In this document: positions 1 through 64,000 of the stretch, in pieces
How positions within the stretch are numbered: position 1 is the stretch's first letter
Layout of the letters: each line of letters begins with the position of its first letter
Assembly: GCF_900105065.1 (NCBI RefSeq)
Contig: NZ_LT629749.1
Location: 434,001-498,000, forward strand
Direction of reading: 5' to 3'
Length of the DNA: 64,000 bases
From: Friedmanniella luteola
GTDB lineage: Bacteria > Actinomycetota > Actinomycetes > Propionibacteriales > Propionibacteriaceae
Program-made: the position numbers and the translations under genes
The notes under the pieces: generated by a model
Database searches by the model: none
Told to the model about the DNA's origin: nothing
Seen by the model: the letters and a program-made list of their open reading frames with translations, nothing else

Positions 1-677
1 AGCAGCCGCGGCCCGGCGATGGCCCCGTCCTTGGTGACGTGGCCGACGATGATGACCGCCATCCCGCGCCGCTTGGCCACCCGCACCAGGGCTCCGGTCA
101 CCTCGCGCACCTGGGTGATGCCGCCGGGCGAGCCGTCGGCCTCCGCCGTGCCGATCGTCTGCACCGAGTCGAGCACCATCAGGGACGGCGCGACCTCCTC
201 GATGTGGCCCAGCACGGTGCCCAGGTCGGTCTCGGCCGCGAGGTAGAGCTCCTCGGCCAGGGCGTCGGTGCGGTCGGCCCGCAGCCGGACCTGCGCGGCG
301 GACTCCTCGCCGGTGACGTACAGCGTGCGCCGCCCGGCCTTCGCCCACCGGGCCGCCACCTCCAGCAGCAGCGTGGACTTGCCGACGCCGGGCTCCCCGG
401 CCAGCAGCAGGACCGCGCCCGGCACCACCCCGGCGCCCAGCACGCGGTCGAGCTCGCCGACGCCGGTGAGGGTGCGGGCGGCCGCGTCGGCGCTCACCTG
501 GCTGATCGGCACGGCCTTGGCCACCGGGATCGACGAGCGCACCGAGGCCAGCTTGGGCGCACCCTCCTCGACGACGCTGCCCCAGGTCATGCACTCGTTG
601 CACCGGCCGACCCACTTGCCGGAGGTCCACCCGCACTCGGTGCACTTGAACGCGGGACGCGTCGTCGTCTTGGCCAT
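1..677 (-). CDS. radA: DNA repair protein RadA (Sms), 3' part cut by window edge
   Basis: RecA-superfamily ATPase that helps process branched intermediates during homologous recombination and repair. About 225 N-terminal residues are visible; the later KNRFG motif and Lon-like domain would lie outside the window. Seen: a four-cysteine zinc finger (C12, C15, C26, C29, CTEC/CNEC), Walker [10 protein letters not shown] at 94-102, and a Walker B-like LMVLD near residue 150. This combination of zinc finger and RecA fold is diagnostic of RadA. The start is the ATG at 677; a -10-like TACGGT (689-684) ends six bases before it, so the mRNA is probably leaderless. Only the truncation is unusual. Confidence 0.96.
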
Positions 678-733
678 GGCTGCACCGTAGGCGGCCCCGC
701 TGACAGTTCCGGCCAGGCCGCGCCGCGGTCCGA

Positions 734-1816
734 TCAGGGCCGGGGCAGCCCCGCCGCCAGCTCGAGGACCCGGGCGTTCGCCGCGTCCTCCCCGACGGTG
801 ATCCGCACCCCGTCACCCGGCTCCCCGGCGGCGTAGGGCCGCACGACGACCCCGCCGGCCGCGAAGGCCTCGCCGTGGGCGGCGGTGAGCGGTCCGGACG
901 GCAGCCAGACGAAGTTGCCCTGGGCGGCGGGCACGTCGAAGCCCAGCCCGCGGAGCCCGTCCCGCAGTCCCGCCCGGGCCCGGACCAGGGCGTCGACCCG
1001 CTCCCGCAGCGCCGGCTCGGCGTCGAGGCTGGCGAGCACCGCGGCCTGGGCGGCGACCGAGATCCCGAAGGGCAGCGAGACGGCCCGGACCGCGGCGGCC
1101 AGCGCCGGCTCCGCGACGCAGTAGCCGACCCGGAAGCCCGCCAGCCCGTAGGCCTTGGAGAAGGTCCGCAGCACGGCGACCTGGGGCCGGCCCTGCAGCG
1201 CCTCGAGCCCGCGGACCGCGGCCGGGTCGTCGACGAACTCGACGTAGGCCTCGTCGACCATCACCAGCACGTGCTCCGGCACGGCGTCCAGGAAGTGCTC
1301 GAGCTCGTCGTGGGCGATCGCCGGCCCGGTCGGGTTGTTCGGCGTGCAGAGCATGACCACCCGCGTCGCGGGGGTGATGGCCGCGCGCAGGGCCTCCAGG
1401 TCGTGGACCGCGCCCGGGCCGAGCGGCACGGGGACCGGGGTGGCCCCGGTGATCTGCACGGCGATCGGGTACGCCTCGAAGCTCCGCCAGGCGAAGACCA
1501 CCTCGTCGCCGGGCTCGCAGACGGCGGCCAGCAGGTGGTACAGCACCGCCACCGAGCCGGTGCCGAAGGCGAGGCACTCCGGGGCGACGCCGAGCCGGGC
1601 GCCGACCGCGGCCGCCATCGCCGTGTTGGCCAGGTCCGGGTAGCGGTTCATCCCGGCCACCGCCGCCTCCGTGGCGGCCAGCACGCCGGGCAGCGGCGGG
1701 TACGGGTTCTCGTTGCTGGACAGCTTGTACGCGGGTCCCGCCGCGCCCGTCGGCGCCGGTCGGCCGGGCTTGTAGGCGGGCAGGGCGGCGACGGCAGGGC
1801 GGATGCGGACCGGCAT
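734..1816 (-). CDS. hisC: Histidinol-phosphate / aromatic aminotransferase (HisC family)
   Basis: PLP-dependent class I/II aminotransferase, 360 residues, normal for HisC. It converts imidazole-acetol phosphate to histidinol phosphate, or aromatic keto acids if it is the Pat-type paralogue. Seen: substrate-side motif SSNENPYPP near residue 34, CTPNNPTGP near 160, the VDEAYVEF aspartate near 188, and the Schiff-base lysine in [10 protein letters not shown] near 221. The ATG at 1816 is preferred over the one at 1825, because GGGAGG lies directly against the upstream ATG but 8-9 bases before the inner one. It stands alone, away from any his operon, which fits the secondary aromatic aminotransferase role as well as HisC. 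Sequence alone does not separate the two. Confidence 0.85.
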
Positions 1817-1896
1817 GGCGCCCATCCTCCCAGGACCGCCGGGTGGGACCCCGAGGCGGCAGGACGACGAGACGTCGCACCGACGGCGACGGGACG

Positions 1897-1940
1897 TTGC
1901 ACCAAACGGTTCAGTGTCGTATGGTGAACCACATGGTTCA
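1897..1940 (+). promoter_or_regulatory. Leaderless promoter with self-overlapping operator for the ArsR gene
   Basis: TTGCAC (1897-1902), a 17-base spacer and TATGGT (1920-1925) form a good -35/-10 pair that puts transcription start at about 1932-1933, exactly on the ATG of the regulator. A perfect inverted repeat TGAACC-acat-GGTTCA (1925-1940) spans the -10 end and the start codon, and a further GGTTCA half-site sits at 1908-1913 in the spacer. This is what an autorepressed ArsR-type gene should look like. Binding is inferred. Confidence 0.65.
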
Positions 1941-2268
1941 GTCAGAGGTGCTCGACCGGGCGTTCGCCGCTCTCGCCGACCCGACCCGCCGCGGTGTCCT
2001 GACCCGGCTCGGCGAGGGTCCGGCGACCCTCGGCGAGCTGGCGGCCCCCACCGGGATGACGCTGACCGGTCTGAAGAAGCACGTCCAGGTCCTCGAGGAC
2101 GCGGGCCTGGTCACCACCGCCAAGGTGGGCCGCACCCGGCAGTGCCGGCTCGGCGGCGAACGGCTGGACGAGGCGATGGCCTGGATCAGCCACTACCAGC
2201 GCCTCTGGGAACGTCGCCTCGACGGCCTCGAGGCCTACCTCACCCTCCAGGAAGGAACGACGCCATGA
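1933..2268 (+). CDS. ArsR-family (winged helix) transcriptional regulator
   Basis: Small winged-helix repressor of about 111 residues. The N-terminal LDRAFAALADPTRRGVLTRL and the following TGMTLTGLKKHVQVLEDAGLV recognition region are typical of the ArsR subgroup that is paired with SRPBCC (AHSA1) proteins. No metal-binding cysteines are present, so it is not a metal sensor. The ATG at 1933 matches the predicted transcription start; an in-frame ATG at 1921 would lie inside the -10 box. Its stop overlaps the next ATG (ATGA), so it is co-translated with the SRPBCC gene. Likely autorepressed through the TGAACC/GGTTCA palindrome. The inducing ligand is unknown. Confidence 0.88.
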   Translation: MVQSEVLDRAFAALADPTRRGVLTRLGEGPATLGELAAPTGMTLTGLKKHVQVLEDAGLVTTAKVGRTRQCRLGGERLDEAMAWISHYQRLWERRLDGLEAYLTLQEGTTP

Positions 2269-2732
2269 GCACTGCCCGTACCGACGAGGGGCTCGCCCTC
2301 CGGCTCAGCCGACAGCTCCCCGCCCGCCCCGAGGTGGTCTTCGACGCCTACACCGACGCCGAGCAGCAGAAGATCTGGTTCGCCATCCTCGACACCGAGC
2401 CCGGGGTCGTCGAGATCGAGGTCGACCTCCGCGTCGGCGGCCGGCAGACCGCCGTCTGGGGCCCCGACCGCGACACCCTGTTCCGCGAGACCCAGACCTT
2501 CCTGGAGATCGACCGGCCGCACCGCCTGGTCACCGAGTCGGTCGGCTCCGACCCGGAGGGGTCGACGCTGACCACCCGCATCGAGGTGACCTTCGAGTCG
2601 GTCGACGGCGGCACCCTGATGACCGTGGTGCAGAGCGGGTTCCCGACGCCGGAGGCCCGCGACTTCTTCGCCACCCACGCCTGGGTGGGGGCCTTCGACC
2701 GGATCGAGGCCTACCTGGCGCAGCGCCCGTGA
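2265..2732 (+). CDS. SRPBCC / AHSA1-family START-like protein
   Basis: 155-residue protein of the activator-of-Hsp90-ATPase-1-like SRPBCC fold, a helix-grip barrel that binds hydrophobic ligands. Typical features are the N-terminal RQLPARPEVVFDAYTDAEQQ and a C-terminal amphipathic helix (FDRIEAYLAQ). The function is unassigned; in this very common arrangement the SRPBCC protein is the target of the ArsR regulator encoded just upstream. It overlaps both neighbours by four bases (ATGA upstream, GTGA downstream), so three genes form one tight operon. The substrate cannot be read from the sequence. Confidence 0.85.
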   Translation: MSTARTDEGLALRLSRQLPARPEVVFDAYTDAEQQKIWFAILDTEPGVVEIEVDLRVGGRQTAVWGPDRDTLFRETQTFLEIDRPHRLVTESVGSDPEGSTLTTRIEVTFESVDGGTLMTVVQSGFPTPEARDFFATHAWVGAFDRIEAYLAQRP

Positions 2733-3169
2733 GCGCGGCCGTGGCGGGCGCCGTCACGGCTCCCGGCCGCGTGCCGGTCCGGACGGCCCTCGGGGTCGTC
2801 GCGGTGGCGGTGCTGGTGGCGGTGGCCGCGGACCTCGCCCTCTACGGCCTCGGCCGGGCCGCCGGCGGGAGCTTCGTGTTCACCGCCCCGGCCGGGGCCA
2901 CCCGGGTGGACGCGGCGACCGTGGCCGGGTTCGCGGCGCTGCCGCTGCTGGTCGGGCTGGCGCTCGCGGTGCTGCTGGCCCGCCGCTGGCCGCGGGTGCT
3001 GGGCGTCGGCCAGGTGGCGGCGCCGGTGCTCGCTCTGGGCACCGTCCCGCTGATGACCCTGCCGGCCGACCTCGACGCGGTCAGCACGGTCGCGCTGGCC
3101 CTGGGCCACGTCGTGCTGGTCCCGGTCAGCGTGCTCGCGCTGCGGGCGCTGCGCGGCGACCCGGGCTAG
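2729..3169 (+). CDS. Four-helix membrane protein (DUF6069-like)
   Basis: 146-residue integral membrane protein with four predicted hydrophobic helices at about 18-41, 60-85, 92-110 and 116-137. It has no catalytic motif. The spacing and the Ala/Val/Leu-rich helices resemble the DUF6069 family found across actinobacteria, often beside ArsR or SRPBCC genes. The GTG start overlaps the preceding stop (GTGA). Its 3' end overlaps the converging VOC gene by four bases. Function unknown; it may be a membrane partner or merely an operon passenger. Confidence 0.7.
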   Translation: MSAAVAGAVTAPGRVPVRTALGVVAVAVLVAVAADLALYGLGRAAGGSFVFTAPAGATRVDAATVAGFAALPLLVGLALAVLLARRWPRVLGVGQVAAPVLALGTVPLMTLPADLDAVSTVALALGHVVLVPVSVLALRALRGDPG

Positions 3170-3810
3170 ATCCGCACCTCGCCCCGCGGGGTGCTGAACA
3201 GTGCCGCGCTCAGGCCGGGCTGGCCGTTCGGGGCGATCCAGTCGACGTCCACGTCGAGCAGGATCGTGTCCGAGCGGCCACCCAGCCAGTCGTCGACCCG
3301 CTCGCGGTCGCCGGCGATCTCGATCTTCAGCAGCTCGACCTCCCGGCCCCCGTGCGAGGGGTGCACGGACGGGTCGCTCCGCCAGCGGACGAAGAAGGGG
3401 AGCTGCGGGTCCGACTGCAGGCCCTTGATGCCCAGCTGCTGCCACTCCAGCCGGGTGCCGTCCTCCAGCACCCGGTGACCCTCCACCGCGGCGCGGCCCA
3501 GCCGCTCCTCGACGGGGGCGATGTCGTCGACGGCGACCACCCAGCCCAGCCAGCCACCGCCGTCCTCGGACCGGGCGCGGACGGCCTGGCCGAACGGGGC
3601 CTTGTCGGCGGCGGGGTGGTCCAGGACCTCCACCACCTCCAGGTACTGGCCGTCGGTCATCGGCAGGATCTTGTTGCGGGTGCCGAACCGGGGGTGGAAG
3701 CCGCCCTCGCGGAAGGGCACCCCCAGCAGGGCGCTGAGCCGCTGCGTCGTCGCGTCGAGCCCTTCGGGCCCGACGGCGAACGACAGGTGGTCAAGGTGCA
3801 TGGGGCTCAT
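3166..3810 (-). CDS. VOC-fold protein (glyoxalase-like domain)
   Basis: 214 residues with the N-terminal [22 protein letters not shown] typical of a glyoxalase_3-like vicinal-oxygen-chelate protein. The repeated beta-alpha-beta modules each start with a histidine or acidic residue able to bind a metal, but I cannot assign a substrate. The start is taken at ATG 3810, preceded by GGTGAGG; ATG 3801 is an alternative. It lies 20 bases downstream of the cysteine-rich gene at 3831-4616 on the same strand and probably shares its transcript. It ends head-on against the DUF6069-like gene with a 4-base overlap. Confidence 0.75.
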
Positions 3811-3830
3811 CGTGCCTCACCCCCGCAGAA

Positions 3831-4616
3831 TCACGAACCGGGCCCGGACGGGCGCGCGGGGTCGGCGGCGTGCCGCAGCAACGGGCTGCGCCGGCTGTCG
3901 AAGTCCTCGCAGTAGGTGACGAGCAGGGCGTAGGCCGGCGCACCCATGAGGGCGACGAGCTCGTCGCGGCTCGACCGGTAGACCGGTTCCGGTCCGACGT
4001 GGGCCTCGGTGTTGGAGGTGCAGTACCAGTCCAGGTCGTGCCCGCCCGGCCCCCAGCCGTCGCGGCCGTACTCCCCGATGGACACCTCCGTGTAGGTGCT
4101 GTCGTCGGTCCGGGTGACGGCCCGGTACTGCCGCCGCAGCGGCAGCTGCCAGCAGACGTCGGGCTTGGTCTCGGTGATCGGCCGGCCCTCGTCGAGGGCG
4201 AGCCGGTGCAGGGCGCAGCCGGTGCCGGCGGCGAAGCCGGGCCGGTTGAGGAAGACGCACGCCCCGTCGACGACCCGGGTCTTGCGGCCGGGCGACTCAC
4301 CCTCGGCCACCGACTCCGCGCCCTCCAGCTCGGCCCAGCCGCCCGCGCCCTGGGCGTGCAGCTGCCAGACGTCCGGGGTCAGCCGGCCCACCGCCGCCGC
4401 CACCCGGGACTCGTCGTCCGCGTCGGCGAAGTGCGCGCCCAGGGTGCAGCAGCCGTCGTCGGGCCGGTCGGCGTAGATCCCCTGGCAGCCCTGGCCGAAG
4501 ATGCAGGTCCAGCGCGAGGTGAGCCAGGTGAGGTCGCAGTGGAACACCTGGTCGTCGTCCGCCGGGTCGGTGAAGTCCACGAAGGCGCGGGGGAAGCCGA
4601 TCAGCACTTCGGGCAC
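3831..4616 (-). CDS. Conserved cysteine-rich protein of unknown function
   Basis: 261-residue soluble protein that I do not recognise with certainty. The N-terminal half has clustered cysteines ([19 protein letters not shown] followed by [11 protein letters not shown]), and further ones occur in TGCALH and DVCWQ. That pattern suits a zinc- or iron-binding or Fe-S role, somewhat like YkgJ/DUF3109-type cysteine clusters, but this is inference. There is no signal peptide or membrane helix. The GTG start at 4616 follows TAGGCT (4629-4624) by seven bases, suggesting a leaderless transcript divergent from the isomerase gene. The VOC gene follows in the same direction. Confidence 0.75.
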
Positions 4617-4727
4617 GGTGGCCAGCCTAGGGGCCGGCCGGCGCGCCCCGAGCCGGCCCCGGGAGGTCCCCGGGCCGAGCCCGTGGGCCTGGCCCGGCGA
4701 TCGGTCGCGCGCACTACGCTGGGGGGC

Positions 4728-5612
4728 GTGCCTGACGACGCCGAGCCCTCCGCGGGCCCCTCCGGTGAGCAGGTGAGGGTCCCGTCCGCCAAGATCGGCC
4801 TCTCCACCTCCTCCGTCTACCCCGAGACCACCGCCAGCGGCTTCGAGCTGGCCCGCCGCCTCGGCTACGACGGCGTCGAGGTGATGGTGGGCATCGACCC
4901 GGTCGCCGCCGACATCGACGCGGTCGAGAAGCTCCGCGACTACCACGGCATCCCGGTGCTGGCCATCCACGCGCCCTGCCTGCTGATCACCCAGCGGGTC
5001 TGGGGCACCGACCCGTGGGCGAAGCTCGAGCGCTCGGCCGAGGCCGCGCACCGCCTCGACGCCGACGTGGTCGTCGTGCACCCGCCGTTCCGCTGGCAGC
5101 GCGAGTACGCCCGGAACTTCGTCGACGGCATCCGCCGGCTCACCGAGAGCACCGGCATCCTGTTCTGCGTCGAGAACATGTACCCGTGGCGGACGCCGGC
5201 AGGGGAGCTCAAGGCCTACGTGCCGGGCTGGGACCCCACCGAGCTCGACTACGCCGACCTGACGCTCGACTTCTCCCACGCCTCCACCGCCGGCCAGCAG
5301 TCGCTGGACCTGGCCCGGGCCTGGGGCGACCGGCTGCGGCACGTCCACCTGACCGACGGCAGCGGGTCGGTGAAGGACGAGCACCTGGTGCCCGGCCGCG
5401 GCGACCAGCACGCCGGCGCGGTGCTCGAGCACCTGGCCGAGCAGAACTTCTCGGGTCACGTCGTGCTGGAGCTGAACTCGCGGAAGAACCCGACCCGGGC
5501 CAGCCGCGAGGAGGACCTCGCCGAGTCGCTGGCCTTCGCCCGGCTCCACCTGGCCGCGCCCGCGCAGCCGTCCTTCGCCACCGACGGCGGCGGGACCACC
5601 GAGAGCCTCTAG
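4728..5612 (+). CDS. Sugar phosphate isomerase/epimerase-like TIM barrel
   Basis: 294-residue member of the xylose isomerase-like/AP-endonuclease 2 TIM-barrel superfamily. Typical strand-end motifs are [65 protein letters not shown] and HVVLELNSR, with the His/Glu/Asp residues that bind metals in this fold. The exact reaction is unknown; it may be a sugar isomerase or an endonuclease IV relative. The GTG at 4728 is chosen because TACGCT (4715-4720) lies seven bases upstream, giving a leaderless start. It ends with a 4-base overlap against the converging hydrolase gene. Confidence 0.82.
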
Positions 5613-6247
5613 CGCTCCGGGGCCCGGGTGGCCACGAGCCCGGCCAGCCGCTCCGGCGACCTCGCGACCCAGCCGGGTCCGGCGTCGTCGAGGGGCACCA
5701 GACGGCCCGCCGGCAGGGCCGCCGCGAGCCGGGCGGCCGCCCACCGGTCGAGCGGGTCGCGGCGCCCCCAGGCCACCCGGCTCGGCTGCGGGACCCGGGC
5801 GGCGAGGGGGCGGACGTCCTGCGGCCGGACCAGGTCGAGGGTCTGCAGCAGCAGCCGCTCTGGCGCGTGCAGCCGCTGCAGGACCGCGAGCGGCAGCAGG
5901 TCGGCCGCCGCCCGGTGCAGCACCAGGACCGGGCGCGGTCCCGACGGCCGGCGTCCGGTGGCGAGCACCAGCCCGGCCACCCGGTCCCCGGCCTCGGCGG
6001 CCACCCGGAGCGCCAGCACGGCGCCGCTGCCCACGCCGCACAGCACGACCGGCGAGCTGGTGCGCCCCAGCGCGGCGCCGGCCTCCGCGGCCGGGGCGGC
6101 GAGCAGGTCCGGCGCCGTCCGGTCGATCGCCCAGCCGGGCGCGGTCACCGGGCCGACGAGGGCCAGGGCCGCGCGCAGGCCGTCGACGTCGGCCGTCCGG
6201 GCCAGCGGGCTGGTCAGCAGCAGGATCGCCGGGCCCGCGGCGGTCAC
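5609..6247 (-). CDS. Small alpha/beta-hydrolase-like protein
   Basis: 212-residue protein with an alpha/beta-hydrolase outline. It starts with a hydrophobic strand ([10 protein letters not shown]), contains a nucleophile-elbow-like [11 protein letters not shown] segment near residue 75, and has [11 protein letters not shown] where the acidic residue of the triad often lies. The elbow serine (GVGSG) is present, but a convincing C-terminal catalytic histidine is not (the end reads [16 protein letters not shown]), so catalytic activity is doubtful. The GTG start overlaps the stop of the CPBP protease gene (GTGA), making a two-gene operon. Function not assignable. Confidence 0.65.
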
Positions 6248-6990
6248 AACCAGCCCACGTGCGGGGCGACCAGCGCGTAGCCGACGAAGGCGACGACGTC
6301 GAGCAGGGTGTGCGCGACGACCAGCGGCCCCACCCGTCGCCATCGGAGGTGCACGAGCCCGAAGACCAGCCCCATGATGAGGTTGCCGACGAAGCCGCCG
6401 AACCCCTGGTACAGGTGGTACGAGCCGCGGATCCCGGCGCTGAGCAGCAGCACCACCCACGGCTGCCAGCCCAGCTGGCGGAGCCGGGTGAAGAGGAAGC
6501 CGATCATCACGACCTCCTCGAGGGCGGCGTTCTGGAACGCCGAGAGCACCAGGACGGGGATCGTCCACCAGGCCCCCGCCAGGGCCGAGGCCTGGACGTC
6601 GGTGTTGAGGCCGAGGGCGCGCGCGCCGAGGTAGAGCCCCAGGCCCGGGATGCCGATCACCGCCGCCAGCACCGCACCGGCGCCGAGGTCGAAGCGGGGC
6701 CGCCGCAGGTCGAAGCCGATCAGGGCGCCGGCGGGCCGGTGCGTCAGGTCGAGCAGGTACAGCACCAGCAGCACGGGCACGAAGGCGAAGGCGATGTTGG
6801 CCAGCTGGTAGGCCAGGTCCAGCCAGGGCCGGTCCGGCGTCGTCGACGCGTTGAGGGTGGAGGTCTGCGCCGAGAGGGGCACCTCCCGGGTCAGCCGCTC
6901 GATGATCCGCAGGACGGCGTAGACGGCCGACTGGCCCAGCGAGAGCGCCAGCACCAGCACCACCTCGCGGCCGATCCGGGTCCGGTCCAT
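6244..6990 (-). CDS. CPBP (CAAX/Abi) family intramembrane protease-like protein
   Basis: 248 residues with about eight hydrophobic segments. The abortive-infection/CAAX-protease signature is visible: paired glutamates in [17 protein letters not shown], a second conserved block [18 protein letters not shown], and a third with HTLLD. In most family members the first motif reads EExxxR; here the arginine position is glycine, so it may be a divergent or inactive member. ATG 6990 is chosen because GGGGTGG lies about seven bases upstream; GTG 7017 is an alternative. The downstream hydrolase-like gene is translationally coupled. Confidence 0.8.
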
Positions 6991-7158
6991 GGTCGCCACC
7001 CCGGGCTGCGCGCTCACCGGACCATCTTGCCCCGGCCACCCGGGCGCCCCGAGGCGGTCAGCACGGGAGAACTTCTCGTGTCCCCGGGCCTGGAGGCCCC
7101 GCGGACGGGAAGATCCACGGCCTGGAAGTCGGTCCTCGAGTCCGCGGGGAGGTCTTAG

Positions 7159-8211
<1,053 letters not shown>

Positions 8212-8216
8212 GCGCC

Positions 8217-9092
8217 GTGACGTCCACCGGGGCGGTCCTCGACGACGGCGTCGGACTGCCCGGCGGCGGGCTGCGGCTCGCCATCCTCGGCGCCGGGGTG
8301 ATGGGGGAGACCGTGCTGTCCGGCCTGGTCCGGGCCGGCTGGACGCCCGACCGGATCCTCGCCACCGACCGTCGGCCGCAGCGGCAGCTGGAGCTGACCG
8401 CCCGGTACGGCATCACCATGTGCGAGAACGGGGAGGCGGCGGCCGCCGTCGACACCGTCGTCCTCGTGGTCAAGCCGCAGGACATGGCCGACCTGCTGGC
8501 CGAGATCGCGCCCGCGCTCCGGCCCGGCACGCTCGTCGTGTCCCTCGCGGCCGGGGTCGACACGGCCTCCATCGAGGCGGTGCTGCCGGCCGGCACCCCC
8601 GTCGTCCGGGTCATGCCGAACACCCCCGCGCAGGTCGACGAGGGGATGGCGGCCATCTCACCCGGCTCGGCGAGCACCGACGAGCACCTCGACCGGGTGA
8701 CCGAGATCCTCTCGGCCACGGGGCGCGTGGTCACCCTGCCCGAGCGGTACCAGGACGCGGTGACCGCGATCTCCGGCTCCGGCCCGGCCTACCTGTTCTT
8801 CGTCGTCGAGGCGATGATCGAGGCCGGGGTGCACCTCGGCCTGCCCCGTGACACCGCCACGGAGCTGGTGGTGCAGACGATGCTCGGCTCGGCGAAGCTG
8901 CTGCGCGAGACCGGGGAGCACCCGACCGTGCTCCGCGAGCGGGTCACCTCCCCGGGCGGCACCACGGCCGCCGCCGTCCGCCAGCTGGAGGACCACAAGG
9001 TGCGGGCCGCGTTCCTCAGCGCGATCGAGGCCGCCCGCGACCGCAGCCGGGACCTGGCCGAGGCCGCCCGGCAGCCCGGGACCCGGCCGTGA
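8217..9092 (+). CDS. proC: Pyrroline-5-carboxylate reductase
   Basis: 291-residue NAD(P)H-dependent enzyme for the last step of proline synthesis. Seen: the N-terminal dinucleotide motif LAILGAGVMGE after a roughly 18-residue extension, VRVMPNTPAQVDEG in the middle, and the C-terminal family signature around SGSGPAY and TSPGGTTAAAVRQLE. The GTG start at 8217 follows asd closely, and the stop overlaps the next GTG. In M. tuberculosis the same gene precedes a BldC-like regulator and bS22, and that neighbourhood is partly kept here. Confidence 0.95.
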   Translation: MTSTGAVLDDGVGLPGGGLRLAILGAGVMGETVLSGLVRAGWTPDRILATDRRPQRQLELTARYGITMCENGEAAAAVDTVVLVVKPQDMADLLAEIAPALRPGTLVVSLAAGVDTASIEAVLPAGTPVVRVMPNTPAQVDEGMAAISPGSASTDEHLDRVTEILSATGRVVTLPERYQDAVTAISGSGPAYLFFVVEAMIEAGVHLGLPRDTATELVVQTMLGSAKLLRETGEHPTVLRERVTSPGGTTAAAVRQLEDHKVRAAFLSAIEAARDRSRDLAEAARQPGTRP

Positions 9093-10231
9093 GGGGCCGG
9101 CTGGTCCACTCCGAGGACCTCAGCCGCTACGACTTCGGCAGCGACCACCCGATGGCGCCGGGCCGGGTCCGCAACACCGTCGAGCTGGCCCGCCAGCTGG
9201 GCGTGCTGGACCGCCTCGACGTCGTCCCGCCGCCGCCCGTCGACCTCGAGCTGCTGGCCAAGGTGCACGACCCGGCCTACATCGCGGCGGTCCAGCGCGG
9301 GGTGCCGGACGCGGAGTTCGGCCTGGGGACCAGCGACAACCCGGTCTTCGAGGGCATGCACGACATCGCGGCCCTGGTCACGTCGGCCAGCGTCGAGGCC
9401 GCCCGCAGCGTCTGGTCGGGCGAGGCCCTCCGGGCCAGCAACATCAGCGGCGGGCTGCACCACGCCATGCCGCGCGCGACGAGCGGGTTCTGCGTCTACA
9501 ACGACATCGCGGTGGCCATCCGCTGGCTGCTCGACGCGGGCTGCGAGCGGGTGGCCTACGTCGACGTCGACGTCCACCACGGCGACGGCGTGCAGGCGAT
9601 CTTCTACGACGACCCGCGCGTGCTCACCGTCAGCCTGCACGAGACGCCCGCCTGCCTGTTCCCGGGCACCGGGTTCCCCGACGAGATCGGCGGGCCGGGC
9701 GCCGAGGGCACCGCGGTGAACGTCGCCCTGCCCCCGGGCACCACGGACGCCGGCTGGCTGCGGGCCTTCCACGCCGTCGTCCCGGACGTGCTGGCGGCGT
9801 TCAAGCCGACCGTCCTGGTGACCCAGCACGGCTGCGACTCCCACGAGCACGACCCGCTGGCCGACCTGGACCTGTCCCTCGACGGGCAGCGCGCCTCCTA
9901 CCTGGCGCTCGCCGAGCTCGCGGACCAGCACTGCGAGGGACGCTGGGTGTCCACCGGCGGGGGCGGCTACGCGCTGCTGCACGTCGTCCCCCGGGCCTGG
10001 ACGCACCTGCTGGCCATCGTCAGCGGGGAGCCGGTGCCGCCCGCGACCCCGACGCCGCAGGCCTGGCGCGACGCGATCGGGCCGTGGGCGCCCACCTCCA
10101 TGTCCGACGGCGCGGACGCCGCCTGGACGTCGTTCGAGGACGGCATCAACCCCGAGAGCCGGGTCGACCAGGCCATCCTCGCCACCCGCCGGGCCGTGTA
10201 CCCCGAGCTGGGTCTTGACCCCGGTCTCTGA
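9089..10231 (+). CDS. acuC: AcuC-type acetoin utilization / histone deacetylase family protein
   Basis: 380-residue zinc-dependent deacetylase of the class I/II HDAC fold, likely acting on acetylated lysines such as those of acetyl-CoA synthetase. Seen: the catalytic histidine pair GGLHHA (124-125), zinc ligands in VDVDVHHGDGVQ (D161, H163), the HETP region, QHGCDSHEHDPL carrying the later aspartate ligand, and the glycine-rich STGGGGYA. The GTG overlaps the proC stop. The long space after it (10232-10413) suggests it ends the asd-proC-acuC transcript. Confidence 0.85.
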   Translation: MRGRLVHSEDLSRYDFGSDHPMAPGRVRNTVELARQLGVLDRLDVVPPPPVDLELLAKVHDPAYIAAVQRGVPDAEFGLGTSDNPVFEGMHDIAALVTSASVEAARSVWSGEALRASNISGGLHHAMPRATSGFCVYNDIAVAIRWLLDAGCERVAYVDVDVHHGDGVQAIFYDDPRVLTVSLHETPACLFPGTGFPDEIGGPGAEGTAVNVALPPGTTDAGWLRAFHAVVPDVLAAFKPTVLVTQHGCDSHEHDPLADLDLSLDGQRASYLALAELADQHCEGRWVSTGGGGYALLHVVPRAWTHLLAIVSGEPVPPATPTPQAWRDAIGPWAPTSMSDGADAAWTSFEDGINPESRVDQAILATRRAVYPELGLDPGL

Positions 10232-10413
10232 CCCCTCGGAGACCGGTGAGCGCGAAGTGTGCGTCTCGATTCGAGCACGGTCAACTATTGACGCGGCGTG
10301 TCGTCCTGTGAGTCGAAACTCGTACTATCGCTGACGCCCCTCCAACCACTAGCCTCACTGCAGTACCCGGCACCGCGCGCTGCGCGAGGCGGGCCGACAG
10401 AGATGGGTGTGGC
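10232..10413 (+). promoter_or_regulatory. Intergenic leader/promoter region of the bldC-like gene
   Basis: 182 bases that are clearly less GC-rich than the neighbours. A good -10 TACTAT lies at 10323-10328, leaving a leader of about 80 bases; no strong -35 is seen at 17-18 bases. Two small dyads are present: TCAA-cta-TTGA (10281-10291) and GAGT-cgaa-ACTC (10310-10321), the latter just upstream of the -10. They could be regulator sites, but this is inference only. Confidence 0.45.
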
Positions 10414-10644
10414 ATGACGAACGAGTCCCAGCCCGGGGGAGTCACCCCGATCGGAGGCGACCTCACGGGGGTGCGCTTCCTCACCGTGGCCGAGGTCGCG
10501 GCCCTGATGCGCGTGTCCAAGATGTCGGTGTACCGGCTCATCCACAACGGCGACCTCGAGGCCGTCCGCTTCGGTCGCAGCTTCCGGGTCCCCGAGAAGG
10601 CCGTGCACGCCTACCTCCGCGACGCCTTCTTCGAGACCGGCTAG
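10414..10644 (+). CDS. bldC: BldC-like MerR-type helix-turn-helix DNA-binding protein
   Basis: 76-residue protein with a single excisionase/MerR-type winged helix: FLTVAEVAALMRVSKMSVYRL then the wing EAVRFGRSFRVPEKAV. This matches the very conserved actinobacterial BldC family (developmental regulator in Streptomyces; Rv0500A-like in mycobacteria). Its place after proC supports the call. In the usual order bS22 follows almost at once; here about 4.3 kb of other DNA intervenes. Whether it has a developmental role in this organism cannot be told. Confidence 0.88.
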   Translation: MTNESQPGGVTPIGGDLTGVRFLTVAEVAALMRVSKMSVYRLIHNGDLEAVRFGRSFRVPEKAVHAYLRDAFFETG

Positions 10645-10649
10645 GAGTC

Positions 10650-10689
10650 GTGAGGAGTGCGGGGTCGTCGTCGAACCCGGACTCACCAC
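10650..10689. repeat. Imperfect 40-bp palindrome at the 3' end of the AbiEi/DUF559-like pseudogene
   Basis: Two 18-base arms around a 4-base loop, with 14 of 18 positions pairing. Aligned without gaps, it matches the perfect 40-bp palindrome at 11713-11752 at 31 of 40 positions, including the start GTG, the core CGGGGTCG and the end TCACCAC. It lies six bases after the bldC stop and contains the stop codon of the pseudogene. The two copies bracket that gene, so together they look like the ends of one cassette; it may also serve as a terminator. Confidence 0.6.
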
Positions 10690-11637
10690 ACCACCCGGCG
10701 GCACCGCCGGCAGCGCTGCACCACCTCGGTCCAGCCCCGGGCCGTGATGACCGTGCCGACCTGCTGCGCGATGTCGCAGGGGAGATCACTCACGTCGTGC
10801 CAGCCGTAGCGCAGCGTGACCAGCGAGCGCACCGCGAAGTCGTCGTCCCGGCGGAAGTCCCTGAACCGCCCGCCGTCGTCAGCGTGGCCCAGCCGTCCGT
10901 CGAGTTCGACGAGGACCCCGTAGGCGTCGTAGCCGACGTCGCTGCGGTGACGAAGCCCGCCCCGGTACTGGTTGCGCCGGCCCTTCGGGAGGCCGTGGGC
11001 CCGCTCGACGTCGCGCAGGTGGGCCAGTTCCAGCGGTGACTCGAGGCCCTCGGCGACGTCCTGCAGCAGGTCCGTGAGGCGTTGACGGCAGGAGGGGAGC
11101 TTGCAACGGTCCAGAGCGCCGAGGAGCTCCTCGGGTCGCGCCACCCGCAGTCGAGCAGCCCGGGTCACGAGTCGACGACCTCGCCCGGTCGTCGGACGGC
11201 GCACAGGTCCAGCAGGGTGTCGACCGCGGGTAGCCGGGGTGGTGCCCCGACGAGCGTCCGGAGCGGACACCCGGCCGCTCACGATGGAAGGTGCAGGGAC
11301 TGCTGGTCGTCGGTCGGCCCGAGATCGGGCCGAGGACGTCCACGAGCTCGGGCGCCTCGGGCCGCACCCCCCAGAGGTGCCCCGAGGCCTCCGGCCCGAG
11401 CCGAGCACGGTCTCCGGCGGCGAGCACGCCCGCCCACGCCCAGGCGCGCCACGGCGGTGCGGCGGGACCCACGAGGAGGAGACCGCGCCCGAGCCGCTGC
11501 CAGGTCCCCTGGGCGCAGAGCCGCTTGACCACGGTCGGGGTGACCCCCAGGGCGGTCGCCTGCTCGAGGGTGACGACACCCTCCTGGAGGCCGGCGAGCT
11601 GCAGGAGGTCGTCGGAGATCCGCGTCCGTGGGTGCAT
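10683..11637 (-). pseudogene. AbiEi-antitoxin-like / DUF559 domain protein, broken by two frameshifts
   Basis: The 5' part (11637 to about 11250) encodes the winged-helix AbiEi-type N-terminus (LLQLAGLQEGVVTLEQATALG and GTWQRLGRGLLLVG) up to FHRERPGVRSG. The frame must then shift near 11244-11250 to give APPRLPAVDTLLDLCAVRR, and again near 11169-11173 to give LVTRAARLRVARPEELL. The last frame runs to the stop with a Vsr/DUF559-like core (YDAYGVLVELDGRLGH, FRDFRRDDDFA, LTLRYGWHDV). No single frame spans the protein. Intact relatives are about 300 residues, solitary and common in actinobacteria. It is bracketed by related palindromes at 10650-10689 and 11713-11752. Sequencing error is possible but would have to occur twice. 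Confidence 0.75.
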
Positions 11638-11712
11638 GCCGGCACTCCCAGGATGTGCGGCACCTACCGAACACCGCCGTGGCTCCCTGGGGACGCGACT
11701 GCTCGGGTTCCT

Positions 11713-11752
11713 GTGGTGACTTCGGGGTCGTGCTCGACCCCGAAGTCACCAC
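11713..11752. terminator. Perfect 18-bp stem hairpin (40-bp palindrome), terminator-like
   Basis: Arms 11713-11730 and 11735-11752 are perfectly complementary around a TGCT loop. The hairpin begins five bases beyond the lacZ stop codon on the lacZ strand, so it can end that transcript, although no U-tract follows. It is also the upstream flank of the AbiEi/DUF559-like pseudogene and is related (31/40) to the palindrome on the other side of that gene, suggesting it is a cassette end as well as a terminator. Confidence 0.7.
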
Positions 11753-11756
11753 GCCG

Positions 11757-14700
11757 TCAGGCGGGGTCCTCGAAGACCAGCGTGAGCTGGTGCGCGCCGG
11801 GCCACAGGGCGTGCTCGGGGAGCACGTCGGGGCCGCAGGCCCGGCTGCCGACGCCGTGCACGGCAGCGTCGAGGAACAGGTACGTCCGGTCGCTCGACGG
11901 CAGCTCGTAGGGGTGGCGGGCCCGGTCGACCTGCTGGGGCGTGTGCCGGCTCAGCGTGAAGCCGGGCCGCCGACCGGCGGTGTCGGGTGCGGTCCGGAGC
12001 CGCAGGACGGCGCCGTCGGACCCGCGCAGCTCGAGGCGCCGCAGCCCGGACCGGTGGCCCGTCTCCTGCGGCCGCGAGTAGGGCACGGACAGCTCGTCGA
12101 GGCCGGCCGAGAACCGGCCGGTGCGGGCGGCGGCGAGGCTGTCGGGGTACGACTCGGCCGGACCGGTGCCGAACCAGTCCGCCCGCTCGACGCCGGCCGG
12201 CAGGTCGAACCGGACGCCGACGCGCGGCCAGGTGCAGTCCCAGCCGACGGAGGGGACGACGTCGACGAAGCAGCCGAGACCGCCGTCGACCAGCTCCCAC
12301 CGCGTCCGCACCTCGACGGACAGCCCGCTGTTCGCGGTGCCGACGCGGACGGCGCTGACCACCGCGTCGGGACCGGCGCGGAGCTCGAGCAGCCGGTGCA
12401 CCAGCCGGTCGAGACCCCGGGCCCGCCAGCGCTGCTCCGAGGACGGCCCCGGCTCGCCGGTGCCGTACGGGGTGTCCTCGGGCCGGGCGGTCTCGTAGGA
12501 ACCGAAGCTGGCGCCGCGGTCGTTGTCGGTCGGCGCCCGCCACAGCTCCAGCCGCGGGCCGTCCAGGGCCAGCCCGTGCAGCCCCGTGAGCCGGCCGGTC
12601 CGCGCGTCGAACGTGGCGGGACCCAGCGTCAGCGGGTCGCCCGCGGTGACCAGCGGCGGCGCGGCGGCCGGCCGCGGCAGGACGGCGGCGGCGGGGGTCT
12701 GCACGGGCCGGGCCGCCTGCGCCCGGCCGAGGACGTGGCCCGCCGGCGCCCACGGCTGGTCGGCGGCCAGCTCGACCCGGACGTCCCACCAGCCGCCGTC
12801 GGCGCCCTCGACCAGCGCGTCGGGCAGCAGGACGGTGGCCGAGGCCCCGGGCGCCAGCACCGGCACGTCCAGCTCGGTCTCCGCGCTCAGCGTGCCGTCG
12901 GTCCCGGAGACGACCGCGGCCACCAGGCGCAGGTGCGCGGTGTCGGCGGTGTGGTAGCGGTTGCGGACCTCCAGCGCCCGGCCGGCGAGCGTCAGCACGA
13001 CGGGCGTGTGCACGGCCGCGAACTCGGCGACCGACGGCGTCGGGGTGTCGTCGGGCAGCAGCATGCCGTCCATCACGAAGTTGCCGTCGTGCACGACCTC
13101 CCCGAAGTCGCCCCCGTACCCGTGGAAGGGGGTGCCGTCGGCCGCGCGGGTCGCCAGGCCGTGGTCGCGCCACTCCCAGACGAAGCCGCCGTGCAGCCGC
13201 GGGTAGCGCTCGGTCAGCGTGTCGTAGTCGGCGATGGCGCCCGGGCCGTTGCCCATCGCGTGCACGTACTCGCACATCAGGAAGGGCATCGAGCGCACCC
13301 GCGCGCCCTCGGCGGGACCCGTGTGCCGGACGGGTCCGACACCGCTGCCGATCGCCTCCACCTCGACGAGCGCCGGGTACATCCGCGAGTACACGTCGGT
13401 GTACTGGCCGGTGTAGTCGCCCTCGTAGTGCACGGGGCGGCCGGGGTCGCGGCGGTGCACCCACTGCGCCATGGCGGCCAGGTTGCGGCCGGTGCCCGCC
13501 TCGTTGCCCAGCGACCACAGGACGACGCAGGGGTGGTTCTTGTCGCGCTCGACGGTCCGCTCGATCCGGTCCAGGTAGGACGCGGTCCAGCGCGGGTCGT
13601 CGCTCGGGTTGTCCTGCCAGCCCTGGAACTCGAAGCCGTGGGTCTCCAGGTCGCACTCGTCGACGACCCAGAAGCCCAGCTCGTCGGCCAGGTCGAGGAC
13701 GCGCGGGTGCGGCGGGTAGTGGCTGGTCCGGATCGCGTTGACGTTGGCCCGCTTCATGGTGACCATGTCGGCGCGGGCGTGGGCCTCGTCGAAGACGCGG
13801 CCGCGGACGGGGTGGGTCTCGTGCCGGTTGACCCCGCGGAACGTCACCGGCTCCCCGTTGACCAGGAAGCGGTCACCGACGACGCGGACCTCGCGGAAGC
13901 CGACCCGGACGGTGACGGTCTCCCCGGTCGAGGCGACCTCGACGGTGTAGAGCCGCGGCGTCTCCGCCGTCCAGGGCTCCACCTCGCCCACGGCCACCTC
14001 CGCCAGGGCGGCGGCGTCGGGGAAGGTCTGCTCGACGCCCAGCTCCGGCACCCGGACCGTGACCGGGTAGGCGGTCGGCGCCGCCTGCAGCACCGGCCGC
14101 AGCGTGCCGCGGAACCCCACGCCCTCGTCGTCGGCGACCAGCCCGGGCTGCAGCCAGACGTCGTCCAGCGCGCCGGCGGGCCGCCCCAGCAGGGTGACGC
14201 TGCGGAAGATGCCGGGCAGCCACCACTGGTCCTGGTCCTCCAGGTAGCTGGCCGAGGACCACTGGGAGACGCGCACGACGAGCTCGTTCTCGCCGAGGCG
14301 CAGGGCCGCGGTGACGTCGAACTCCTGGACGAGCCGGCTGCCCTTGCCCACGCCCACCTCGGCGCCGTTCAGCCACACCTGGTAGACGGACTCGACGCCG
14401 TCGAAGCGGAGCAGCACCCGCTCGACGTCCCACCCCGGGTGGTCGAAGGTGCGGCGGTGGTCGGCGGTCGGGTTCTCGTCGGGCACGAAGGGCGGGTCCA
14501 CGGGGAACGGGTACTGCACGTTGGTGTAGATCGGCCGGCCGCGCTCGGCGCTGGTGGGCACCCCGTCGGGCCCGAGCACCCAGTGCGACGGCACGGTCAC
14601 GGTGCCCCAGTCGCCGTCGCTCGCGGGCGGCTCCGCCAGCCCGCGGTGACTGGCGTGCAGCCGGAACTGCCACTCCCCGTCCAGGCCCAGCGAGGGGGCG

Positions 14701-14774
14701 TCGGTGGGCAGCCACGCGCGGGGCGTGCTGCGGGATCCGGATCCGGTGCTGAAGTCCTCGACATGGTTCGCCAC
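11757..14774 (-). CDS. lacZ: Beta-galactosidase, GH2 family, LacZ type
   Basis: 1005-residue glycoside hydrolase family 2 enzyme that cleaves beta-galactosides such as lactose; the length is close to E. coli LacZ. Domain order is visible: jelly-roll sugar-binding domain (FRLHASHRGLAEPP; FDGVESVYQVWLNG), immunoglobulin-like domain, TIM barrel with acid/base E425 in VVLWSLGNEAG and nucleophile E502 in FLMCEYVHAMGN, then the C-terminal beta-sandwich domains (LWRAPTDNDRG, WFGTGPAESYPD). The GTG at 14774 is chosen: TAGCGT (14788-14783) lies eight bases upstream, and an open frame upstream of it lacks family similarity. There is no signal peptide and no sugar transporter or regulator nearby. It sits in an insertion between the bldC-like gene and bS22. 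Confidence 0.95.
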   Translation of the reverse strand: MANHVEDFSTGSGSRSTPRAWLPTDAPSLGLDGEWQFRLHASHRGLAEPPASDGDWGTVTVPSHWVLGPDGVPTSAERGRPIYTNVQYPFPVDPPFVPDENPTADHRRTFDHPGWDVERVLLRFDGVESVYQVWLNGAEVGVGKGSRLVQEFDVTAALRLGENELVVRVSQWSSASYLEDQDQWWLPGIFRSVTLLGRPAGALDDVWLQPGLVADDEGVGFRGTLRPVLQAAPTAYPVTVRVPELGVEQTFPDAAALAEVAVGEVEPWTAETPRLYTVEVASTGETVTVRVGFREVRVVGDRFLVNGEPVTFRGVNRHETHPVRGRVFDEAHARADMVTMKRANVNAIRTSHYPPHPRVLDLADELGFWVVDECDLETHGFEFQGWQDNPSDDPRWTASYLDRIERTVERDKNHPCVVLWSLGNEAGTGRNLAAMAQWVHRRDPGRPVHYEGDYTGQYTDVYSRMYPALVEVEAIGSGVGPVRHTGPAEGARVRSMPFLMCEYVHAMGNGPGAIADYDTLTERYPRLHGGFVWEWRDHGLATRAADGTPFHGYGGDFGEVVHDGNFVMDGMLLPDDTPTPSVAEFAAVHTPVVLTLAGRALEVRNRYHTADTAHLRLVAAVVSGTDGTLSAETELDVPVLAPGASATVLLPDALVEGADGGWWDVRVELAADQPWAPAGHVLGRAQAARPVQTPAAAVLPRPAAAPPLVTAGDPLTLGPATFDARTGRLTGLHGLALDGPRLELWRAPTDNDRGASFGSYETARPEDTPYGTGEPGPSSEQRWRARGLDRLVHRLLELRAGPDAVVSAVRVGTANSGLSVEVRTRWELVDGGLGCFVDVVPSVGWDCTWPRVGVRFDLPAGVERADWFGTGPAESYPDSLAAARTGRFSAGLDELSVPYSRPQETGHRSGLRRLELRGSDGAVLRLRTAPDTAGRRPGFTLSRHTPQQVDRARHPYELPSSDRTYLFLDAAVHGVGSRACGPDVLPEHALWPGAHQLTLVFEDPA

Positions 14775-14826
14775 GCTCGCCGACGCTACCGTCCGCGCCC
14801 GGTGCGGGGGTGGCCACGGTCGCCGG

Positions 14827-14857
14827 TTGGCGCCGGGTCGGGCGCGCCGGGTAGTCT
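14827..14857 (+). promoter_or_regulatory. Promoter of the bS22 gene
   Basis: TTGGCG (14827-14832), a 19-base spacer and TAGTCT (14852-14857) would start a leader of about 75 bases before the bS22 ATG. The leader ends with a GAGAGG ribosome site at 14926-14931. The same 160-base interval also carries the divergent lacZ promoter. Confidence 0.5.
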
Positions 14858-14937
14858 GCCAGGGTTGTCCGGCGGTCGACCGGACGTGTTCGTAGCAGCC
14901 CGAGGCCGACGGCGTCTCGGTAGTCGAGAGGTTGTTC

Positions 14938-15039
14938 ATGGGTTCGGTCATCAAGAAGCGCCGCAAGCGGATGGCGAAGAAGAAGCACCGCAAGCTGCTC
15001 AAGCGCACCCGCATCCAGCGCCGCCGCGCCGGCAAGTAG
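14938..15039 (+). CDS. Small ribosomal protein bS22 (AURKAIP1/COX24 domain), 33 residues
   Basis: A 33-residue, almost wholly Lys/Arg protein: [17 protein letters not shown] followed by [16 protein letters not shown]. This is the near-invariant actinobacterial extra ribosomal protein bS22 (Rv0500B in M. tuberculosis), which binds near the decoding centre of the small subunit. ATG at 14938 with GAGAGG upstream. It is normally next to the bldC-like gene and followed by a galE2-type epimerase; here it is separated from the former and followed only by a stub of the latter. Confidence 0.95.
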
Positions 15040-15058
15040 GTCCGGGTCCGGCAGCGCG

Positions 15059-15172
15059 ATGACGCGGGTCGTCCTGGTCACGGGGGTCTCCCGTGGCCCG
15101 ACGGCCCGCGTCGACCGCTCCCGCCCCACCACCGGGCTTCGCGCGGGACCGCGATCGAGGCGGCACCCATGA
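15059..15172 (+). pseudogene. Probable 5' stub of the galE2-type NAD-dependent epimerase gene
   Basis: A 37-codon frame starting 19 bases after bS22. Its first residues, MTRVVLVTGVSR, match the start of the Rossmann fold (VVLVTGxxR) of the NAD-dependent epimerase that follows bS22 in other actinobacteria (Rv0501/galE2 in M. tuberculosis). After residue 12 the similarity stops and the sequence becomes low-complexity Arg/Pro/Thr. The frame ends by overlapping the next ATG (ATGA). The epimerase body and the acyltransferase that usually follows are absent. The match is short, so this is a position-supported inference rather than a certain assignment. Confidence 0.5.
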
Positions 15173-15441
15173 CCTGGGCCCTCGTGCTGGTGGTGGCCGC
15201 GACGGCCGCCTTCACCGCCCTCGTCGTCCGCCGCACCCCGCGCCGCGTCGCGCCCGGCCGCCCCGACCTCCGCAGCCTGCTCGACGCCGGCGCCGCCGTC
15301 CTCGGGGTGCTCGCGCTCGCCGTCGCGGTCACCGTGGTCATCACCGACCGGCCCGACCAGGGCGCCAAGCTCGCCGTGCTGGGGCTGCTGTCCTACCTCG
15401 TCTACGTCGGCGCCGCCGCGGTCATCACCCGCGGGCGCTGA
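15169..15441 (+). CDS. Small three-helix membrane protein, unknown function
   Basis: 90-residue protein with three hydrophobic segments at about 2-20, 39-60 and 66-86, separated by a basic loop (RRTPRRVAPGRPD). I recognise no family. It starts within the last codon of the epimerase stub (ATGA), so its translation may be coupled to that frame. It ends 36 bases from the converging HAD phosphatase gene. It occupies the place where an epimerase and acyltransferase are usual, so it may be newly placed here. Confidence 0.55.
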   Translation: MTWALVLVVAATAAFTALVVRRTPRRVAPGRPDLRSLLDAGAAVLGVLALAVAVTVVITDRPDQGAKLAVLGLLSYLVYVGAAAVITRGR

Positions 15442-15477
15442 GCCGCCGCGCGCCCGCGCTGGGAGCCCGCGCCGAGC

Positions 15478-16383
15478 TCAGCGGCGCAGCATCCGCCGCA
15501 GCACGACGCCGACGGCGAAGGCTCCCGTCGCGCCGCCCGCGGCCCCGGCCCCGAGCAGCCCGGCGCGGGCGGCCCTGCGCCCGCGGCGGAAGTCGCGGAC
15601 CGGCCAACCCTGCTCCAGGGCGTGCCGGCGCAGCCGCTTGTCCGGGTTGATGACAGTGGGGTGGCCGACCAGGGACAGCATCGGGAGGTCGTTGGAGGAG
15701 TCGGAGTAGGCGGCGCAGCGGGTCAGGTCCAGGCCCTCCGCCTCGGCCAGGGCACGGACGGCGTCGGCCTTGGCCGCCCCGTGCAGCAGCTCGCCGCGCA
15801 GCCGGCCGGTGTAGACGCCGTCGACGTGCTCGGCGGTGCTGCCCAGCGCACCGTGCAGGCCCAGGCGGGCGGCGATGATCCCCGCGACCTCGATCGGGGC
15901 CGCGGTGACCAGCCAGGCCTGCTGCCCGGCGTCGAGGTGCTTCTGGGCGAGCGCCCGCGTGCCCGGCCAGATCCGGGGATGGATGGCGTCGTCGTAGGTC
16001 TCCTGGCCGATCTCCTCGAGCTCGGTCACGGTGTGGCCCTCGATGAAGGAGAGCGACACCGCCCGCGCGTCCTCGATGTGGGTCGGGTTCTCCCGGCCCA
16101 CGACGCGGAACCACACCTGCAGCCAGACGGCCTTGGCGATCACCCGGCTGCCGAAGAACCCGTGCCGGTACAGGCCCTTGGCGAGGTGGAACATCGACGC
16201 GCCCTTGATCATGGTGTTGTCGAGGTCGAAGAAGGCGGCAGCCTGCGGGTCGCCCTCGGTGCTCAGCGGCGCGACCTCGATGGCCGAGGCACCGACACCG
16301 GGCAGCGGGCGGACGTCCTCGTCGTGGACCTCGAGCCCACGACCGGTCCCCGACGCCGGGGCCGAGCCGTCAGCATCGCTCAT
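15478..16383 (-). CDS. HAD-IB family phosphatase (SerB1-like)
   Basis: 301-residue haloacid dehalogenase phosphatase of subfamily IB. Seen: nucleophile motif FFDLDNTM (D53, acid/base D55), a helical cap rich in aromatics (HFFGSRVIAKAVWLQVWF-like), motif II VTAAP near residue 160, a lysine in GAAKADAVRAL, and motif IV AYSDSSNDLPML. A disordered 45-residue N-terminus precedes the fold, and an Ala/Gly hydrophobic tail (AGLLGAGAAGGATGAFAVGVVL) could anchor it in the membrane. It corresponds in position to mycobacterial serB1 (Rv0505c); the substrate, phosphoserine or another phosphomonoester, is not proven. Confidence 0.88.
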   Translation of the reverse strand: MSDADGSAPASGTGRGLEVHDEDVRPLPGVGASAIEVAPLSTEGDPQAAAFFDLDNTMIKGASMFHLAKGLYRHGFFGSRVIAKAVWLQVWFRVVGRENPTHIEDARAVSLSFIEGHTVTELEEIGQETYDDAIHPRIWPGTRALAQKHLDAGQQAWLVTAAPIEVAGIIAARLGLHGALGSTAEHVDGVYTGRLRGELLHGAAKADAVRALAEAEGLDLTRCAAYSDSSNDLPMLSLVGHPTVINPDKRLRRHALEQGWPVRDFRRGRRAARAGLLGAGAAGGATGAFAVGVVLRRMLRR

Positions 16384-16454
16384 CCCGCCACCCTAGCTCC
16401 GCCCCACCGGTGTTCAGCCGCGGTCGAGCCGGGTCGCTGTGCCAGACTCGGCGC

Positions 16455-17981
16455 GTGCAGAGCGAGCAGGCGTCCGGCCCGCCGGCTGCGGTCGCGCCGG
16501 GGCCGGTCGCGGCCTGCTCGAACCTCGCGGACCTGGTCGCGGCCCGCGCCGCCGAGCGCCCGGACGCCACCGCGCTCGTCGAGCCCGGCCCGCCCGCGGG
16601 GCCGGGGCCGCGCCGGACCCTCAGCTGGGCCGCCCTCGACGCCCGGGTCAGCGCCGTCGCCGCGGGGCTGACGGCGCAGGGGCTCCTCGCCGGCCAGCGG
16701 CTGGCACTGCTGGGGCCCGGCTCGGCCGCCTGGGTCGTCGCCCACCTGGCCGCGCTCCGGGCCGGGGTGGTCGTCGTGCCGCTCGACCCGCAGTCCACCG
16801 CCGACGAGACCGCCGTCGTCCTCGCCGACTCCGGGGCCCGCGTGCTGCTGAGCGCCCGGGGACCAGGACCGGCGGGCGTCACCACGCTGCCGCTGACCGA
16901 GGACGGGCTGGCCGCGCTGGCCGCCGACGCCGCCCTGCTGACCTCCCCGCCCGACGCCGAGAGCCTGGCGGTCCTGCTCTACACCGCCGGCACCTCCGGG
17001 CGCCCCAAGGCGGCGATGCTGACCCACCGGGCGCTGCTGGCCCACGTCGAGCACGTCGGACGGCTCGGCGTGCTCACACCCGACGACGTCGTGCTGGCGA
17101 CCCTGCCGCTGTTCCACGTGTTCGGGCTGAACGCGGTGCTGGGCAGCTGGGTCGGCTCCGGGGCGCGGCTCGTGGTGGTCGACGGCTACCCCGAGGGCAT
17201 CGGCGCCCTGGTCCGCGACGAGGGGGTCACCAACCTGCCGCTGGCGCCGCCGACCCTGCACCGGCTGCTCGCGGAGCCCGACCTGGACGCCGGGCTGGGC
17301 CGGCTGCGGACGGTCGTCGCGGGGGCGGCGCCGCTGCCCGAGGAGCTGGCCGCCGCCTTCACCGCCCGGACCGGGCTGCCGGTCGAGCGCGGCTACGGGC
17401 TCACCGAGGCCGCGCCCGGCGTCACCGCCACCTTCGGCGGCACGGGGTCCGGACCCGGCCACGTCGGGCCACCGCTGCCCGGCGTCGAGGTGCGGATCGG
17501 CGACGGCCGCGAGCCCGGGGAGCCCGCGGAGATCGCCGTCCGGGGCGCCAACCTCTTCTCCGGCTACTGGCCCGACGGGTCGGACGGCCCCGACGCCGAC
17601 GGCTGGTTCCCCACCGGGGACATCGGGTACCTCGACGCGGGCGAGCTGGTGCTGGTCGACCGGGCGCGCGAGCTGGTCGTCGTCAACGGCTTCAACGTCT
17701 ACCCGGCGGAGGTGGAGCAGGTGATCGCGGAGCTGGCCGAGGTCGAGGCCGTCGCCGTGGTGGGGCGCCCCGACCCGCGCACGGGGGAGCAGGTGGTCGC
17801 CTTCGTCGAGGGCAGGGCGCTGTCGGCCGACCGCGTCGAGGCCCACTGCCGTCAGCGGCTCGCACGCTTCAAGCGGCCCTCGGCCGTGCACGTCGTGGAC
17901 GCGCTGCCGCGGGGCGCCACAGGGAAGATCCGGAAGGGGATGTTGAGAGAGATGACACGAGCCGAGCAGGAGCAGCGATGA
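16455..17981 (+). CDS. Acyl-CoA synthetase / AMP-dependent ligase (ANL superfamily)
   Basis: 508-residue adenylate-forming ligase that would activate a carboxylic acid to acyl-AMP and then acyl-CoA. Seen: P-loop LLYTAGTSGRPKAAMLTHR near residue 180, VERGYGLTEAAP, the hinge region GWFPTGDIGYLD, RARELVVVNGFNVYPAEVEQ, and the C-terminal catalytic lysine in PRGATGKIRKG. GTG 16455 is chosen because CAGACT (16443-16448) lies six bases upstream, giving a leaderless start divergent from the HAD gene. The stop overlaps the glutaredoxin ATG. The acid substrate (short, medium or long chain) cannot be deduced. Confidence 0.92.
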   Translation: MQSEQASGPPAAVAPGPVAACSNLADLVAARAAERPDATALVEPGPPAGPGPRRTLSWAALDARVSAVAAGLTAQGLLAGQRLALLGPGSAAWVVAHLAALRAGVVVVPLDPQSTADETAVVLADSGARVLLSARGPGPAGVTTLPLTEDGLAALAADAALLTSPPDAESLAVLLYTAGTSGRPKAAMLTHRALLAHVEHVGRLGVLTPDDVVLATLPLFHVFGLNAVLGSWVGSGARLVVVDGYPEGIGALVRDEGVTNLPLAPPTLHRLLAEPDLDAGLGRLRTVVAGAAPLPEELAAAFTARTGLPVERGYGLTEAAPGVTATFGGTGSGPGHVGPPLPGVEVRIGDGREPGEPAEIAVRGANLFSGYWPDGSDGPDADGWFPTGDIGYLDAGELVLVDRARELVVVNGFNVYPAEVEQVIAELAEVEAVAVVGRPDPRTGEQVVAFVEGRALSADRVEAHCRQRLARFKRPSAVHVVDALPRGATGKIRKGMLREMTRAEQEQR

Positions 17982-18229
17982 GCGCGGACGAGCGGGTGCT
18001 GGTGCTGACCCGCCCCGGCTGCCACCTCTGCGAGCAGGCGGTCGAGGTCGTCTCCCGGGTGTGCGCCGAGACGGGGACCGGCTGGTCGACCCAGGACATC
18101 ACCACCGACGCCGAGCTGCTGCGGCGCTACACCGACGAGGTGCCGGTGACGTTCGTGGACGGGGCGCAGCACGACTTCTGGGCCGTGGACCCCGCCCGGC
18201 TGCGCGCGGCGCTGGCCGGCTCGACCTAG
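17978..18229 (+). CDS. Glutaredoxin-like protein (DUF836 type)
   Basis: 83-residue thioredoxin-fold protein with a redox CxxC (C15-H-L-C18 in TRPGCHLCEQAVEVV) and the cis-proline region DEVPVTFVDG. It matches the short glutaredoxin-like proteins found just before hemA in actinobacteria (Rv0508 in M. tuberculosis). The ATG overlaps the ligase stop (ATGA). A thiol-disulfide role in the cytoplasm is likely; the partner is unknown. The rex promoter begins ten bases after its stop. Confidence 0.9.
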   Translation: MSADERVLVLTRPGCHLCEQAVEVVSRVCAETGTGWSTQDITTDAELLRRYTDEVPVTFVDGAQHDFWAVDPARLRAALAGST

Positions 18230-18238
18230 CCGATTCGT

Positions 18239-18267
18239 TTGTGCGGCCCGGTCGCGACTCCTAGAGT
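18239..18267 (+). promoter_or_regulatory. Promoter of the rex-hemACDBL cluster
   Basis: TTGTGC (18239-18244), 17-base spacer, TAGAGT (18262-18267). This gives a leader of about 50 bases before the rex GTG with AGGAGAGG at 18315-18322. The -35 contains a TTGTG half-site of the kind Rex binds, but the second half (CACAA) is absent, so autoregulation is only a possibility. Confidence 0.6.
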
Positions 18268-18323
18268 TGGTCCGATCCGACCGCTGCCGCCCCGGCAGCA
18301 CGGCCCCACAGACCAGGAGAGGT

Positions 18324-19166
18324 GTGTCTTCCGCCGAGACCTTGCGTGAGGCTCGTGACGACGCACACCCGACCCCCGCGGAGGCCGCCGCTGACGTCGG
18401 GGCTGAGCCGACGACCGCGACGAAGGGCATCCCCCGGGCCACCGTCGCCCGGCTGCCGGTCTACCTCCGGGCCCTCGCCCAGCTGTCCGGCAGCGGCACC
18501 GACACCGTCAGCAGCGGTGCCCTGGCCGAGGCGGCCGGCGTCGGCCCCGCCCAGCTGCGCAAGGACCTCTCCCACCTCGGCTCGTACGGCATCCGCGGGG
18601 TCGGCTACGACGTCGCCTACCTCCGGTTCCAGATCGCCCGCGAGCTCGGTGAGGCCGAGGAGTGGCCGGTGGTCATCGTCGGCCTGGGCAACCTCGGCAC
18701 CGCGCTGGCCAACTACTCCGGCTTCCGCTCCCGCGGCTTCCGGGTGGTCGGCCTGGTCGACCCCGACCCGGCCCTGGTGGGCCAGACCCTCCACGGCCTC
18801 GCCATCACCGACCTCCGCGACCTCGAGGACCTCCTCGCCGCGACCGGCGCGGTGATCGGGGTGGTCGCGACCCCGTCCGAGGCCGCGCAGGAGGTCACGG
18901 ACCGGCTGGTCGGCCACGGCGTGACCAGCATCCTCAACTTCGCCCCGGTCGTCCTGGCCGTGCCCGACGGCGTCCACGTGCGGAAGGTGGACCTGGGGCA
19001 GGAGCTGCAGATCCTCGCCTACCACGAGCACCGACGGGTGGAGGAGCCCGCCGGGACGCGCGACGACCCGGTCGTCGCTCCGGGCATCATCGACGGGGCG
19101 CCCGCCGGGCTGCCCCCGGCACCCGTCCTCGTGCCCACGCACGGCCATCTCGAAGGTGAGGACTGA
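18324..19166 (+). CDS. rex: Redox-sensing transcriptional repressor Rex
   Basis: 280-residue NADH/NAD+ sensor that represses respiratory and fermentative genes when NAD+ is high. An N-terminal winged helix (ATVARLPVYLRALAQLSGSG; VGPAQLRKDLSHLGSYGIRGV) is followed by a Rossmann domain (VVIVGLGNLGTALANYSGF) and the C-terminal domain-swap region (ILNFAPVVLAVPDGVHVRKV, then the QELQILAYHE helix). GTG 18324 is chosen over the ATG at 18267, which overlaps the -10 box. It is the first gene of a run ending at hemL, so redox state may tune haem synthesis. Confidence 0.94.
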   Translation: MSSAETLREARDDAHPTPAEAAADVGAEPTTATKGIPRATVARLPVYLRALAQLSGSGTDTVSSGALAEAAGVGPAQLRKDLSHLGSYGIRGVGYDVAYLRFQIARELGEAEEWPVVIVGLGNLGTALANYSGFRSRGFRVVGLVDPDPALVGQTLHGLAITDLRDLEDLLAATGAVIGVVATPSEAAQEVTDRLVGHGVTSILNFAPVVLAVPDGVHVRKVDLGQELQILAYHEHRRVEEPAGTRDDPVVAPGIIDGAPAGLPPAPVLVPTHGHLEGED

Positions 19167-20443
19167 TGAGCATTCTGGTGGTGAGCGTGTCGCACCGCTC
19201 CACGAGCGTCGGCATGCTGTCGCGGCTGGCCATGGGTGCCACGGCGACGGCGCAGCTCGCCGAGCAGCTGGTGGCGTCGGACCACGTCGACGAGGCGGTG
19301 GTGCTGTCCACCTGCAACCGCACCGAGCTCTACGCCTCGGTCTCGCGCTTCCACGGCGGCCTCGACGACGCCGTCGCCGCGCTCGCCGCGCTGGCCGGGC
19401 TCAGCGTCACGGAGCTGCGCACGCTGTGCGCGGTCTTCTTCGACGAGGGTGCCGTCGCCCACACCTTCTCGGTGGCCGCCGGGCTGGACTCGGTCGTGGT
19501 GGGGGAGAGCCAGATCCTCGGCCAGGTGCGCACCGCGCTCAGCGTCTGCCAGGACGCCGGCACCGTCGGCACGGTGCTCAACTCCCTCTTCCAGCAGGCG
19601 CTCCGCGTGGGCAAGCGGGTGCAGACCGAGACCGGCATCGGCTCCGCCGGACGCTCCCTGGTCACCGCCGCCTACGACCTGCTGGCCACCGAGCGGGGCA
19701 GCCTCGAGGGTCGCCGGGTGCTCGTCGTCGGGGCCGGCCAGATGGCCGGGCTCGCCGCCCGCACCGCCGCGGCGGCCGGGGCCCAGGTCAGCTGCGCCAA
19801 CCGGACCCTGGTCAAGGCCGAGCGGCTGGCCGAGTCGGTCGGCGGCCGCGCCGTCCCGCTGGACCAGCTGGACGCTGCCCTCGCCGACACCGACGTGCTC
19901 GTCACCTGCACCGGCGCCCGCTCGATGACCATCGGGGCCGGCCAGCTCGCCGGCACCCCGGTCACCGGCGTCGTCGACCTCGCGCTGCCGCCGGACGTCT
20001 CCGAGGACGTGCACACCCTCGGGATCAGCCTGGTCAACCTGGACCGGCTGGTGGCGGGCCGCGACGACGACACCGGCTCCAGCGAGGTGGCGGAGGCCCG
20101 CGCGCTGGTGCGCGCGGAGGTCCGCGACTTCCTCGGGCTGCGCCGCGCCGCGCAGGTCGCCCCCACCGTCGTCGCCCTGCGCTCGATGGCCTCGGAGGTG
20201 GTGGCGGGGGAGATGTCGCGGCTCAGCAGCCGGCTGCCGACGCTCGGCGAGCGGGAGCGGGACGAGGTCCAGCGGACCGTCCGCCGGGTCGTCGACAAGC
20301 TGCTGCACCAGCCGACCGTCCGGGTGCAGGAGCTCTCCACCGACCCGGACGCCGTGGACTACGCCGCCGCGCTGCGCGAGCTGTTCGCCCTGGACCCGCA
20401 GAGCGTGGCGGCCGTGATGTCGGCCGAGGTCCCGTCCGCGTGA
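19166..20443 (+). CDS. hemA: Glutamyl-tRNA reductase
   Basis: 425-residue enzyme that reduces glutamyl-tRNA to glutamate-1-semialdehyde, the committed step of the C5 haem pathway. Seen: the catalytic cysteine C50 in VVLSTCNRTELY, GESQILGQVR, the NADPH Rossmann motif VLVVGAGQMAGLAARTAAAAG, and a C-terminal dimerisation helix. The start codon shares one base with the rex stop (TGATG), so the two are coupled. The next gene, hemC, starts within the hemA stop. Confidence 0.97.
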   Translation: MSILVVSVSHRSTSVGMLSRLAMGATATAQLAEQLVASDHVDEAVVLSTCNRTELYASVSRFHGGLDDAVAALAALAGLSVTELRTLCAVFFDEGAVAHTFSVAAGLDSVVVGESQILGQVRTALSVCQDAGTVGTVLNSLFQQALRVGKRVQTETGIGSAGRSLVTAAYDLLATERGSLEGRRVLVVGAGQMAGLAARTAAAAGAQVSCANRTLVKAERLAESVGGRAVPLDQLDAALADTDVLVTCTGARSMTIGAGQLAGTPVTGVVDLALPPDVSEDVHTLGISLVNLDRLVAGRDDDTGSSEVAEARALVRAEVRDFLGLRRAAQVAPTVVALRSMASEVVAGEMSRLSSRLPTLGERERDEVQRTVRRVVDKLLHQPTVRVQELSTDPDAVDYAAALRELFALDPQSVAAVMSAEVPSA

Positions 20444-21462
20444 CCTCGGCGACCGGCTCCCGCGTGCTGCGGCTGGGCGCCCGCACCTCCCCGCTCGCCC
20501 GGGCCCAGGTGGAGCTGGTCGCCGGGCTGCTGGCCGCGCGCGGCGTGCCCTCCAGCTTCGTCGGGGTCACCACCCGGGGCGACGTCGACCAGCGGGCGCT
20601 CACCGAGATCGGCGGCACCGGGGTCTTCGCGGGGGCGGTCCGCGACGCCCTGCGGCACGGCGAGATCGACGTGGCGGTGCACTCCCTCAAGGACCTGCCC
20701 ACCGCGCCGGACCCGGACCTGGAGGTGGTGGCCGTGCCGGAGCGCGAGGACACCCGGGACGTCCTGGTCGGCCGCCGGCTGGCCGACCTCGACGACGGCG
20801 CGCGCGTCGGCACCGGCGCCCCGCGGCGGGCGATCCAGCTGCAGGACTGGGCGGAGAAGGAGGGCCGCCGGGTCGTCGTCGTCCCCGTCCGCGGCAACGT
20901 CGACACCCGGCTGGGCCTGGTCCGCAGCGGTCAGGTCGACGCAGTGCTGCTCGCCGCGGCCGGTCTGCGCCGGCTGGGCTACCTGCAGCCCGGGACCACC
21001 GACGGGGCTGAGCAGCCTCCGGGCCCCGGTGCCAGCGCGGCGGTGGTGAAGGACCTGCCGGCCGAGGTCCTGCCGCTCGCGCTGATGCTGCCCGCGCCGG
21101 GGCAGGGCGCCCTGGCGCTGGAGGTCGCGCACACCCTCGACGAGGAGCTCAAGGAGCACGTCCGGGCGCTGGACCACGCCGTGAGCCACGCCGAGGCGCT
21201 GACGGAGCGCGCCTTCCTCGGTCGGCTCGAGGCCGGCTGCACGGCCCCGGTGGGTGCCCGCGCCGTTGTCAAGTCCGTCCGTGGTACAAGTCACGATTTG
21301 ACTCTGAGCGCGGTAATTGGGAGAACGTTACTGAGCAGTGTGGAGACACCTGCCGGGAGTGGTCCTCCGCTTCGTCTCGAGGTCGAAGGGTTTGCAGAAG
21401 ATCCTGCAGATTTCGGGACGAAACATGCCAGTGGGGTACTGGCCACTCTGCAGTTCCCCTGA
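20440..21462 (+). CDS. hemC: Porphobilinogen deaminase (hydroxymethylbilane synthase)
   Basis: 340-residue enzyme that polymerises four porphobilinogens. Seen: LRLGARTSPLARAQ at the N-terminus, HSLKDLPTAPDPDL, GTGAPRRAIQL, VRGNVDTRLG, LPAPGQGALALE and the dipyrromethane cofactor cysteine in GRLEAGCTAPVGA. The GTG overlaps the hemA stop. The last 65 codons or so, from about 21265, are markedly less GC-rich than the rest (about 57-58% by hand count over 21301-21420) and use codons such as ATT, TTA, ACA and GTT that are rare elsewhere here. The reading frame is intact and the domain length plausible. Confidence 0.95.
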   Translation: MTSATGSRVLRLGARTSPLARAQVELVAGLLAARGVPSSFVGVTTRGDVDQRALTEIGGTGVFAGAVRDALRHGEIDVAVHSLKDLPTAPDPDLEVVAVPEREDTRDVLVGRRLADLDDGARVGTGAPRRAIQLQDWAEKEGRRVVVVPVRGNVDTRLGLVRSGQVDAVLLAAAGLRRLGYLQPGTTDGAEQPPGPGASAAVVKDLPAEVLPLALMLPAPGQGALALEVAHTLDEELKEHVRALDHAVSHAEALTERAFLGRLEAGCTAPVGARAVVKSVRGTSHDLTLSAVIGRTLLSSVETPAGSGPPLRLEVEGFAEDPADFGTKHASGVLATLQFP

Positions 21463-21536
21463 CCGATCTGCCCCGCTCCACCTACTCCACCCGCCCGTCA
21501 CCCTGGCGGCCCAGGACAACAGAACGCGAGACGTCC

Positions 21537-23186
21537 GTGAGCACATCTTCGGTGCAGCACCCCGGCACCTCCTCCACCGCCGCCCCCGCGGCCCGCGGCC
21601 GCGTCATCTTCGTCGGCACGGGCCCGGGTGATCCCGACCTGCTCACCCTGGGCGCCATCGCCGCGCTCGCGGACGCCAGCGCCGTCATCCTGGACACCGA
21701 GCGGCAGACCGAGATCCTGGCCCACCCGGCCGTCAAGGTGGCCGAGGAGGCCGACGTCTCCATCCTGGGCACGACCGAGACCGGGCGACCGCTGTCGCCC
21801 TCGGTGCGGGCCAAGTTCGTGCTCAAGCACGCCTCCGCCGGCTCCCGGGTGGTCCGCCTGGTCACCGGTGACCCCTTCCTGGACAACGCCGTCGCCGACG
21901 AGGCCGCGGCCTGCGTCAAGGGCGGCATCGACTTCGAGGTCGTGCCGGGCGTCTCCAGCCTGACGGCCGTGCCCGAGTACGCCGGCATCGACCTCATCCA
22001 CTCCGGCGGCGTGCAGTTCGCCGCGGTCACCGACGGCAAGTTCAGCAAGGCCAACACCTCCCAGTGGGGCGGGGCCGCCACCGTCGTCTGCAGCACGCTG
22101 GTCTCGATGGTCGGCTCCCTGGTGGACGCGGCCAAGGCTTCCGGCCGGCCCGGCGGCGACCACGTCGTCGTCACCCTGCACGGCGGCAGCACGGAGCAGA
22201 TCACCCTGCCCAGCACGCTCGACGAGCTGGTGCTGGCGGTGGAGTCGATCAAGGCCCCGGCCAACGACCCGCTGCACGTGATCATGGGCGCGGCCGCCGA
22301 GCAGCGCCGCGAGCTCAGCTGGTACGAGACCAAGCCCCTGTTCGGCTGGAAGGTGCTGGTGCCCCGCACCAAGGACCAGGCCGCCCCGATGGTGGCGCGG
22401 CTCCGGACCTACGGCGCGCACAGCGAGGAGGTGCCGACGATCTCCGTCGAGCCGCCCCGGAGCCCGCTGCAGATGGACAAGGCCGTCCGCGGTCTGGTCG
22501 AGGGCCGCTACGAGTGGGTCGCCTTCACCTCGGTGAACGCCGTCAAGGCCGTCCGCGAGAAGTTCGAGGAGTACGGCCTCGACGCCCGGGCGTTCTCCGG
22601 GCTCAAGGTCGCGGCCGTCGGCTCGGTCACCGCGCAGGCGCTCCGTGGCTGGGGCATCGAACCCGACCTGGTGCCGCAGGGTGAGCAGTCCGCCGCCGGC
22701 CTGGCCGCGGAGTTCCCGCCCTTCGACGAGGTGCTGGACCCGATCAACCGGGTGTTCCTGCCCCGCGCCGACATCGCCACCGAGACGCTCACCGCCGGCC
22801 TGACCGGGCTCGGCTGGGAGGTCGAGGACGTCACCGCCTACCGGACCGTCCGGGCCACCCCGCCGCCGGCCCCGGTCCGCGAGGCGATCAAGACCGGCAA
22901 GTTCGACGCCGTCGTCTTCACCTCCTCCTCGACCGTCCGCAACCTGGTGGGCATCGCCGGCAAGCCGCACCCCGCGACGGTGATCGCGGTCATCGGCCCG
23001 GCCACGGCGAAGACCTGCGAGGAGCACGGCCTGCGGGTCGACGTCGTCGCGGGCAAGCCGTCGGTGGTCGACCTGGCCGACGCGCTGGCCGCCTTCGCCG
23101 CCGAGCGGCGCGACGCCTTCCTGGCCGAGGGCGAGCCCGTGCTCAAGCCGTCGCAGAGGCGCACGTCACCCCGTCGGCGGGTGTGA
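21537..23186 (+). CDS. hemD: Fused tetrapyrrole methylase-like / uroporphyrinogen-III synthase
   Basis: 549 residues with two parts. Residues about 20-265 have the tetrapyrrole (uroporphyrinogen-III) methyltransferase fold: VIFVGTGPGDPDLLTLGA, RLVTGDPFLDN, VPGVSSLTAVPEYAGI. Residues about 280-535 are uroporphyrinogen-III synthase (GWKVLVPRTKDQA, AFTSVNAVKAV, AVGSVTAQALR, VFTSSSTVRNL, IGPATAKTCEE). This CobA-HemD fusion is usual in actinobacteria and closes the macrocycle after HemC. In the methylase part GTGPGDP is intact, but other family motifs look divergent, so methylation activity (sirohaem/cobalamin branch) is uncertain. GTG start at 21537. Confidence 0.92.
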   Translation: MSTSSVQHPGTSSTAAPAARGRVIFVGTGPGDPDLLTLGAIAALADASAVILDTERQTEILAHPAVKVAEEADVSILGTTETGRPLSPSVRAKFVLKHASAGSRVVRLVTGDPFLDNAVADEAAACVKGGIDFEVVPGVSSLTAVPEYAGIDLIHSGGVQFAAVTDGKFSKANTSQWGGAATVVCSTLVSMVGSLVDAAKASGRPGGDHVVVTLHGGSTEQITLPSTLDELVLAVESIKAPANDPLHVIMGAAAEQRRELSWYETKPLFGWKVLVPRTKDQAAPMVARLRTYGAHSEEVPTISVEPPRSPLQMDKAVRGLVEGRYEWVAFTSVNAVKAVREKFEEYGLDARAFSGLKVAAVGSVTAQALRGWGIEPDLVPQGEQSAAGLAAEFPPFDEVLDPINRVFLPRADIATETLTAGLTGLGWEVEDVTAYRTVRATPPPAPVREAIKTGKFDAVVFTSSSTVRNLVGIAGKPHPATVIAVIGPATAKTCEEHGLRVDVVAGKPSVVDLADALAAFAAERRDAFLAEGEPVLKPSQRRTSPRRRV

Positions 23187-23324
23187 TTCCCGGAGGCGGG
23201 CGCTAGGTTTGGTGGGCGACGAAGACTGACCCCAGCGAGGTATCCCACGCCGGATCGCGCGCCCATGTCTGGACGACTGAGCGAGCGGGACACGCTTTTC
23301 GTCCCGCGAGCGAAGGAGGAAGAC

Positions 23325-24344
23325 ATGGGCCAGGAGCGCGATCCGCAGCGAGCGGAGCGAGCCATCCGACACCGTCCTCGGCGGCTCCGGACCAGTCCGG
23401 TGATGCGGGCGATGGTGGCGGAGACGGCGGTGGCACCCCGGCAGCTGGTGCTCCCCGTGTTCGTCGCCGAGGGCCTCGCCGAGCCGCGGCCGATCAGCTC
23501 CATGCCCGGCGTGGTCCAGCACAGCATGGACACGCTGCGGAAGGCGGCCGTCGCCGCGGCCCAGGCCGGGCTGGCGGGCGTGATGCTGTTCGGCGTCCCC
23601 GCCCACAAGGACGCGCAGGGCAGCGGTGCCGTGGACCCGGACGGCATCCTGACCCGGGCCATCACCGCGGTGCGCAGCGAGGTCGGTGACGACCTGCTGG
23701 TGATGACCGACGTCTGCCTGGACGAGTTCACCGACCACGGCCACTGCGGGGTGCTGACCCCCTCGGGGGCGGTCGACAACGACGCCACCGTGGAGATCTA
23801 CGCGCAGATGGCGGTGCTGCACGCCGAGTCCGGCGCCCACGTCGTCGCGCCCAGCGGCATGATGGACGGCCAGGTGGGCGCCATCCGCGAGGCCCTCGAC
23901 GCCGCCGGGTGGCTGGACACCACCGTGCTCGCCTACGCCGCCAAGTTCGCCTCCGCCTTCTACAGCCCCTTCCGTGAGGCCGTCGGCTCGTCGTTGCAGG
24001 GCGACCGCAAGACCTACCAGCAGGACGGCGGCAACGTCCGCGAGGCGCTGCGCGAGGTGGCCCTCGACCTGGCCGAGGGGGCCGACATCGTCATGGTGAA
24101 GCCGGCCCTGGCCTACCTGGACGTCATCCGGGCGGTCGCCGAGGCGGTCGACGTGCCCGTCGCGGCCTACAACATCTCCGGCGAGTACGCCATGGTCGAG
24201 GCCGCCGCGGCCCACGGCTGGATCAACCGCGAGCCCGCCATCGCCGAGACCCTCACCTCCATCCGCCGAGCCGGAGCCGACATCGTGCTCACGTACTGGG
24301 CTCAGGAGTGGGCCGAGCGCTACCACCAGGGGACCCACCGATGA
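23325..24344 (+). CDS. hemB: Delta-aminolevulinic acid dehydratase (porphobilinogen synthase)
   Basis: 339-residue TIM-barrel enzyme that condenses two aminolevulinates. Seen: [16 protein letters not shown]-like metal region ([16 protein letters not shown]), first active-site lysine in [14 protein letters not shown], and Schiff-base lysine in [18 protein letters not shown] 23325 is chosen because AAGGAGGA ends four bases before it; an in-frame ATG at 23265 has no such site. The 140-base leader has TAGGTT at 23204-23209 as a possible -10, and a hairpin GCGGGAC/GTCCCGC (23285-23307) just before the ribosome site. The stop overlaps the hemL ATG. Confidence 0.95.
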
Positions 24345-25690
24345 CCACGACCTCACGGCCGGACACCTCCACCGACACCCGCTCGGCCGCCGCGTTCGCG
24401 CGCGCCCAGCAGGTCACCCCCGGCGGGGTGAACTCCCCCGTCCGCGCGTTCCTGTCCGTCGGCGGCACGCCGCGGTTCATCGCGTCGGCGAAGGGCCCCT
24501 ACCTCTACGACGTCGACGGCAACGAGCTCGTCGACCTGATCTGCTCCTGGGGTCCGATGCTGCTGGGGCACGCGCACCCCGAGGTGATCGGGGCCGTCGC
24601 CGAGGCGGCGTCCCGCGGCACCTCCTACGGCGCCCCGACGACGGCTGAGGTCGAGCTGGCCGCCGAGATCATCGACCGCACGCCCGTCGAGCAGGTCCGG
24701 CTGGTCAACTCCGGCACCGAGGCGACGATGTCGGTGCTGCGGCTGGCCCGCGGCATCACCGGCCGCGACAAGGTGGTGAAGTTCGCCGGCTGCTACCACG
24801 GTCACGTCGACGCCCTGCTGGCCGCCGCAGGCTCGGGCGTCGCCACGTTGGCGATCCCGGGCTCGCCCGGTGTGACCGAGGCGACCACCGCCGACACGAT
24901 CGTGCTGCCCTACAACGACCGGGCCGCCGTCCGCGAGGCCTTCGCGACCTACGGCGACCAGATCGCCTGCCTCTTCACCGAGGCCGCCGCCGGCAACATG
25001 GGCGTCGTCCCGCCAGGCGTCGAGGACGGCGTCGGCTTCAACCGGTTCCTCGCCGACCTGTGCCACCAGCACGGCGCCCTGTTCGTGTCCGACGAGGTGA
25101 TGACCGGCTTCCGGATCGACCGCTCCGGGCAGTACGGCCTGGACGGCGTCGTCCCGGACCTGATGACCTTCGGCAAGGTGATGGGCGGCGGCTTCCCGGC
25201 CGCCGCGTTCGGCGGCCGCGCCGAGCTGATGCAGAGCCTCGCCCCGGTCGGCGGGGTCTACCAGGCCGGCACGCTGTCCGGGAACCCGGTGGCCAGCACG
25301 GCGGGCCTGACGACGCTCCGGCTCGCCACCGACGCCGTCTACGCGCACGTCGACCGGGCCTCGGCGCGGCTGCAGGCCGAGGTGGCCACGGCGCTGGCGA
25401 CCGCGGGCGTCCCGCACGTCATCCAGGCCGCCGGGAACTTGTTCAGCGTCTTCTTCGTGCCCGAGGGCGTGACCGCCGTCCCCGACTACGCCACCGCGGC
25501 GACCCAGGACACGGCGGCCTACGCGGCCTTCTTCCACGCCATGCTCGACGCCGGCGTCTACCTGCCGCCCAGCGCGTACGAGGGCTGGTTCCTCTCCGCC
25601 GCGCACGACGACGCCGCCCTGGACCGGGTCGTCGACGCCCTGCCGCGGGCCGCGGCTGCCGCGGCGGCGGCCGCGGGCGGGAGAGGATGA
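24341..25690 (+). CDS. hemL: Glutamate-1-semialdehyde 2,1-aminomutase
   Basis: 449-residue PLP enzyme that turns glutamate-1-semialdehyde into aminolevulinate, linking hemA to hemB. Seen: [12 protein letters not shown] at the N-terminus, [41 protein letters not shown], and the PLP lysine in [18 protein letters not shown] overlaps the hemB stop. The C-terminus ends in an alanine run ([13 protein letters not shown]) that is probably dispensable. It completes a full C5-pathway cluster to uroporphyrinogen III. Confidence 0.96.
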
Positions 25691-25694
25691 GCCA

Positions 25695-26369
25695 GTGACC
25701 ACGTCTCCCCCCGCGTCCCCCGCCGGCACCCGGGCCGTCGTCCACCTGGTCCGCCACGGCGAGGTGCACAACCCCGCCGGACTGCTCTACGGACGGCTGC
25801 CCGACTACCACCTGTCCGAGCTCGGCCGCGCGATGGCCGGCCTGGTCGCCGAGGACCTGCGCTCCCGCGACGTCGTCCACCTGCGCTGCTCCCCGCTGGA
25901 GCGCGCCCAGGAGACCATCGAGCCCCTCGCCGAGGCCCTCGGGCTGCCGGTCACCACCGACGACCGGGTCGTCGAGGCCGACAACCAGCTGCAGGGGCTC
26001 AAGGTCACCGCGAGCGCCCTGGCCCGCAACCCGAAGACGTGGTGGCTGTTCCGCAACGCCCTGCGGCCCACCTGGGGCGAGCCGTACCGCGAGATCGTCG
26101 CCCGGATGCGGCTGGCGGTCCGGGACGCGGCCGCGGCCGCGGCGGGGCACGAGGCGGTCATCGTCTCCCACCAGCTGCCGATCTGGATGGCCCGCTGCGA
26201 CGCCGAGGGCCGGCGGCTGTTCCACGACCCGCGGCGCCGCGAGTGCCGCCTGGCCAGCATCACCTCGGTGACCCTCGTCGACGGCCGCGTCAGCGCCGTC
26301 GCCTACCGCGAGCCCGCCGCCGCGCTGTACTCGGCCCCCGTGCCGAAGAAGTTCGTCGCAGGCTCCTAG
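25695..26369 (+). CDS. Histidine phosphatase (phosphoglycerate mutase-like) family protein
   Basis: 224-residue phosphatase with the RHG signature HLVRHGEVHNP near residue 20 (phosphorylated histidine), a second catalytic block RCSPLERAQETIEPLA and the later histidine in VIVSHQLPIWMARC. It sits between hemL and the cytochrome c maturation genes exactly as Rv0525 does in M. tuberculosis. The physiological substrate is unknown. GTG start four bases after the hemL stop; its stop shares a base with the next GTG. Confidence 0.9.
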   Translation: MTTSPPASPAGTRAVVHLVRHGEVHNPAGLLYGRLPDYHLSELGRAMAGLVAEDLRSRDVVHLRCSPLERAQETIEPLAEALGLPVTTDDRVVEADNQLQGLKVTASALARNPKTWWLFRNALRPTWGEPYREIVARMRLAVRDAAAAAAGHEAVIVSHQLPIWMARCDAEGRRLFHDPRRRECRLASITSVTLVDGRVSAVAYREPAAALYSAPVPKKFVAGS

Positions 26370-26977
26370 TGCCCAGCCCTCGTCGCCCGCACGCCGCCCC
26401 GGCCGCTCTGCTGCGCGCCGCCGTGGCCGCGGTGCTGCTCGTCGTGCTCGCCGGGTGCTCGGCGACCGGCGCGGACGAGGGCACCCGGAGCGCCGGGCAG
26501 GAGGGCTACGTCGGGGTGCGGCGCAACCTGACCCAGATCGCCCCGGCCGACCGGACCGTGCTGCCGGTCGTCAGCGGCACCTCGCTGGACGACGAGCCGC
26601 TCTCGACCGAGGACTACCGGGGCGAGGTCGTCGTCGTCAACGTCTGGGGCTCCTGGTGCGCCCCCTGCCGGGCCGAGGCCCCCGCCCTGGCGAAGGCCAG
26701 CGCGAAGACGGCGGGTCGCGCCCAGTTCCTGGGGATCACCACCCGCGACAACGACCCGGCGCAGGCGCGTGCCTTCGTCCGGGCCTTCGGCATCGGCTAC
26801 CCGAGCATCTACGACCCCGACGGCAAGGCGCTGCTGGTCTTCGCCGGGACGCTGCCGCCCTCGGCCATCCCCTCGACGCTGATCATCGACAAGGAGGGCC
26901 GCCTCGCGGCGCGGGTCCTCGGCGAGATCTCCGAGCTCACGCTGGTCACCATGATCGACGAGGTGGCGGCGGAGTGA
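26369..26977 (+). CDS. TlpA/ResA-like thiol-disulfide lipoprotein
   Basis: 202 residues: an arginine-containing lipoprotein signal with lipobox VLAGC (lipidated C30), then a thioredoxin fold with redox WCAPC (C97, C100 in NVWGSWCAPCRAEAP) and cis-proline region SAIPSTLIID. Acts outside the membrane to reduce apocytochrome c cysteines before haem attachment. The GTG start overlaps the preceding stop by one base, and its stop overlaps the ccdA GTG. First of four System II cytochrome c maturation genes. Confidence 0.93.
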   Translation: MPSPRRPHAAPAALLRAAVAAVLLVVLAGCSATGADEGTRSAGQEGYVGVRRNLTQIAPADRTVLPVVSGTSLDDEPLSTEDYRGEVVVVNVWGSWCAPCRAEAPALAKASAKTAGRAQFLGITTRDNDPAQARAFVRAFGIGYPSIYDPDGKALLVFAGTLPPSAIPSTLIIDKEGRLAARVLGEISELTLVTMIDEVAAE

Positions 26978-27738
26978 CCCCGCTGGACCTGGCCGGCTGG
27001 GCCGAGGCCGCCGTCGGCGGCTCCATGGTGCTCGCCGTCCCCGTCGCCCTGCTGGCCGGGCTCGTCTCGTTCTTCTCGCCGTGCGTCGTGCCGCTGCTGC
27101 CCGGCTACCTCTCCTACGCCACCGGGCTGGGGGCCGCCGAGGTGCTCGGTGGCACCGCCCGGCGCGGTCGGATGCTGGCGGGGACGTCGCTGTTCGTGCT
27201 CGGCATCGCCGCCGTGTTCGTGGCCACCGGCACCCTGGTCGGCAGCCTCGGCGCCGCCCTCCTCACCCACGCGGAGCTGATCAGCCGGGTGCTGGGCGTC
27301 GTCACGATCGCCCTCGGCCTGGTCTTCGCCGGCGTGCTGAAGCTGGGCCGCCGCGAGCTGCGCCTCTCCCGGCTGCCCGCCGCCGGCGTCGCCGCCGCTC
27401 CGCTGCTGGGCGTCGTGTTCGCGCTGGGCTGGACGCCCTGCATCGGGCCGACCCTGGGCGTCGTCTACAGCCTGGCCTTCTCCGAGGCGACGGCCCTGCG
27501 CGGCGGCCTGCTGGCCTTCGTCTTCGCCCTCGGCCTCGGCGTCCCGTTCGTCGTCGCCGGCCTCGTCTACACCCGGATGGCGCGTGCCGTCGGGTTCCTG
27601 CGCCGCCACCAGCTCACCCTGCTGCGGGTCGGCGGGATCGCCATGGTCGTCGTCGGCGTGCTGCTGGTGACGGGCCTGTGGACCACCCTGACGGCCGACC
27701 TCCGCCAGACCTTCGCCTCCTTCGTCCCGGTGATCTGA
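26974..27738 (+). CDS. ccdA: Cytochrome c biogenesis protein CcdA
   Basis: 254-residue, six-helix membrane protein that carries reductant from cytoplasmic thioredoxin to TlpA/ResA. The two membrane cysteines are present in FFSPCVVPLLPGYLSYATGL (helix 1) and LGWTPCIGPTLG (helix 4). The short length is typical of CcdA as opposed to DsbD. Both ends overlap neighbours (GTGA upstream, TGATG downstream), so it is embedded in a tightly coupled operon. Confidence 0.95.
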   Translation: MTPLDLAGWAEAAVGGSMVLAVPVALLAGLVSFFSPCVVPLLPGYLSYATGLGAAEVLGGTARRGRMLAGTSLFVLGIAAVFVATGTLVGSLGAALLTHAELISRVLGVVTIALGLVFAGVLKLGRRELRLSRLPAAGVAAAPLLGVVFALGWTPCIGPTLGVVYSLAFSEATALRGGLLAFVFALGLGVPFVVAGLVYTRMARAVGFLRRHQLTLLRVGGIAMVVVGVLLVTGLWTTLTADLRQTFASFVPVI

Positions 27739-29402
27739 TGACCGACACCCAGGTCCGCGAGCCCGCGGCCGCCGCCGACCCGCCGCCGCCGGACAGCCCG
27801 GGCGGCGCTCCCCGGCTGGGCTGGCGCGGTGGCGCCCGCTTCGTCTGGACCCAGCTGACGTCCATGCGGACGGCGCTGGTGCTGCTCTTCGCGCTGGCCC
27901 TGGCGGCCATCCCCGGCTCGCTGGTCCCGCAGCGGGCGGTCTCCCCGGTCCGGGTCGCCGACTTCATCCGCGACAACCCGACGCTGGGCCCGCTGTACGA
28001 GCGGGTGGGGCTGTTCAACGTCTTCACCTCCGCCTGGTTCTCGGCCATCTACCTGCTGCTGTTCGTGTCCCTGGTCGGCTGCATCGTGCCGCGGGTGGGG
28101 GTCTACGCCCGCGCGCTGCGGGCCCGGCCGCCGCGCACGCCGCGGAACCTGGCCCGGCTGCCCGCCTACGCCCGCACCGAGGTCACCGACGACGCCGGCG
28201 TGCTGGACCGCGCCGCGACCGAGCTCCGTCGTCGCCGCTACCGGGTCGACGTGCGCGACGACGGCTCGGTCGCCGCCGAGCGCGGCTACCTGCGGGAGGC
28301 CGGCAACCTCGTCTTCCACATCAGCCTGCTGTTCGTGCTGCTCGGCGTCGCCCTGGCCAGCCTCTACGGGTTCCGGGGCACCAGCGTCGTCATCGTCGGC
28401 CAGGGGTTCGCCAACAACCTCACCCAGTACGACGACCTGCAGGCCGGCGCGCAGTTCGACGAGTCCGACCTGCAGCCGTTCAGCGTGGTGGTCAAGAGCT
28501 TCGACGTCGCCTTCGAGACCGGCCCGGTGCAGCGCGGTGCCGCCCGGCTGTTCCGCGCGCAGGTGGAGGTCACCGACGCGCCGGGCCAGGCGCCGCACGC
28601 CGAGACGCTCGAGGTCAACAAGCCCCTGCAGATCGGCGGCACGACGGTGCACCTGGTCGGCCACGGCTACGCGCCGGAGGTGACCATCCGCGACGGCAAC
28701 GGCGACGTCGCGTTCTCCGGCCCGGTGCCCTTCCTGCCCCAGGACGGCCAGTTCACCTCCGCGGGCGCGATCAAGGCCCCCGACGCCCGGCCCGAGCGGC
28801 TGGCCTTCGAGGGCTTCTTCCTGCCGACGGCGGTGACCACGAACGGCAGTGCCCCGACGTCGGGCTTCCCGGACGCGCTCAACCCGGCGCTGTTCATCAA
28901 CGGCTGGTCAGGCCCGCCCAAGGTGGAGACGGGGGAGCCCGAGAACGTCTACTCCCTCGACACCACCGGGATGACCGAGATGGTCGACGCCGACGGCGCG
29001 CCGTTCCGGATCGCGTTGCAGGAGGGCGCCACCGTCGAGCTGCCGGACGGCCGCGGCACGATCACCATGGACGGCTGGCAGCGCTGGGTGAAGCTGCAGG
29101 TCGGCGACTCCCCCGGGGTGCCGATCTCCCTGCTGGCCATCGCCTTCGCCGTCCTCGGCCTGTGCTTCTCGCTGTTCATCCGGCCGCGCCGCGTCTGGGT
29201 GCGGGTGGTGGACGGCCCCGACGGCGGCCGGCTGCTCGAGGTCGGCGGCCTGGACCGCGCCGACGCCCGCGGCGGGCTGACCGAGGACGTCGACGAGCTC
29301 GCCGAGACCCTCGGCGGTGCCCCGCCGGGCGGCGCGGACGCATCCCCCGACGCCCCGGACCGCGAACCCTCTCCAGCAGCACCACCCCTGAGGAAGCAGT
29401 GA
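27738..29402 (+). CDS. resB: Cytochrome c biogenesis protein ResB (Ccs1)
   Basis: 554-residue membrane protein of the System II haem lyase. Three N-terminal helices (after TSMRTALVLLFALALAAIPGSLVPQ, AIYLLLFVSLVGCIV, FHISLLFVLLGVALASLYGF) precede a long extracytoplasmic domain and a last helix (VPISLLAIAFAVLGLCFSLFI). The histidine in GNLVFHISLLF is the kind used for haem handling. Acts with CcsB to move haem out and attach it to apocytochrome c. A hydrophilic, acidic/proline tail of about 75 residues follows the last helix. ATG overlaps the ccdA stop. Confidence 0.93.
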   Translation: MTDTQVREPAAAADPPPPDSPGGAPRLGWRGGARFVWTQLTSMRTALVLLFALALAAIPGSLVPQRAVSPVRVADFIRDNPTLGPLYERVGLFNVFTSAWFSAIYLLLFVSLVGCIVPRVGVYARALRARPPRTPRNLARLPAYARTEVTDDAGVLDRAATELRRRRYRVDVRDDGSVAAERGYLREAGNLVFHISLLFVLLGVALASLYGFRGTSVVIVGQGFANNLTQYDDLQAGAQFDESDLQPFSVVVKSFDVAFETGPVQRGAARLFRAQVEVTDAPGQAPHAETLEVNKPLQIGGTTVHLVGHGYAPEVTIRDGNGDVAFSGPVPFLPQDGQFTSAGAIKAPDARPERLAFEGFFLPTAVTTNGSAPTSGFPDALNPALFINGWSGPPKVETGEPENVYSLDTTGMTEMVDADGAPFRIALQEGATVELPDGRGTITMDGWQRWVKLQVGDSPGVPISLLAIAFAVLGLCFSLFIRPRRVWVRVVDGPDGGRLLEVGGLDRADARGGLTEDVDELAETLGGAPPGGADASPDAPDREPSPAAPPLRKQ

Positions 29403-29403
29403 G

Positions 29404-30411
29404 ATGAACCCTGAGCAGCTCTCCAGCATCGCGCTGGTCACGTCCGTCGTGGTCTACATGCTGGCGATGTTCGCCCACGCCGCCGAGTGGGCCTCGGCCC
29501 GCGGCGTGGCCCCGGCCGGCGCGTCCACCCGGACCCGCGGCGAGCTGGTGGGGGTCGGCGCGCGGGGCGAGACCGTCTTCGGGGGCGTCGAGGCCCCGGC
29601 GGGGACCGGTGCCGCCGACGCGGTGGCCGACGACCCCGCCGACGAGGCGCCGGGCAGCCGGCAGCGCGTCGAGCAGTTCGGCCGGATCGGCGTCAGCCTC
29701 ACGGTGGTCGGCTTCCTGCTCAGCCTGGTGGGCGTGCTGGCCCGCGGGGTGGCCGCCGGCCGGGCGCCGTGGGGCAACATGTTCGAGTTCACGACGACGG
29801 CCATGGTCTTCGTCGTGGCCGCCTACCTGCTGATGGTGTGGAAGGCCGGCATCCGCTGGCTCGGGTTGCCGCTGACGCTGCTGGCCGCCGTCGCGAACGG
29901 CCTGGCCGTCACCGTCTTCTACGTGGCCGTGGCCCCGCTGGTCCCCGCGCTGCACTCGGTCTGGTTCGTCATCCACATCGTCGCGGCGGCCATCTCCGGC
30001 GCCGCCTTCAACGTCGGCGGCCTGATGTCGATCCTCTACCTGGTGAAGAAGCGGGCCGAGGACCGCGGCACCGTCCGCGGGTACCTGGCGCTGCTGCCCA
30101 CCGCCCGGCGGATCGACCTGCTGACCTACCGCTTCCACGCCTTCGCGTTCCCGCTGTGGACCTTCACCGTCGCCGCCGGCGCCGTCTGGGCCGAGTACGC
30201 CTGGGGCCGCTACTGGGGCTGGGACCCCAAGGAGACCTGGGCGCTCGTCACCTGGGTCATCTACGCCTGCTACCTGCACGCCCGCTCCACGGCCGGCTGG
30301 CGGGGCAGCAAGGCCGCCGCCATCGCGATCCTGGGCCTGGCCTCGTTCTGGTTCAACTTCGTCGGCATCAACCTGCTGGTGTCCGGCCTGCACTCCTACG
30401 CCGGCGTCTGA
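29404..30411 (+). CDS. ccsB: Cytochrome c assembly protein CcsB/CcsA (ResC)
   Basis: 335 residues, about eight membrane helices. The tryptophan-rich haem-binding WWD-type motif is GRYWGWDPKETWALVTWV near residue 265, and conserved histidines flank it (HSVWFVIH, FHAFAF, LHSYAGV). Partner of ResB in System II cytochrome c maturation. A poorly conserved Ala/Gly/Asp insert (about residues 40-85) between helices 1 and 2 is lineage-typical. It starts one base after resB and is the last gene of the run that began at rex, about 12 kb on one strand. Confidence 0.94.
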   Translation: MNPEQLSSIALVTSVVVYMLAMFAHAAEWASARGVAPAGASTRTRGELVGVGARGETVFGGVEAPAGTGAADAVADDPADEAPGSRQRVEQFGRIGVSLTVVGFLLSLVGVLARGVAAGRAPWGNMFEFTTTAMVFVVAAYLLMVWKAGIRWLGLPLTLLAAVANGLAVTVFYVAVAPLVPALHSVWFVIHIVAAAISGAAFNVGGLMSILYLVKKRAEDRGTVRGYLALLPTARRIDLLTYRFHAFAFPLWTFTVAAGAVWAEYAWGRYWGWDPKETWALVTWVIYACYLHARSTAGWRGSKAAAIAILGLASFWFNFVGINLLVSGLHSYAGV

Positions 30412-30531
30412 CCCGCTCCCGCACGACGAACTCCGCGCCGCCCGTCCTGCAGGGCGTGCGGGAGGGAGTTGATCGTGCGGCGTGGTGTCGTCGCCCTGAG
30501 GGGCAGGCGGCGGCCGCCTCGCGCGGACGGC

Positions 30532-30933
30532 TCAGAGCAGCTCGCGCCAGGCGGCGAAGCCGCCGACGACGTCCGTGGCCCGGTGGACGCCCAGGTCCTG
30601 CAGCGCGGCGGCGGCGAGGCTGGAGGTGTAGCCCTCCTGGCACAGCACGATGACCTGGAGGTCGTAGGAGGCGATCGGCAGGGCGGCGTCGCTGGCCGGG
30701 TCGAACCGCCACTCCAGCACGTTGCGCTCGACCAGCAGGGCTCCGGGCAGCTCGCCCTCGGCGGCGCGCTGCGCCGCCGGCCTGATGTCCACCACGACCG
30801 CACCGGCCGTCCAGAGGATCCGGGCCTGTGCTGGGGTGAGCCTTGCGAGGCGCCCCCGGGCCGATTCCAGCACTTCTTGGATGGTCCTGCGACCGGTGCG
30901 GGTCGTGATGGCTGGCGGGATGAGGACGCTCAC
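30532..30933 (-). CDS. Rhodanese-like sulfurtransferase domain protein
   Basis: 133-residue single rhodanese domain. Aspartate VVVDIRPAAQRAAEGELPG and the active-site loop with catalytic C98 (VLCQEGYTSSLAA) are intact, so it probably carries a persulfide. The domain ends VVGGFAAWRELL, as usual. The GTG overlaps the cysteine dioxygenase stop (GTGA), and together they form a small cysteine-sulfur operon behind the leader peptide at 31515-31601. A short N-terminal part (residues 1-40) does not belong to the rhodanese fold. Confidence 0.9.
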   Translation of the reverse strand: MSVLIPPAITTRTGRRTIQEVLESARGRLARLTPAQARILWTAGAVVVDIRPAAQRAAEGELPGALLVERNVLEWRFDPASDAALPIASYDLQVIVLCQEGYTSSLAAAALQDLGVHRATDVVGGFAAWRELL

Positions 30934-31448
30934 CAATTCACCCCGGCCAGTTGCGATCCGGACGAATGTAGCAGCGATCCGTGCCGGGTGTACTCCGTCA
31001 TCTCGGTCAGTGACGGGGCGTAGACATGGACGCTGACGGCTGGTAGTGCGTCGGCGTTGACGACCTGGTGGACGTGCCGCGGCCCGAAGGGGCGGACGCC
31101 GCCGGCGACCAGCCGGCGGGCGCCGGGCACGACCCTGGCGGGCTCGTCGTCGCGGGCCGGGGTGGCGTGCTGCTCGGTCAGCACGCCCTGCACGGTGGCG
31201 AAGGCTCCGGCGCTGCCGCCGTGGTCGTGCCACGCGGTGCCCTGGCCCGGCAGCCAGGTGAGCAGCCAGACCTCGTGGTCGTCGGCGGTGGCGGGCAGCC
31301 GGGTGGCGAACCGGCTGTGGGCGTCGAAGCGGACCAGCGGCCGCCAGAGGGCCGGGGTGTCGGCGATGCGGCGCGCGATCTGGGCCGGGACCGGGCGGCG
31401 GAGCCGGGCCGACGGCAGGGTCGGCTGCGGACGGGCGGTGATGGACAT
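30930..31448 (-). CDS. Cysteine dioxygenase (type I, cupin)
   Basis: 172-residue iron cupin that oxidises cysteine to cysteine sulfinate. Iron ligands are visible: H73 and H75 in TAWHDHGGSAGAF, and the third histidine in FGPRHVHQVVN (H125 or H127). The length and the WHDHG motif match bacterial CDO. AGGAG lies eight bases before the ATG at 31448. Co-translated with the rhodanese. Its expression is probably controlled by a leader peptide 66 bases upstream, which fits a role in disposing of surplus cysteine or making sulfite. Confidence 0.9.
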   Translation of the reverse strand: MSITARPQPTLPSARLRRPVPAQIARRIADTPALWRPLVRFDAHSRFATRLPATADDHEVWLLTWLPGQGTAWHDHGGSAGAFATVQGVLTEQHATPARDDEPARVVPGARRLVAGGVRPFGPRHVHQVVNADALPAVSVHVYAPSLTEMTEYTRHGSLLHSSGSQLAGVNW

Positions 31449-31514
31449 GCGGGGTCTCCTGTGATCCGGCGCAGGGCCGGCGGACGTGCGGGTGGAAGGG
31501 GTCGCGGCGGGCGC

Positions 31515-31601
31515 TCAGCCGAGGCTGGGCGCGGCGGGACAGGCCATGCTGGTGGTGCGGCACAGGTCGACGTGCAACCGCCCGTGCAGGTGCTGGTTCA
31601 C
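31515..31601 (-). CDS. Cysteine-containing leader peptide upstream of cysteine dioxygenase
   Basis: 28-residue frame starting GTG with an excellent ribosome site (GGAGGAG, seven bases upstream). The sequence begins VNQHLHGRLHVDLCRTTSMA and continues with CPAAPSLG; two cysteine codons at 14 and 21. It shares the pattern V-D-x-x-R-x-x-S-x-x-C with the leader at 51490-51588, also in front of a sulfur operon. Such peptides are a known actinobacterial class (putative leader peptides thought to sense cysteine supply during translation). Sixty-six bases separate it from the dioxygenase ATG, with a weak hairpin CCGGC/GCCGG (31466-31480). The regulatory effect is inferred. Confidence 0.75.
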   Translation of the reverse strand: MNQHLHGRLHVDLCRTTSMACPAAPSLG

Positions 31602-31742
31602 CCGGGGACTCCTCCGACTGGACGCTTGCCGACGCCCGAGGGGGTCGCCGACCTGGTCGTCACCCGGAGCACCCCGCCGTACCGGAGGGTTGCTGGCCAG
31701 CGAGCCGGGGCTCGTGCAGCTGGCACTCATGACCTGGGCGTC

Positions 31743-31772
31743 AGCGTAGGCCGCCAACGGCATTCCCGACAA
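31743..31772 (-). promoter_or_regulatory. Promoter of the leader peptide-cdo-rhodanese operon
   Basis: On the minus strand TTGTCG (31772-31767), 18-base spacer, TACGCT (31748-31743). Transcription would start near 31736, about 135 bases before the leader peptide GTG. The 350-base interval 31449-31797 is therefore explained by promoter, 5' leader and leader peptide; no other gene is seen there. Confidence 0.55.
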
Positions 31773-31797
31773 ACCCTTGTCTCACAATGGGGAATGC

Positions 31798-32514
31798 TCA
31801 GCCGCGGCGGCGGGACCCCGGGGACATCACCGTCGACAGGTCGGGGGCGGTGAGGAAGTGCCGGTGCTCGGCGGCGAAGGCCGCGAGGATCCCCTTCTTG
31901 TTGCGCGTCCGGCCCGGGTGCGGCACGTCGTGGAACTTCTCGTTGAACTGGATGGCCGCCTCGGTGGCCCGGTCCTTGAAGCCGCGCAGGCTGCCGGGCT
32001 CGACGCCGAGAAGCTCGGCCACCCGGGCCATGTCGCCCGCGGCCTCGCGCAGCGCGCCCCAGATCCGCACCCACGAGGCGTCGGCCAGCAGCGAGTCCAG
32101 CAGCGGGGACCACTGCAGCCGGCGCTGCCAGGGCGTCGGCGTGGGGTTCTGGCCGATCCGCAGGGCGGTCAGGTAGTGCATGAGGGTGTGCGGGTCGTTG
32201 CGGGTCTTGTCCAGCAGCGCCGCGGCCCCGAACCAGTGCCGGGCGGCGGCCGCGTACAGCGTCCGACCGCTCTCGGTGAACTGGCTGTAGGTGACGATCT
32301 GGGTGCTCGGGCGCTCGAGGTGGAGCCGGAGCAGCGCCGTCAGGCCGGTGCTGGTGCGCGAGCTGAGGTTGAAGTCGACGAAGGCGACCTCCCAGCTGTG
32401 CCCCGTCCGGAGGAGCTCGTTGAGCTGGTCGACCCCGGGGGCGACGGTGAGGCCGCGGCCGAAGGCGCGCTCGAAGTTGGCCCGTTCCCCGGGCACGTCG
32501 TCAACCAGCAGCAC
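31798..32514 (-). CDS. Response regulator-like protein with unusual C-terminal domain
   Basis: 238 residues. The N-terminal 115 resemble a receiver: acidic start VLLVDDVPGERANF, probable phospho-acceptor aspartate in VAFVDFNLSS and a KT pair in LLDKTRND in the place of the conserved lysine. The C-terminal half (about 130-215) is helical with AGDMARVAELLGVEPGSLRGFKDRA, which could be a helix-turn-helix, but I do not recognise a standard output family. GTG start lies 14 bases inside the histidine kinase gene end, so the two are coupled and very likely partners. Signal and targets unknown. Confidence 0.7.
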   Translation of the reverse strand: MLLVDDVPGERANFERAFGRGLTVAPGVDQLNELLRTGHSWEVAFVDFNLSSRTSTGLTALLRLHLERPSTQIVTYSQFTESGRTLYAAAARHWFGAAALLDKTRNDPHTLMHYLTALRIGQNPTPTPWQRRLQWSPLLDSLLADASWVRIWGALREAAGDMARVAELLGVEPGSLRGFKDRATEAAIQFNEKFHDVPHPGRTRNKKGILAAFAAEHRHFLTAPDLSTVMSPGSRRRG

Positions 32515-33829
32515 CCGGCCCGCCGACGTCGTCGTCGTGGTCGTCGCCCTGCCTCCTCTCGGCCGCGGCGCCCTGGGGCACCCACCGGGCCCGGACCGTC
32601 TTGGTCCCGGCCTCCTCCTCGCACGTCAGCGACCCCTGCAGCCCCGCCAGCCGGGTCTGCAGCCGCGCCGAGCTGGTCCCGGGGCTCTTCCACACCCCGA
32701 CGGGCATCGGCGGCGCGTCGTCCTCGACTTCTATCACGAGCAGTCCCTGACGCTGCGCCAGGTGCACCGCGATCAGCCCTGCGCCGGCGTTCACCGCGTT
32801 GCCCACGAGGTCGCTGAGCACGATCCGGGCCAGCTCGCGGTCCTCGCGGCCCAGGTGGTCGGCGTCGATGTCGACGTTCACCTCGGCCCCGACGGCCCGG
32901 GCCAGGGTGAGCACGGAGGCGGCGAGGCTGGCCGGGGTGGTGGAGCTGACCTCGCCGATCCGGGCCAGTGTCATCGTCTCCCGCAGCCGCGCGTTGGCGC
33001 TGACGGCCAGCTCGTAGAGCGTCGGGGCGCTGGACCGGACGCCGCGGGCCTCCTGCTCGAGCAGCCGCAGGTGGGTCGACAGCGCGCCGTGCGTCTCGCT
33101 GATCACCAGCTCCCGGCCCGCGTGGGCCTCCTCCGCGACCAGCGGCGCGAGGTGGGCGAGGGCCAGGTCGGCGTCGCGGACCCGCAGCGAGACCAGCAGC
33201 GGGGTCAGGCAGACGACGACGGCGGCCAGCCAGGTGCTCTCCGGCCAGTCGGCGGGCAGCGCCAGGACGCTGACCAGCCCGGCGGTCAGCGGGCCGGACA
33301 CCCAGCGCAGCATCTCGTGCCACACGGGCCGGCCCCGCTCGTCCGGGTTGAACCAGGCGTGGTCGGTGAAGATCGCGCAGGCGGTGCTGGTGAAGTGCCC
33401 GACCGCGGCCGCGAGCATGACGAGCCGCAGCAGCGGCGGCAGGTCGGTCGCGACCCAGGACGCCAGCACGACGAGCAGCAGCCCGCCGACGATCTCGGCG
33501 TAGGTCTCCACCGCGATGGCGTGCCGGCCGTTCTTGCGGCTCAGGTCGGCGTGCAGGGCCGTCGCCGGCCACCGGCGGGGGAGGGACTCCGCGCGCTCGT
33601 GGTGGGCCTGCACCAGCTGCAGCACCACGCACACGGCCGCGGGCAGCCACAGCAGGAGCGCGGACGGCCACCGGTCGCTGTGCAGGGCGCCGGCACCGAC
33701 CGTCGCGACGGCCACGCACCGCACCGCGGTCGCGCGCAGGTTGTAGGTGCTGGAGCGCCGCAGCATGGTCAGGTAGGCGAGCCGGCCGCGCCGCCCCTGC
33801 CCCCACTGGCTGCCCCACCCCGTGCTCAC
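32501..33829 (-). CDS. Membrane sensor histidine kinase
   Basis: About 442 residues: five to six hydrophobic helices in the N-terminal 200 residues with little extracytoplasmic sequence, then a helical region with a candidate phospho-histidine (ISETHGALSTHLRLLEQEA), and a C-terminal HATPase domain (N-box VLSDLVGNAVNAGAG, then IEVEDDAPP and SSARLQTRLAGLQG). The N-box is recognisable but the G-boxes are divergent. Start taken at GTG 33829 (ATG 33766 is possible). Paired by overlap with the response regulator; divergent from mycothione reductase, raising the possibility that it senses something related to redox, which is inference. Confidence 0.75.
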   Translation of the reverse strand: MSTGWGSQWGQGRRGRLAYLTMLRRSSTYNLRATAVRCVAVATVGAGALHSDRWPSALLLWLPAAVCVVLQLVQAHHERAESLPRRWPATALHADLSRKNGRHAIAVETYAEIVGGLLLVVLASWVATDLPPLLRLVMLAAAVGHFTSTACAIFTDHAWFNPDERGRPVWHEMLRWVSGPLTAGLVSVLALPADWPESTWLAAVVVCLTPLLVSLRVRDADLALAHLAPLVAEEAHAGRELVISETHGALSTHLRLLEQEARGVRSSAPTLYELAVSANARLRETMTLARIGEVSSTTPASLAASVLTLARAVGAEVNVDIDADHLGREDRELARIVLSDLVGNAVNAGAGLIAVHLAQRQGLLVIEVEDDAPPMPVGVWKSPGTSSARLQTRLAGLQGSLTCEEEAGTKTVRARWVPQGAAAERRQGDDHDDDVGGPGAAG

Positions 33830-33932
33830 CAGCACATGGTGCCGTCCGTCCCGGACGGCGGCAAGGAGGCCCGGCCGCCAGCGGAGGGGCGTCTGCGGCG
33901 GCGGACGCGGCCCCGCCTGGCACCATGGCGGG

Positions 33933-35303
33933 GTGCAGCACTTCGACCTCGTCATCATCGGCTCGGGCTCCGGCAACTCCATCCCCGACGAGCGGTTCGC
34001 CGACCTCTCCATCGCGCTGGTCGACAAGGGCGTGTTCGGCGGCACCTGCCTGAACGTCGGCTGCATCCCCACCAAGATGTTCGTGCACCCGGCCGACCTG
34101 GCCGCCAGCCCCGGGCACGCGGCCCGTCTCGGCGTCGACCTCGAGCTGCGCGCCGTACACTTCGCGGAGATCCGCGACCGCATCTTCGGCCGGATCGACC
34201 CGATCTCCGAGGGCGGGCTGAAGTGGCGCTCGTCCAACGAGAACGTCATAGTCTTCCGCGAGCCCGCCCACTTCCTCGACCCGCACACGCTGCGGGTGGG
34301 GGACGAGACGATCACCGCGGACCGCTTCGTGCTGGCGGCGGGCAGCCGCCCGATCATCCCGGACGTCCCGGGCCTCGACTCGGTCCGCTACCACACCTCT
34401 GACACCGTGATGCGGCTGCCGGAGCTGCCCCGCTCGATGGTCATCGTCGGCGGGGGCTACATCGGTGCGGAGTTCGCCCACGTCTTCTCCTCCTACGGCA
34501 CCCGGGTCACCGTCGTCGTCCGCGGCGACCGGATGCTGCGCGGGGAGGACGCCGAGGTCTCCGAGCGCTTCACCGACCTGATCCGGCGCCGCGTCGACCT
34601 GCGCACCGGGACGGCCGTCACGGCGGTCCGCCCGGCCGGCGGCGGGTCCGGCGTGACCGTCAGCCTCGACGGACCCGACGGCGCCGCCGAGGTCACCGCC
34701 GACGTCCTGCTGGTGGCCACCGGCCGGGCGCCGAACGGCGACACGCTGGCCCTCGACGCGGCCGGGGTGGCGGTGGGCGAGGACGGCTACGTCGTCGTCG
34801 ACGCCCACCAGCGCACCACCGCCGAGCACATCTGGGCGCTCGGCGACGTCGCGTCGCCCGACCAGCTCAAGCACGTGGCCAACCATGAGGCCCGGGTCGT
34901 GCAGCACAACCTGCTGCACCCTGACGCCCTCGTCGAGGCCGACCACCGGTTCGTCCCGCACGCGGTCTTCTCCGACCCGCAGGTCGCGTCGGTCGGGCTG
35001 ACCGAGGACCGGGCCCGGGAGCAGGGCCTCGACGTCGTCGCCGTCACGCAGCAGTACGGCGACGTGGCCTTCGGCTGGGCCATGGAGGACACCGACCACT
35101 TCGTGAAGCTGGTCGCGGACCGGCGGACGGGGCTGCTGGTCGGGGCGCACCTGATCGGCCCGGAGGCGTCGTCGCTGATCCAGACGCTCATCCAGGCGAT
35201 GAGCTTCGGCCAGCACCCGCACGCCGTGGCCCGCGGCCAGTACTGGATCCACCCGGCGCTGGCCGAGGTCGTGGAGAACGCCCTGCTCAAGCTCCCGGCC
35301 TGA
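33933..35303 (+). CDS. mtr: Mycothione reductase
   Basis: 456-residue FAD/NADPH pyridine-nucleotide disulfide reductase that keeps mycothiol reduced. Seen: FAD motif DLVIIGSGSGN, redox-active pair C39/C44 in GGTCLNVGCIPTKMF, NADPH motif VIVGGGYIGAEFAHVFSSYG, second FAD motif HIWALGDVA, and the C-terminal base pair region GQYWIHPALAEVVENALL with the active-site histidine. The lack of a glutathione-type N-terminus and the AEVVENALL ending favour Mtr over lipoamide dehydrogenase. Together with mshD in this window it shows a mycothiol-using organism. GTG 33933 chosen at the family start. Confidence 0.92.
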   Translation: MQHFDLVIIGSGSGNSIPDERFADLSIALVDKGVFGGTCLNVGCIPTKMFVHPADLAASPGHAARLGVDLELRAVHFAEIRDRIFGRIDPISEGGLKWRSSNENVIVFREPAHFLDPHTLRVGDETITADRFVLAAGSRPIIPDVPGLDSVRYHTSDTVMRLPELPRSMVIVGGGYIGAEFAHVFSSYGTRVTVVVRGDRMLRGEDAEVSERFTDLIRRRVDLRTGTAVTAVRPAGGGSGVTVSLDGPDGAAEVTADVLLVATGRAPNGDTLALDAAGVAVGEDGYVVVDAHQRTTAEHIWALGDVASPDQLKHVANHEARVVQHNLLHPDALVEADHRFVPHAVFSDPQVASVGLTEDRAREQGLDVVAVTQQYGDVAFGWAMEDTDHFVKLVADRRTGLLVGAHLIGPEASSLIQTLIQAMSFGQHPHAVARGQYWIHPALAEVVENALLKLPA

Positions 35304-35342
35304 CCAGGGTCCTGCCGGCCGCCCGGGCCGGTTGGGGCGCCG

Positions 35343-35801
35343 TCAGCCCGCGCGGAGGAGCCGGTGCCGGAGCCGTTCCAGTCGGGCCGCGCGCGCCTGC
35401 TCGTCGGCGGCCCCGGCGATCCAGCGGTGGTACTCCTGGTGCTGCTCGGCGGTGAGCGCCGCCCAAGCGGCCCGGGCGGCGGGCTCGGTGCCCAGCAGAG
35501 CGGTGAGCCCGGCCGGCTCGGGCACCGCCGGCTCGGGCTCGGGCGCCGCGTCGGGCACCTCGGTGAGGTCGACGTCGACGGTGTCACCCGCGTGGACCTC
35601 GAGCCGGCGCAGCAGGGCGGCGGGCAGCCCGAGGTAGGTGCGCCCGGCGTGCACCGCGAGCCGTGAGCGGTGCTCGACGCCGCCCAGCACGGCCAGCACC
35701 GCCACCTTGCGGCTGGAGAAGGTGGCGGTCACCTCCGCCGGCACGACGACCGCGTGGCCGCCGCGCCCGGCGGAGCTGACCTCGGCGGAGAACCGCACCA
35801 T
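35343..35801 (-). CDS. DUF1905 / YdeI-type (OmpD-associated) domain protein
   Basis: 152 residues. The first 80 form a small beta barrel of the DUF1905 kind (FSAEVSSAGRGGHAVVVPAEV, then SRLAVHAGRTYLGLPAALLRR, GDTVDVDL). After a Pro/Glu linker the last 55 residues (AWAALTAEQHQEYHRWIAGAADEQARAARLERL) match the bacteriocin-protection YdeI/OmdA helical domain. Both halves commonly occur together. No biochemical function is established. It sits between mtr and bioY without obvious operon links; 22 bases separate it from the bioY stop, so it may be co-transcribed with bioY. Confidence 0.8.
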   Translation of the reverse strand: MVRFSAEVSSAGRGGHAVVVPAEVTATFSSRKVAVLAVLGGVEHRSRLAVHAGRTYLGLPAALLRRLEVHAGDTVDVDLTEVPDAAPEPEPAVPEPAGLTALLGTEPAARAAWAALTAEQHQEYHRWIAGAADEQARAARLERLRHRLLRAG

Positions 35802-35823
35802 GGTCGGTGGGGCCGGGGCGCCG

Positions 35824-36402
35824 TCAGCGGCGCTGGCCGACCAGCTTCCAGGCGGCGGGCAGCAGGCCGGCGGCGAGGGCGATCTTGAGGGCGTCGCCGA
35901 CGAGGAACGGGACCACGCCCACCAGCAGGGCCTTCTCGAGGCTCATCCCGGTGATCAGCACGAGGCCGGGCACGCCGACCGCGTAGATGGCGAGGTTCCC
36001 CAGGACCATCAGGCCGACGCTGCTGGGGACGGTGCGGTCGGCGCCGCGCTCGGCCAGCCGGCCGACCAGGTAGGCGGCGATGACGAAGCCGACGACGTAG
36101 CCGAACGACGCGAACGCCCAGCCGCTCTGGTGCTGGGCGAACCACGGCACCCCGGCCACGCCGGCGAGCAGGTAGAGGGCCATCGAGGCCACCCCCCGCC
36201 GCGAGCCGAGGACCGCGCCGACCAGCAGCACCGAGAAGGTCTGCAGGGACAGGGGGACCGGGCTGAACGGCAGCGGGACGAAGACCTGGGCGGTGAGACC
36301 GACGAAGGCCGCCCCGCCGACGACGAGGGCGATGCTGCGCGCGACCCCCCCGGGGATGACGTCCGCGAGGGTCCGCGGGCTCACGCTCGTGATGCTCGAC
36401 AT
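35824..36402 (-). CDS. bioY: Biotin transporter BioY (ECF S-component)
   Basis: 192-residue six-helix substrate-binding component of the biotin energy-coupling-factor transporter. Characteristic segments: FSPVPLSLQTFSVLLVGAVLG and GVPWFAQHQSGWAFASFGYVVGF, with the glycine/serine-rich helix ends of the family, and MVLGNLAIYAVGVPGL near the end. No bioM/bioN ATPase or T-component is adjacent, so it must share modules encoded elsewhere or act alone. ATG 36402 has GGAAGG upstream. Confidence 0.93.
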   Translation of the reverse strand: MSSITSVSPRTLADVIPGGVARSIALVVGGAAFVGLTAQVFVPLPFSPVPLSLQTFSVLLVGAVLGSRRGVASMALYLLAGVAGVPWFAQHQSGWAFASFGYVVGFVIAAYLVGRLAERGADRTVPSSVGLMVLGNLAIYAVGVPGLVLITGMSLEKALLVGVVPFLVGDALKIALAAGLLPAAWKLVGQRR

Positions 36403-36474
36403 CTAGGTCGGTCCTTCCACACGTCGGCCGGCGCGCGCGGGAGCGGTGTCGCACCCGGCGCAGGTTTCGGCCCC

Positions 36475-36505
36475 ACCTTAGGGCGCGCGCCCGCGGTGCG
36501 GCCAA
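36475..36505 (-). promoter_or_regulatory. Probable bioY promoter
   Basis: On the minus strand TTGGCC (36505-36500), 19-base spacer and TAAGGT (36480-36475); start near 36468 and a leader of about 65 bases. No BirA-type or BioQ/BioR-type operator palindrome is obvious. The same 144-base interval separates bioY from the divergent GH3 gene. Confidence 0.4.
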
Positions 36506-36546
36506 CGGAGGCTCGTTGATGGAACAGTTGCCCCGGGAGGTCTCAC

Positions 36547-37872
36547 ATGTCGTCATCGATGCCCGTCCGCCGCCGCCTGCGGCCCGGGCTCACCGCGCTG
36601 GTGCTCGGTCCGCTGCTGGTCGGGCTGGGCTCCTGCGGGGTCCTCGGCGCGGCGCCCGCGCCCAGCACCTCGAGCGCGGCCGCTCCGACGGGCGCGAGCC
36701 CGGCAGCCCCGTCGTCGTCCCCGGCCGGAGGGCCGTCGGCGTCCGCGTCGGCCAGTGCGGGCGGTCCGGCCGGCCCGGCGTCCACGCCGAGCGGCACGCC
36801 GTCCTCCGGGGCGACCCCCGCCGGGGACGCGGCCGGCCGCTGCGCCGCGCTGGTGCGACGGCTGACGCCGGAGGAGCGGGTGGGGCAGCTGCTGATGGTC
36901 GCGGTCACCTCGACCGGGATGACCGCCGAGCAGGCCGCCGCCGTCGGCCGGACGCAGGCCGGCAGCGTCATCCTGCTGGGCAACTCCACGGCCGGGTTGA
37001 AGGCCGTCCAGGGCGTCGTCGCGGACGTCCGCGCGGCCGCGGTCCGCCCGCAGCGGGTCAACGTCCTGCTGGCCGCCGACCAGGAGGGGGGGCTCGTCCA
37101 GCGGCTCGCGGGCGAGGGCTTCTCCGACATCCCGTCCGCCCAGCAGCAGGCGAGGCTGTCGGACGAGGAGCTGGCGTCGAAGGCCGAGACCTGGGGCGAC
37201 CAGCTGGACCGCGCCGGCATCAACGCCGACCTCGCGCCCGTCGCCGACGTCGTCCCGCGCGAGCTGGCGGCGGTCAACGAGCCGATCGCCGGGTTGCGCC
37301 GGGGCTACGGCTCCTCGCCGTCGGTGGTCGCCGCGAAGGTCGACGCCTTCACCAGCGGCCTGGGGGAGGCCGGCATCGCCACCGCCGTCAAGCACTTCCC
37401 GGGGATCGGGAAGGTGCGCGGCAACACCGACACCGCCACCCGGGTCGTCGACACCACGACCACCCGTCGCGACCCCGGCCTGGCCGGCTTCCGGGCGGCC
37501 GTCGACGCCGGCGTCGACATGGTGATGGTGTCCTCGGTCGTCTACACCAAGATCGACCGCGCCCGGCAGGCCGCGTTCTCGGCCACCGTGGTGGACGGGA
37601 TGATCCGCGGCGACCTCGGATTCGACGGGGTGGTCATCTCCGACGACCTCGCCGCGGCGGCGGTGCAGGACTTCACACCCGGCCGGCGGGTCGTGGGCTT
37701 CGTCCGGGCCGGCGGGGACCTCGCGATCGTCGGCGACCCGACGGAGGCGACGACCATGGCGCAGGCGCTGGTGGAGCGCGCGGCGGCGGACCCGGCGTTC
37801 GCCACCCGGGTCGACGAGAGCGCCGCCCGGGTGCTGGCCCTCAAGGACCGGAGGGGCCTCGCGGACTGCTGA
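36547..37872 (+). CDS. GH3-family beta-N-acetylhexosaminidase-like lipoprotein (NagZ/LpqI type)
   Basis: 441 residues: lipoprotein signal with lipobox GLGSC, a 65-residue Ala/Ser/Pro linker, then a GH3 TIM barrel (VGQLLMVAVTSTGM, LLAADQEGGLVQRL, VKHFPGIGKV, DMVMVSSVVY, nucleophile aspartate in FDGVVISDDL). It would hydrolyse N-acetylglucosamine-containing peptidoglycan fragments at the cell surface. The catalytic dyad loop differs from Gram-negative NagZ: where NagZ has an Asp-Ser-His sequence after the KHFPGHG motif, this protein has KHFPGIG then NTDT. Ribosome site GGGAGG six bases before ATG 36547. Confidence 0.88.
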   Translation: MSSSMPVRRRLRPGLTALVLGPLLVGLGSCGVLGAAPAPSTSSAAAPTGASPAAPSSSPAGGPSASASASAGGPAGPASTPSGTPSSGATPAGDAAGRCAALVRRLTPEERVGQLLMVAVTSTGMTAEQAAAVGRTQAGSVILLGNSTAGLKAVQGVVADVRAAAVRPQRVNVLLAADQEGGLVQRLAGEGFSDIPSAQQQARLSDEELASKAETWGDQLDRAGINADLAPVADVVPRELAAVNEPIAGLRRGYGSSPSVVAAKVDAFTSGLGEAGIATAVKHFPGIGKVRGNTDTATRVVDTTTTRRDPGLAGFRAAVDAGVDMVMVSSVVYTKIDRARQAAFSATVVDGMIRGDLGFDGVVISDDLAAAAVQDFTPGRRVVGFVRAGGDLAIVGDPTEATTMAQALVERAAADPAFATRVDESAARVLALKDRRGLADC

Positions 37873-37896
37873 GCCGCCGCCCGCCCCGGGGAGCCG

Positions 37897-38904
37897 TCAG
37901 CCGTCGACCTGCAGCTGCGCCAGCGCGTCGCGGGCCGGCTGGACCAGCTCGGGGCGGGTGTCGGGGATCGAGGCGTAGTACAGGCCGGAGGTCGCGCCGG
38001 CGGAGACGATGGCCACGAGCAGCAGCTCGCCCTTGGTCTGGAGGCCGTCGATCTCGAAGCTCAGCTGGGACTCCACGACCCAGGCGTCGTGCCCGTCGAT
38101 GGTGGCCTGCTGGTTGACCTTGACCTCGCTGGTCACCGGGGCGTCGCCGTAGAAGGCGCCGAGGATGCACTTCACGACCACCTGCGAGCCCTGCTCGGGG
38201 GAGAAGAAGCCGTCCCCGGCCTGCAGCTCGGCGACCAGGATCGAGGCGACCCAGCTCGACCTGGGCTGGTACTCGGCCTCGACGGTGATCTGCTGCACCT
38301 TGGTGTCGGTGCCGAAGGGCACCCGGTCGTCGTACTCCGGGGGCGACCAGGGGGCACCCAGCCGCGGGTAGGAGACGGGACCGCCGTGCACCCGGCCGTC
38401 GGCGGGGTCGGGGGTGGCCGTCGGGTTCTCCTCGGGTGTCGGGCAGGCGTTCTGGCTGCCCTGGCCGCCGGGGATCGGGGAGAACCCGCCGCCGGAGCCG
38501 GTGGCGGCCCGCACGGCCACCACGGCGAGGACGACCAGGACCACGACGACGGCGGCCCCGGCCAGCCACCAGCCCAACGGGCTGCGCTTGCGGGCCGTCT
38601 GCTGGTACTGCGGGTAGGCGTGACCAGCGGCCCCGGAGGTCGCGTAGCCGGCGCCCGGGCCGGCCCCCGAGCCGCCGGTGTGGCCGCCGCCGTAGGCCTG
38701 GCCGGAGCCGTAGCCGGTGCCGGTCCCCGGCTGAGCACCGAGCGGTTGGGCGGACGCGGGAGCGGGCGCGTTCACGAGGCCCTGGGCGGGCGCCGGGGCG
38801 CTGGGGTTGGGGGAGGTCGCGGCGGACCAGGCCCGCCCGTCCCAGTAGCGGTAGAGGTCCTGCCCACCGCCGGGATCGGGGTACCAGCCTGCCTGTGCGC
38901 TCAC
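37897..38904 (-). CDS. DUF2510 membrane-anchored protein
   Basis: 335 residues. N-terminal DUF2510 module (GWYPDPGGGQDLYRYWDGRAW), then an 80-residue Gly/Ala/Tyr/Pro-rich low-complexity cytoplasmic region, one membrane helix at about 110-132 after RKRSPLGWW, and an extracytoplasmic domain of about 190 residues. That domain has a cysteine pair and mixed beta strands (VPFGTDTKVQQITVEAEY; SGLYYASIPDTRPELV) with no recognised function. TAGACT (38917-38912) ends seven bases before the GTG, so the message is probably leaderless. Common in actinobacteria, role unknown. Confidence 0.8.
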   Translation of the reverse strand: MSAQAGWYPDPGGGQDLYRYWDGRAWSAATSPNPSAPAPAQGLVNAPAPASAQPLGAQPGTGTGYGSGQAYGGGHTGGSGAGPGAGYATSGAAGHAYPQYQQTARKRSPLGWWLAGAAVVVVLVVLAVVAVRAATGSGGGFSPIPGGQGSQNACPTPEENPTATPDPADGRVHGGPVSYPRLGAPWSPPEYDDRVPFGTDTKVQQITVEAEYQPRSSWVASILVAELQAGDGFFSPEQGSQVVVKCILGAFYGDAPVTSEVKVNQQATIDGHDAWVVESQLSFEIDGLQTKGELLLVAIVSAGATSGLYYASIPDTRPELVQPARDALAQLQVDG

Positions 38905-39053
38905 GCCGGCGAGTCTAGGCGGTGGGTGGGGTGCGACCAGGGTCGTTCACGGGGTCGTCACCCAACCCACAGGCCTGTCTCAGGACGTGTGGCTGCCGAC
39001 CCCCCAACCAGGCACACGGAGCGCGGTCCGCGCCCGAGCGGAGCGAGGGCAAC

Positions 39054-39833
39054 TCAGCCGAAGCGGCCGGTGATGTAGTCCTCGGTCGCCTTCTCGTTCG
39101 GGTTGGAGAAGATCTTCTCCGTCGAGCCGATCTCCACCAGCCGGCCCGGCTTGCCCTGGGCGGCGAGGTTGAAGAACGCCGTCTGGTCGCTCACCCGGGC
39201 GGCCTGCTGCATGTTGTGGGTGACGATCACCACCGTGTAGTCCTCCTTCAGCTCACCGATCAGGTCCTCGATGGCGAGCGTGGAGATGGGGTCGAGCGCC
39301 GAGCACGGCTCGTCCATCAGGATGACCTCGGGCTGGACGGCGATGGCGCGGGCGATGCAGAGCCGCTGCTGCTGACCACCCGAGAGGCCGGAGCCGGGCT
39401 TGTCGAGCCGGTCCTTCACCTCGTTCCACAGGTTCGCGCCCTGCAGCGAGGTCTCCAGCAGCTCCTTCGACTTGGCGGAGGACATCCGCTGGTTGTTCAG
39501 CCGCACCCCGGCCAGCACGTTGTCCGCGATCGACATGGTGGGGAAGGGGTTCGGGCGCTGGAACACCATCCCGACCTGGCGCCGCACCCGCACCGGGTCG
39601 ACGCCCGGGCCGTAGAGGTCGTCGCCGTCCAGCCGGACCGAGCCCTCGACGTAGGCGCCGGGGATCACCTCGTGCATCCGGTTGAGGGTGCGGAGGAACG
39701 TCGACTTGCCGCACCCGGACGGACCGATGAAGGCGGTGACGGTCCGGGGCTCGACGGTCAGCTGGACGTCCTCGACCGCCTTGAAGGAGCCGTAGTAGAC
39801 GTTGAGGTCCTTGACCTCGATGCGCTTCGACAT
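39054..39833 (-). CDS. pstB: Phosphate ABC transporter ATP-binding protein PstB
   Basis: 259-residue ABC ATPase that powers high-affinity phosphate uptake. Walker [19 protein letters not shown]-loop [13 protein letters not shown], signature [16 protein letters not shown], Walker [14 protein letters not shown] and H-loop [13 protein letters not shown] are all intact; NPFP and SALDPIST are typical of PstB. It is the last gene of pstS-pstC-pstA-pstB, 25 bases after pstA. No phoU follows here; the next 150 bases carry no gene. Confidence 0.97.
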
Positions 39834-39858
39834 GTCTGTTCTTCCTGGGTGCGCCGGC

Positions 39859-40926
39859 TCAGCGGCCGGTCTTGGGAGCGAAACGGGCGGCGATGAGGCG
39901 GCCGGCGAGGTTGAGCACCATGACGATGATGACCAGGGTCAGGGCGCCGGCCCAGGCCCGGTCGACGTAGGCCGAGGCCGGGTTGCCCTGGTCGACGTAG
40001 GAGCGGTAGACGAACACCGGCAGCGTCATCATCGGACCGTCGAGCGGGGAGTTGTTGAGGCTCTGGGTGAAGCCGGACGCGACCAGCAGCGGCGCCGTCT
40101 CCCCGATCACCCGGGCGATGGCGAGCATGACGCCGGTGACGATGCCGGCCAGCGCCGTCGGCAGCACCACCTTGGTGATGGTCAGCCACTTCGGCACCCC
40201 GAGCGCGAAGGCGGCCTCGCGGAGCTCGTTCGGGACGATCTTGAGCAGCTCCTCGACCGAGCGGACGACGACGGGGATCATCAGCACGCTCAGGGCGACG
40301 GCGCCGGCCAGGCCGGACTTGGTGCCCGGGCCGAAGAAGATCACGAACAGGGCGTAGGCGAAGAGCCCCGCGACGATCGACGGGATGCCCGTCATCACGT
40401 CGACGAAGAAGGTGATGCTGCGGGCCAGCCGACCGCGGCCGTACTCGACCAGGTAGATGGCGGCGAGCAGGCCGATGGGGACCGAGATCAGGGTGGCGAT
40501 GCCGGTGACCCAGAGGGTCCCGGTGATCGCGTGCACCGCGCCGCCGCCCTCGCCGACCACGCTGCGCATCGAGTAGGTGAAGAAGGTGCCGTCGAACCGG
40601 TCGGCCCCGCGACCGACCACCGAGACCACGAGCGAGATCAGCGGCAGCAGCGCCAGGCCGAAGGCGCTGGTGACCAGGGTGGTCGCCAGCCGGTCCTTGG
40701 CCTTGCGGGAGCCCTCGACGGCGGCCGAGAGGGCCGTGGACACGACGACGTAGAGCAGCACCGCCACGAGGAGGACGCGGATCAGGCCGAGCGAGCCGAA
40801 CGCGGCGAAGAGCGACAGCGAGGCGACCAGGCACACGGCCAGCAGCAGGCCGGTGGACCAGCGCGGCAGCCGGCCGGCGGTCAGCGTGACCGGGCCCGGC
40901 GGGCGGGTGGCGACGGAGGTGCTCAT
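39859..40926 (-). CDS. pstA: Phosphate ABC transporter permease PstA
   Basis: 355-residue membrane permease. The N-terminal 120 residues carry three extra helices ([18 protein letters not shown] and following) that most PstA proteins lack; the transport domain then shows [43 protein letters not shown] and the coupling motif region [20 protein letters not shown] followed by [11 protein letters not shown]. The start ATG shares a base with the pstC stop. Forms a heterodimer with PstC. Confidence 0.95.
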
Positions 40927-41951
40927 CAGTTGGCTCCCGAGAACTCTTTGCGCCGGTTGATGACCGCGCGCGCGACGCTGTTGACGGCCAGGGTGATCAC
41001 GAACAGCACGAGGCCGGTGGCGATCAGCTGGTTGGTGCCCAGGCCGTAGGCCTCGGGGAAGGACAGGGCGATGTTGGCCGCGATGGTGCTGGGGTTGGTC
41101 GACTGCAGCAGCGCGAACGAGATGATGGCCGACGGCGAGAGGACGAGCGCGACCGCCATCGTCTCGCCCAGGGCGCGGCCGAGACCCAGCATGCTCGCCG
41201 AGATGATCCCGGGGCGGGCGAACGGCAGCACCGCCATCGTGATCATCTCCCAGCGCGTCGCGCCGAGGGCGAGCGCGGCCTCCTCGTGCAGGCGCGGGGT
41301 CTGCAGGAAGACCTCGCGGCTGAGGGCGGTCACGATCGGCAGGATCATCACGGCGAGGACCAGGGCGGCGGTGAAGATCGTCCGGCCGGTGCCCGAGGCG
41401 GGGCCGGCGAAGAGCGGGATGAAGCCGAGGTTCTCGGTCAGCCAGAGGTAGACCGGCTGGACCAGCGGGCCGAGCACGCTGATGCCCCACAGGCCGTAGA
41501 CGACCGAGGGCACGGCGGCCAGCAGGTCGATCACGTAGCCCAGCCCTGCCGCCAGCCGGCGGGGGGCGAAGTGGGAGATGAACAGGGCGATGGCGATGGC
41601 GACCGGGACGCCCATGACCATCGCCAGGAAGGCGGCCCAGACGGTGCCGAAGGCGAGCGGCAGCACGTAGCGGAGGGTGTTCCCGAAGGGCAGGTCGTCC
41701 ACCGCGCTGGTGAAGGCCGGGATGCCCTGCGCCACGAGGAAGGCGGCCACCAGGGCCAGGATGATGAGGATCAGGGTGCCCGAGCCGGTCGAGAGCCCCT
41801 CGAAGATCCGGTCACCGGGCCGCTTCACGGCCTTGGTGGCCGTCGTCGCGGCAGTGCGGCGGGGCGGCTCCGCCGGGGGCGGGTCCGCCCTGAAGGTCGG
41901 CGCACTGCCCACCTGGGTGTCGGCGATCCGATCGGGTTCGATCTGCGTCAT
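40926..41951 (-). CDS. pstC: Phosphate ABC transporter permease PstC
   Basis: 341-residue permease with a 45-residue hydrophilic N-terminus and about six helices. Typical segments: ILALVAAFLVAQGIPAF, LPLAFGTVWAAFLAMVMGVPV, AAVPSVVYGLWGISVLGP, the EAALALGATRWEMITMAVLP coupling helix and GLGRALGETMAVALVL. ATG 41951 is chosen because AGGGGAC precedes it; an upstream in-frame ATG has no ribosome site. Lies 103 bases after pstS in the same direction. Confidence 0.95.
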   Translation of the reverse strand: MTQIEPDRIADTQVGSAPTFRADPPPAEPPRRTAATTATKAVKRPGDRIFEGLSTGSGTLILIILALVAAFLVAQGIPAFTSAVDDLPFGNTLRYVLPLAFGTVWAAFLAMVMGVPVAIAIALFISHFAPRRLAAGLGYVIDLLAAVPSVVYGLWGISVLGPLVQPVYLWLTENLGFIPLFAGPASGTGRTIFTAALVLAVMILPIVTALSREVFLQTPRLHEEAALALGATRWEMITMAVLPFARPGIISASMLGLGRALGETMAVALVLSPSAIISFALLQSTNPSTIAANIALSFPEAYGLGTNQLIATGLVLFVITLAVNSVARAVINRRKEFSGAN

Positions 41952-42054
41952 GTCCCCTGCTCCACGGAAGTGGTGGCTGTTGGACCACATCGAACCACCG
42001 ACGACCCCTCCCCGGAGGAGTGGTCGTCGGCGGTCCCGTGGCGGATCTCCTGGA

Positions 42055-43179
42055 TCAGGAGATCTTGGCGGCCGCGGCCTCGACCTCGGTGGACAGCTTC
42101 TCCGACAGCGGCGCCATCTTGGCGGTCGCGACGGCGTCCTGCTGGCCCTTGGCGGACGCGACGTAGCTGAGGTAGCCCTTCACCTTGGCGGCGACGGCCG
42201 GGTCCTCGTACTTCTCGCAGGCGATGGCGTAGGACAGCAGCACGACGGGGTAGACGTCGCCCTCGGCCTTGCGGTCGATCTTGACGACGATGTCGCTGGC
42301 GCTGCGGCCCTCGGTGTCGCGCGGGGAGTTGTCGATGACGGCTGCGGCGGCCTCGGCCGACGGGGCCAGGAACTTGTCGCCGACCTTGATCTCGGCCACG
42401 CCCAGGTCGCCGGCCTTCGAGGCGTCGGCGTAGCCGATCGTCCCGTTGCCGTTGGTCACCGCGTCCACCACACCCGAGGTCTGCGGGGCGGCCTCGCCGC
42501 CCTCGTAGGCCCACTCGCCGTCGGGCTCGGCGTCCCACACCGACGGGGCGACGGTGTGCAGGTAGTCGGTGAAGTTCTCGGTGGTGCCCGAGTCGTCCGC
42601 GCGGTGCACGGCGGTGATGTTGGTGCTGGGCAGGGTGGCGCCCTCGTTCAGCGCCTTGATCTTGGCGTCGTCCCAGGTCTTGATGTCGCCCTTGAAGATG
42701 CCGGCGAGGGTCTCCGCGTCGAGCTTCAGGTCGTCGACGCCGTCGAGCTTGTAGATGACGGCGATGGGCGAGACGTAGATCGGCAGGTCGATCGCGGCCG
42801 AGCCGTCGGCGCAGCGCGAGGAGCTCAGCGACGCGGCCGAGGCCTCCTCGGCGGTCAGCGCGCGGTCCGAGCCGGCGAAGTCGGCCCCGCCACCGGCGAA
42901 GGCGTCACGGCCGGCGCCCGAGCCGTCGGGGGAGTAATTGACGGTGACGTCGGGGTTCGCGGTCTGGAAGGCGGCGGCCCAGGTCTCCTGCGCGGTGGCG
43001 GCGGACGAGGCGCCGATCCCGGTGAGGGTGCCGGTCAGGCTGGCGGTGCCGGCGCTCCCGCTCCCGCTGGCGGCCGGCTCGGTGCCGCTGCCGCCCTCGT
43101 TGGCCGCGCAGGCCGAGAGGCCGAGCGAGAGCGAGGCGACTGCTGCGCACGCAGCAACGCTCAGGCGTGAGATCTTCAC
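42055..43179 (-). CDS. pstS: Phosphate-binding lipoprotein PstS
   Basis: 374-residue extracytoplasmic phosphate receptor. Signal peptide with lipobox LGLSAC, a short Gly/Ser/Ala linker, then the PstS fold: GIGASSAATAQETWAAAF, VNYSPDGSGAGRDAFAGG, DFAGSDRALT, VHRADDSGTTENFTDYLH and VVLLSYAIACEKYED. The phosphate-contacting GSGxG and RxDDSGTT motifs are intact. GTG 43179 lies seven bases after AAAGGGG. A two-repeat PHO box 117 bases upstream implies PhoP control under phosphate shortage. Confidence 0.96.
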   Translation of the reverse strand: MKISRLSVAACAAVASLSLGLSACAANEGGSGTEPAASGSGSAGTASLTGTLTGIGASSAATAQETWAAAFQTANPDVTVNYSPDGSGAGRDAFAGGGADFAGSDRALTAEEASAASLSSSRCADGSAAIDLPIYVSPIAVIYKLDGVDDLKLDAETLAGIFKGDIKTWDDAKIKALNEGATLPSTNITAVHRADDSGTTENFTDYLHTVAPSVWDAEPDGEWAYEGGEAAPQTSGVVDAVTNGNGTIGYADASKAGDLGVAEIKVGDKFLAPSAEAAAAVIDNSPRDTEGRSASDIVVKIDRKAEGDVYPVVLLSYAIACEKYEDPAVAAKVKGYLSYVASAKGQQDAVATAKMAPLSEKLSTEVEAAAAKIS

Positions 43180-43295
43180 GGGTCCCCTTTCGGAAGGACA
43201 TGATGGAGCACTGGTGAGTTCAGGTCCGGGGACGTCGTCGTGACCCCCGTCGACCCGCAACGTACGCAGCGGAGTTGTCCGGTTGGACCGCGCGA

Positions 43296-43313
43296 GGTGA
43301 ACGCTGGGTGAAC
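43296..43313 (-). promoter_or_regulatory. PHO box (PhoP-binding direct repeat) upstream of pstS
   Basis: On the pstS strand the sequence GTTCACCCAGCGTTCACC has two GTTCACC units with an 11-base period, the layout of actinobacterial PhoP direct repeats. A -10-like TACGTT (43264-43259) lies downstream, giving a start near 43252. No other gene lies in 43180-43415. Confidence 0.8.
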
Positions 43314-43415
43314 GAACGGCGCGAAGCCTGCTCAGGGGCTTGACGCGGCGGCGCCCGGGTCTTCGGCGCTGGACGCTTCAGGTCATCGACCGGCGGGCCG
43401 GCCGGCGCGACGCCC

Positions 43416-44360
43416 TCAGGCCTGGGGGCGGTGCCGCTCCAGGGCGTGCACCTCGCCGTCCCCGGTCAGGTGGGCGACGAGGAACTCCCCCGTCACCAGC
43501 GACGTCGGCACCATGTCGAGCGCCTCGAGGACGTGCGGCAGCACCGGCCGGTGGACGCAGATGACCGTCGGGAGGTGGTCGGCCGCCGCCTGGTTGCGGA
43601 TCCGGGTGACCAGCCGCGCGACGCCCTTGGCGTCGGAGGTGCCCTCCTCCTCGCTGAGCTGGCCGTAGGTCTCCACCCGCAGCTCGCGGTGGTGCGCGTA
43701 GGGCATCAGCGTGCTGATGCAGCGGGCGGAGGTCGAGCTGACCAGCCGTTCGGCGCCGTAGGCCGCCAGCATCGGGATCAGCAGCCGGGCCTGCCGGCGG
43801 CCGCGGGAGTTGATCGGCCGGGCCGCGTCCTTGCGGGACCAGTCCTTGCGGTCCATCGCCTTGGCGTGCCGGACGATCACCAGCGGCGTCGTGACCGGCT
43901 GGGTCAGCTGCTGCTGGACCAGGAAGCGGTCGTGCTCGAAGGTGAGCCGGCTGAGGGCTGCCTTCAGGGGCAGCCAGGAGACGACGTCGACCTCGTGGTC
44001 GGGGGCCCGGCCGACCGCCGAGACCACCGAGCCCGACCACCAGTCGACGCGCTTGAGCCCTGCCCCGCGGTCGTAGGTGACCTGGTCCAGCGGGCTGCCC
44101 AGCCGGATGGAGACACCGGTCTCCTCCTGGACCTCCCGGACCGCGCACGCCGGCAGCGACTCCCCGGCCTCCAGCTTGCCCTTCGGCAGCGACCAGTCGT
44201 CGTAGCGCTTGCGGTGCACGATCACCACCTCGGTGCCCCGGGTCGGGTGCTCCCGGGTGACCAGGGCGCCCGCCGCCAGGACCGGCCGCTGACGCGGGCG
44301 CGTGCGGCTCGTGGTGCGGCCGGCGGCCACCGGCCGCTCCAGCATCTTCACCGGCACCAC
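43416..44360 (-). CDS. mutT1: MutT1-like NUDIX hydrolase with C-terminal histidine phosphatase domain
   Basis: 314 residues in two domains. Residues 28-150: NUDIX box (LPKGKLEAGESLPACAVREV then QEETGVSIRLG) after HRKRYDDWSLPKGK. Residues 160-310: SixA-like histidine phosphatase with VIVRHAKAMDRKDW. The same fusion in mycobacterial MutT1 removes 8-oxo-dGTP and related nucleotides, and may hydrolyse diadenosine polyphosphates. GTG start at 44360 (44357 also possible). It follows ppk1 on the same strand, separated by a 24-bp tandem repeat; the operon order mshD-ppk1-mutT1 links it to polyphosphate metabolism. Confidence 0.9.
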   Translation of the reverse strand: MVPVKMLERPVAAGRTTSRTRPRQRPVLAAGALVTREHPTRGTEVVIVHRKRYDDWSLPKGKLEAGESLPACAVREVQEETGVSIRLGSPLDQVTYDRGAGLKRVDWWSGSVVSAVGRAPDHEVDVVSWLPLKAALSRLTFEHDRFLVQQQLTQPVTTPLVIVRHAKAMDRKDWSRKDAARPINSRGRRQARLLIPMLAAYGAERLVSSTSARCISTLMPYAHHRELRVETYGQLSEEEGTSDAKGVARLVTRIRNQAAADHLPTVICVHRPVLPHVLEALDMVPTSLVTGEFLVAHLTGDGEVHALERHRPQA

Positions 44361-44431
44361 GACGCCACCCCGGACCCCCCGAGGACGCTCATCGCGCCTG
44401 CTCCGCCGTGCTCACGTGGCCCATCCCACCC

Positions 44432-44503
44432 CGCTCGACCACACCCTGCTCACTTCGCTCGACCACACCCTGCTCACTTCGCTCGACCACACCCTGCTCA
44501 CTT
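44432..44503. repeat. Three exact 24-bp tandem repeats at the ppk1 3' end
   Basis: The unit CGCTCGACCACACCCTGCTCACTT occurs three times without a mismatch (44432-44455, 44456-44479, 44480-44503). On the ppk1 strand the unit contains GAGCGAAGTGAGC, and the ppk1 stop TGA (44500-44498) lies inside the first copy read; the next two units would add in-frame EVSRVWSS repeats if the stop were lost. It fills the space between ppk1 and mutT1. Copy number may vary between strains. Confidence 0.9.
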
Positions 44504-46750
44504 CGCCCGACGCCTGCTCTTGACGCCGATCAGGTACTCCTGCATGTCCAGCAGCGGCTCGCGGTCCTCGCCGGCGGTGAACTGGGTCCAGCCACCGTCG
44601 GGCTGCAGCTTCCAGGACGCGGTGCCCTTGGCGAAGGCGATGTCGAAGAGCCCGCCGATCTCGGCGACGTGCGCGGGGTTGGTGATCGAGGCGAGGACCT
44701 CCACGCGGCGGTCGAGGTTGCGGTGCATCAGGTCGGCCGAGCCGATCCCCACCGACGGCGAGCCGCCGTTGGCGAACCAGAACAGCCGGCTGTGCTCGAG
44801 GAAGCGGCCGAGGATGCTGCGGACGCGGATGTTGTCGCTCAGCCCCGGCACGCCCGGCCGGATGGTGCAGATGCCACGCACCCACAGGTCCACCGGCACC
44901 CCGGCCTGCGACGCCCGGTAGAGCGCGTCGGAGAGGGCCTCGTCGACGAGGGAGTTGACCTTGATCCGGATGCCGGCCGGCCGGCCGGCGCGCTGGTGGT
45001 CGATCTCGCTCTCGATCCGGGCGAGGAGGCCGGTACGGATCCCGTGCGGCGCGACCAGCATCCGCTTGTAGGACGTCTCCTGGCTCATCCCGGACAGGTG
45101 GTTGAACAGCCGGCCGACGTCCTCGGTGATGATCGGGTTGGCCGTCAGCAGCCCCATGTCCTCGTACGTGCGGGCCGTCTTGGGGTTGTAGTTGCCGGTG
45201 CCGATGTGCACGTAGCGGCGCAGCCCCTCGGGCTCGTCGCGGACCACCATCGACAGCTTGCAGTGGGTCTTCAGGCCCACCAGGCCGTAGACGACGTGGC
45301 AGCCGTGCCGCTCCAGCCGGCGGGCCCAGGCGATGTTGGCCTGCTCGTCGAAGCGGGCCTTGATCTCCACCAGGCAGAGCACCTGCTTGCCGGCCTCGGC
45401 GGCCTCGATCAGCGCGTCGACGATCGGGGAGTCCCCGGAGGTCCGGTACAGCGTCTGCTTGATCGCCAGCACCTGGGGGTCGTCGGCCGCCTGCTCGATG
45501 AACCGCTGCACGCTGGTGGCGAAGGAGTCGTAGGGGTGGTGGAGCAGCACGTCGCGCTGCTTGAGCGCGGCGAACATGTCGGCCGGCTTGGCCGTCTCCA
45601 CCTCCGACAGGTGCGGGTGGGTGGAGGGCAGGAAGGTCGGGTACTTCAGCTCGGCCCGGTCGATGTCGGCCAGCGCGAACAGCCCGCGCAGGTCCAGCGG
45701 CCCCGGGACGTGGAAGACCTCCTTCTCGGCGATGTCCAGCTCGCCGATCAGCAGCTCGAGCATCTTCGGGTCGATGTCGTCCTCGACCTCCAGCCGCACC
45801 GGCGGACGGCCGACCTTGCGCCGCAGCAGCTCCTTCTCCAGCGCCAGCAGCAGGTTCTCGGCGTCGTCCTCCTCGACCTCGACGTCCTCGTTCCGGGTCA
45901 CCCGGAAGGTGTGGTGCTGGACGACCTCCATGCCGCTGAACAGCTGGTCGAGGTGCTGGGCGATGACGTCCTCGAGGGCGACGTAGCGGCCCTCGGTGAG
46001 CGGCAGGAAGCGGGACAGCACGCTGGGCACCTTCACCCGGGCGAACTGGCGGACGCCGGTCTCGGGGTTGCGGACCAGCACCGCGAGGTTGATCGACAGC
46101 CCGGAGATGTAGGGGAAGGGGTGCGACGGGTCGACGGCCAGCGGCGTGAGGACCGGGAAGATGCGCTCGGCGAACAGCTCGTCCATCCGGTCGCGCTCGT
46201 CGTCGTTGAGCTGGTGCCACTTGAGGATCTCGATGCCGGCCTCGGCCAGCTCGGGCCGCACCTCCTCCTGGAACACCCGGGCCTGCTCCCGCACCAGCTC
46301 GCGGCTCCGGGCGAGGATCGTCGCGTGCACGTCGCGGGGCATCGACCCGCTCACGGTGGGCACGGCGACGCCCGCGGCGATCCGGCGCTTCAGCCCGGCC
46401 ACCCGCACCATGTAGAACTCGTCGAGGTTGCTGGCGAAGATGGCCAGGAACTTGGCCCGCTCCAGGACCGGCACCCGGGGACGGTCCTTCGCGAGGTCCA
46501 GCACCCGGTTGTTGAAGGCCAGCCAGGACAGCTCCCGGTCGAGGAAGCGGTCCGGCGGCAGGTGCGGCGGGGGAGCGTCGGGGTCCGCGAGCGGGTCGCC
46601 GGCCGTCCCCCGGATGCTGGTGAGGGGTGACACGTCGACTGCGTCCATCCGGTCTCCTGAGGTGCGGCCCGCGGTCGCCCGGCCCCTCGCGACGCCGGTG
46701 GAGCGCGGCGCGGTCGCGACGTCGGGGGGTCCGGGTGTCCGGGGGCTCAC
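44498..46750 (-). CDS. ppk1: Polyphosphate kinase 1
   Basis: 750-residue enzyme that builds polyphosphate from ATP. A 60-residue Pro/Arg/Ala N-terminus precedes the four-domain core: [39 protein letters not shown], then the two phospholipase-D-like domains with the phosphorylated-histidine region [18 protein letters not shown] and [15 protein letters not shown], and [30 protein letters not shown] near the end. The GTG start overlaps the mshD stop (GTGA). The stop sits within a 24-bp tandem repeat. A second, unrelated polyphosphate kinase (ppk2) lies 3 kb away. Confidence 0.97.
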
Positions 46751-47652
46751 GGTTGGGCGTACATCACATCACGGCTGGCTGTGCTGAAGCCACGCCCGGT
46801 GTACAGGCCGACGGCCCCGGCGTGGTCCCCCTCGACGTACAGCTCCACCTCGGTGTCGCCCACCGCCCGCAGGTGCTGCAGGCCCGTGTCCAGCAGGGCG
46901 CCGCCGAGGCCCTGGCCGCCGGCGCCCGGGTCGACGCCCAGCACGTACACCTCGCCGAGCGTGCCGGGGTGCTGCTTGGTCCAGTGGAAGCCCACCAGCA
47001 CCCCCGCCCGCTCGGCCAGGAAGAACCCGCCCGCGTCGAACCACGGCTCGGCCATCCGCAGGGCGAGGTCGTCGGCGGTGATGGCGCCCTGCTCGGGGTG
47101 GGAGGCGAAGGCGCGGGCGTTGACGCCCAGCCAGGCCTGCTCGTCGCGGCCGGGCTCGAAGGTGCGGATCTCGACGCCGTCGGGGACGCGCGGTGCGCGC
47201 AGTCCCGCGTCCAGCGGGCGCGTCATCACCAGCAGCTCCCGGGCGGGCACCAGGCCCACGTGCCGCGCCAGCACCTGCGCGGCGGGACGGTCGCCCACCG
47301 CCCAGACCTGCAGCCGGCTGGGCGCCTGCGCGACCAGCTGCCGGAGCAGCGACGTCCCCACCCCCTGGCGCCGTTGCCCGGGGTGCACGACCAGCTGCCC
47401 CGTGCTGGACCCGAGCCCGCGCTCCAGCTGGGCGTAGCCGCGGAGGGGCGCACCGTCGGCCACGTCCGCGCCGTCGGCGGGCAGGGCGAGCACGTGCCGC
47501 ACGTCGCCGGGGTGCTCGAGGGCCAGCAGCGCGGCCTCGTTCAGCGCGCTCGCACCGTCGACCACGGCCGCGTCGGCCACCAGCCGGCGCACCGCGTCGG
47601 CGTGGGCCGGGTCGAGCCGTTCCAGGGTGGTGGTCCGGACCGAGCGCGCCAT
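46747..47652 (-). CDS. mshD: Mycothiol synthase
   Basis: 301-residue acetyltransferase that completes mycothiol by acetylating the cysteinyl amine. Two tandem GNAT domains: the first ending around [19 protein letters not shown], the second with the acetyl-CoA motif [22 protein letters not shown], preceded by [17 protein letters not shown]. Length and domain count match MshD (Rv0819). TACTGT (47665-47660) ends seven bases before the ATG, suggesting a leaderless mRNA; the divergent gene at 47733 has its own -10. Its stop overlaps ppk1. Confidence 0.93.
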
Positions 47653-47732
47653 ACCGCCGACAGTAGGGGATCTATGCTGGCCGGTGCTGGCCCGCCCCGC
47701 CCCGGGCGCGGGCGACGCCTGAGGGGACGTGG

Positions 47733-48362
47733 ATGCGCGACGAGGAGTACCAGGCCGACCAGGTCGCCGCCTACGGGGCGAGCGGCCAGCCGGCCGTCGC
47801 CGCGCGGATGACCCCGCACCTGCGGATCACCCAGGTCGGGACCGCCGCCGCCGCCGCGTCGGTGCTGGCCGCCGTCGGGGCCCTGGTCACCTTCCCCCGG
47901 TTCACCACCGCGACGGCGTCCGGCGTCGGCTGGGGGGCGTTCCTGCTGGTCTGCGCGGTGCTGGTGCTCGGCATCTGCGTGCTGCAGCTGCTGGCCTGGC
48001 GCCAGGCGATGGCCTGGTGGCGCGGCGAGCGCGCCACCGGACCGCGGACGCTGGCCCCCTTCTCCTGGTGGGCCCACGTCGCCTCCTACCCCGTCGCCGT
48101 CGGCGCCCTCTTCGCCGCGATGGCGGGCTGTGCGGCCGCGGGCTGGTCGGCCACGGCGGCCGCGCTGATGGCGCTCTCCCTCGTGCTGCTGCTGGGCGGC
48201 CAGATCCTCGGCGCCGTGCAGTACGTCCGGCCCGAGGGCCCGCCCGGGACCGTGCCCGCCCACATGCGCCGGCTGCTGGCCCGGGAACGGGCCCGGCAGG
48301 AGGCCGCGGCGGCGATCGTCGAGCGGGACACCCCGCAGCCCGGCGATGCCCCCCGCCGCTGA
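47733..48362 (+). CDS. Four-helix membrane protein of unknown function
   Basis: 209 residues: four hydrophobic segments (about 35-57, 66-90, 110-130, 140-160) between hydrophilic ends, with the C-terminal 40 residues basic and probably cytoplasmic (HMRRLLARERARQEAA). No known family or motif is recognised. TATGCT (47673-47678) is a likely -10, and GAGGGGAC before ATG 47733 a good ribosome site. It overlaps the start of the kinase gene by 17 bases. Confidence 0.65.
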   Translation: MRDEEYQADQVAAYGASGQPAVAARMTPHLRITQVGTAAAAASVLAAVGALVTFPRFTTATASGVGWGAFLLVCAVLVLGICVLQLLAWRQAMAWWRGERATGPRTLAPFSWWAHVASYPVAVGALFAAMAGCAAAGWSATAAALMALSLVLLLGGQILGAVQYVRPEGPPGTVPAHMRRLLARERARQEAAAAIVERDTPQPGDAPRR

Positions 48363-49305
48363 CCGGGCCCCCGTCCCGGCCGTCGAGGTCCCGGCGGCGC
48401 TGGCCGCCTCCCACCGGCGCTACTTCGGCGCTGCCGGCGACCGCTGGGTCGCTGCGCTGCCCGGGCTGGCCGCGCACTGGCTGGACCGCTGGTCGCTGAC
48501 GCCGGACGGCCCCGCCGCCTCGGGTGCGGTGGCCCTGGTGCTGCCCGTGCGCCGGGCCGACGGCACCCCCGCCGCGCTCAAGGTGCAACCCGTCGACGAC
48601 GAGACGGTCGGCGAGGGGCTGGCCCTCCGGCTCTGGGCCGGCCGGGGCGCCGTCGCCCTGCTCGAGCACGACGAGGCCAGCGGGACGATGCTGCTCGAGC
48701 GGCTCGACGCGGCGCGCAACCTGCTGTCCGAGCCGGACGACCGGACGGCGACGAGGCTGATCGCGGACCTGCTGGCCCGGTTCAACGCCGTGACCGCCCC
48801 ACCGGTGCTCCGCCGGCTGGTCGACGTCGCCGGCGCCACCCTCGCGTCGGTGCCGCAGGCGCTCGCGCTGGCGGCCGACCCGGCGGAGCGCGCGCTGCTC
48901 GGGCGGGTGGCCGGGCTGCTCGCCGAGCTGCTGACCGAGCCGGTCGGGGACCGGCTGCTGCACTGGGACCTGCACCACAGCAACGTGCTGGCCACCCTCG
49001 ACGGCGCCGGCTGGCGGGCGATCGACCCGAAGCCGCTCGCGGGTGACCCGGGGTTCGAGCTGCTGCCCGCCCTCTGGAACCGGTGGGACGCCGTGGTCGC
49101 GACCGGGGACGTGCCGCGCGCCGTCCGGGCCCGCTTCGACCTGATGACCGAGGTGATGGGCCTCGACCGGGGCCGCGCGGCGGCCTGGACCGCGGTCCGG
49201 GTGCTGCAGGACGCCTGCTGGGACCTCACGTCCGGGCGGTCGGTGACCATCTCCCCGCCGCACCGGGCCGTCGCCCAGGCGGTGCTGGAGCGGCGGCCCG
49301 GGTGA
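48346..49305 (+). CDS. Aminoglycoside/hydroxyurea phosphotransferase-family kinase (APH(6)-like)
   Basis: 319-residue small-molecule kinase. The catalytic loop is RLLHWDLHHSNVLATLDG (Brenner motif HxDxxxxN) and the metal-binding DPKPLAGDPGFELLPALWNR follows, both typical of APH(6)/streptomycin 6-kinase and hydroxyurea phosphotransferase. An N-terminal lobe lysine is in AALKVQPVDDETVGEG. Many chromosomal members are not resistance genes, so the substrate is open. It overlaps the upstream membrane protein by 17 bases; its stop lies in a 26-bp palindrome in front of ppk2. Confidence 0.85.
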   Translation: MPPAADRAPVPAVEVPAALAASHRRYFGAAGDRWVAALPGLAAHWLDRWSLTPDGPAASGAVALVLPVRRADGTPAALKVQPVDDETVGEGLALRLWAGRGAVALLEHDEASGTMLLERLDAARNLLSEPDDRTATRLIADLLARFNAVTAPPVLRRLVDVAGATLASVPQALALAADPAERALLGRVAGLLAELLTEPVGDRLLHWDLHHSNVLATLDGAGWRAIDPKPLAGDPGFELLPALWNRWDAVVATGDVPRAVRARFDLMTEVMGLDRGRAAAWTAVRVLQDACWDLTSGRSVTISPPHRAVAQAVLERRPG

Positions 49306-49322
49306 ACGGCCGTTCACCCGGG
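49297..49322. promoter_or_regulatory. Perfect 26-bp palindrome carrying GTTCACC arms upstream of ppk2
   Basis: Arms CCCGGGTGAACGG (49297-49309) and CCGTTCACCCGGG (49310-49322) are perfectly complementary with no spacer. It includes the stop codon of the kinase gene and ends about 28 bases before the ppk2 -10 (TAGAAC, 49350-49355). Each arm holds GTTCACC, the core of the PhoP repeat seen at pstS but in inverted rather than direct order. It could be a dyad operator or part of a terminator (11-bp stem). Confidence 0.6.
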
Positions 49323-49361
49323 CGTCGCCCGCCGGTCGCCGCGGCGCGCTAGAACACCGGC

Positions 49362-50318
49362 GTGAGCGACGTGTGGAGCCCGGGGCTGCGCGAGCAGCTG
49401 CTCTGGCTGAAGGAGCGCTACGGCGCCGAGGACTTCACGGTGGAGGAGCTCGACGACGACGACCCGGTCCTGCGGGCCGTCGACGGCCCGGTCGTCGACA
49501 CCTGGCGCGAGGGCTACCCCTACGCCGAGCGGCTGTCGACGGAGGTCTACGAGCGCGAGAAGCGGCTGCTGCAGATCGAGCTGCTCAAGCTGCAGCGCTG
49601 GACCAAGGCGACGGGCGGTCGGCTGGTCGTGGCGTTCGAGGGCCGCGACGCCGCGGGCAAGGGCGGCACGATCAAGCGGCTCACCGAGCACCTCAACCCC
49701 CGCACCGCCCGGGTGGTCGCGCTGGAGAAGCCGACCGACCGCGAGGTGCGGCAGTGGTACTTCCAGCGCTACGTCGACCACCTGCCGGCGGCCGGGGAGA
49801 TCACGCTGTTCGACCGCTCCTGGTACACCCGCGCCGGTGTCGAACGGGTGATGGGCTTCTGCACCGACGCCGAGCACGCGCAGTTCCTGCGGCAGGCCCC
49901 CCGGTTCGAGGAGCTGCTGATCGACGACGGCTTCGACCTGGTGAAGTTGTGGTTCTCGGTGTCCAAGCGCGAGCAGAGCACCCGGTTCCTGATCCGGCAG
50001 ATCGACCCGGTGCGGCAGTGGAAGCTCTCGCCGATGGACCTCGCGTCGCTCGACAAGTGGGAGGCCTACACCGCGGCGAAGGAGGAGATGTTCGCGGCGA
50101 CCGACACCGACACGGCGCCGTGGACGGTGGTCAAGAGCAACGACAAGTTGCGCGCGCGGCTGGAGGCGATGCGTTTCCTGCTGCACCGGGCCGACTACGA
50201 CGGGAAGGACGCCGAGGTGGTCGGGGTGCCGGACCCGAGGATCGTCGGGCGGGCGTCCGAGGTCTACGAGCTGGGGGAGCGGGTGGCGGGTGGGGCCGGA
50301 GCGCTCAGCCCGAGGTGA
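49362..50318 (+). CDS. ppk2: Polyphosphate kinase 2
   Basis: 318-residue P-loop kinase that uses polyphosphate to phosphorylate nucleotides (or the reverse). Walker [14 protein letters not shown] (about residues 94-106), lid/Walker B region [21 protein letters not shown], and [29 protein letters not shown]-type C-terminal block in short segments ([23 protein letters not shown]). It is a one-domain class I PPK2 with a 75-residue N-terminal helix region. TAGAAC ends six bases before the GTG, so the message is probably leaderless. It converges on and overlaps glnR by 14 bases. Confidence 0.94.
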
Positions 50319-50997
50319 CGCGGTTCGGCTCCTCGACGGGGGCGACGAAGCGGTAGCCCACGTTGCGCACGGTGCCGATGACCGACTCGTGCTCGGGGCC
50401 CAGCTTGGCCCGCAGCCGCCGCACGTGGACGTCGACGGTGCGGGTGCCGCCGTAGTAGTCGTAGCCCCAGACGTCGCTCAGCAGCTGCTGGCGGCTGAAC
50501 ACCCGGCCCGGGTGCTGGGCGAGGTACTTCAGCAGCTCGAACTCGGTGTAGGTGAGGTCCAGCTGGGTGCCGTTGAGCTTGGCGGAGTAGCCGGCCTCGT
50601 CGATGACGATGTTGCCGGTCTGGATCAGCGGGTCGGCGCCGGCGGCGACGGACGGCGTCATCGCCAGCCGGAGCCGGACGTCCACCTCGGCGGGGCCGGC
50701 GGTGGCCAGCAGCAGGTCGTCGAACCCCCAGTCGGAGGACAGCGCCGCCAGACCGCCCTCGCTGGCGATGACGAGCAGCGGCGACTCCTTGCCGGTGGTC
50801 TCGATCAGCCGGCACAACGAGCGCGCCCCGACGAGGTCGCGGCGGGCGTCGAGGAGGATGACGTCGGCGGCCGGAGCGTCGAGCAGTGCGGTGGCCTCGG
50901 CCTGGGCGACCTTCACGTGGTGCGGGAGCAGCTCCAGCGCCGGCAGGATCTCCGAGGACGTGTGCATGTCGTTGGTGAGGAGCAGCAGGGTCGCCAT
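50305..50997 (-). CDS. glnR: GlnR-type OmpR-family transcriptional regulator
   Basis: 230-residue orphan response regulator. The N-terminus [22 protein letters not shown] and [21 protein letters not shown], and the winged helix ([60 protein letters not shown]) closely resemble actinobacterial GlnR, which controls nitrogen assimilation and is not phosphorylated in the usual way. The gene order sseC-cysA-ThiS-like-glnR near mshD matches Rv0814c-Rv0819 of M. tuberculosis. ATG 50997 has GAGGAGG upstream. Confidence 0.9.
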
Positions 50998-51095
50998 CCG
51001 GGGCCTCCTCGGCAAGGGGGTTGCTGTGACGCGTGGTGCTCCGGCGAACCCCGGCGGTGTGGCCAGGGCCACGGTGCATGCCCGACACTACTGCA

Positions 51096-51365
51096 ATGCC
51101 GAGTGTTCACCTCCACTACTGGGCGGGGGCCCGGGCGGCCGCCGGCACCGTCTCGGAGGTGGTCGAGGCGGGCTCCGTCCGGCAGGCGCTGGAGCTCGCC
51201 GGGACCGGCCGGGACGCCCGTTTCGCCCGCGTGGTCGCCGCCTGCTCGCTGCTCGTGGACGGCCTGGCCGCCCGCGACGCCGAGCTCGACGCACCGCTCG
51301 ACCGACCCGTCCGGGTCGAGGTCCTGCCCCCTTTCGCCGGCGGTTCCGGCCCGCCCAGGGTGTGA
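51096..51365 (+). CDS. MoaD/ThiS-family ubiquitin-like protein with a C-terminal extension
   Basis: 89-residue beta-grasp protein (VHLHYWAGARAAAGTVSEVVE at the start, then VRQALELAGTG and VEVLPPFAGG). The family works as a sulfur carrier through a C-terminal Gly-Gly; here the GG is followed by SGPPRV, so it would need trimming or it does not carry sulfur. ATG 51096 is the family start. It is divergent from glnR and lies upstream of the sulfurtransferase operon, matching thiX-type placement in mycobacteria. Confidence 0.75.
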   Translation: MPSVHLHYWAGARAAAGTVSEVVEAGSVRQALELAGTGRDARFARVVAACSLLVDGLAARDAELDAPLDRPVRVEVLPPFAGGSGPPRV

Positions 51366-51453
51366 ACGAGATCACCGCACGACCGCTCAGCATGTGGACG
51401 CTTCAAGTATTCATCCACATGGTGGACAGCAGTACCAGCATGCGGGACTTCGC

Positions 51454-51483
51454 TTGGGTGCACCGGACGCGCCGTCGTACCGT
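51454..51483 (+). promoter_or_regulatory. Promoter of the leader peptide-sulfurtransferase operon
   Basis: TTGGGT (51454-51459), 18-base spacer, TACCGT (51478-51483). The start would fall at or next to the GTG of the leader peptide at 51490, so the peptide would be read from a leaderless message. Confidence 0.6.
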
Positions 51484-51489
51484 GAGCCT

Positions 51490-51588
51490 GTGACCACCAA
51501 GAAGGTGTGGGCCCTCGTGCTCACCCGGCGCAGGGCCGTCGACCACGGCCGCATGCGCTCCTCCTTGTGTCGGTCCCCCCGGCTCTAG
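51490..51588 (+). CDS. Cysteine-containing leader peptide upstream of the thiosulfate sulfurtransferase
   Basis: 32-residue frame beginning VTTKKVWALVLTRRRAVDHG and ending RMRSSLCRSPRL, with a single cysteine codon (TGT) at position 27. It shares V-D-x-x-R-x-x-S-x-x-C with the leader in front of cysteine dioxygenase (31515-31601). No ribosome site precedes it; instead TACCGT ends six bases before the GTG, so it is probably leaderless. It is followed by 130 gene-free bases containing a hairpin. Likely a cysteine-responsive attenuator peptide of the known actinobacterial type; the mechanism is inferred. Confidence 0.75.
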   Translation: MTTKKVWALVLTRRRAVDHGRMRSSLCRSPRL

Positions 51589-51676
51589 GACGCCTCGCTG
51601 CCCTGGTGCGCTCTCCGCGCCCGCGTCCCCGCCGTCTCCCGCCCGCTCACGCACGGATCTGCGTGGACCCCAGCGC

Positions 51677-51693
51677 GCCCGGCACCGCCGGGC
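51677..51693 (+). promoter_or_regulatory. Hairpin between leader peptide and sulfurtransferase gene
   Basis: GCCCGGC-acc-GCCGGGC, a 7-bp stem with a 3-base loop, 89 bases after the leader stop and 11 bases before the AGGAG (51704-51708) of the sulfurtransferase. It could act in attenuation or ribosome-site control; no U-tract follows. Confidence 0.45.
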
Positions 51694-51718
51694 ACCAGCA
51701 CACAGGAGTGATCAGCAC

Positions 51719-52567
51719 ATGAGCAGGTCAGAAGCACTCGTCGACATCGACTGGGTCGCCCAGCACGGCAGCGACGACGGCGTGGTCCTCGTCGAGGTCG
51801 ACGAGGACACCACGGCCTACGACGGCGGCCACATCGAGGGCGCCGTGAAGCTGGACTGGAAGGCCGACCTGCAGGACCCGGTGCGCCGCGACTTCGTCGA
51901 CCAGGCCCAGTTCGGTGCGCTGCTGTCCGAGCGCGGCATCGCCAACGACGACACGGTCGTGCTGTACGGCGGCAACAACAACTGGTTCGCGGCCTACGCG
52001 TACTGGTACTTCAAGCTGTACGGCCACGGCGACGTGCGGCTGATGGACGGCGGGCGCAAGAAGTGGGAGCTCGAGGCGCGGCCGCTGAGCACCGAGAAGG
52101 TCACCCGCCCCGCGACGAGCTACACCGCCTCGGCGCCCAACAACGACATCCGCGCGTTCCGCGACGAGGTCGTGGCGGCGATCGGCACCAAGAGCCTGGT
52201 CGACGTCCGCAGCCCCGACGAGTTCGCCGGCCGGCTGCTGGCCCCGGCGCACCTGCCGCAGGAGCAGTCGCAGCGCGGCGGCCACATCCCGACCGCGGTG
52301 AACGTCCCGTGGAGCAAGGCGGCCAACGACGACGGGACCTTCAAGTCCGACGACGAGCTGCGCACGCTCTACGGCGCGGCCGGCGTCGACTTCGACGGCG
52401 ACATCATCGCCTACTGCCGGATCGGCGAGCGCAGCTCGCACACCTGGTTCGTGCTGCAGGAGCTGCTCGGCCAGCCGAACGTCAAGAACTACGACGGCTC
52501 CTGGACCGAGTACGGCTCGCTCATCGGCGTCCCCATCGCCGTCGGCGACGAGCCCGGCCAGGCCTGA
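51719..52567 (+). CDS. Thiosulfate sulfurtransferase (two-domain rhodanese, CysA/SseA type)
   Basis: 282-residue tandem rhodanese that transfers sulfane sulfur from thiosulfate to acceptors such as cyanide or proteins. The N-terminal domain is inactive (no cysteine in its loop: LYGGNNNWFAAYAYW); the C-terminal domain has the catalytic CRIGERSSHTWF loop. Segments SLVDVRSPDEFAG and GGHIPTAVNVPW are typical. Equivalent of Rv0815c (cysA2). ATG 51719 with AGGAG ten bases upstream. Forms an operon with the DUF1416 gene and is preceded by a leader peptide. Confidence 0.93.
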   Translation: MSRSEALVDIDWVAQHGSDDGVVLVEVDEDTTAYDGGHIEGAVKLDWKADLQDPVRRDFVDQAQFGALLSERGIANDDTVVLYGGNNNWFAAYAYWYFKLYGHGDVRLMDGGRKKWELEARPLSTEKVTRPATSYTASAPNNDIRAFRDEVVAAIGTKSLVDVRSPDEFAGRLLAPAHLPQEQSQRGGHIPTAVNVPWSKAANDDGTFKSDDELRTLYGAAGVDFDGDIIAYCRIGERSSHTWFVLQELLGQPNVKNYDGSWTEYGSLIGVPIAVGDEPGQA

Positions 52568-52614
52568 CGGTCCGACCACCACCCCACCGCGTCACCCATC
52601 CCGAGGAGAACACC

Positions 52615-52917
52615 ATGTGCGGAGCCACCACGGGCGGCCTCAGCGTCGCCGGCATCGACACCACCAAGGAAGCGGTGATCCAGGGGCGCGTGCTGCGGTC
52701 CGGGAACCCCGTCTCCGGCGCCTACGTGCGGCTGCTCGACGCCGACGGCGAGTTCACCGCCGAGGTCCCGACCTCGGCCACCGGGCACTTCCGGTTCTTC
52801 GCCGGGGACGGCGCGTGGACGCTGCGCACGCTGGCCCCCGGGGCGAAGACGGACCGGGTCGTCCGGGCGGCGCGGGGCAGCGTGGCCGAGGTGGACGTCG
52901 AGCTCGAGGCCGCCTGA
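52615..52917 (+). CDS. DUF1416 protein (SseC-like)
   Basis: 100-residue protein beginning MCGATTGGLSVAGID, the hallmark of actinobacterial DUF1416/SseC proteins, then a transthyretin-like beta sandwich (IQGRVLRSGNPVSGAYVRLLD; SATGHFRFFAGDGAWTLR). Always next to the two-domain rhodanese and presumed to work with it, possibly in sulfur transfer; the N-terminal MCG cysteine is the obvious candidate residue. GAGGAGA precedes ATG 52615. Function is not proven. Confidence 0.92.
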   Translation: MCGATTGGLSVAGIDTTKEAVIQGRVLRSGNPVSGAYVRLLDADGEFTAEVPTSATGHFRFFAGDGAWTLRTLAPGAKTDRVVRAARGSVAEVDVELEAA

Positions 52918-52935
52918 CCCTCCCGGTCGGGTGCA

Positions 52936-52982
52936 CCCTGCCCCGGGACGACGGCGACGTCGTCGTTCCCGGGGTGCAGGGG
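52936..52982 (+). terminator. Imperfect GC-rich hairpin after the sulfurtransferase operon
   Basis: Outer arms CCTGC and GCAGG enclose further pairing between CCCGGGACGACG and CGTCGTTCCCGGG around a short loop. It starts about 20 bases after the DUF1416 stop and ends before the TAGTCT promoter of the next gene. No U-tract, as is usual in high-GC actinobacteria. Confidence 0.5.
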
Positions 52983-53008
52983 AGCCGGCTCCGGTAGTCT
53001 CTGACGCG

Positions 53009-53419
53009 ATGTCCTCCCCTGCTGCACCCCCGCCCCCCGGCCGCCCGTGGTCGGCCGCGACGACCGACCCGGGGCTCGACGCCGTCGAGTCGCTCTACCG
53101 CGGGGCGACCGGTCGCTCGGGGCTGCGGGCCTTCGAGCCAGCACTGCGCCCGCCCGAGGGCACCCTGGACCACAGCTGGTTGTTCCGGCCGGACCAGCCC
53201 GCCGCCAGCCCGCGGGCTGCGACCGCGGGGGACGCCACCACCGGTGCCGGTCGGGCGCTGCTCACCACGACCTCCGGCCTGGCCGTCCTCACGCCGGCGC
53301 CGGCCGTGCGGTGGTCACCCACCACCCGGCCCGCCGCCCGGCGTTGGCCGGCGGCCGCGCTGCTCGCCGGCGGTCTCGGCTGCGCGCTGCTGCTGCTCGC
53401 GTTCCTCACCGCCCGCTGA
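53009..53419 (+). CDS. Small single-helix membrane protein, unknown function
   Basis: 136 residues: a hydrophilic, Pro/Ala/Thr-rich stretch of about 110 residues, then one C-terminal membrane helix (WPAAALLAGGLGCALLLLAF). No family recognised. TAGTCT (52995-53000) lies eight bases before ATG 53009, giving an almost leaderless start. It converges on the dtd gene with 21 bases between. Confidence 0.6.
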   Translation: MSSPAAPPPPGRPWSAATTDPGLDAVESLYRGATGRSGLRAFEPALRPPEGTLDHSWLFRPDQPAASPRAATAGDATTGAGRALLTTTSGLAVLTPAPAVRWSPTTRPAARRWPAAALLAGGLGCALLLLAFLTAR

Positions 53420-53440
53420 CCGGTCGCCGGCCGGTCGCCC

Positions 53441-53866
53441 TCAGGAGTCCAGGACCAGCGTGACCGGACCGTCGTTGGTCAGGCTCACCTGCATGTCAGC
53501 GCCGAACACCCCGGTCTCGACGTGGGCGCCCCGCCTCCGCAGCGCGTCGACGAACGCCTCCACCAGCGGCTCGCTGACCGGTCGCGGTGCCGCCGCGCTC
53601 CACGACGGCCGGCGGCCCTTGCGCGTGTCGGCGTAGAGGGTGAACTGGCTGACCACCAGCAGCGGGGACTCCTCCTGGGCGGCCGACCGCTCCCCGTCGA
53701 GGATCCGCAGGGTCCAGACCTTCTCGGCCAGCCGGTCGGCGTCGGCCGGGGTGTCGGCGTGGGTCACGCCCACCAGCACCAGCAGGCCCGGCCCGGGCAG
53801 GGCGCCCACCACGGCACCGTCCACCTCGACGCGGGCCGACGACGCCCGCTGCACCACCAGCCGCAC
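53441..53866 (-). CDS. dtd: D-aminoacyl-tRNA deacylase
   Basis: 141-residue homodimeric proofreading enzyme that hydrolyses D-aminoacyl-tRNA. Both family motifs are present: [20 protein letters not shown] and the cross-dimer proline loop, here [11 protein letters not shown] (usual NxGPVT). N-terminal [17 protein letters not shown] is typical. GTG start. It lies three bases after the VOC gene on the same strand, so they share a transcript. Confidence 0.95.
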
Positions 53867-53869
53867 GGC

Positions 53870-54238
53870 TCAGCCCCCTGCGGGCAGGGTGACCAGGCAG
53901 AACGGGTGCCCCACCGGGTCGGCGAGCACGCGACAGGTCGGGCCGCCGCCCGGGAGCCGGGTCGCCCCGAGCCGCAGCGCCGCCTCCTGGGCCACGTCGA
54001 GGTCCTCGACGCGCACGTCGAAGTGCCGGTGCTGCGGACGGTCGCCGTCGGGCCAGGTGGGCGGCCGGAAGTGCGCGATCCGGGCGAAGGCGACGCCGGG
54101 CCGGTCCGCGGCGTCGCCGATGACCACCCAGTCGCCCTCGTCCTGGACCCGCAGCATCCCGAGCAGCTCCTCGTAGAACGACGCGAGGGCGCCGGGGTCC
54201 GGGCAGTCGATCACGATCCCGTGCAGGCGTCCGATCAT
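53870..54238 (-). CDS. VOC-family protein (glyoxalase-like)
   Basis: 122-residue single-chain VOC protein with two beta-alpha-beta modules (LHGIVIDCPDPGALASFYEELLG; RHFDVRVEDLDVAQEAALRLGA, then DPVGHPFCLV). This type often binds small hydrophobic or antibiotic molecules, but no substrate can be named. CAGACT (54251-54246) ends seven bases before the ATG, indicating a leaderless mRNA for the VOC-dtd operon. Confidence 0.82.
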   Translation of the reverse strand: MIGRLHGIVIDCPDPGALASFYEELLGMLRVQDEGDWVVIGDAADRPGVAFARIAHFRPPTWPDGDRPQHRHFDVRVEDLDVAQEAALRLGATRLPGGGPTCRVLADPVGHPFCLVTLPAGG

Positions 54239-54275
54239 GCGCCCGAGTCTGGCACCCGCCAGCGATCCGCGGCCC

Positions 54276-54657
54276 TCAGCCGACGGGCCCCGGGCGCAGG
54301 AAGTCGAGGAGCGCGGCGGTCAGGACCGCGGGCGCCTCCTCGGCGACGTGGTGCCCGCAGTCCAGGCCGTGCCCGCGCAGGTCGGTGGCCCAGGGCCGCC
54401 AGACCGCCAGCGGGTCGCCGACCAGCCGGACCAGGTCGTCGCGCGACGACCAGAGCAGCAGCAGGGGGCAGTCGACCGTGCGGCCGGCGGCCCGGTCGGT
54501 GAACCCGGCCTCGACCAGCCGCGGCGCGACCCGGTGCCAGGTGGCCGAGGTCCGCGGGTGGCCGTGCAGCAGCACGAGGGCGGGCCCGCGCCCCGTGCCG
54601 CAGGAACACCGCGGACCCGTCGACGTCCACCGTCTCGGCGGCGAAGCCCTCGAACAC
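54276..54657 (-). pseudogene. Alpha/beta hydrolase (haloalkane/haloacetate dehalogenase-like) with internal deletion and frameshift
   Basis: Remnant of a hydrolase whose intact relatives have about 290 residues. The start VFEGFAAETVDVDGSAVFLRHG (split here by frame) is followed near 54585-54590 by a frameshift into LVLLHGHPRTSATWHRVAPR, the oxyanion-hole segment. At about 54498 the sequence jumps directly from EAGFT to DRAAGRTVDCPLLLLW, skipping roughly 130 residues that hold the nucleophile elbow. The C-terminal GHHVAEEAP histidine region is kept. It cannot encode an active enzyme. It lies between the VOC and sppA genes on the same strand. Confidence 0.75.
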
Positions 54658-54668
54658 GGCTGGAGCGC

Positions 54669-56312
54669 TCAGCGCAGCCGGAGGGCCGGCATCGTGAGCT
54701 CGGCCCCGGCGGGCAGGCCGAGGGCCCGGGTCAGGTCGGTGAGCCCGGGCCAGGCCGTGACCGCGGACGCCGCGCGCGGGTCCTCGCTGTTGCGGGCCCG
54801 GCCGATCCGCGCCGCGGGCGGCAGGTGCACGGCCGGGCCGACCGGGGCGTCGTCGGGCAGCCCGGCGCGCTCCCGGGCGATCCGGACGGCGTCCTGCAGG
54901 CCGCCCAGCTCGTCGACCAGCCCGCGCTCCCGGGCCTCGCGGCCGGTCCAGACCCGGCCCCGGGCCAGCGGCTCGACCTCCGCGACCGGCCGGCCCCGCC
55001 CGGCGGCGACCTTGCCGACGAAGTCGTCGTAGATGGCGTCGACCGTCGCGGCCAGCCGCTCCCGCTCCTGCTCGCCGAAGGGCCTGCGCGAGGAGTACAT
55101 CCGGGCGTGCTCGCCCTGCTGCACGGCGCCGGTGGTCAGCCCGGCCCGGTCCAGCAGGTCGCTGACCACGAACTTGCCGCCGAAGACGCCGATGGACCCG
55201 GTCAGCGTGGCGGGCAGGGCGACGATGACGTCGGCCGGCGCGGCGATGTAGTAGCCGCCGGACGCCGCGAGCGCCCCCATCGAGACGACGACCGTCCGGC
55301 CCGACTCGCGCACCCGGCACACCTCGCGCCAGATGGTCTCCGAGGCCACGGCCGAGCCGCCGGGGGAGTCGACGTGCAGCACGACCGCCTTGACCTGGTC
55401 GTCGGCGAGCGCGGCGCGCAGCTCGGCGGCCACCGAGTCGCTGCCCAGCTGGCGGCCCATCGGTCCCCGGCGGCTGCGGCCGCTGCCGATCCCGCCGTGG
55501 GCGCGGACGAGGGCCACCCGGCCCGGCTTGGACCACGGGAGGGCCGGCAGCGTGCGGCGCGGCGACCAGCGGTCGGCGAAGAGCAGCTCGGCCTCCTCAC
55601 CCACCTCGGCGCGGAGCGCGGCGTAGACCTGGTCGCGGTAGCCGAGCCGGTCGACGAGACCGACCTCGAGGGCCTCCGCGGCGGTGCGCGGGCCGGTGTC
55701 GACGAGCTCGCGGACCCGCTCCTCGCCCAGCCCGCGGCCGGCGGCCACCCGCCCCACGGCCTCGTCCAGCAGCGAGCTGGTCAACCCCTCGAGCGAGGCC
55801 CGGTGCGCCTCGGTGAAGCCGGTCCGGGTGAAGGTGTCGACGGCGTTCTTGTACTCGTGCCGCTGCTCGAACTCCGGCTGGACACCCAGCTTGGCCAGCG
55901 CACCCCCGAGGAAGGTGGTCTCCGCCGCCACGCCGAGGAGCCCGACACCACCGCCCGGCTGCAGCCACACGGTGCCGAAGGCGGTGGCGAGGACGTAGGA
56001 GGCGGTGTCGGCGACCTCGCCGAAGCTCTCGGCCCAGGCGACGGTCGGCTTCCCGCTGGCCGCGAAGGCCTGGACGCCGATCCGCAGCTCCTGGGCCGCG
56101 GCCCAGGGCAGCGGGCCGCCGACGCGGGCCACCAGCCCCGCGACGCGGGGGTCGTCCGCCGCCTCGTGCAGCGCGCGGAGCGTCGGCCGCAGCAGCCGCT
56201 TGCCGCGGGTGCGCAGCCGGGCCAGCGGGTCACCCGGGTCGGGGTCGACGGGCAGGTCGGTGAGGTCCAGCTCGAGCAGCAGCGGCGTCCGGGTCCCGGG
56301 GAGCGAAGGCAT
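54669..56312 (-). CDS. sppA: Signal peptide peptidase SppA, 67K type
   Basis: 547-residue ClpP-fold serine protease with two tandem domains. The catalytic lysine is in QRHEYKNAVDTF (first half) and the nucleophile serine in GALAASGGYYIAAPADVIVA (second half); LTGSIGVFGGKFVV follows. That Lys/Ser split over the two halves is typical of full-length SppA, which degrades cleaved signal peptides at the membrane. There is no clear N-terminal membrane helix. TACCGT (56324-56319) ends six bases before ATG 56312, so the message is probably leaderless. Confidence 0.93.
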   Translation of the reverse strand: MPSLPGTRTPLLLELDLTDLPVDPDPGDPLARLRTRGKRLLRPTLRALHEAADDPRVAGLVARVGGPLPWAAAQELRIGVQAFAASGKPTVAWAESFGEVADTASYVLATAFGTVWLQPGGGVGLLGVAAETTFLGGALAKLGVQPEFEQRHEYKNAVDTFTRTGFTEAHRASLEGLTSSLLDEAVGRVAAGRGLGEERVRELVDTGPRTAAEALEVGLVDRLGYRDQVYAALRAEVGEEAELLFADRWSPRRTLPALPWSKPGRVALVRAHGGIGSGRSRRGPMGRQLGSDSVAAELRAALADDQVKAVVLHVDSPGGSAVASETIWREVCRVRESGRTVVVSMGALAASGGYYIAAPADVIVALPATLTGSIGVFGGKFVVSDLLDRAGLTTGAVQQGEHARMYSSRRPFGEQERERLAATVDAIYDDFVGKVAAGRGRPVAEVEPLARGRVWTGREARERGLVDELGGLQDAVRIARERAGLPDDAPVGPAVHLPPAARIGRARNSEDPRAASAVTAWPGLTDLTRALGLPAGAELTMPALRLR

Positions 56313-56380
56313 GGCCCCACGGTAGGCGCGCGGCCGCGGCAGCGGGCTGAGAAGTGGACGGCAGAGGCGCTGAGGGGCCC

Positions 56381-56995
56381 TCAGCCGGGGGCGGGCGGTG
56401 AGCGCCGCGGCCGCGCGCGGACGTGCATCCGCTCGCCCTGCGGGCCGAACAGGCTGAGGACCTCGAGGGTGCCCGGACCGGGGTTGCCGAACCAGTGCGG
56501 GGTGCGGCAGTCGAACTCCGCCACCTCGCCGGCCTCGAGGGTGAGGTCGTGGGCGCCGAGCCGCAGCCGCAGCCGGCCCGCCAGGACGTAGACCCACTCG
56601 TAGCCCTCGTGGGTCTGCTGCTCGGGGTCCGCCGGGGCCGACCGGGGTGGCGGGTAGACCATCTTGTACGCCTGGGTCCCGCCGGGCCGGCGGCTCAGCG
56701 GCACCATCGTCACGCCGGCGCGGACCACCGGGCGCGGGTGCACCCGGGGGTCGCCGGTCTCCGGCGCCCCGACCAGGTCGTCCAGGGGCACCTGGTGCAC
56801 GCGGGCCAGCGGCAGCAGCAGCTCCAGCGTCGGCCGGCGCTGCCCCGACTCCAGCCGGGACAGCGTGCTGACCGAGATCCCCGTCGACGCCGACAGCGCG
56901 GCCAGCGTCGCCCCCCGCTGCCGGCGCAGGTCCCGCAGCCGGGGGCCCACCGCGTCCAGCACCGCCTGCGGGACCAGCCCGTCGTCGTCGCTCAC
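56381..56995 (-). CDS. XRE-family regulator with cupin sensor domain
   Basis: 204 residues. N-terminal helix-turn-helix (LRDLRRQRGATLAALSASTG, ISVSTLSRLESGQRRPTLEL) and C-terminal cupin (EGYEWVYVLAGRLRLRLGAHD; FDCRTPHWFGNPGPG). XRE-cupin proteins repress small metabolic operons in response to a ligand bound in the cupin. It is divergent from the FAD oxidoreductase gene and a perfect TTGCCA/TGGCAA dyad lies between them. GTG 56995 is taken as start, just before the helix-turn-helix domain; an upstream frame would cover the operator. Confidence 0.88.
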   Translation of the reverse strand: MSDDDGLVPQAVLDAVGPRLRDLRRQRGATLAALSASTGISVSTLSRLESGQRRPTLELLLPLARVHQVPLDDLVGAPETGDPRVHPRPVVRAGVTMVPLSRRPGGTQAYKMVYPPPRSAPADPEQQTHEGYEWVYVLAGRLRLRLGAHDLTLEAGEVAEFDCRTPHWFGNPGPGTLEVLSLFGPQGERMHVRARPRRSPPAPG

Positions 56996-57016
56996 GAGGT
57001 CAGGACAGCACAGTTC

Positions 57017-57031
57017 TTGCCATCCTGGCAA
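57017..57031. promoter_or_regulatory. Palindromic operator TTGCCA-tcc-TGGCAA
   Basis: Perfect 6-bp arms with a 3-base centre (TTGCCATCCTGGCAA) in the 99-base divergent region between the XRE-cupin gene and the FAD oxidoreductase gene. The arm sequence can also serve as a -35. The position implies control of both genes by the XRE protein; binding is inferred. Confidence 0.65.
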
Positions 57032-57094
57032 CAGATGTTGTCGAAACGGTGGCCGCCGTCGCAGGCTGGGGGCCACGGGACCTCAGGAGGCGGC

Positions 57095-58102
57095 ATGGAG
57101 CGGGCAGCAGGGCAGGACCAGTACGACGCGGTGGTGGTGGGCGGCGGCAGCGCCGGGCTGAGCGGGGCCCTGGCCCTGGGCCGGGCCCGGCGCCGGGTGC
57201 TGGTGGTCGACGCGGGGGAGCCCCGCAACGCACCGGCCGAGGGGGTGCACAACTACCTGACCAGCGAGGGGATGTCGCCGGCCGCGCTGATCACCGCGGG
57301 GCGGGCGGAGGTGGCGGCGTACGGCGTCGAGGTGCGGAGCGGCCGGGTGAGCGCTGCCGCCCCGGTCGACGCGGGCCCCGGGCGGCGCGCCTTCACCGTC
57401 GACCTCGAGGACGGCAGCCGCGTCACGGCCCGTCGGCTCCTCGTCACCACGGGGCTGACCGACGTGCTGCCGGACGTGCCCGGGGTCGCGGAGCGGTGGG
57501 GCCGTGACGTCGTGCACTGCCCGTACTGCCACGGCTACGAGGTGCGGGACGCACCGATCGGCGTGCTGGGCACCGGCCCGCTCGCGGTGCACGCCGCCCT
57601 GCTGTTCCGGCAGTGGACGGCCGACGTCGTGCTGTTCGCGCACATGGCGCCGCCGCTGACCGGGGAGCAGGCCGAGCAGCTGGCGGCCCGGGGGATCGAC
57701 GTCGTCGACGAGCCGGTGGCCGCCCTCGAGGTCACCGACGACCGGCTGAGCGGCGTCCGGCTGGTCTCGGGCGCCGTGGTCCCGCGGGGCGTCGTGGCGG
57801 TCAGCCCCGGCTTCGTCGCCCGGTCGGCGGTGCTCGCGGGCCTGGGCGTCGCCGCGGAGGACTTCCGGATGGGGGACCACGTCCTCGGCACCCACGTGCC
57901 CGCCGACCCGATGGGCGCGACGTCGGTGCCGGGGGTCTGGGTCGCCGGCAACGTCACCGACCCGATGGCCCAGGTGGTCGTCGCCGCCGGGGCGGGCCTG
58001 AAGGCCGCGGCCGCCCTCAACGCCGACTTGGTCGGGGAGGACACCGCGCTGGCGGTCGCACGGCGTCGGGCGGGGGCGGGGGCCTACGCTGGTCGCTCGT
58101 GA
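57095..58102 (+). CDS. Thioredoxin reductase-like NAD(P)/FAD-dependent oxidoreductase
   Basis: 335-residue flavoprotein of the thioredoxin-reductase fold. FAD motif DAVVVGGGSAGLSGALALGR, redox pair in VVHCPYCHGYEVRD (CPYC), a GVLGTGPLAVHAALLF nucleotide-binding segment, and GVWVAGNVTDPMAQ near the end. In the GVLGTGP motif the usual GGGxSA of thioredoxin reductase NADPH binding is altered, as in the XRE-cupin-linked subgroup whose substrate is unknown. AGGAGG lies four bases before ATG 57095. The stop overlaps the ThuA gene start. Confidence 0.88.
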   Translation: MERAAGQDQYDAVVVGGGSAGLSGALALGRARRRVLVVDAGEPRNAPAEGVHNYLTSEGMSPAALITAGRAEVAAYGVEVRSGRVSAAAPVDAGPGRRAFTVDLEDGSRVTARRLLVTTGLTDVLPDVPGVAERWGRDVVHCPYCHGYEVRDAPIGVLGTGPLAVHAALLFRQWTADVVLFAHMAPPLTGEQAEQLAARGIDVVDEPVAALEVTDDRLSGVRLVSGAVVPRGVVAVSPGFVARSAVLAGLGVAAEDFRMGDHVLGTHVPADPMGATSVPGVWVAGNVTDPMAQVVVAAGAGLKAAAALNADLVGEDTALAVARRRAGAGAYAGRS

Positions 58103-58821
58103 GCGACGACGCACCCACCCAGCCCCCCGCCTCGCGACGCGCACTCGTCGTGCGCGGCGGATGGATCGGCCACGCGCCGGTCGAGGCCTCCGACAGCTTC
58201 CTGCCCTTCCTGCGCGAGCAGGGGTTCGACGTGACCGTCGAGGACTCCCCGGAGGTGTACGCCGACGCGGAGCGGATGGCCGCCACCGACCTGGTGGTGC
58301 AGTGCGTGACCATGAGCGAGATCAGCAAGGCGGCGCTCGCCGGGCTGATGGCCGCCGTCGAGGCCGGTACCGGGCTGGGCGGCTGGCACGGCGGCATCGC
58401 GGACTCCTACCGGAACTCCGCGGCCTACCTGCACCTGGTCGGCGGGCAGTTCGCCGAGCACCCCGGCAAGGCGCTGGAGGAGCGCCTCGGGGACGCGAGC
58501 GACAACTTCGTCCCCTACACCGTCGAGCTGACGGAGGCGGGCCGCGAGCACCCCGTCACCGCCGGGCTCGGCACCCTGTCGCTGACCACGGAGCAGTACT
58601 GGGTGCTGACCGACGACTACGTCGACGTGCTGGCCACCACCACGCAGGCCGTCCGGCCGTGGGACCCGTGGACCCGGCCGGTCACCTCGCCGGCGGTCTG
58701 GACGCGGCAGTGGGGGAAGGGCCGCATCTTCGTCGCCACCCCGGGCCACAGCATGGACGTGCTGGACCAGCCCGAGGTCCGCGGCCTCGTCGAGCGCGGG
58801 CTGCTGTGGGCCGCCCGGTGA
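58099..58821 (+). CDS. ThuA-domain protein (trehalose utilization-like)
   Basis: 240-residue ThuA protein of the class I glutamine-amidotransferase-like fold. Typical segments: ALVVRGGWIGHAPVEASDSF, TGLGGWHGGIADSYRNSAAY, GGQFAEHPG and a C-terminal VWTRQWGKGRIFVATPGHSM. The role in sugar metabolism is not proven; ThuA genes commonly adjoin Gfo/Idh oxidoreductases, as here. GTG overlaps the preceding stop, and TACGCT lies eight bases upstream, which might give a second start point. Confidence 0.9.
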   Translation: MSDDAPTQPPASRRALVVRGGWIGHAPVEASDSFLPFLREQGFDVTVEDSPEVYADAERMAATDLVVQCVTMSEISKAALAGLMAAVEAGTGLGGWHGGIADSYRNSAAYLHLVGGQFAEHPGKALEERLGDASDNFVPYTVELTEAGREHPVTAGLGTLSLTTEQYWVLTDDYVDVLATTTQAVRPWDPWTRPVTSPAVWTRQWGKGRIFVATPGHSMDVLDQPEVRGLVERGLLWAAR

Positions 58822-59915
58822 GCGCGCCGCTGCGGGTCGGCGTCGTCGGCGTCGGGCACATCAGCGCGCAGTACTTCGCGGCGTTCCCGCGACTGCCCGG
58901 GCTGCGGCTGAGCGCCGTGGCCGACCTGGACGCCGACCGGGCGGCCGTCGTCGCCGCGGAGCAGGGCGTCACCGCCTGCTCCGTGCCGGAGCTGCTGGCG
59001 GCCGACGACGTCGACGTCGTCCTCAACCTGACCATCCCCGCCGCGCACGTCGCGGTCGGGACGGCGGCGCTGCAGGCGGGCAAGCACGTCTACGCCGAGA
59101 AGCCGCTGGCCCTCACCGCTGACGAGGGGGCCGGCCTGCTCGCCGTCGCGGAGGCGGCGGGGCTGCGCGTCGGGTCGGCACCGGACACCGTGCTGGGGAC
59201 CGGTCTGCAGACCGCCCGCCGGCTGCTGGACGACGGCGCGGTCGGCGAGCCGCACGCCGCGGCCGTCGCTTGGAGCTCGCCCGGCCACGAGCGCTGGCAC
59301 CCGGCGCCGTTCTTCTACTACCAGCCCGGCGGCGGCCCGCTGCTGGACATGGGCCCGTACTACCTGACCGCCCTGGTCACCCTGCTGGGGCCGGTCGAGC
59401 GGGTGATGGGCGCCAGCCGCCGCTCGACGCGGGCGCGGACGGTCGGCCAGGGGCCCCAGGCGGGCGCGCCGGTCCCGGTGGAGACCGACACCACGACGAG
59501 CGCCGTCCTCGAGCACCGCGGCGGGGTCACCTCGACGCTGACGATGTCGTTCGACCGCTGGGCCACCCGGGCGCCGCTGTTCGAGGTCTACGGGACCGAG
59601 GGCACGCTCGCCGTGCCCGACCCCAACCACTTCGACGGGACCGTCGAGCTGTGGGCGCCGGCGACCGGGGCGTGGCAGCCGGCGCCGGTGGCGGGCGGCT
59701 ACGCCGGGGCCGGGCGGGGCTACGGCCTGGCCGACCTGGCGCACGCGCTGGAGACGGGCCGGCCGCACCGCGCGTCCGGCGACCTGGCGCTGCACGTGCT
59801 GGAGGTGATGGACGCCGTCGGCCGCTCCAGCGCGGATCACGCCGTCGTCGAGCTGACCACCTCGGTGGACCGGCCCGAGCCCGTGCCGCTGGGCAGCACC
59901 CCCGACTCCTGGTGA
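58818..59915 (+). CDS. Gfo/Idh/MocA-family oxidoreductase
   Basis: 365-residue NAD(P)-dependent sugar dehydrogenase. N-terminal Rossmann motif RVGVVGVGHISAQYFAAF, the family EKP in KHVYAEKPLALT, and a substrate domain with GGGPLLDMGPYYLTALV carrying the usual Asp/Tyr residues. Probably acts with ThuA on trehalose-like or other sugars. GTG start overlaps the ThuA stop. The transcript likely ends at the perfect hairpin that follows. Confidence 0.92.
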   Translation: MSAPLRVGVVGVGHISAQYFAAFPRLPGLRLSAVADLDADRAAVVAAEQGVTACSVPELLAADDVDVVLNLTIPAAHVAVGTAALQAGKHVYAEKPLALTADEGAGLLAVAEAAGLRVGSAPDTVLGTGLQTARRLLDDGAVGEPHAAAVAWSSPGHERWHPAPFFYYQPGGGPLLDMGPYYLTALVTLLGPVERVMGASRRSTRARTVGQGPQAGAPVPVETDTTTSAVLEHRGGVTSTLTMSFDRWATRAPLFEVYGTEGTLAVPDPNHFDGTVELWAPATGAWQPAPVAGGYAGAGRGYGLADLAHALETGRPHRASGDLALHVLEVMDAVGRSSADHAVVELTTSVDRPEPVPLGSTPDSW

Positions 59916-59919
59916 CGTC

Positions 59920-59955
59920 GCTGCGCCGTGCCGTGCAGTCACGGCACGGCGCAGC
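59920..59955. terminator. Perfect 16-bp stem bidirectional terminator
   Basis: Arms 59920-59935 and 59940-59955 pair perfectly around a CAGT loop, five bases after the Gfo/Idh stop and 12 bases from the end of the converging nucleotidyltransferase gene. Suitable to stop transcription from both sides. Confidence 0.8.
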
Positions 59956-59967
59956 ACCATCTCCTCG

Positions 59968-60618
59968 TCATGGGCTGGGTGCGCGGCCCCGGCTGAGCAG
60001 CGCGTCCAGGCCGGACCAGTCGGGGACGTGAGCCGGGAGCAGCTCGGCCCAGCCGCGGTCCAGCAGGGCGCGGGCGGCGGCCAGCCCCTCCTCGAGCGGC
60101 AGGGCCGCGGCCGTCGCCACCTCGGTGGCCAGGGCGTCGCGGGCCGTGCCGGTGCGGTGCACGGTCGTCCCCTCGTCCCGGTCGCGCAGCCGCAGGCCGT
60201 CCACCAGCACGGTCCGGAGCAGCCCGAGCAGCAGGTGGGTCGCGATCAGCCGGTCGCCCCGCCCCGTCTTCACCGCCACCATCGCGGCGACGAACCGCGC
60301 CTGCGCCTGCTCGTCGGGGGCGTCGACGCGCAGCCGGCCGGCGCCCCGCACCTGCAGGTCCACCCGGCGGCCGTCGCGCAGCACCAGCCGCACGACCTGC
60401 TCGTCCGCCGTCGCGGCGAGGTCGTGGGCCCAGACCTCCGCCGGGGCGACCAGCTCCGCCAGGTCGGCGTCGTCGGCCAGCCGGAGGTGCAGGTCGAGGT
60501 CGCTCCAGCCGTCGAGGGTGGCGGGCCGCCGGACCGAGCCCGCCACCGCGACCGCAGCCCGCGGACCGAGCCGGCCGGTGAGCTCGTCGGCCAGCGCCCG
60601 CTGCCACGGGCGGTTCAC
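59968..60618 (-). CDS. Nucleotidyltransferase-domain protein
   Basis: 216 residues with a Pol-beta-type nucleotidyltransferase motif: VAVAGSVRRPATLDGWSDLDLHL contains GS and the paired DxD metal ligands; a further acidic strand is RRVDLQVRG. The C-terminal half is helical (FVAAMVAVKTGRGDRLIATHL). Similar small proteins include aminoglycoside adenylyltransferase relatives, but the substrate is unknown. The GTG start overlaps the stop of the ribosomal protection gene, so the two are co-translated, which suggests a shared antibiotic-related setting. Confidence 0.8.
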   Translation of the reverse strand: MNRPWQRALADELTGRLGPRAAVAVAGSVRRPATLDGWSDLDLHLRLADDADLAELVAPAEVWAHDLAATADEQVVRLVLRDGRRVDLQVRGAGRLRVDAPDEQAQARFVAAMVAVKTGRGDRLIATHLLLGLLRTVLVDGLRLRDRDEGTTVHRTGTARDALATEVATAAALPLEEGLAAARALLDRGWAELLPAHVPDWSGLDALLSRGRAPSP

Positions 60619-62636
60619 ACCCGGCCCGCCAGCCGGGCGGCCGTCCGGAGGTAGGTCTCCCGGTCGGTGGGGTCGTGGTCGATCCGCGGCCGCTCGGGCG
60701 GCGGTCCCAGCACCGGGCGCAGGTGGTCCAGGCCGGTGGTCAACGACCCCTCGCCGCTGGTGAGCCCGGGCAGCCGGAGCCGCAGATCGTGCACCGCGGA
60801 GGCCGGGACGTGCCCGCCCACCACCACCAGCCCGTCCTCGTAGCCGGTGTCGAGCGGCACCGCGCCCAGCTGCGCGAGCACGCCGAGCACCGCCCCCTGG
60901 GCGACCCGCGGGGCCTCCAGGGTGAAGCGGTGCACGGGCTCGCAGACGCACGAGCCCGCCCGCAGCAGTGCGGTCATCAGCACCAGCGGGGTCAGGTACC
61001 GGAAGTCGGCCCCGGTGCTCGACATGGCCTTGTCGAACGTCTGGTGCGCGTGGCTCTGCCGGGGCGCGTAGCCGGAGTGCGTCATCGTCACCCTCACGTC
61101 GGGCACCGGCCAGCCGTGCGGACCGGCGGCCAGCGCGGAGCGGACGCCGTCCTCCACGGCGGTGAAGAAGGCCGCCGGCATCGCCCCCCGCTCGACCTCC
61201 AGCGCGAAGGCCAGCCCCGCTCCGAACGCGGCGGGCTCCACCCGCAGCCCGACGGTGGCCAGGAAGGGGTTGCCCACCTCGCCCATCCGCTCGACGGCGC
61301 GGCCCGATCGGCGGACCCGTTCGACGCACAGCACGCTCGAGGTGCCGAACGTGACCGCGACGCCGTACTCCTCGGCCAGCAGGGCGCCGAGCACCTCCTT
61401 CTGCACCTCGCCGTAGAGCGACACGGCGATCTCACCGCGGCTGTCGTCCTGCCGCACCTCGATCAGCGGGTCCTGCTCGGCCAGCTGGGCCAGGGCGGCG
61501 TGCAGGTCCCCCCGCCGGGCGGGCTCGACCGGTTCGACGACCGCCTCCAGCGACGGCCGGGAGAACACGGGCCGCATGGGCGTCCGGTCGACCGGGCCGA
61601 GCACGTCGCCCACCCGCGCCGTCTCCAACCCGCGGACCCGGGCGATCCGGCCGGCCGGCAGCGCGTCCGCCGGCTGCGCGCCGCCCGGGCTGTGCAGGGC
61701 CAGGGCGGTGACGCGCTCGGCACGCCCGTGACCGAGGTCCAGCCGGTCCCGCACCCGGACGGTGCCCCGCCGGAGCACCAGGTGGGTCAGCTTCTCCCCG
61801 GCCGGCCCGCGCTCGATCTTGAACACCGAGCCCGCCGGGGGCCCGTCCGCGCAGGGTCGGTGGGTGGGCAGCAGGTCCGGCAGCGCGGCCAGCAGCTCCC
61901 CGACGCCGGCGCCGGTGATGGCCGAGCCGCAGAGCACCGGCAGCACGAGGCCGCCCCGGGTCGCGCGGGCCAGCCGCCGACGCAGCTCGGGGGCGGGGAG
62001 CGGCCGGTCGTCCACGAACGCGGCCAGCACCGCGTCGTCGTGGCCGGCGAGCACCTCGGTCGCGCGGCTGCGGAGGACGGCCTCGGGCAGCGGCCGGACG
62101 ACCACCCCCGCGGTGGCCGCGTCGACGACCTCCTGCAGGGCCAGCACGTCGACGCCGAGCCGGCGGCCGACCCGCTCGACGACGTCCTCGGGCCGGGCGC
62201 CGGCGCGGTCGCACTTGTTGACGAAGACGACGCAGGGCAGGCCGAGCCGGCGCAGGGCCCGGTGCAGCTTCACCGTCTGGGCCTGCACGCCCTCGACGGC
62301 GGAGACGACGAGCACGGCCCCGTCCAGCATGGCGAGGGCCCGCTCGACCTCGGCGATGAAGTCGGCGTGGCCCGGGGTGTCGAGCAGGTTCACCAGGACG
62401 TCGTCGACGACGAAGGTGGCGACGGCGGAGCGGATCGTGATGCCGCGGCGGCGCTCCAGGGCCATGGTGTCGGTCTGGGTGTCGCCCGCGTCGACGCTGC
62501 CGGCGCGGTCGAGGACCCCGGCGGCGACGAGCAGGCGCTCGGTCAGGCTGGTCTTACCGGCGTCGACATGGGCGACGACGCCCATGACCAGGGTGCGCGG
62601 CGCGAGGGTGCGCGCGGGAGTGGGGAGCAAGGGCAC
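60615..62636 (-). CDS. Tet(M)/Otr(A)-type ribosomal protection GTPase
   Basis: 673-residue EF-G-like translational GTPase. G1 AHVDAGKTS (22-30), the RRGITIRSA switch region, G3 DTPGHADFIAEV, G4 NKCD, then the domain II-V order of EF-G with domain IV MTHSGYAPRQSHAHQTFDKA and a C-terminal region (GSCVCEPVHRFTLEAP, QLGAVPLDTGYEDG). This is the family that removes tetracycline from the ribosome; chromosomal actinobacterial members are often intrinsic and may have other roles. GTG 62636 is the first in-frame start after the upstream short frame; ATG 62585 would remove 17 residues. Confidence 0.88.
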   Translation of the reverse strand: MPLLPTPARTLAPRTLVMGVVAHVDAGKTSLTERLLVAAGVLDRAGSVDAGDTQTDTMALERRRGITIRSAVATFVVDDVLVNLLDTPGHADFIAEVERALAMLDGAVLVVSAVEGVQAQTVKLHRALRRLGLPCVVFVNKCDRAGARPEDVVERVGRRLGVDVLALQEVVDAATAGVVVRPLPEAVLRSRATEVLAGHDDAVLAAFVDDRPLPAPELRRRLARATRGGLVLPVLCGSAITGAGVGELLAALPDLLPTHRPCADGPPAGSVFKIERGPAGEKLTHLVLRRGTVRVRDRLDLGHGRAERVTALALHSPGGAQPADALPAGRIARVRGLETARVGDVLGPVDRTPMRPVFSRPSLEAVVEPVEPARRGDLHAALAQLAEQDPLIEVRQDDSRGEIAVSLYGEVQKEVLGALLAEEYGVAVTFGTSSVLCVERVRRSGRAVERMGEVGNPFLATVGLRVEPAAFGAGLAFALEVERGAMPAAFFTAVEDGVRSALAAGPHGWPVPDVRVTMTHSGYAPRQSHAHQTFDKAMSSTGADFRYLTPLVLMTALLRAGSCVCEPVHRFTLEAPRVAQGAVLGVLAQLGAVPLDTGYEDGLVVVGGHVPASAVHDLRLRLPGLTSGEGSLTTGLDHLRPVLGPPPERPRIDHDPTDRETYLRTAARLAGRV

Positions 62637-62685
62637 GTCCGTCTGGGAGGAGGGTCACCGGCTGGGTCGTGCGGGCTGCTCGCAT
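62554..62685 (-). CDS. Overlapping upstream ORF before the ribosomal protection gene
   Basis: 43-codon frame starting ATG with a strong GAGGAG site eight bases upstream, whereas the GTPase GTG at 62636 has only a weak site. The frame MRAARTTQPVTLLPDGRALA... is not conserved-looking and runs 83 bases into the GTPase gene in another frame. Tet(M)-type genes are classically controlled by a short leader peptide, so translation of this frame could set expression of the GTPase. This is a possibility from arrangement only. Confidence 0.35.
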   Translation of the reverse strand: MRAARTTQPVTLLPDGRALAPHSRAHPRAAHPGHGRRRPCRRR

Positions 62686-62799
62686 GGCGGGATCTCCTCG
62701 GGGCTGGACGTGCAGGGGCGATGCAAGCACGCCGGCGGGCGCGGGGCCACCGGTTTTCCGCACCGGCCCGGCGGCGCCCGCGGGTGGCAGACTGCGGCC

Positions 62800-63171
62800 A
62801 TGGACGCCGCGCCCCGCCCCCTCGTCGTCAAGGTGACCTGCGGTGCGGAGGCACCCGAGCGGGCCAACCAGGCCTGGACGGTGGCCTCGACGGCGCTGGC
62901 CGCGGGCGCCGACGTCACCGTCTGGCTGACCGGCGAGGCCGTCTGGTTCGCCGTGCCGGGTCGGCAGCCGTCGCTCGACCTGCCCCACGCGGCCGCGGTG
63001 ACCGACCTCGTGGAGGCGGTGCGGTTGGGCGGCCGGATCGTGGTCTGCACCCAGTGCGCCGCCCGCCGCAGCCTCACCACCCAGGACCTGGTGGACGGCG
63101 CCACCATCGCGGGTGCCGCGTCCTTCGTCGAGGCGGTGCTGGCCGACGGCGTGCAGGCGCTCGTCTACTGA
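62800..63171 (+). CDS. DsrE-family sulfur-relay-like protein
   Basis: 123-residue protein with the DsrE/DsrF fold: VVKVTCGAEAPERANQAWTVA, ADVTVWLTGEAVWFAVPG, and C-terminal GRIVVCTQCAARRSL in which the CTQC pair resembles the active cysteine of the family. Such proteins relay sulfur or act as small thiol carriers; no partner is nearby. CAGACT (62788-62793) ends six bases before ATG 62800, so it is probably leaderless. The 115 bases between it and the upstream short frame hold only the two divergent promoters. Confidence 0.85.
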   Translation: MDAAPRPLVVKVTCGAEAPERANQAWTVASTALAAGADVTVWLTGEAVWFAVPGRQPSLDLPHAAAVTDLVEAVRLGGRIVVCTQCAARRSLTTQDLVDGATIAGAASFVEAVLADGVQALVY

Positions 63172-63202
63172 GCGACCGCCGCGCCCCGAGCCCGACGTCG
63201 GG

Positions 63203-64000
63203 TCAGTCCAGGCCCAGCCGCCCGGCCAGCTCGTCGGCGCTCATCGCCCCGGGCTTCAGCCCCGTCGCCGCCGCCTGCCGCGCGAGGATCGCGAGCCTCG
63301 CGTTGACCGGGGCCGCCTGCCCCGTGCGGTGGGCGATCAGCGCGATCTCGCCGTTGAGGTAGTCGGTCTCGACGTTGCCCGTGCCGCGCGTGAGCGACTG
63401 CCAGGTGGAGCCGCCGACGTCGTCGGGGACGCCGGGCACCTCGTGCATGGTGAAGCCCGCCGAGCGGGCCGCCTGCTCCTCCGCGTCGCTGGTGACGGCG
63501 ATCCCGGCGCCGGCCAGCACGGCCCGGGCCTCGGCGTCGGCCCGCGCCGTCAGCGGGCCGGTGTCGCCGTTGCCGTGGACGAGGGCCTGGAAGATGTTGC
63601 CGAGGTTGCTGATCAGCTTGCGGTACTTCCAGGGCATCACGTCCGGGGGCAGCGGCACGTCGTAGTTCGCCGCCGTCCAGTCCCGCTGCACCTGCGTGAG
63701 CAGGGCGGCGTCGCGCTCGTCGGTCTGCGCCGGCACCCGGCCGACGTGCAGCATGCCCGAGCGCGGGCCGCCGCGGATGATCACCTCGCCCGGCGTCAGG
63801 TGCACCGCGGGCATCCACACGCAGACGCCGTAGACCCGCGCGAAGTAGCGCAGGGCCATGGTCTCGCTCGCGACCCCGTTGAGCGCCATCAGCACGGGCA
63901 GCCGCTCGCCGGCGGTGCCTACCACCCGGCCGTCCGCGTGCACCGGGGCGTCGGCCCAGGTCGTCAGCGCGTCCGGCGCCTGCTGGGTCTTGGTGGCGAC
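63203..64000 (-). CDS. Ketopantoate reductase (PanE/ApbA family), 5' end outside window
   Basis: The visible 265 C-terminal residues belong to a 2-dehydropantoate 2-reductase-like protein: PWKYRKLISNLGNIFQALVHGNGD contains the catalytic lysine (KLISNLGN) and TGNVETDYLNGEIALIAHRTGQ is the C-terminal domain signature with the conserved N, E and substrate-contacting motifs. The N-terminal NADPH Rossmann domain would begin beyond position 64000; the frame continues open to the edge. It might act on ketopantoate for pantothenate synthesis or on another 2-oxo acid, as the family is broad. Confidence 0.85.
   Translation of the reverse strand, partial: VATKTQQAPDALTTWADAPVHADGRVVGTAGERLPVLMALNGVASETMALRYFARVYGVCVWMPAVHLTPGEVIIRGGPRSGMLHVGRVPAQTDERDAALLTQVQRDWTAANYDVPLPPDVMPWKYRKLISNLGNIFQALVHGNGDTGPLTARADAEARAVLAGAGIAVTSDAEEQAARSAGFTMHEVPGVPDDVGGSTWQSLTRGTGNVETDYLNGEIALIAHRTGQAAPVNARLAILARQAAATGLKPGAMSADELAGRLGLD

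Follow-up and report, generated by a model that had tools for sequence, protein, structure and literature searches.

Predicted actinobacterial nucleases encoded by genes often bracketed by their own matched palindromes

A family of predicted DNA-cutting proteins is widespread in actinobacteria, and its genes often lie between two matching hairpin-forming sequences of their own. The bracket pattern is very secure as a property of the family. As its best explanation we favor, with modest confidence, a partnership between gene and palindrome resembling that of REPtrons, in which a nuclease of restriction-endonuclease-like fold takes the place of the HUH transposase. The analysis began from a decayed member of the family in the window, the 64,000-nucleotide stretch of DNA studied here, and extends to its genus and phylum.

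Results

A decayed gene between two related palindromes

Two 40-nt palindromes flank a decayed AbiEi/DUF559-type gene in the window (Table 1). They are identical at 31 of 40 positions, and recomputing the stems upheld the preliminary description of one as perfect and the other as imperfect. The right palindrome has an 18-bp perfect stem and a 4-nt loop, is self-complementary at 38 of 40 positions, folds as DNA at -23.9 kcal/mol (z -9.5) and tops all 40-mers of the 64-kb window in self-complementarity. The left one is self-complementary at 30 of 40 positions (z -3.8). Their outer ends lie at the stop codons of the neighboring genes, as had been noted: the left palindrome begins 5 nt past the bldC stop (10644), and the right palindrome reaches to within 4 nt of the lacZ stop (11757). 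The stop codon of the decayed gene's C-terminal frame (10683-10685) falls inside the left palindrome, and no T-run follows either one.

Table 1. Features at the bldC/lacZ slot, in window positions. Palindrome model R1 was built from six copies of the window's genome (G000) that include both palindromes listed here, so their bit scores are in part scores against themselves.
Feature	Position	Strand	Support
bldC-like HTH_17 gene, left slot border	10414..10644	+	sequence
Left palindrome, gene's downstream side, imperfect	10650..10689		60.5 bits to palindrome model R1
Decayed gene ORF with C-terminal DUF559/Vsr-like nuclease core, other frame	10683..11663	-	50% to intact paralogue; 72% to G002 orthologue over 162 residues
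Decayed gene N-terminal part, AbiEi_4 winged helix, frame 1	10879..11637	-	PF13338, E 7.8e-8; 72% to intact G002 orthologue over 134 residues
Right palindrome, gene's upstream side, 18-bp stem	11713..11752		68.3 bits to palindrome model R1
lacZ (glycoside hydrolase family 2), right slot border	11757..15035	-	sequence

The gene is decayed, as had been proposed; it is frameshifted, with the AbiEi_4 domain (E 8e-8) and the nuclease-like C-terminal core in different frames and the frame change near 11200-11240. The sister genome G002 carries an intact orthologue at the same bldC/lacZ site, bracketed by the same palindrome type. The left and right repeats of the window score 39 against each other, just below our survey threshold of 40, and the intact G002 pair scores 52. 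No AbiEii partner lies beside the gene in the window, where its neighbors are bldC and lacZ, and on the absence of a partner at this locus we rejected a toxin-antitoxin gene as a candidate.

The gene is a rare occupant of this site. bldC is present in all 20 genus genomes, and a family gene sits beside it in G000 and G002 only. Without the gene, the end of lacZ lies 9-136 nt after bldC in seven of the 18 other genomes with bldC (G007, G009, G013, G014, G015, G016 and G018), and in G001 and G017 it lies 504-1265 nt away. Because lacZ ends near bldC in these seven gene-free genomes and a bS22 motif occurs within 1.5 kb of bldC at one of the 20 genus loci, lacZ is a normal neighbor of bldC in the genus, where the usual adjacency of bldC and bS22 stated earlier is not seen.

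Matched palindromes bracket genes throughout the family

Searching the genus with an intact paralogue as query gave matches in 16 of 20 genomes, 39 rows that make up 37 genes once split ones are merged; we analyzed 36, leaving out one remnant (G000 3078762). A matched bracket was defined as a repeat score of at least 40 between the upstream and downstream sequence of the same gene. Most genus genes have a repeat pair of about 25-60 nt that is mostly palindromic and whose sequence is its own: a score of at least 40 within the locus was found at 26 of 36 loci, compared with 5 of 1260 cross-locus pairs, one of which joins the window gene and its G002 orthologue. Most palindromes are private to their own gene.

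We added 80 further named loci, from which two with short upstream sequence were dropped and 10 duplicates removed, for a total of 104 distinct genes including that of the window. Brackets scoring at least 40 were found at 61 of the 104 genes and in 3 of 612 shifted control intervals; at a score of at least 50 the counts were 47 of 104 and 0 of 612. Genes below the bracket threshold make up 43 of the 104, and 24 of the 40 in the phylum sample described below. Each repeat forms a palindrome by itself in 51 of 62 cases compared to 4 of 62 after shuffling (duplicates still included), and in 52 of 62 repeat pairs the start of the downstream copy falls in the interval from 30 nt ahead of the stop codon's end to 19 nt past it.

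Across the phylum, 85 of 296 genomes were positive for the family. We hand-picked 40 genes from the listed matches, one per genome, and found 16 bracketed compared with 1 of 1560 cross-locus pairs, the control used here since these loci were too short for shifted intervals. Palindrome likeness tracks protein similarity weakly, with clear sharing in three of nine pairs of at least 70% protein identity, a link too weak for the strict protein-palindrome code that we had considered. The centre GTAGTC/GACTAC recurs in 9 of 51 palindromes, several of them unrelated, and recalls the GTAG motif of REP sequences but lies in the loop.

A predicted nuclease present as distinct single copies

Among 55 family members compared to Pfam (E <= 0.01), AbiEi_4 was found in 42 and DUF559 (PF04480) in 24, with a best E-value of 4e-6; none of the five Pfam families matched by these members is an HUH transposase family. 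In an alignment of the 55, residues E237, D239, D252, D256 and R268 and two cysteines are invariant, and H244 and a third cysteine are conserved in more than 90%. In a confident AlphaFold2 model (pLDDT 93.4, pTM 0.88), we read the layout of strands and helices surrounding the ELD motif as consistent with a restriction-endonuclease-like core. We infer that the family protein is a nuclease. The earlier likening of the locus to REP-associated genes, with a restriction-endonuclease-like core, was apt, and hairpin bracketing is a trait of the family. A profile search of solved structures returned two weak N-terminal matches, to AbiGI and to an abortive phage infection protein, and the PADLOC AbiEi models match three proteins.

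In the 10 genus genomes with at least two analyzed genes, the copies are all different, with top within-genome protein identities of 50-62% in a comparison that excluded the decayed window gene. A tblastn search with one member gave no match in 72,556 plasmid records. These two results led us to reject an autonomous transposon, and on the same grounds the preliminary idea of a one-gene cassette that moves freely is not supported. We also rejected a phage origin: three proteins matched no PHROG family, and a search of 50,697 phage records gave one partial match.

A DnaA-box-like motif upstream of the gene

Upstream of the start codon, most genes carry the motif TTRTCCACA, mostly followed by G. 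We matched the upstream 9-mer to the DnaA box TTATCCACA or TTGTCCACA and found it exact in 46 of the 104 genes, with one mismatch in 40, two in 13 and three in 5. At most one mismatch is thus seen in 86 of 104 genes versus 56 of 2226 control windows (1 exact, 55 with one mismatch). The motif lies on the sense strand in 76 of the 93 best matches with at most one mismatch (duplicates still included). The window copy has no box (three mismatches) and its G002 orthologue has two mismatches. In the phylum sample, 9 of 40 genes have at most one mismatch, compared to 11 of 357 control windows; these are 5 of the 6 genes from the same class or order and 4 of the 34 from other classes, so that the box fades outside the class.

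Both TTATCCACA and TTGTCCACA appear among the high-affinity DnaA boxes listed in PMC4285127, where TTGTCCACA is given for Mycobacterium and Streptomyces. The exact box is absent from 263 kb of G000 sequence, window included, and we found no DnaA boxes at the contig ends (possible origins) of three genomes. Going by its sequence, the upstream motif may be bound by DnaA, and DnaA-timed expression of the gene is a testable lead; an alternative reader could be the family protein's own winged helix.

Solo palindromes lie mostly after stop codons and mainly in genomes with the matching gene

Palindromes of the bracketing types also occur as solo copies away from the gene. The window type, R1, has seven positions in G000 and seven in G002, two of them bracketing the gene in each genome, with one weak position in each of three of the 18 other genomes and none in 15, as found with a model built from G000 copies that favors G000 and its sister. 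A second family, that of gene L051, has 13 positions in the gene's own genome, G012, of which 2 bracket the gene and 11 are solo; G011 has 5 positions, and G019 has 11 weaker ones. Both of the latter genomes carry genes with related palindromes, and the other 17 genomes have zero to three matches, several of them brackets of other genes. These counts come from up to 150 scored candidates per genome, a set that may miss weak copies. In the two families tested, solo copies concentrate mainly in genomes with the matching gene.

We characterized 25 of the 39 solo positions in G000, G002, G012 and G011, drawn from three families; they include orthologous slots or duplication and are not all independent. 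Of the 25, 23 lie within 30 nt of the stop of an open run of at least 100 codons on at least one side (13% at random), and 11 lie near stops on both sides (0.7% at random). Family-protein similarity within 1.5 kb, as a gene remnant would give, was found at none of the 25, and an exact DnaA box within 250 nt at none. Solo numbers are low, at 5-11 per family and genome. The preliminary description had counted palindrome copies without such genes against its proposal. Such copies do exist, five G000 solos having no family-protein similarity within 1.5 kb, but a partnership of the REP/RAYT type predicts the same.

A third family, Q, is present in G000 and G002, and in neither does it bracket a gene, so a resident gene is no requirement for solos. 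We read Q as an orphan family. Two of its six positions in G000 (14710 and 4715981) belong to a 99% duplication. The duplicated stretch (L272/L274) covers at least 3 kb, its copies separated by some 16 kb when counted across the contig ends, and may be real or an assembly artefact.

Several further observations concern individual palindromes. The solo at G000 3333667 has a candidate extended match to the gene's 3' end. Beside it lies a short gene (L007:3741-4241) that is missing at the orthologous G002 site, with similar DNA elsewhere in G002. At 59920-59955 of the window, a further strong GC-rich palindrome with the centre GCAGTC lies between two open runs that converge on it, with stops 4 and 12 nt away, and looks like a solo of another family. 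Another dispersed palindrome, of the CCTGAGCCTGTCGAAGG.. type, occurs at L284 and at the G002 loci L121, L122, L124, L127, L129, L293 and L294; its core has 11 matches in 179 kb of G002 sequence and 2 in 263 kb of G000 sequence.

Palindromes and genes turn over at fixed slots

Nine solo slots are comparable between the collinear sisters G000 and G002, the other solos being unmapped or ambiguous; G000 4448575 (no clean palindrome) and G002 1419347 (about 1.2 kb of other DNA on the G000 side) were left out of the count. Four of the nine slots are swapped, with R1 in one sister and Q in the other (G000 3359856, 3333667, 1342468 and 4421042), and at G000 4421042 Q-like outer arms surround an R1-like core. 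Three slots hold the same family in both sisters, two of them degenerate in one genome, and two hold a palindrome in G002 only. Because the direction of the swap differs between sites, palindrome replacement appears to have continued after G000 and G002 split.

Genes also change at fixed positions. One slot holds a gene in G003 and a different gene (54% identity) in the opposite orientation in G011; in G012 the same slot has a solo resembling that genome's own L051 family, and in G004 another palindrome with about 6 kb of other DNA. Inverted genes at the same slot were found in the pairs L049/L060, L160/L172, L172/L184 and L157/L204, which represent three slots. In pairs that share a slot on both sides, identity is 70-95% for the flanking DNA and 45-97% for the cassette proteins; for L039/L040 the proteins are 61% and the flanks 89% identical, although values for DNA and for protein can be compared only loosely. 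A remnant of a third family gene in G000 (G000:C1:3078762; L126:10763-10975) lies at the slot of the intact G002 gene L055, and a palindrome with different outer arms is found near it.

A comparison of empty sites, as had been proposed for sister strains, gave two cases without such a palindrome. The G002 gene L066 faces 81 bp in G000 that contain no palindrome scoring at least 12, only a short stretch like the palindrome's outer end. At the bldC/lacZ slot, the seven gene-free genomes, from more distant species, have no such palindrome, with shorter unrelated hairpins in G015 (score 10) and G007 (score 9). Both sites favor palindromes that travel with the gene, between species distant enough for decay to be an alternative.

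Discussion

Alternative explanations

The strongest competitor, which we think improbable though worth keeping in view, is that the palindromes are made in some other way, or are old terminator-like repeats, and that the gene inserts into them and duplicates its target, so that its flanks match the resident palindrome. Flanks that agree within a locus yet differ between close proteins, a gene at a slot where a sister species has a solo palindrome and the existence of a gene-less orphan family (Q) would all fit. Target duplication does not, however, predict an empty site without a palindrome, as seen in the 81 bp of G000 opposite L066 and in the seven gene-free bldC/lacZ slots, and solo swaps that involve no gene would need an extra explanation.

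Less likely still, solos could be scars like solo LTRs, left when a cassette that moves with its palindromes loses the gene by recombination. Solos do co-occur with the cognate gene, cassettes are missing from sister sites, and the two repeats match in both direct and inverted orientation. A gene remnant, though, was found near none of the 25 solos, and the lack of near-identical cassettes within the 10 genomes gives no sign of ongoing cassette transposition.

We consider it very unlikely that the palindromes are bidirectional terminators of convergent genes, made similar by local gene conversion around a solitary AbiEi/DUF559 gene with an ordinary role in defence or repair. Such terminators would account for strong hairpins and for solos and brackets directly after stops, often between convergent open frames, but not for the missing T-run in the window, for families common to unrelated sites genome-wide and concentrated where the cognate gene is present, or for matched flanks being so rare in shifted intervals. 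Chance or composition can be set aside: GC-rich DNA yields many short hairpins and the window pair alone is borderline, but the shifted-interval and cross-locus controls refute this for the family.

A model of the gene-palindrome partnership

For the partnership that we favor, a mechanism acting in trans on the palindromes is moderately likely. The protein would recognize its own palindrome as a duplex, a cruciform or a single-stranded hairpin at the replication fork and cut at or near intergenic slots. Repair templated by another palindrome would then spread that palindrome and overwrite older ones, and recombination between the bracketing copies could invert the gene or drop it out. The gene itself would be kept as one distinct copy per type, like tnpAREP, and not multiply as a transposon. 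In the class Actinomycetes, the upstream DnaA box suggests that expression is tied to DnaA and, through it, to replication, the time at which repair could draw on a sister copy. Since the window gene is decayed, its own palindromes are probably no longer moved by it. As a more tentative extension, which we would not yet lean on, the whole may be a phylum-wide selfish system in which the nuclease cuts rival palindromes at slots and repair installs its own type, timed by DnaA in the class Actinomycetes, with palindromes competing for slots.

If true, the partnership would be an actinobacterial counterpart of REP/RAYT with an unrelated enzyme. It would help to account for the abundance of solitary AbiEi/DUF559 genes, present in 85 of the 296 phylum genomes searched, and would offer a source for the palindromes seen after stop codons. 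The upstream DnaA box would provide a directly testable link from a mobile-element-like gene to replication control.

Comparison with known systems

We compared the system to known kinds of element. It shares with AbiE type IV toxin-antitoxin systems an N-terminal winged helix related to AbiEi, but the window gene has no AbiEii nucleotidyltransferase neighbor and a C-terminal nuclease-like domain instead. To the DUF559/Vsr-like nuclease fold it is linked by PF04480 in 24 of 55 members and by a conserved acidic core. Homing endonuclease genes, Vsr-like types included, are single nuclease genes at fixed sites whose insertion interrupts a conserved target. Our family likewise consists of single nuclease genes at sites fixed in relatives, present or absent at the same slot, but the slots examined are intergenic, after stops, and target-like palindromes are retained on both sides instead of being disrupted. 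As in IS200/IS605 elements, a coding sequence is bordered by hairpins (PMC8266576), but the 55 members have no HUH transposase match and there is no sign of multicopy transposition. A full-text literature search, with most subscription papers and all preprints outside its scope, found no description of the system.

The closest likeness is to REPtrons. As described in PMC8266576 and PMC3116915, a REPtron is a tnpAREP (RAYT) gene bordered by REP palindromes that encodes an HUH nuclease with a catalytic Tyr; REPtrons occur as one distinct copy per type, are not plasmid-borne and have cognate palindromes dispersed extragenically, and in REPs the palindrome is immediately preceded by a conserved tetranucleotide, usually GTAG. 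Here too the gene is bordered by palindromes (61 of 104), each type is one distinct copy (within-genome identities no higher than 62% across 10 genomes, and no match to a single query among 72,556 plasmid records), cognate palindromes are dispersed extragenically (two families; 23 of 25 solos after stops) and the palindrome family changes from gene to gene. In contrast to REPtrons, the enzyme has an AbiEi_4 winged helix and a DUF559-like core in place of HUH/Tyr, no tetranucleotide is conserved (in the R1 family, preceding columns vary among the six copies), copies number about a dozen at most in the families tested versus hundreds of REPs, and a DnaA box lies upstream in the class Actinomycetes. 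The system works like a REPtron yet is not a member, as the HUH enzyme is absent. With each known kind tested failing a defining feature, we regard this pairing of gene and palindrome as new.
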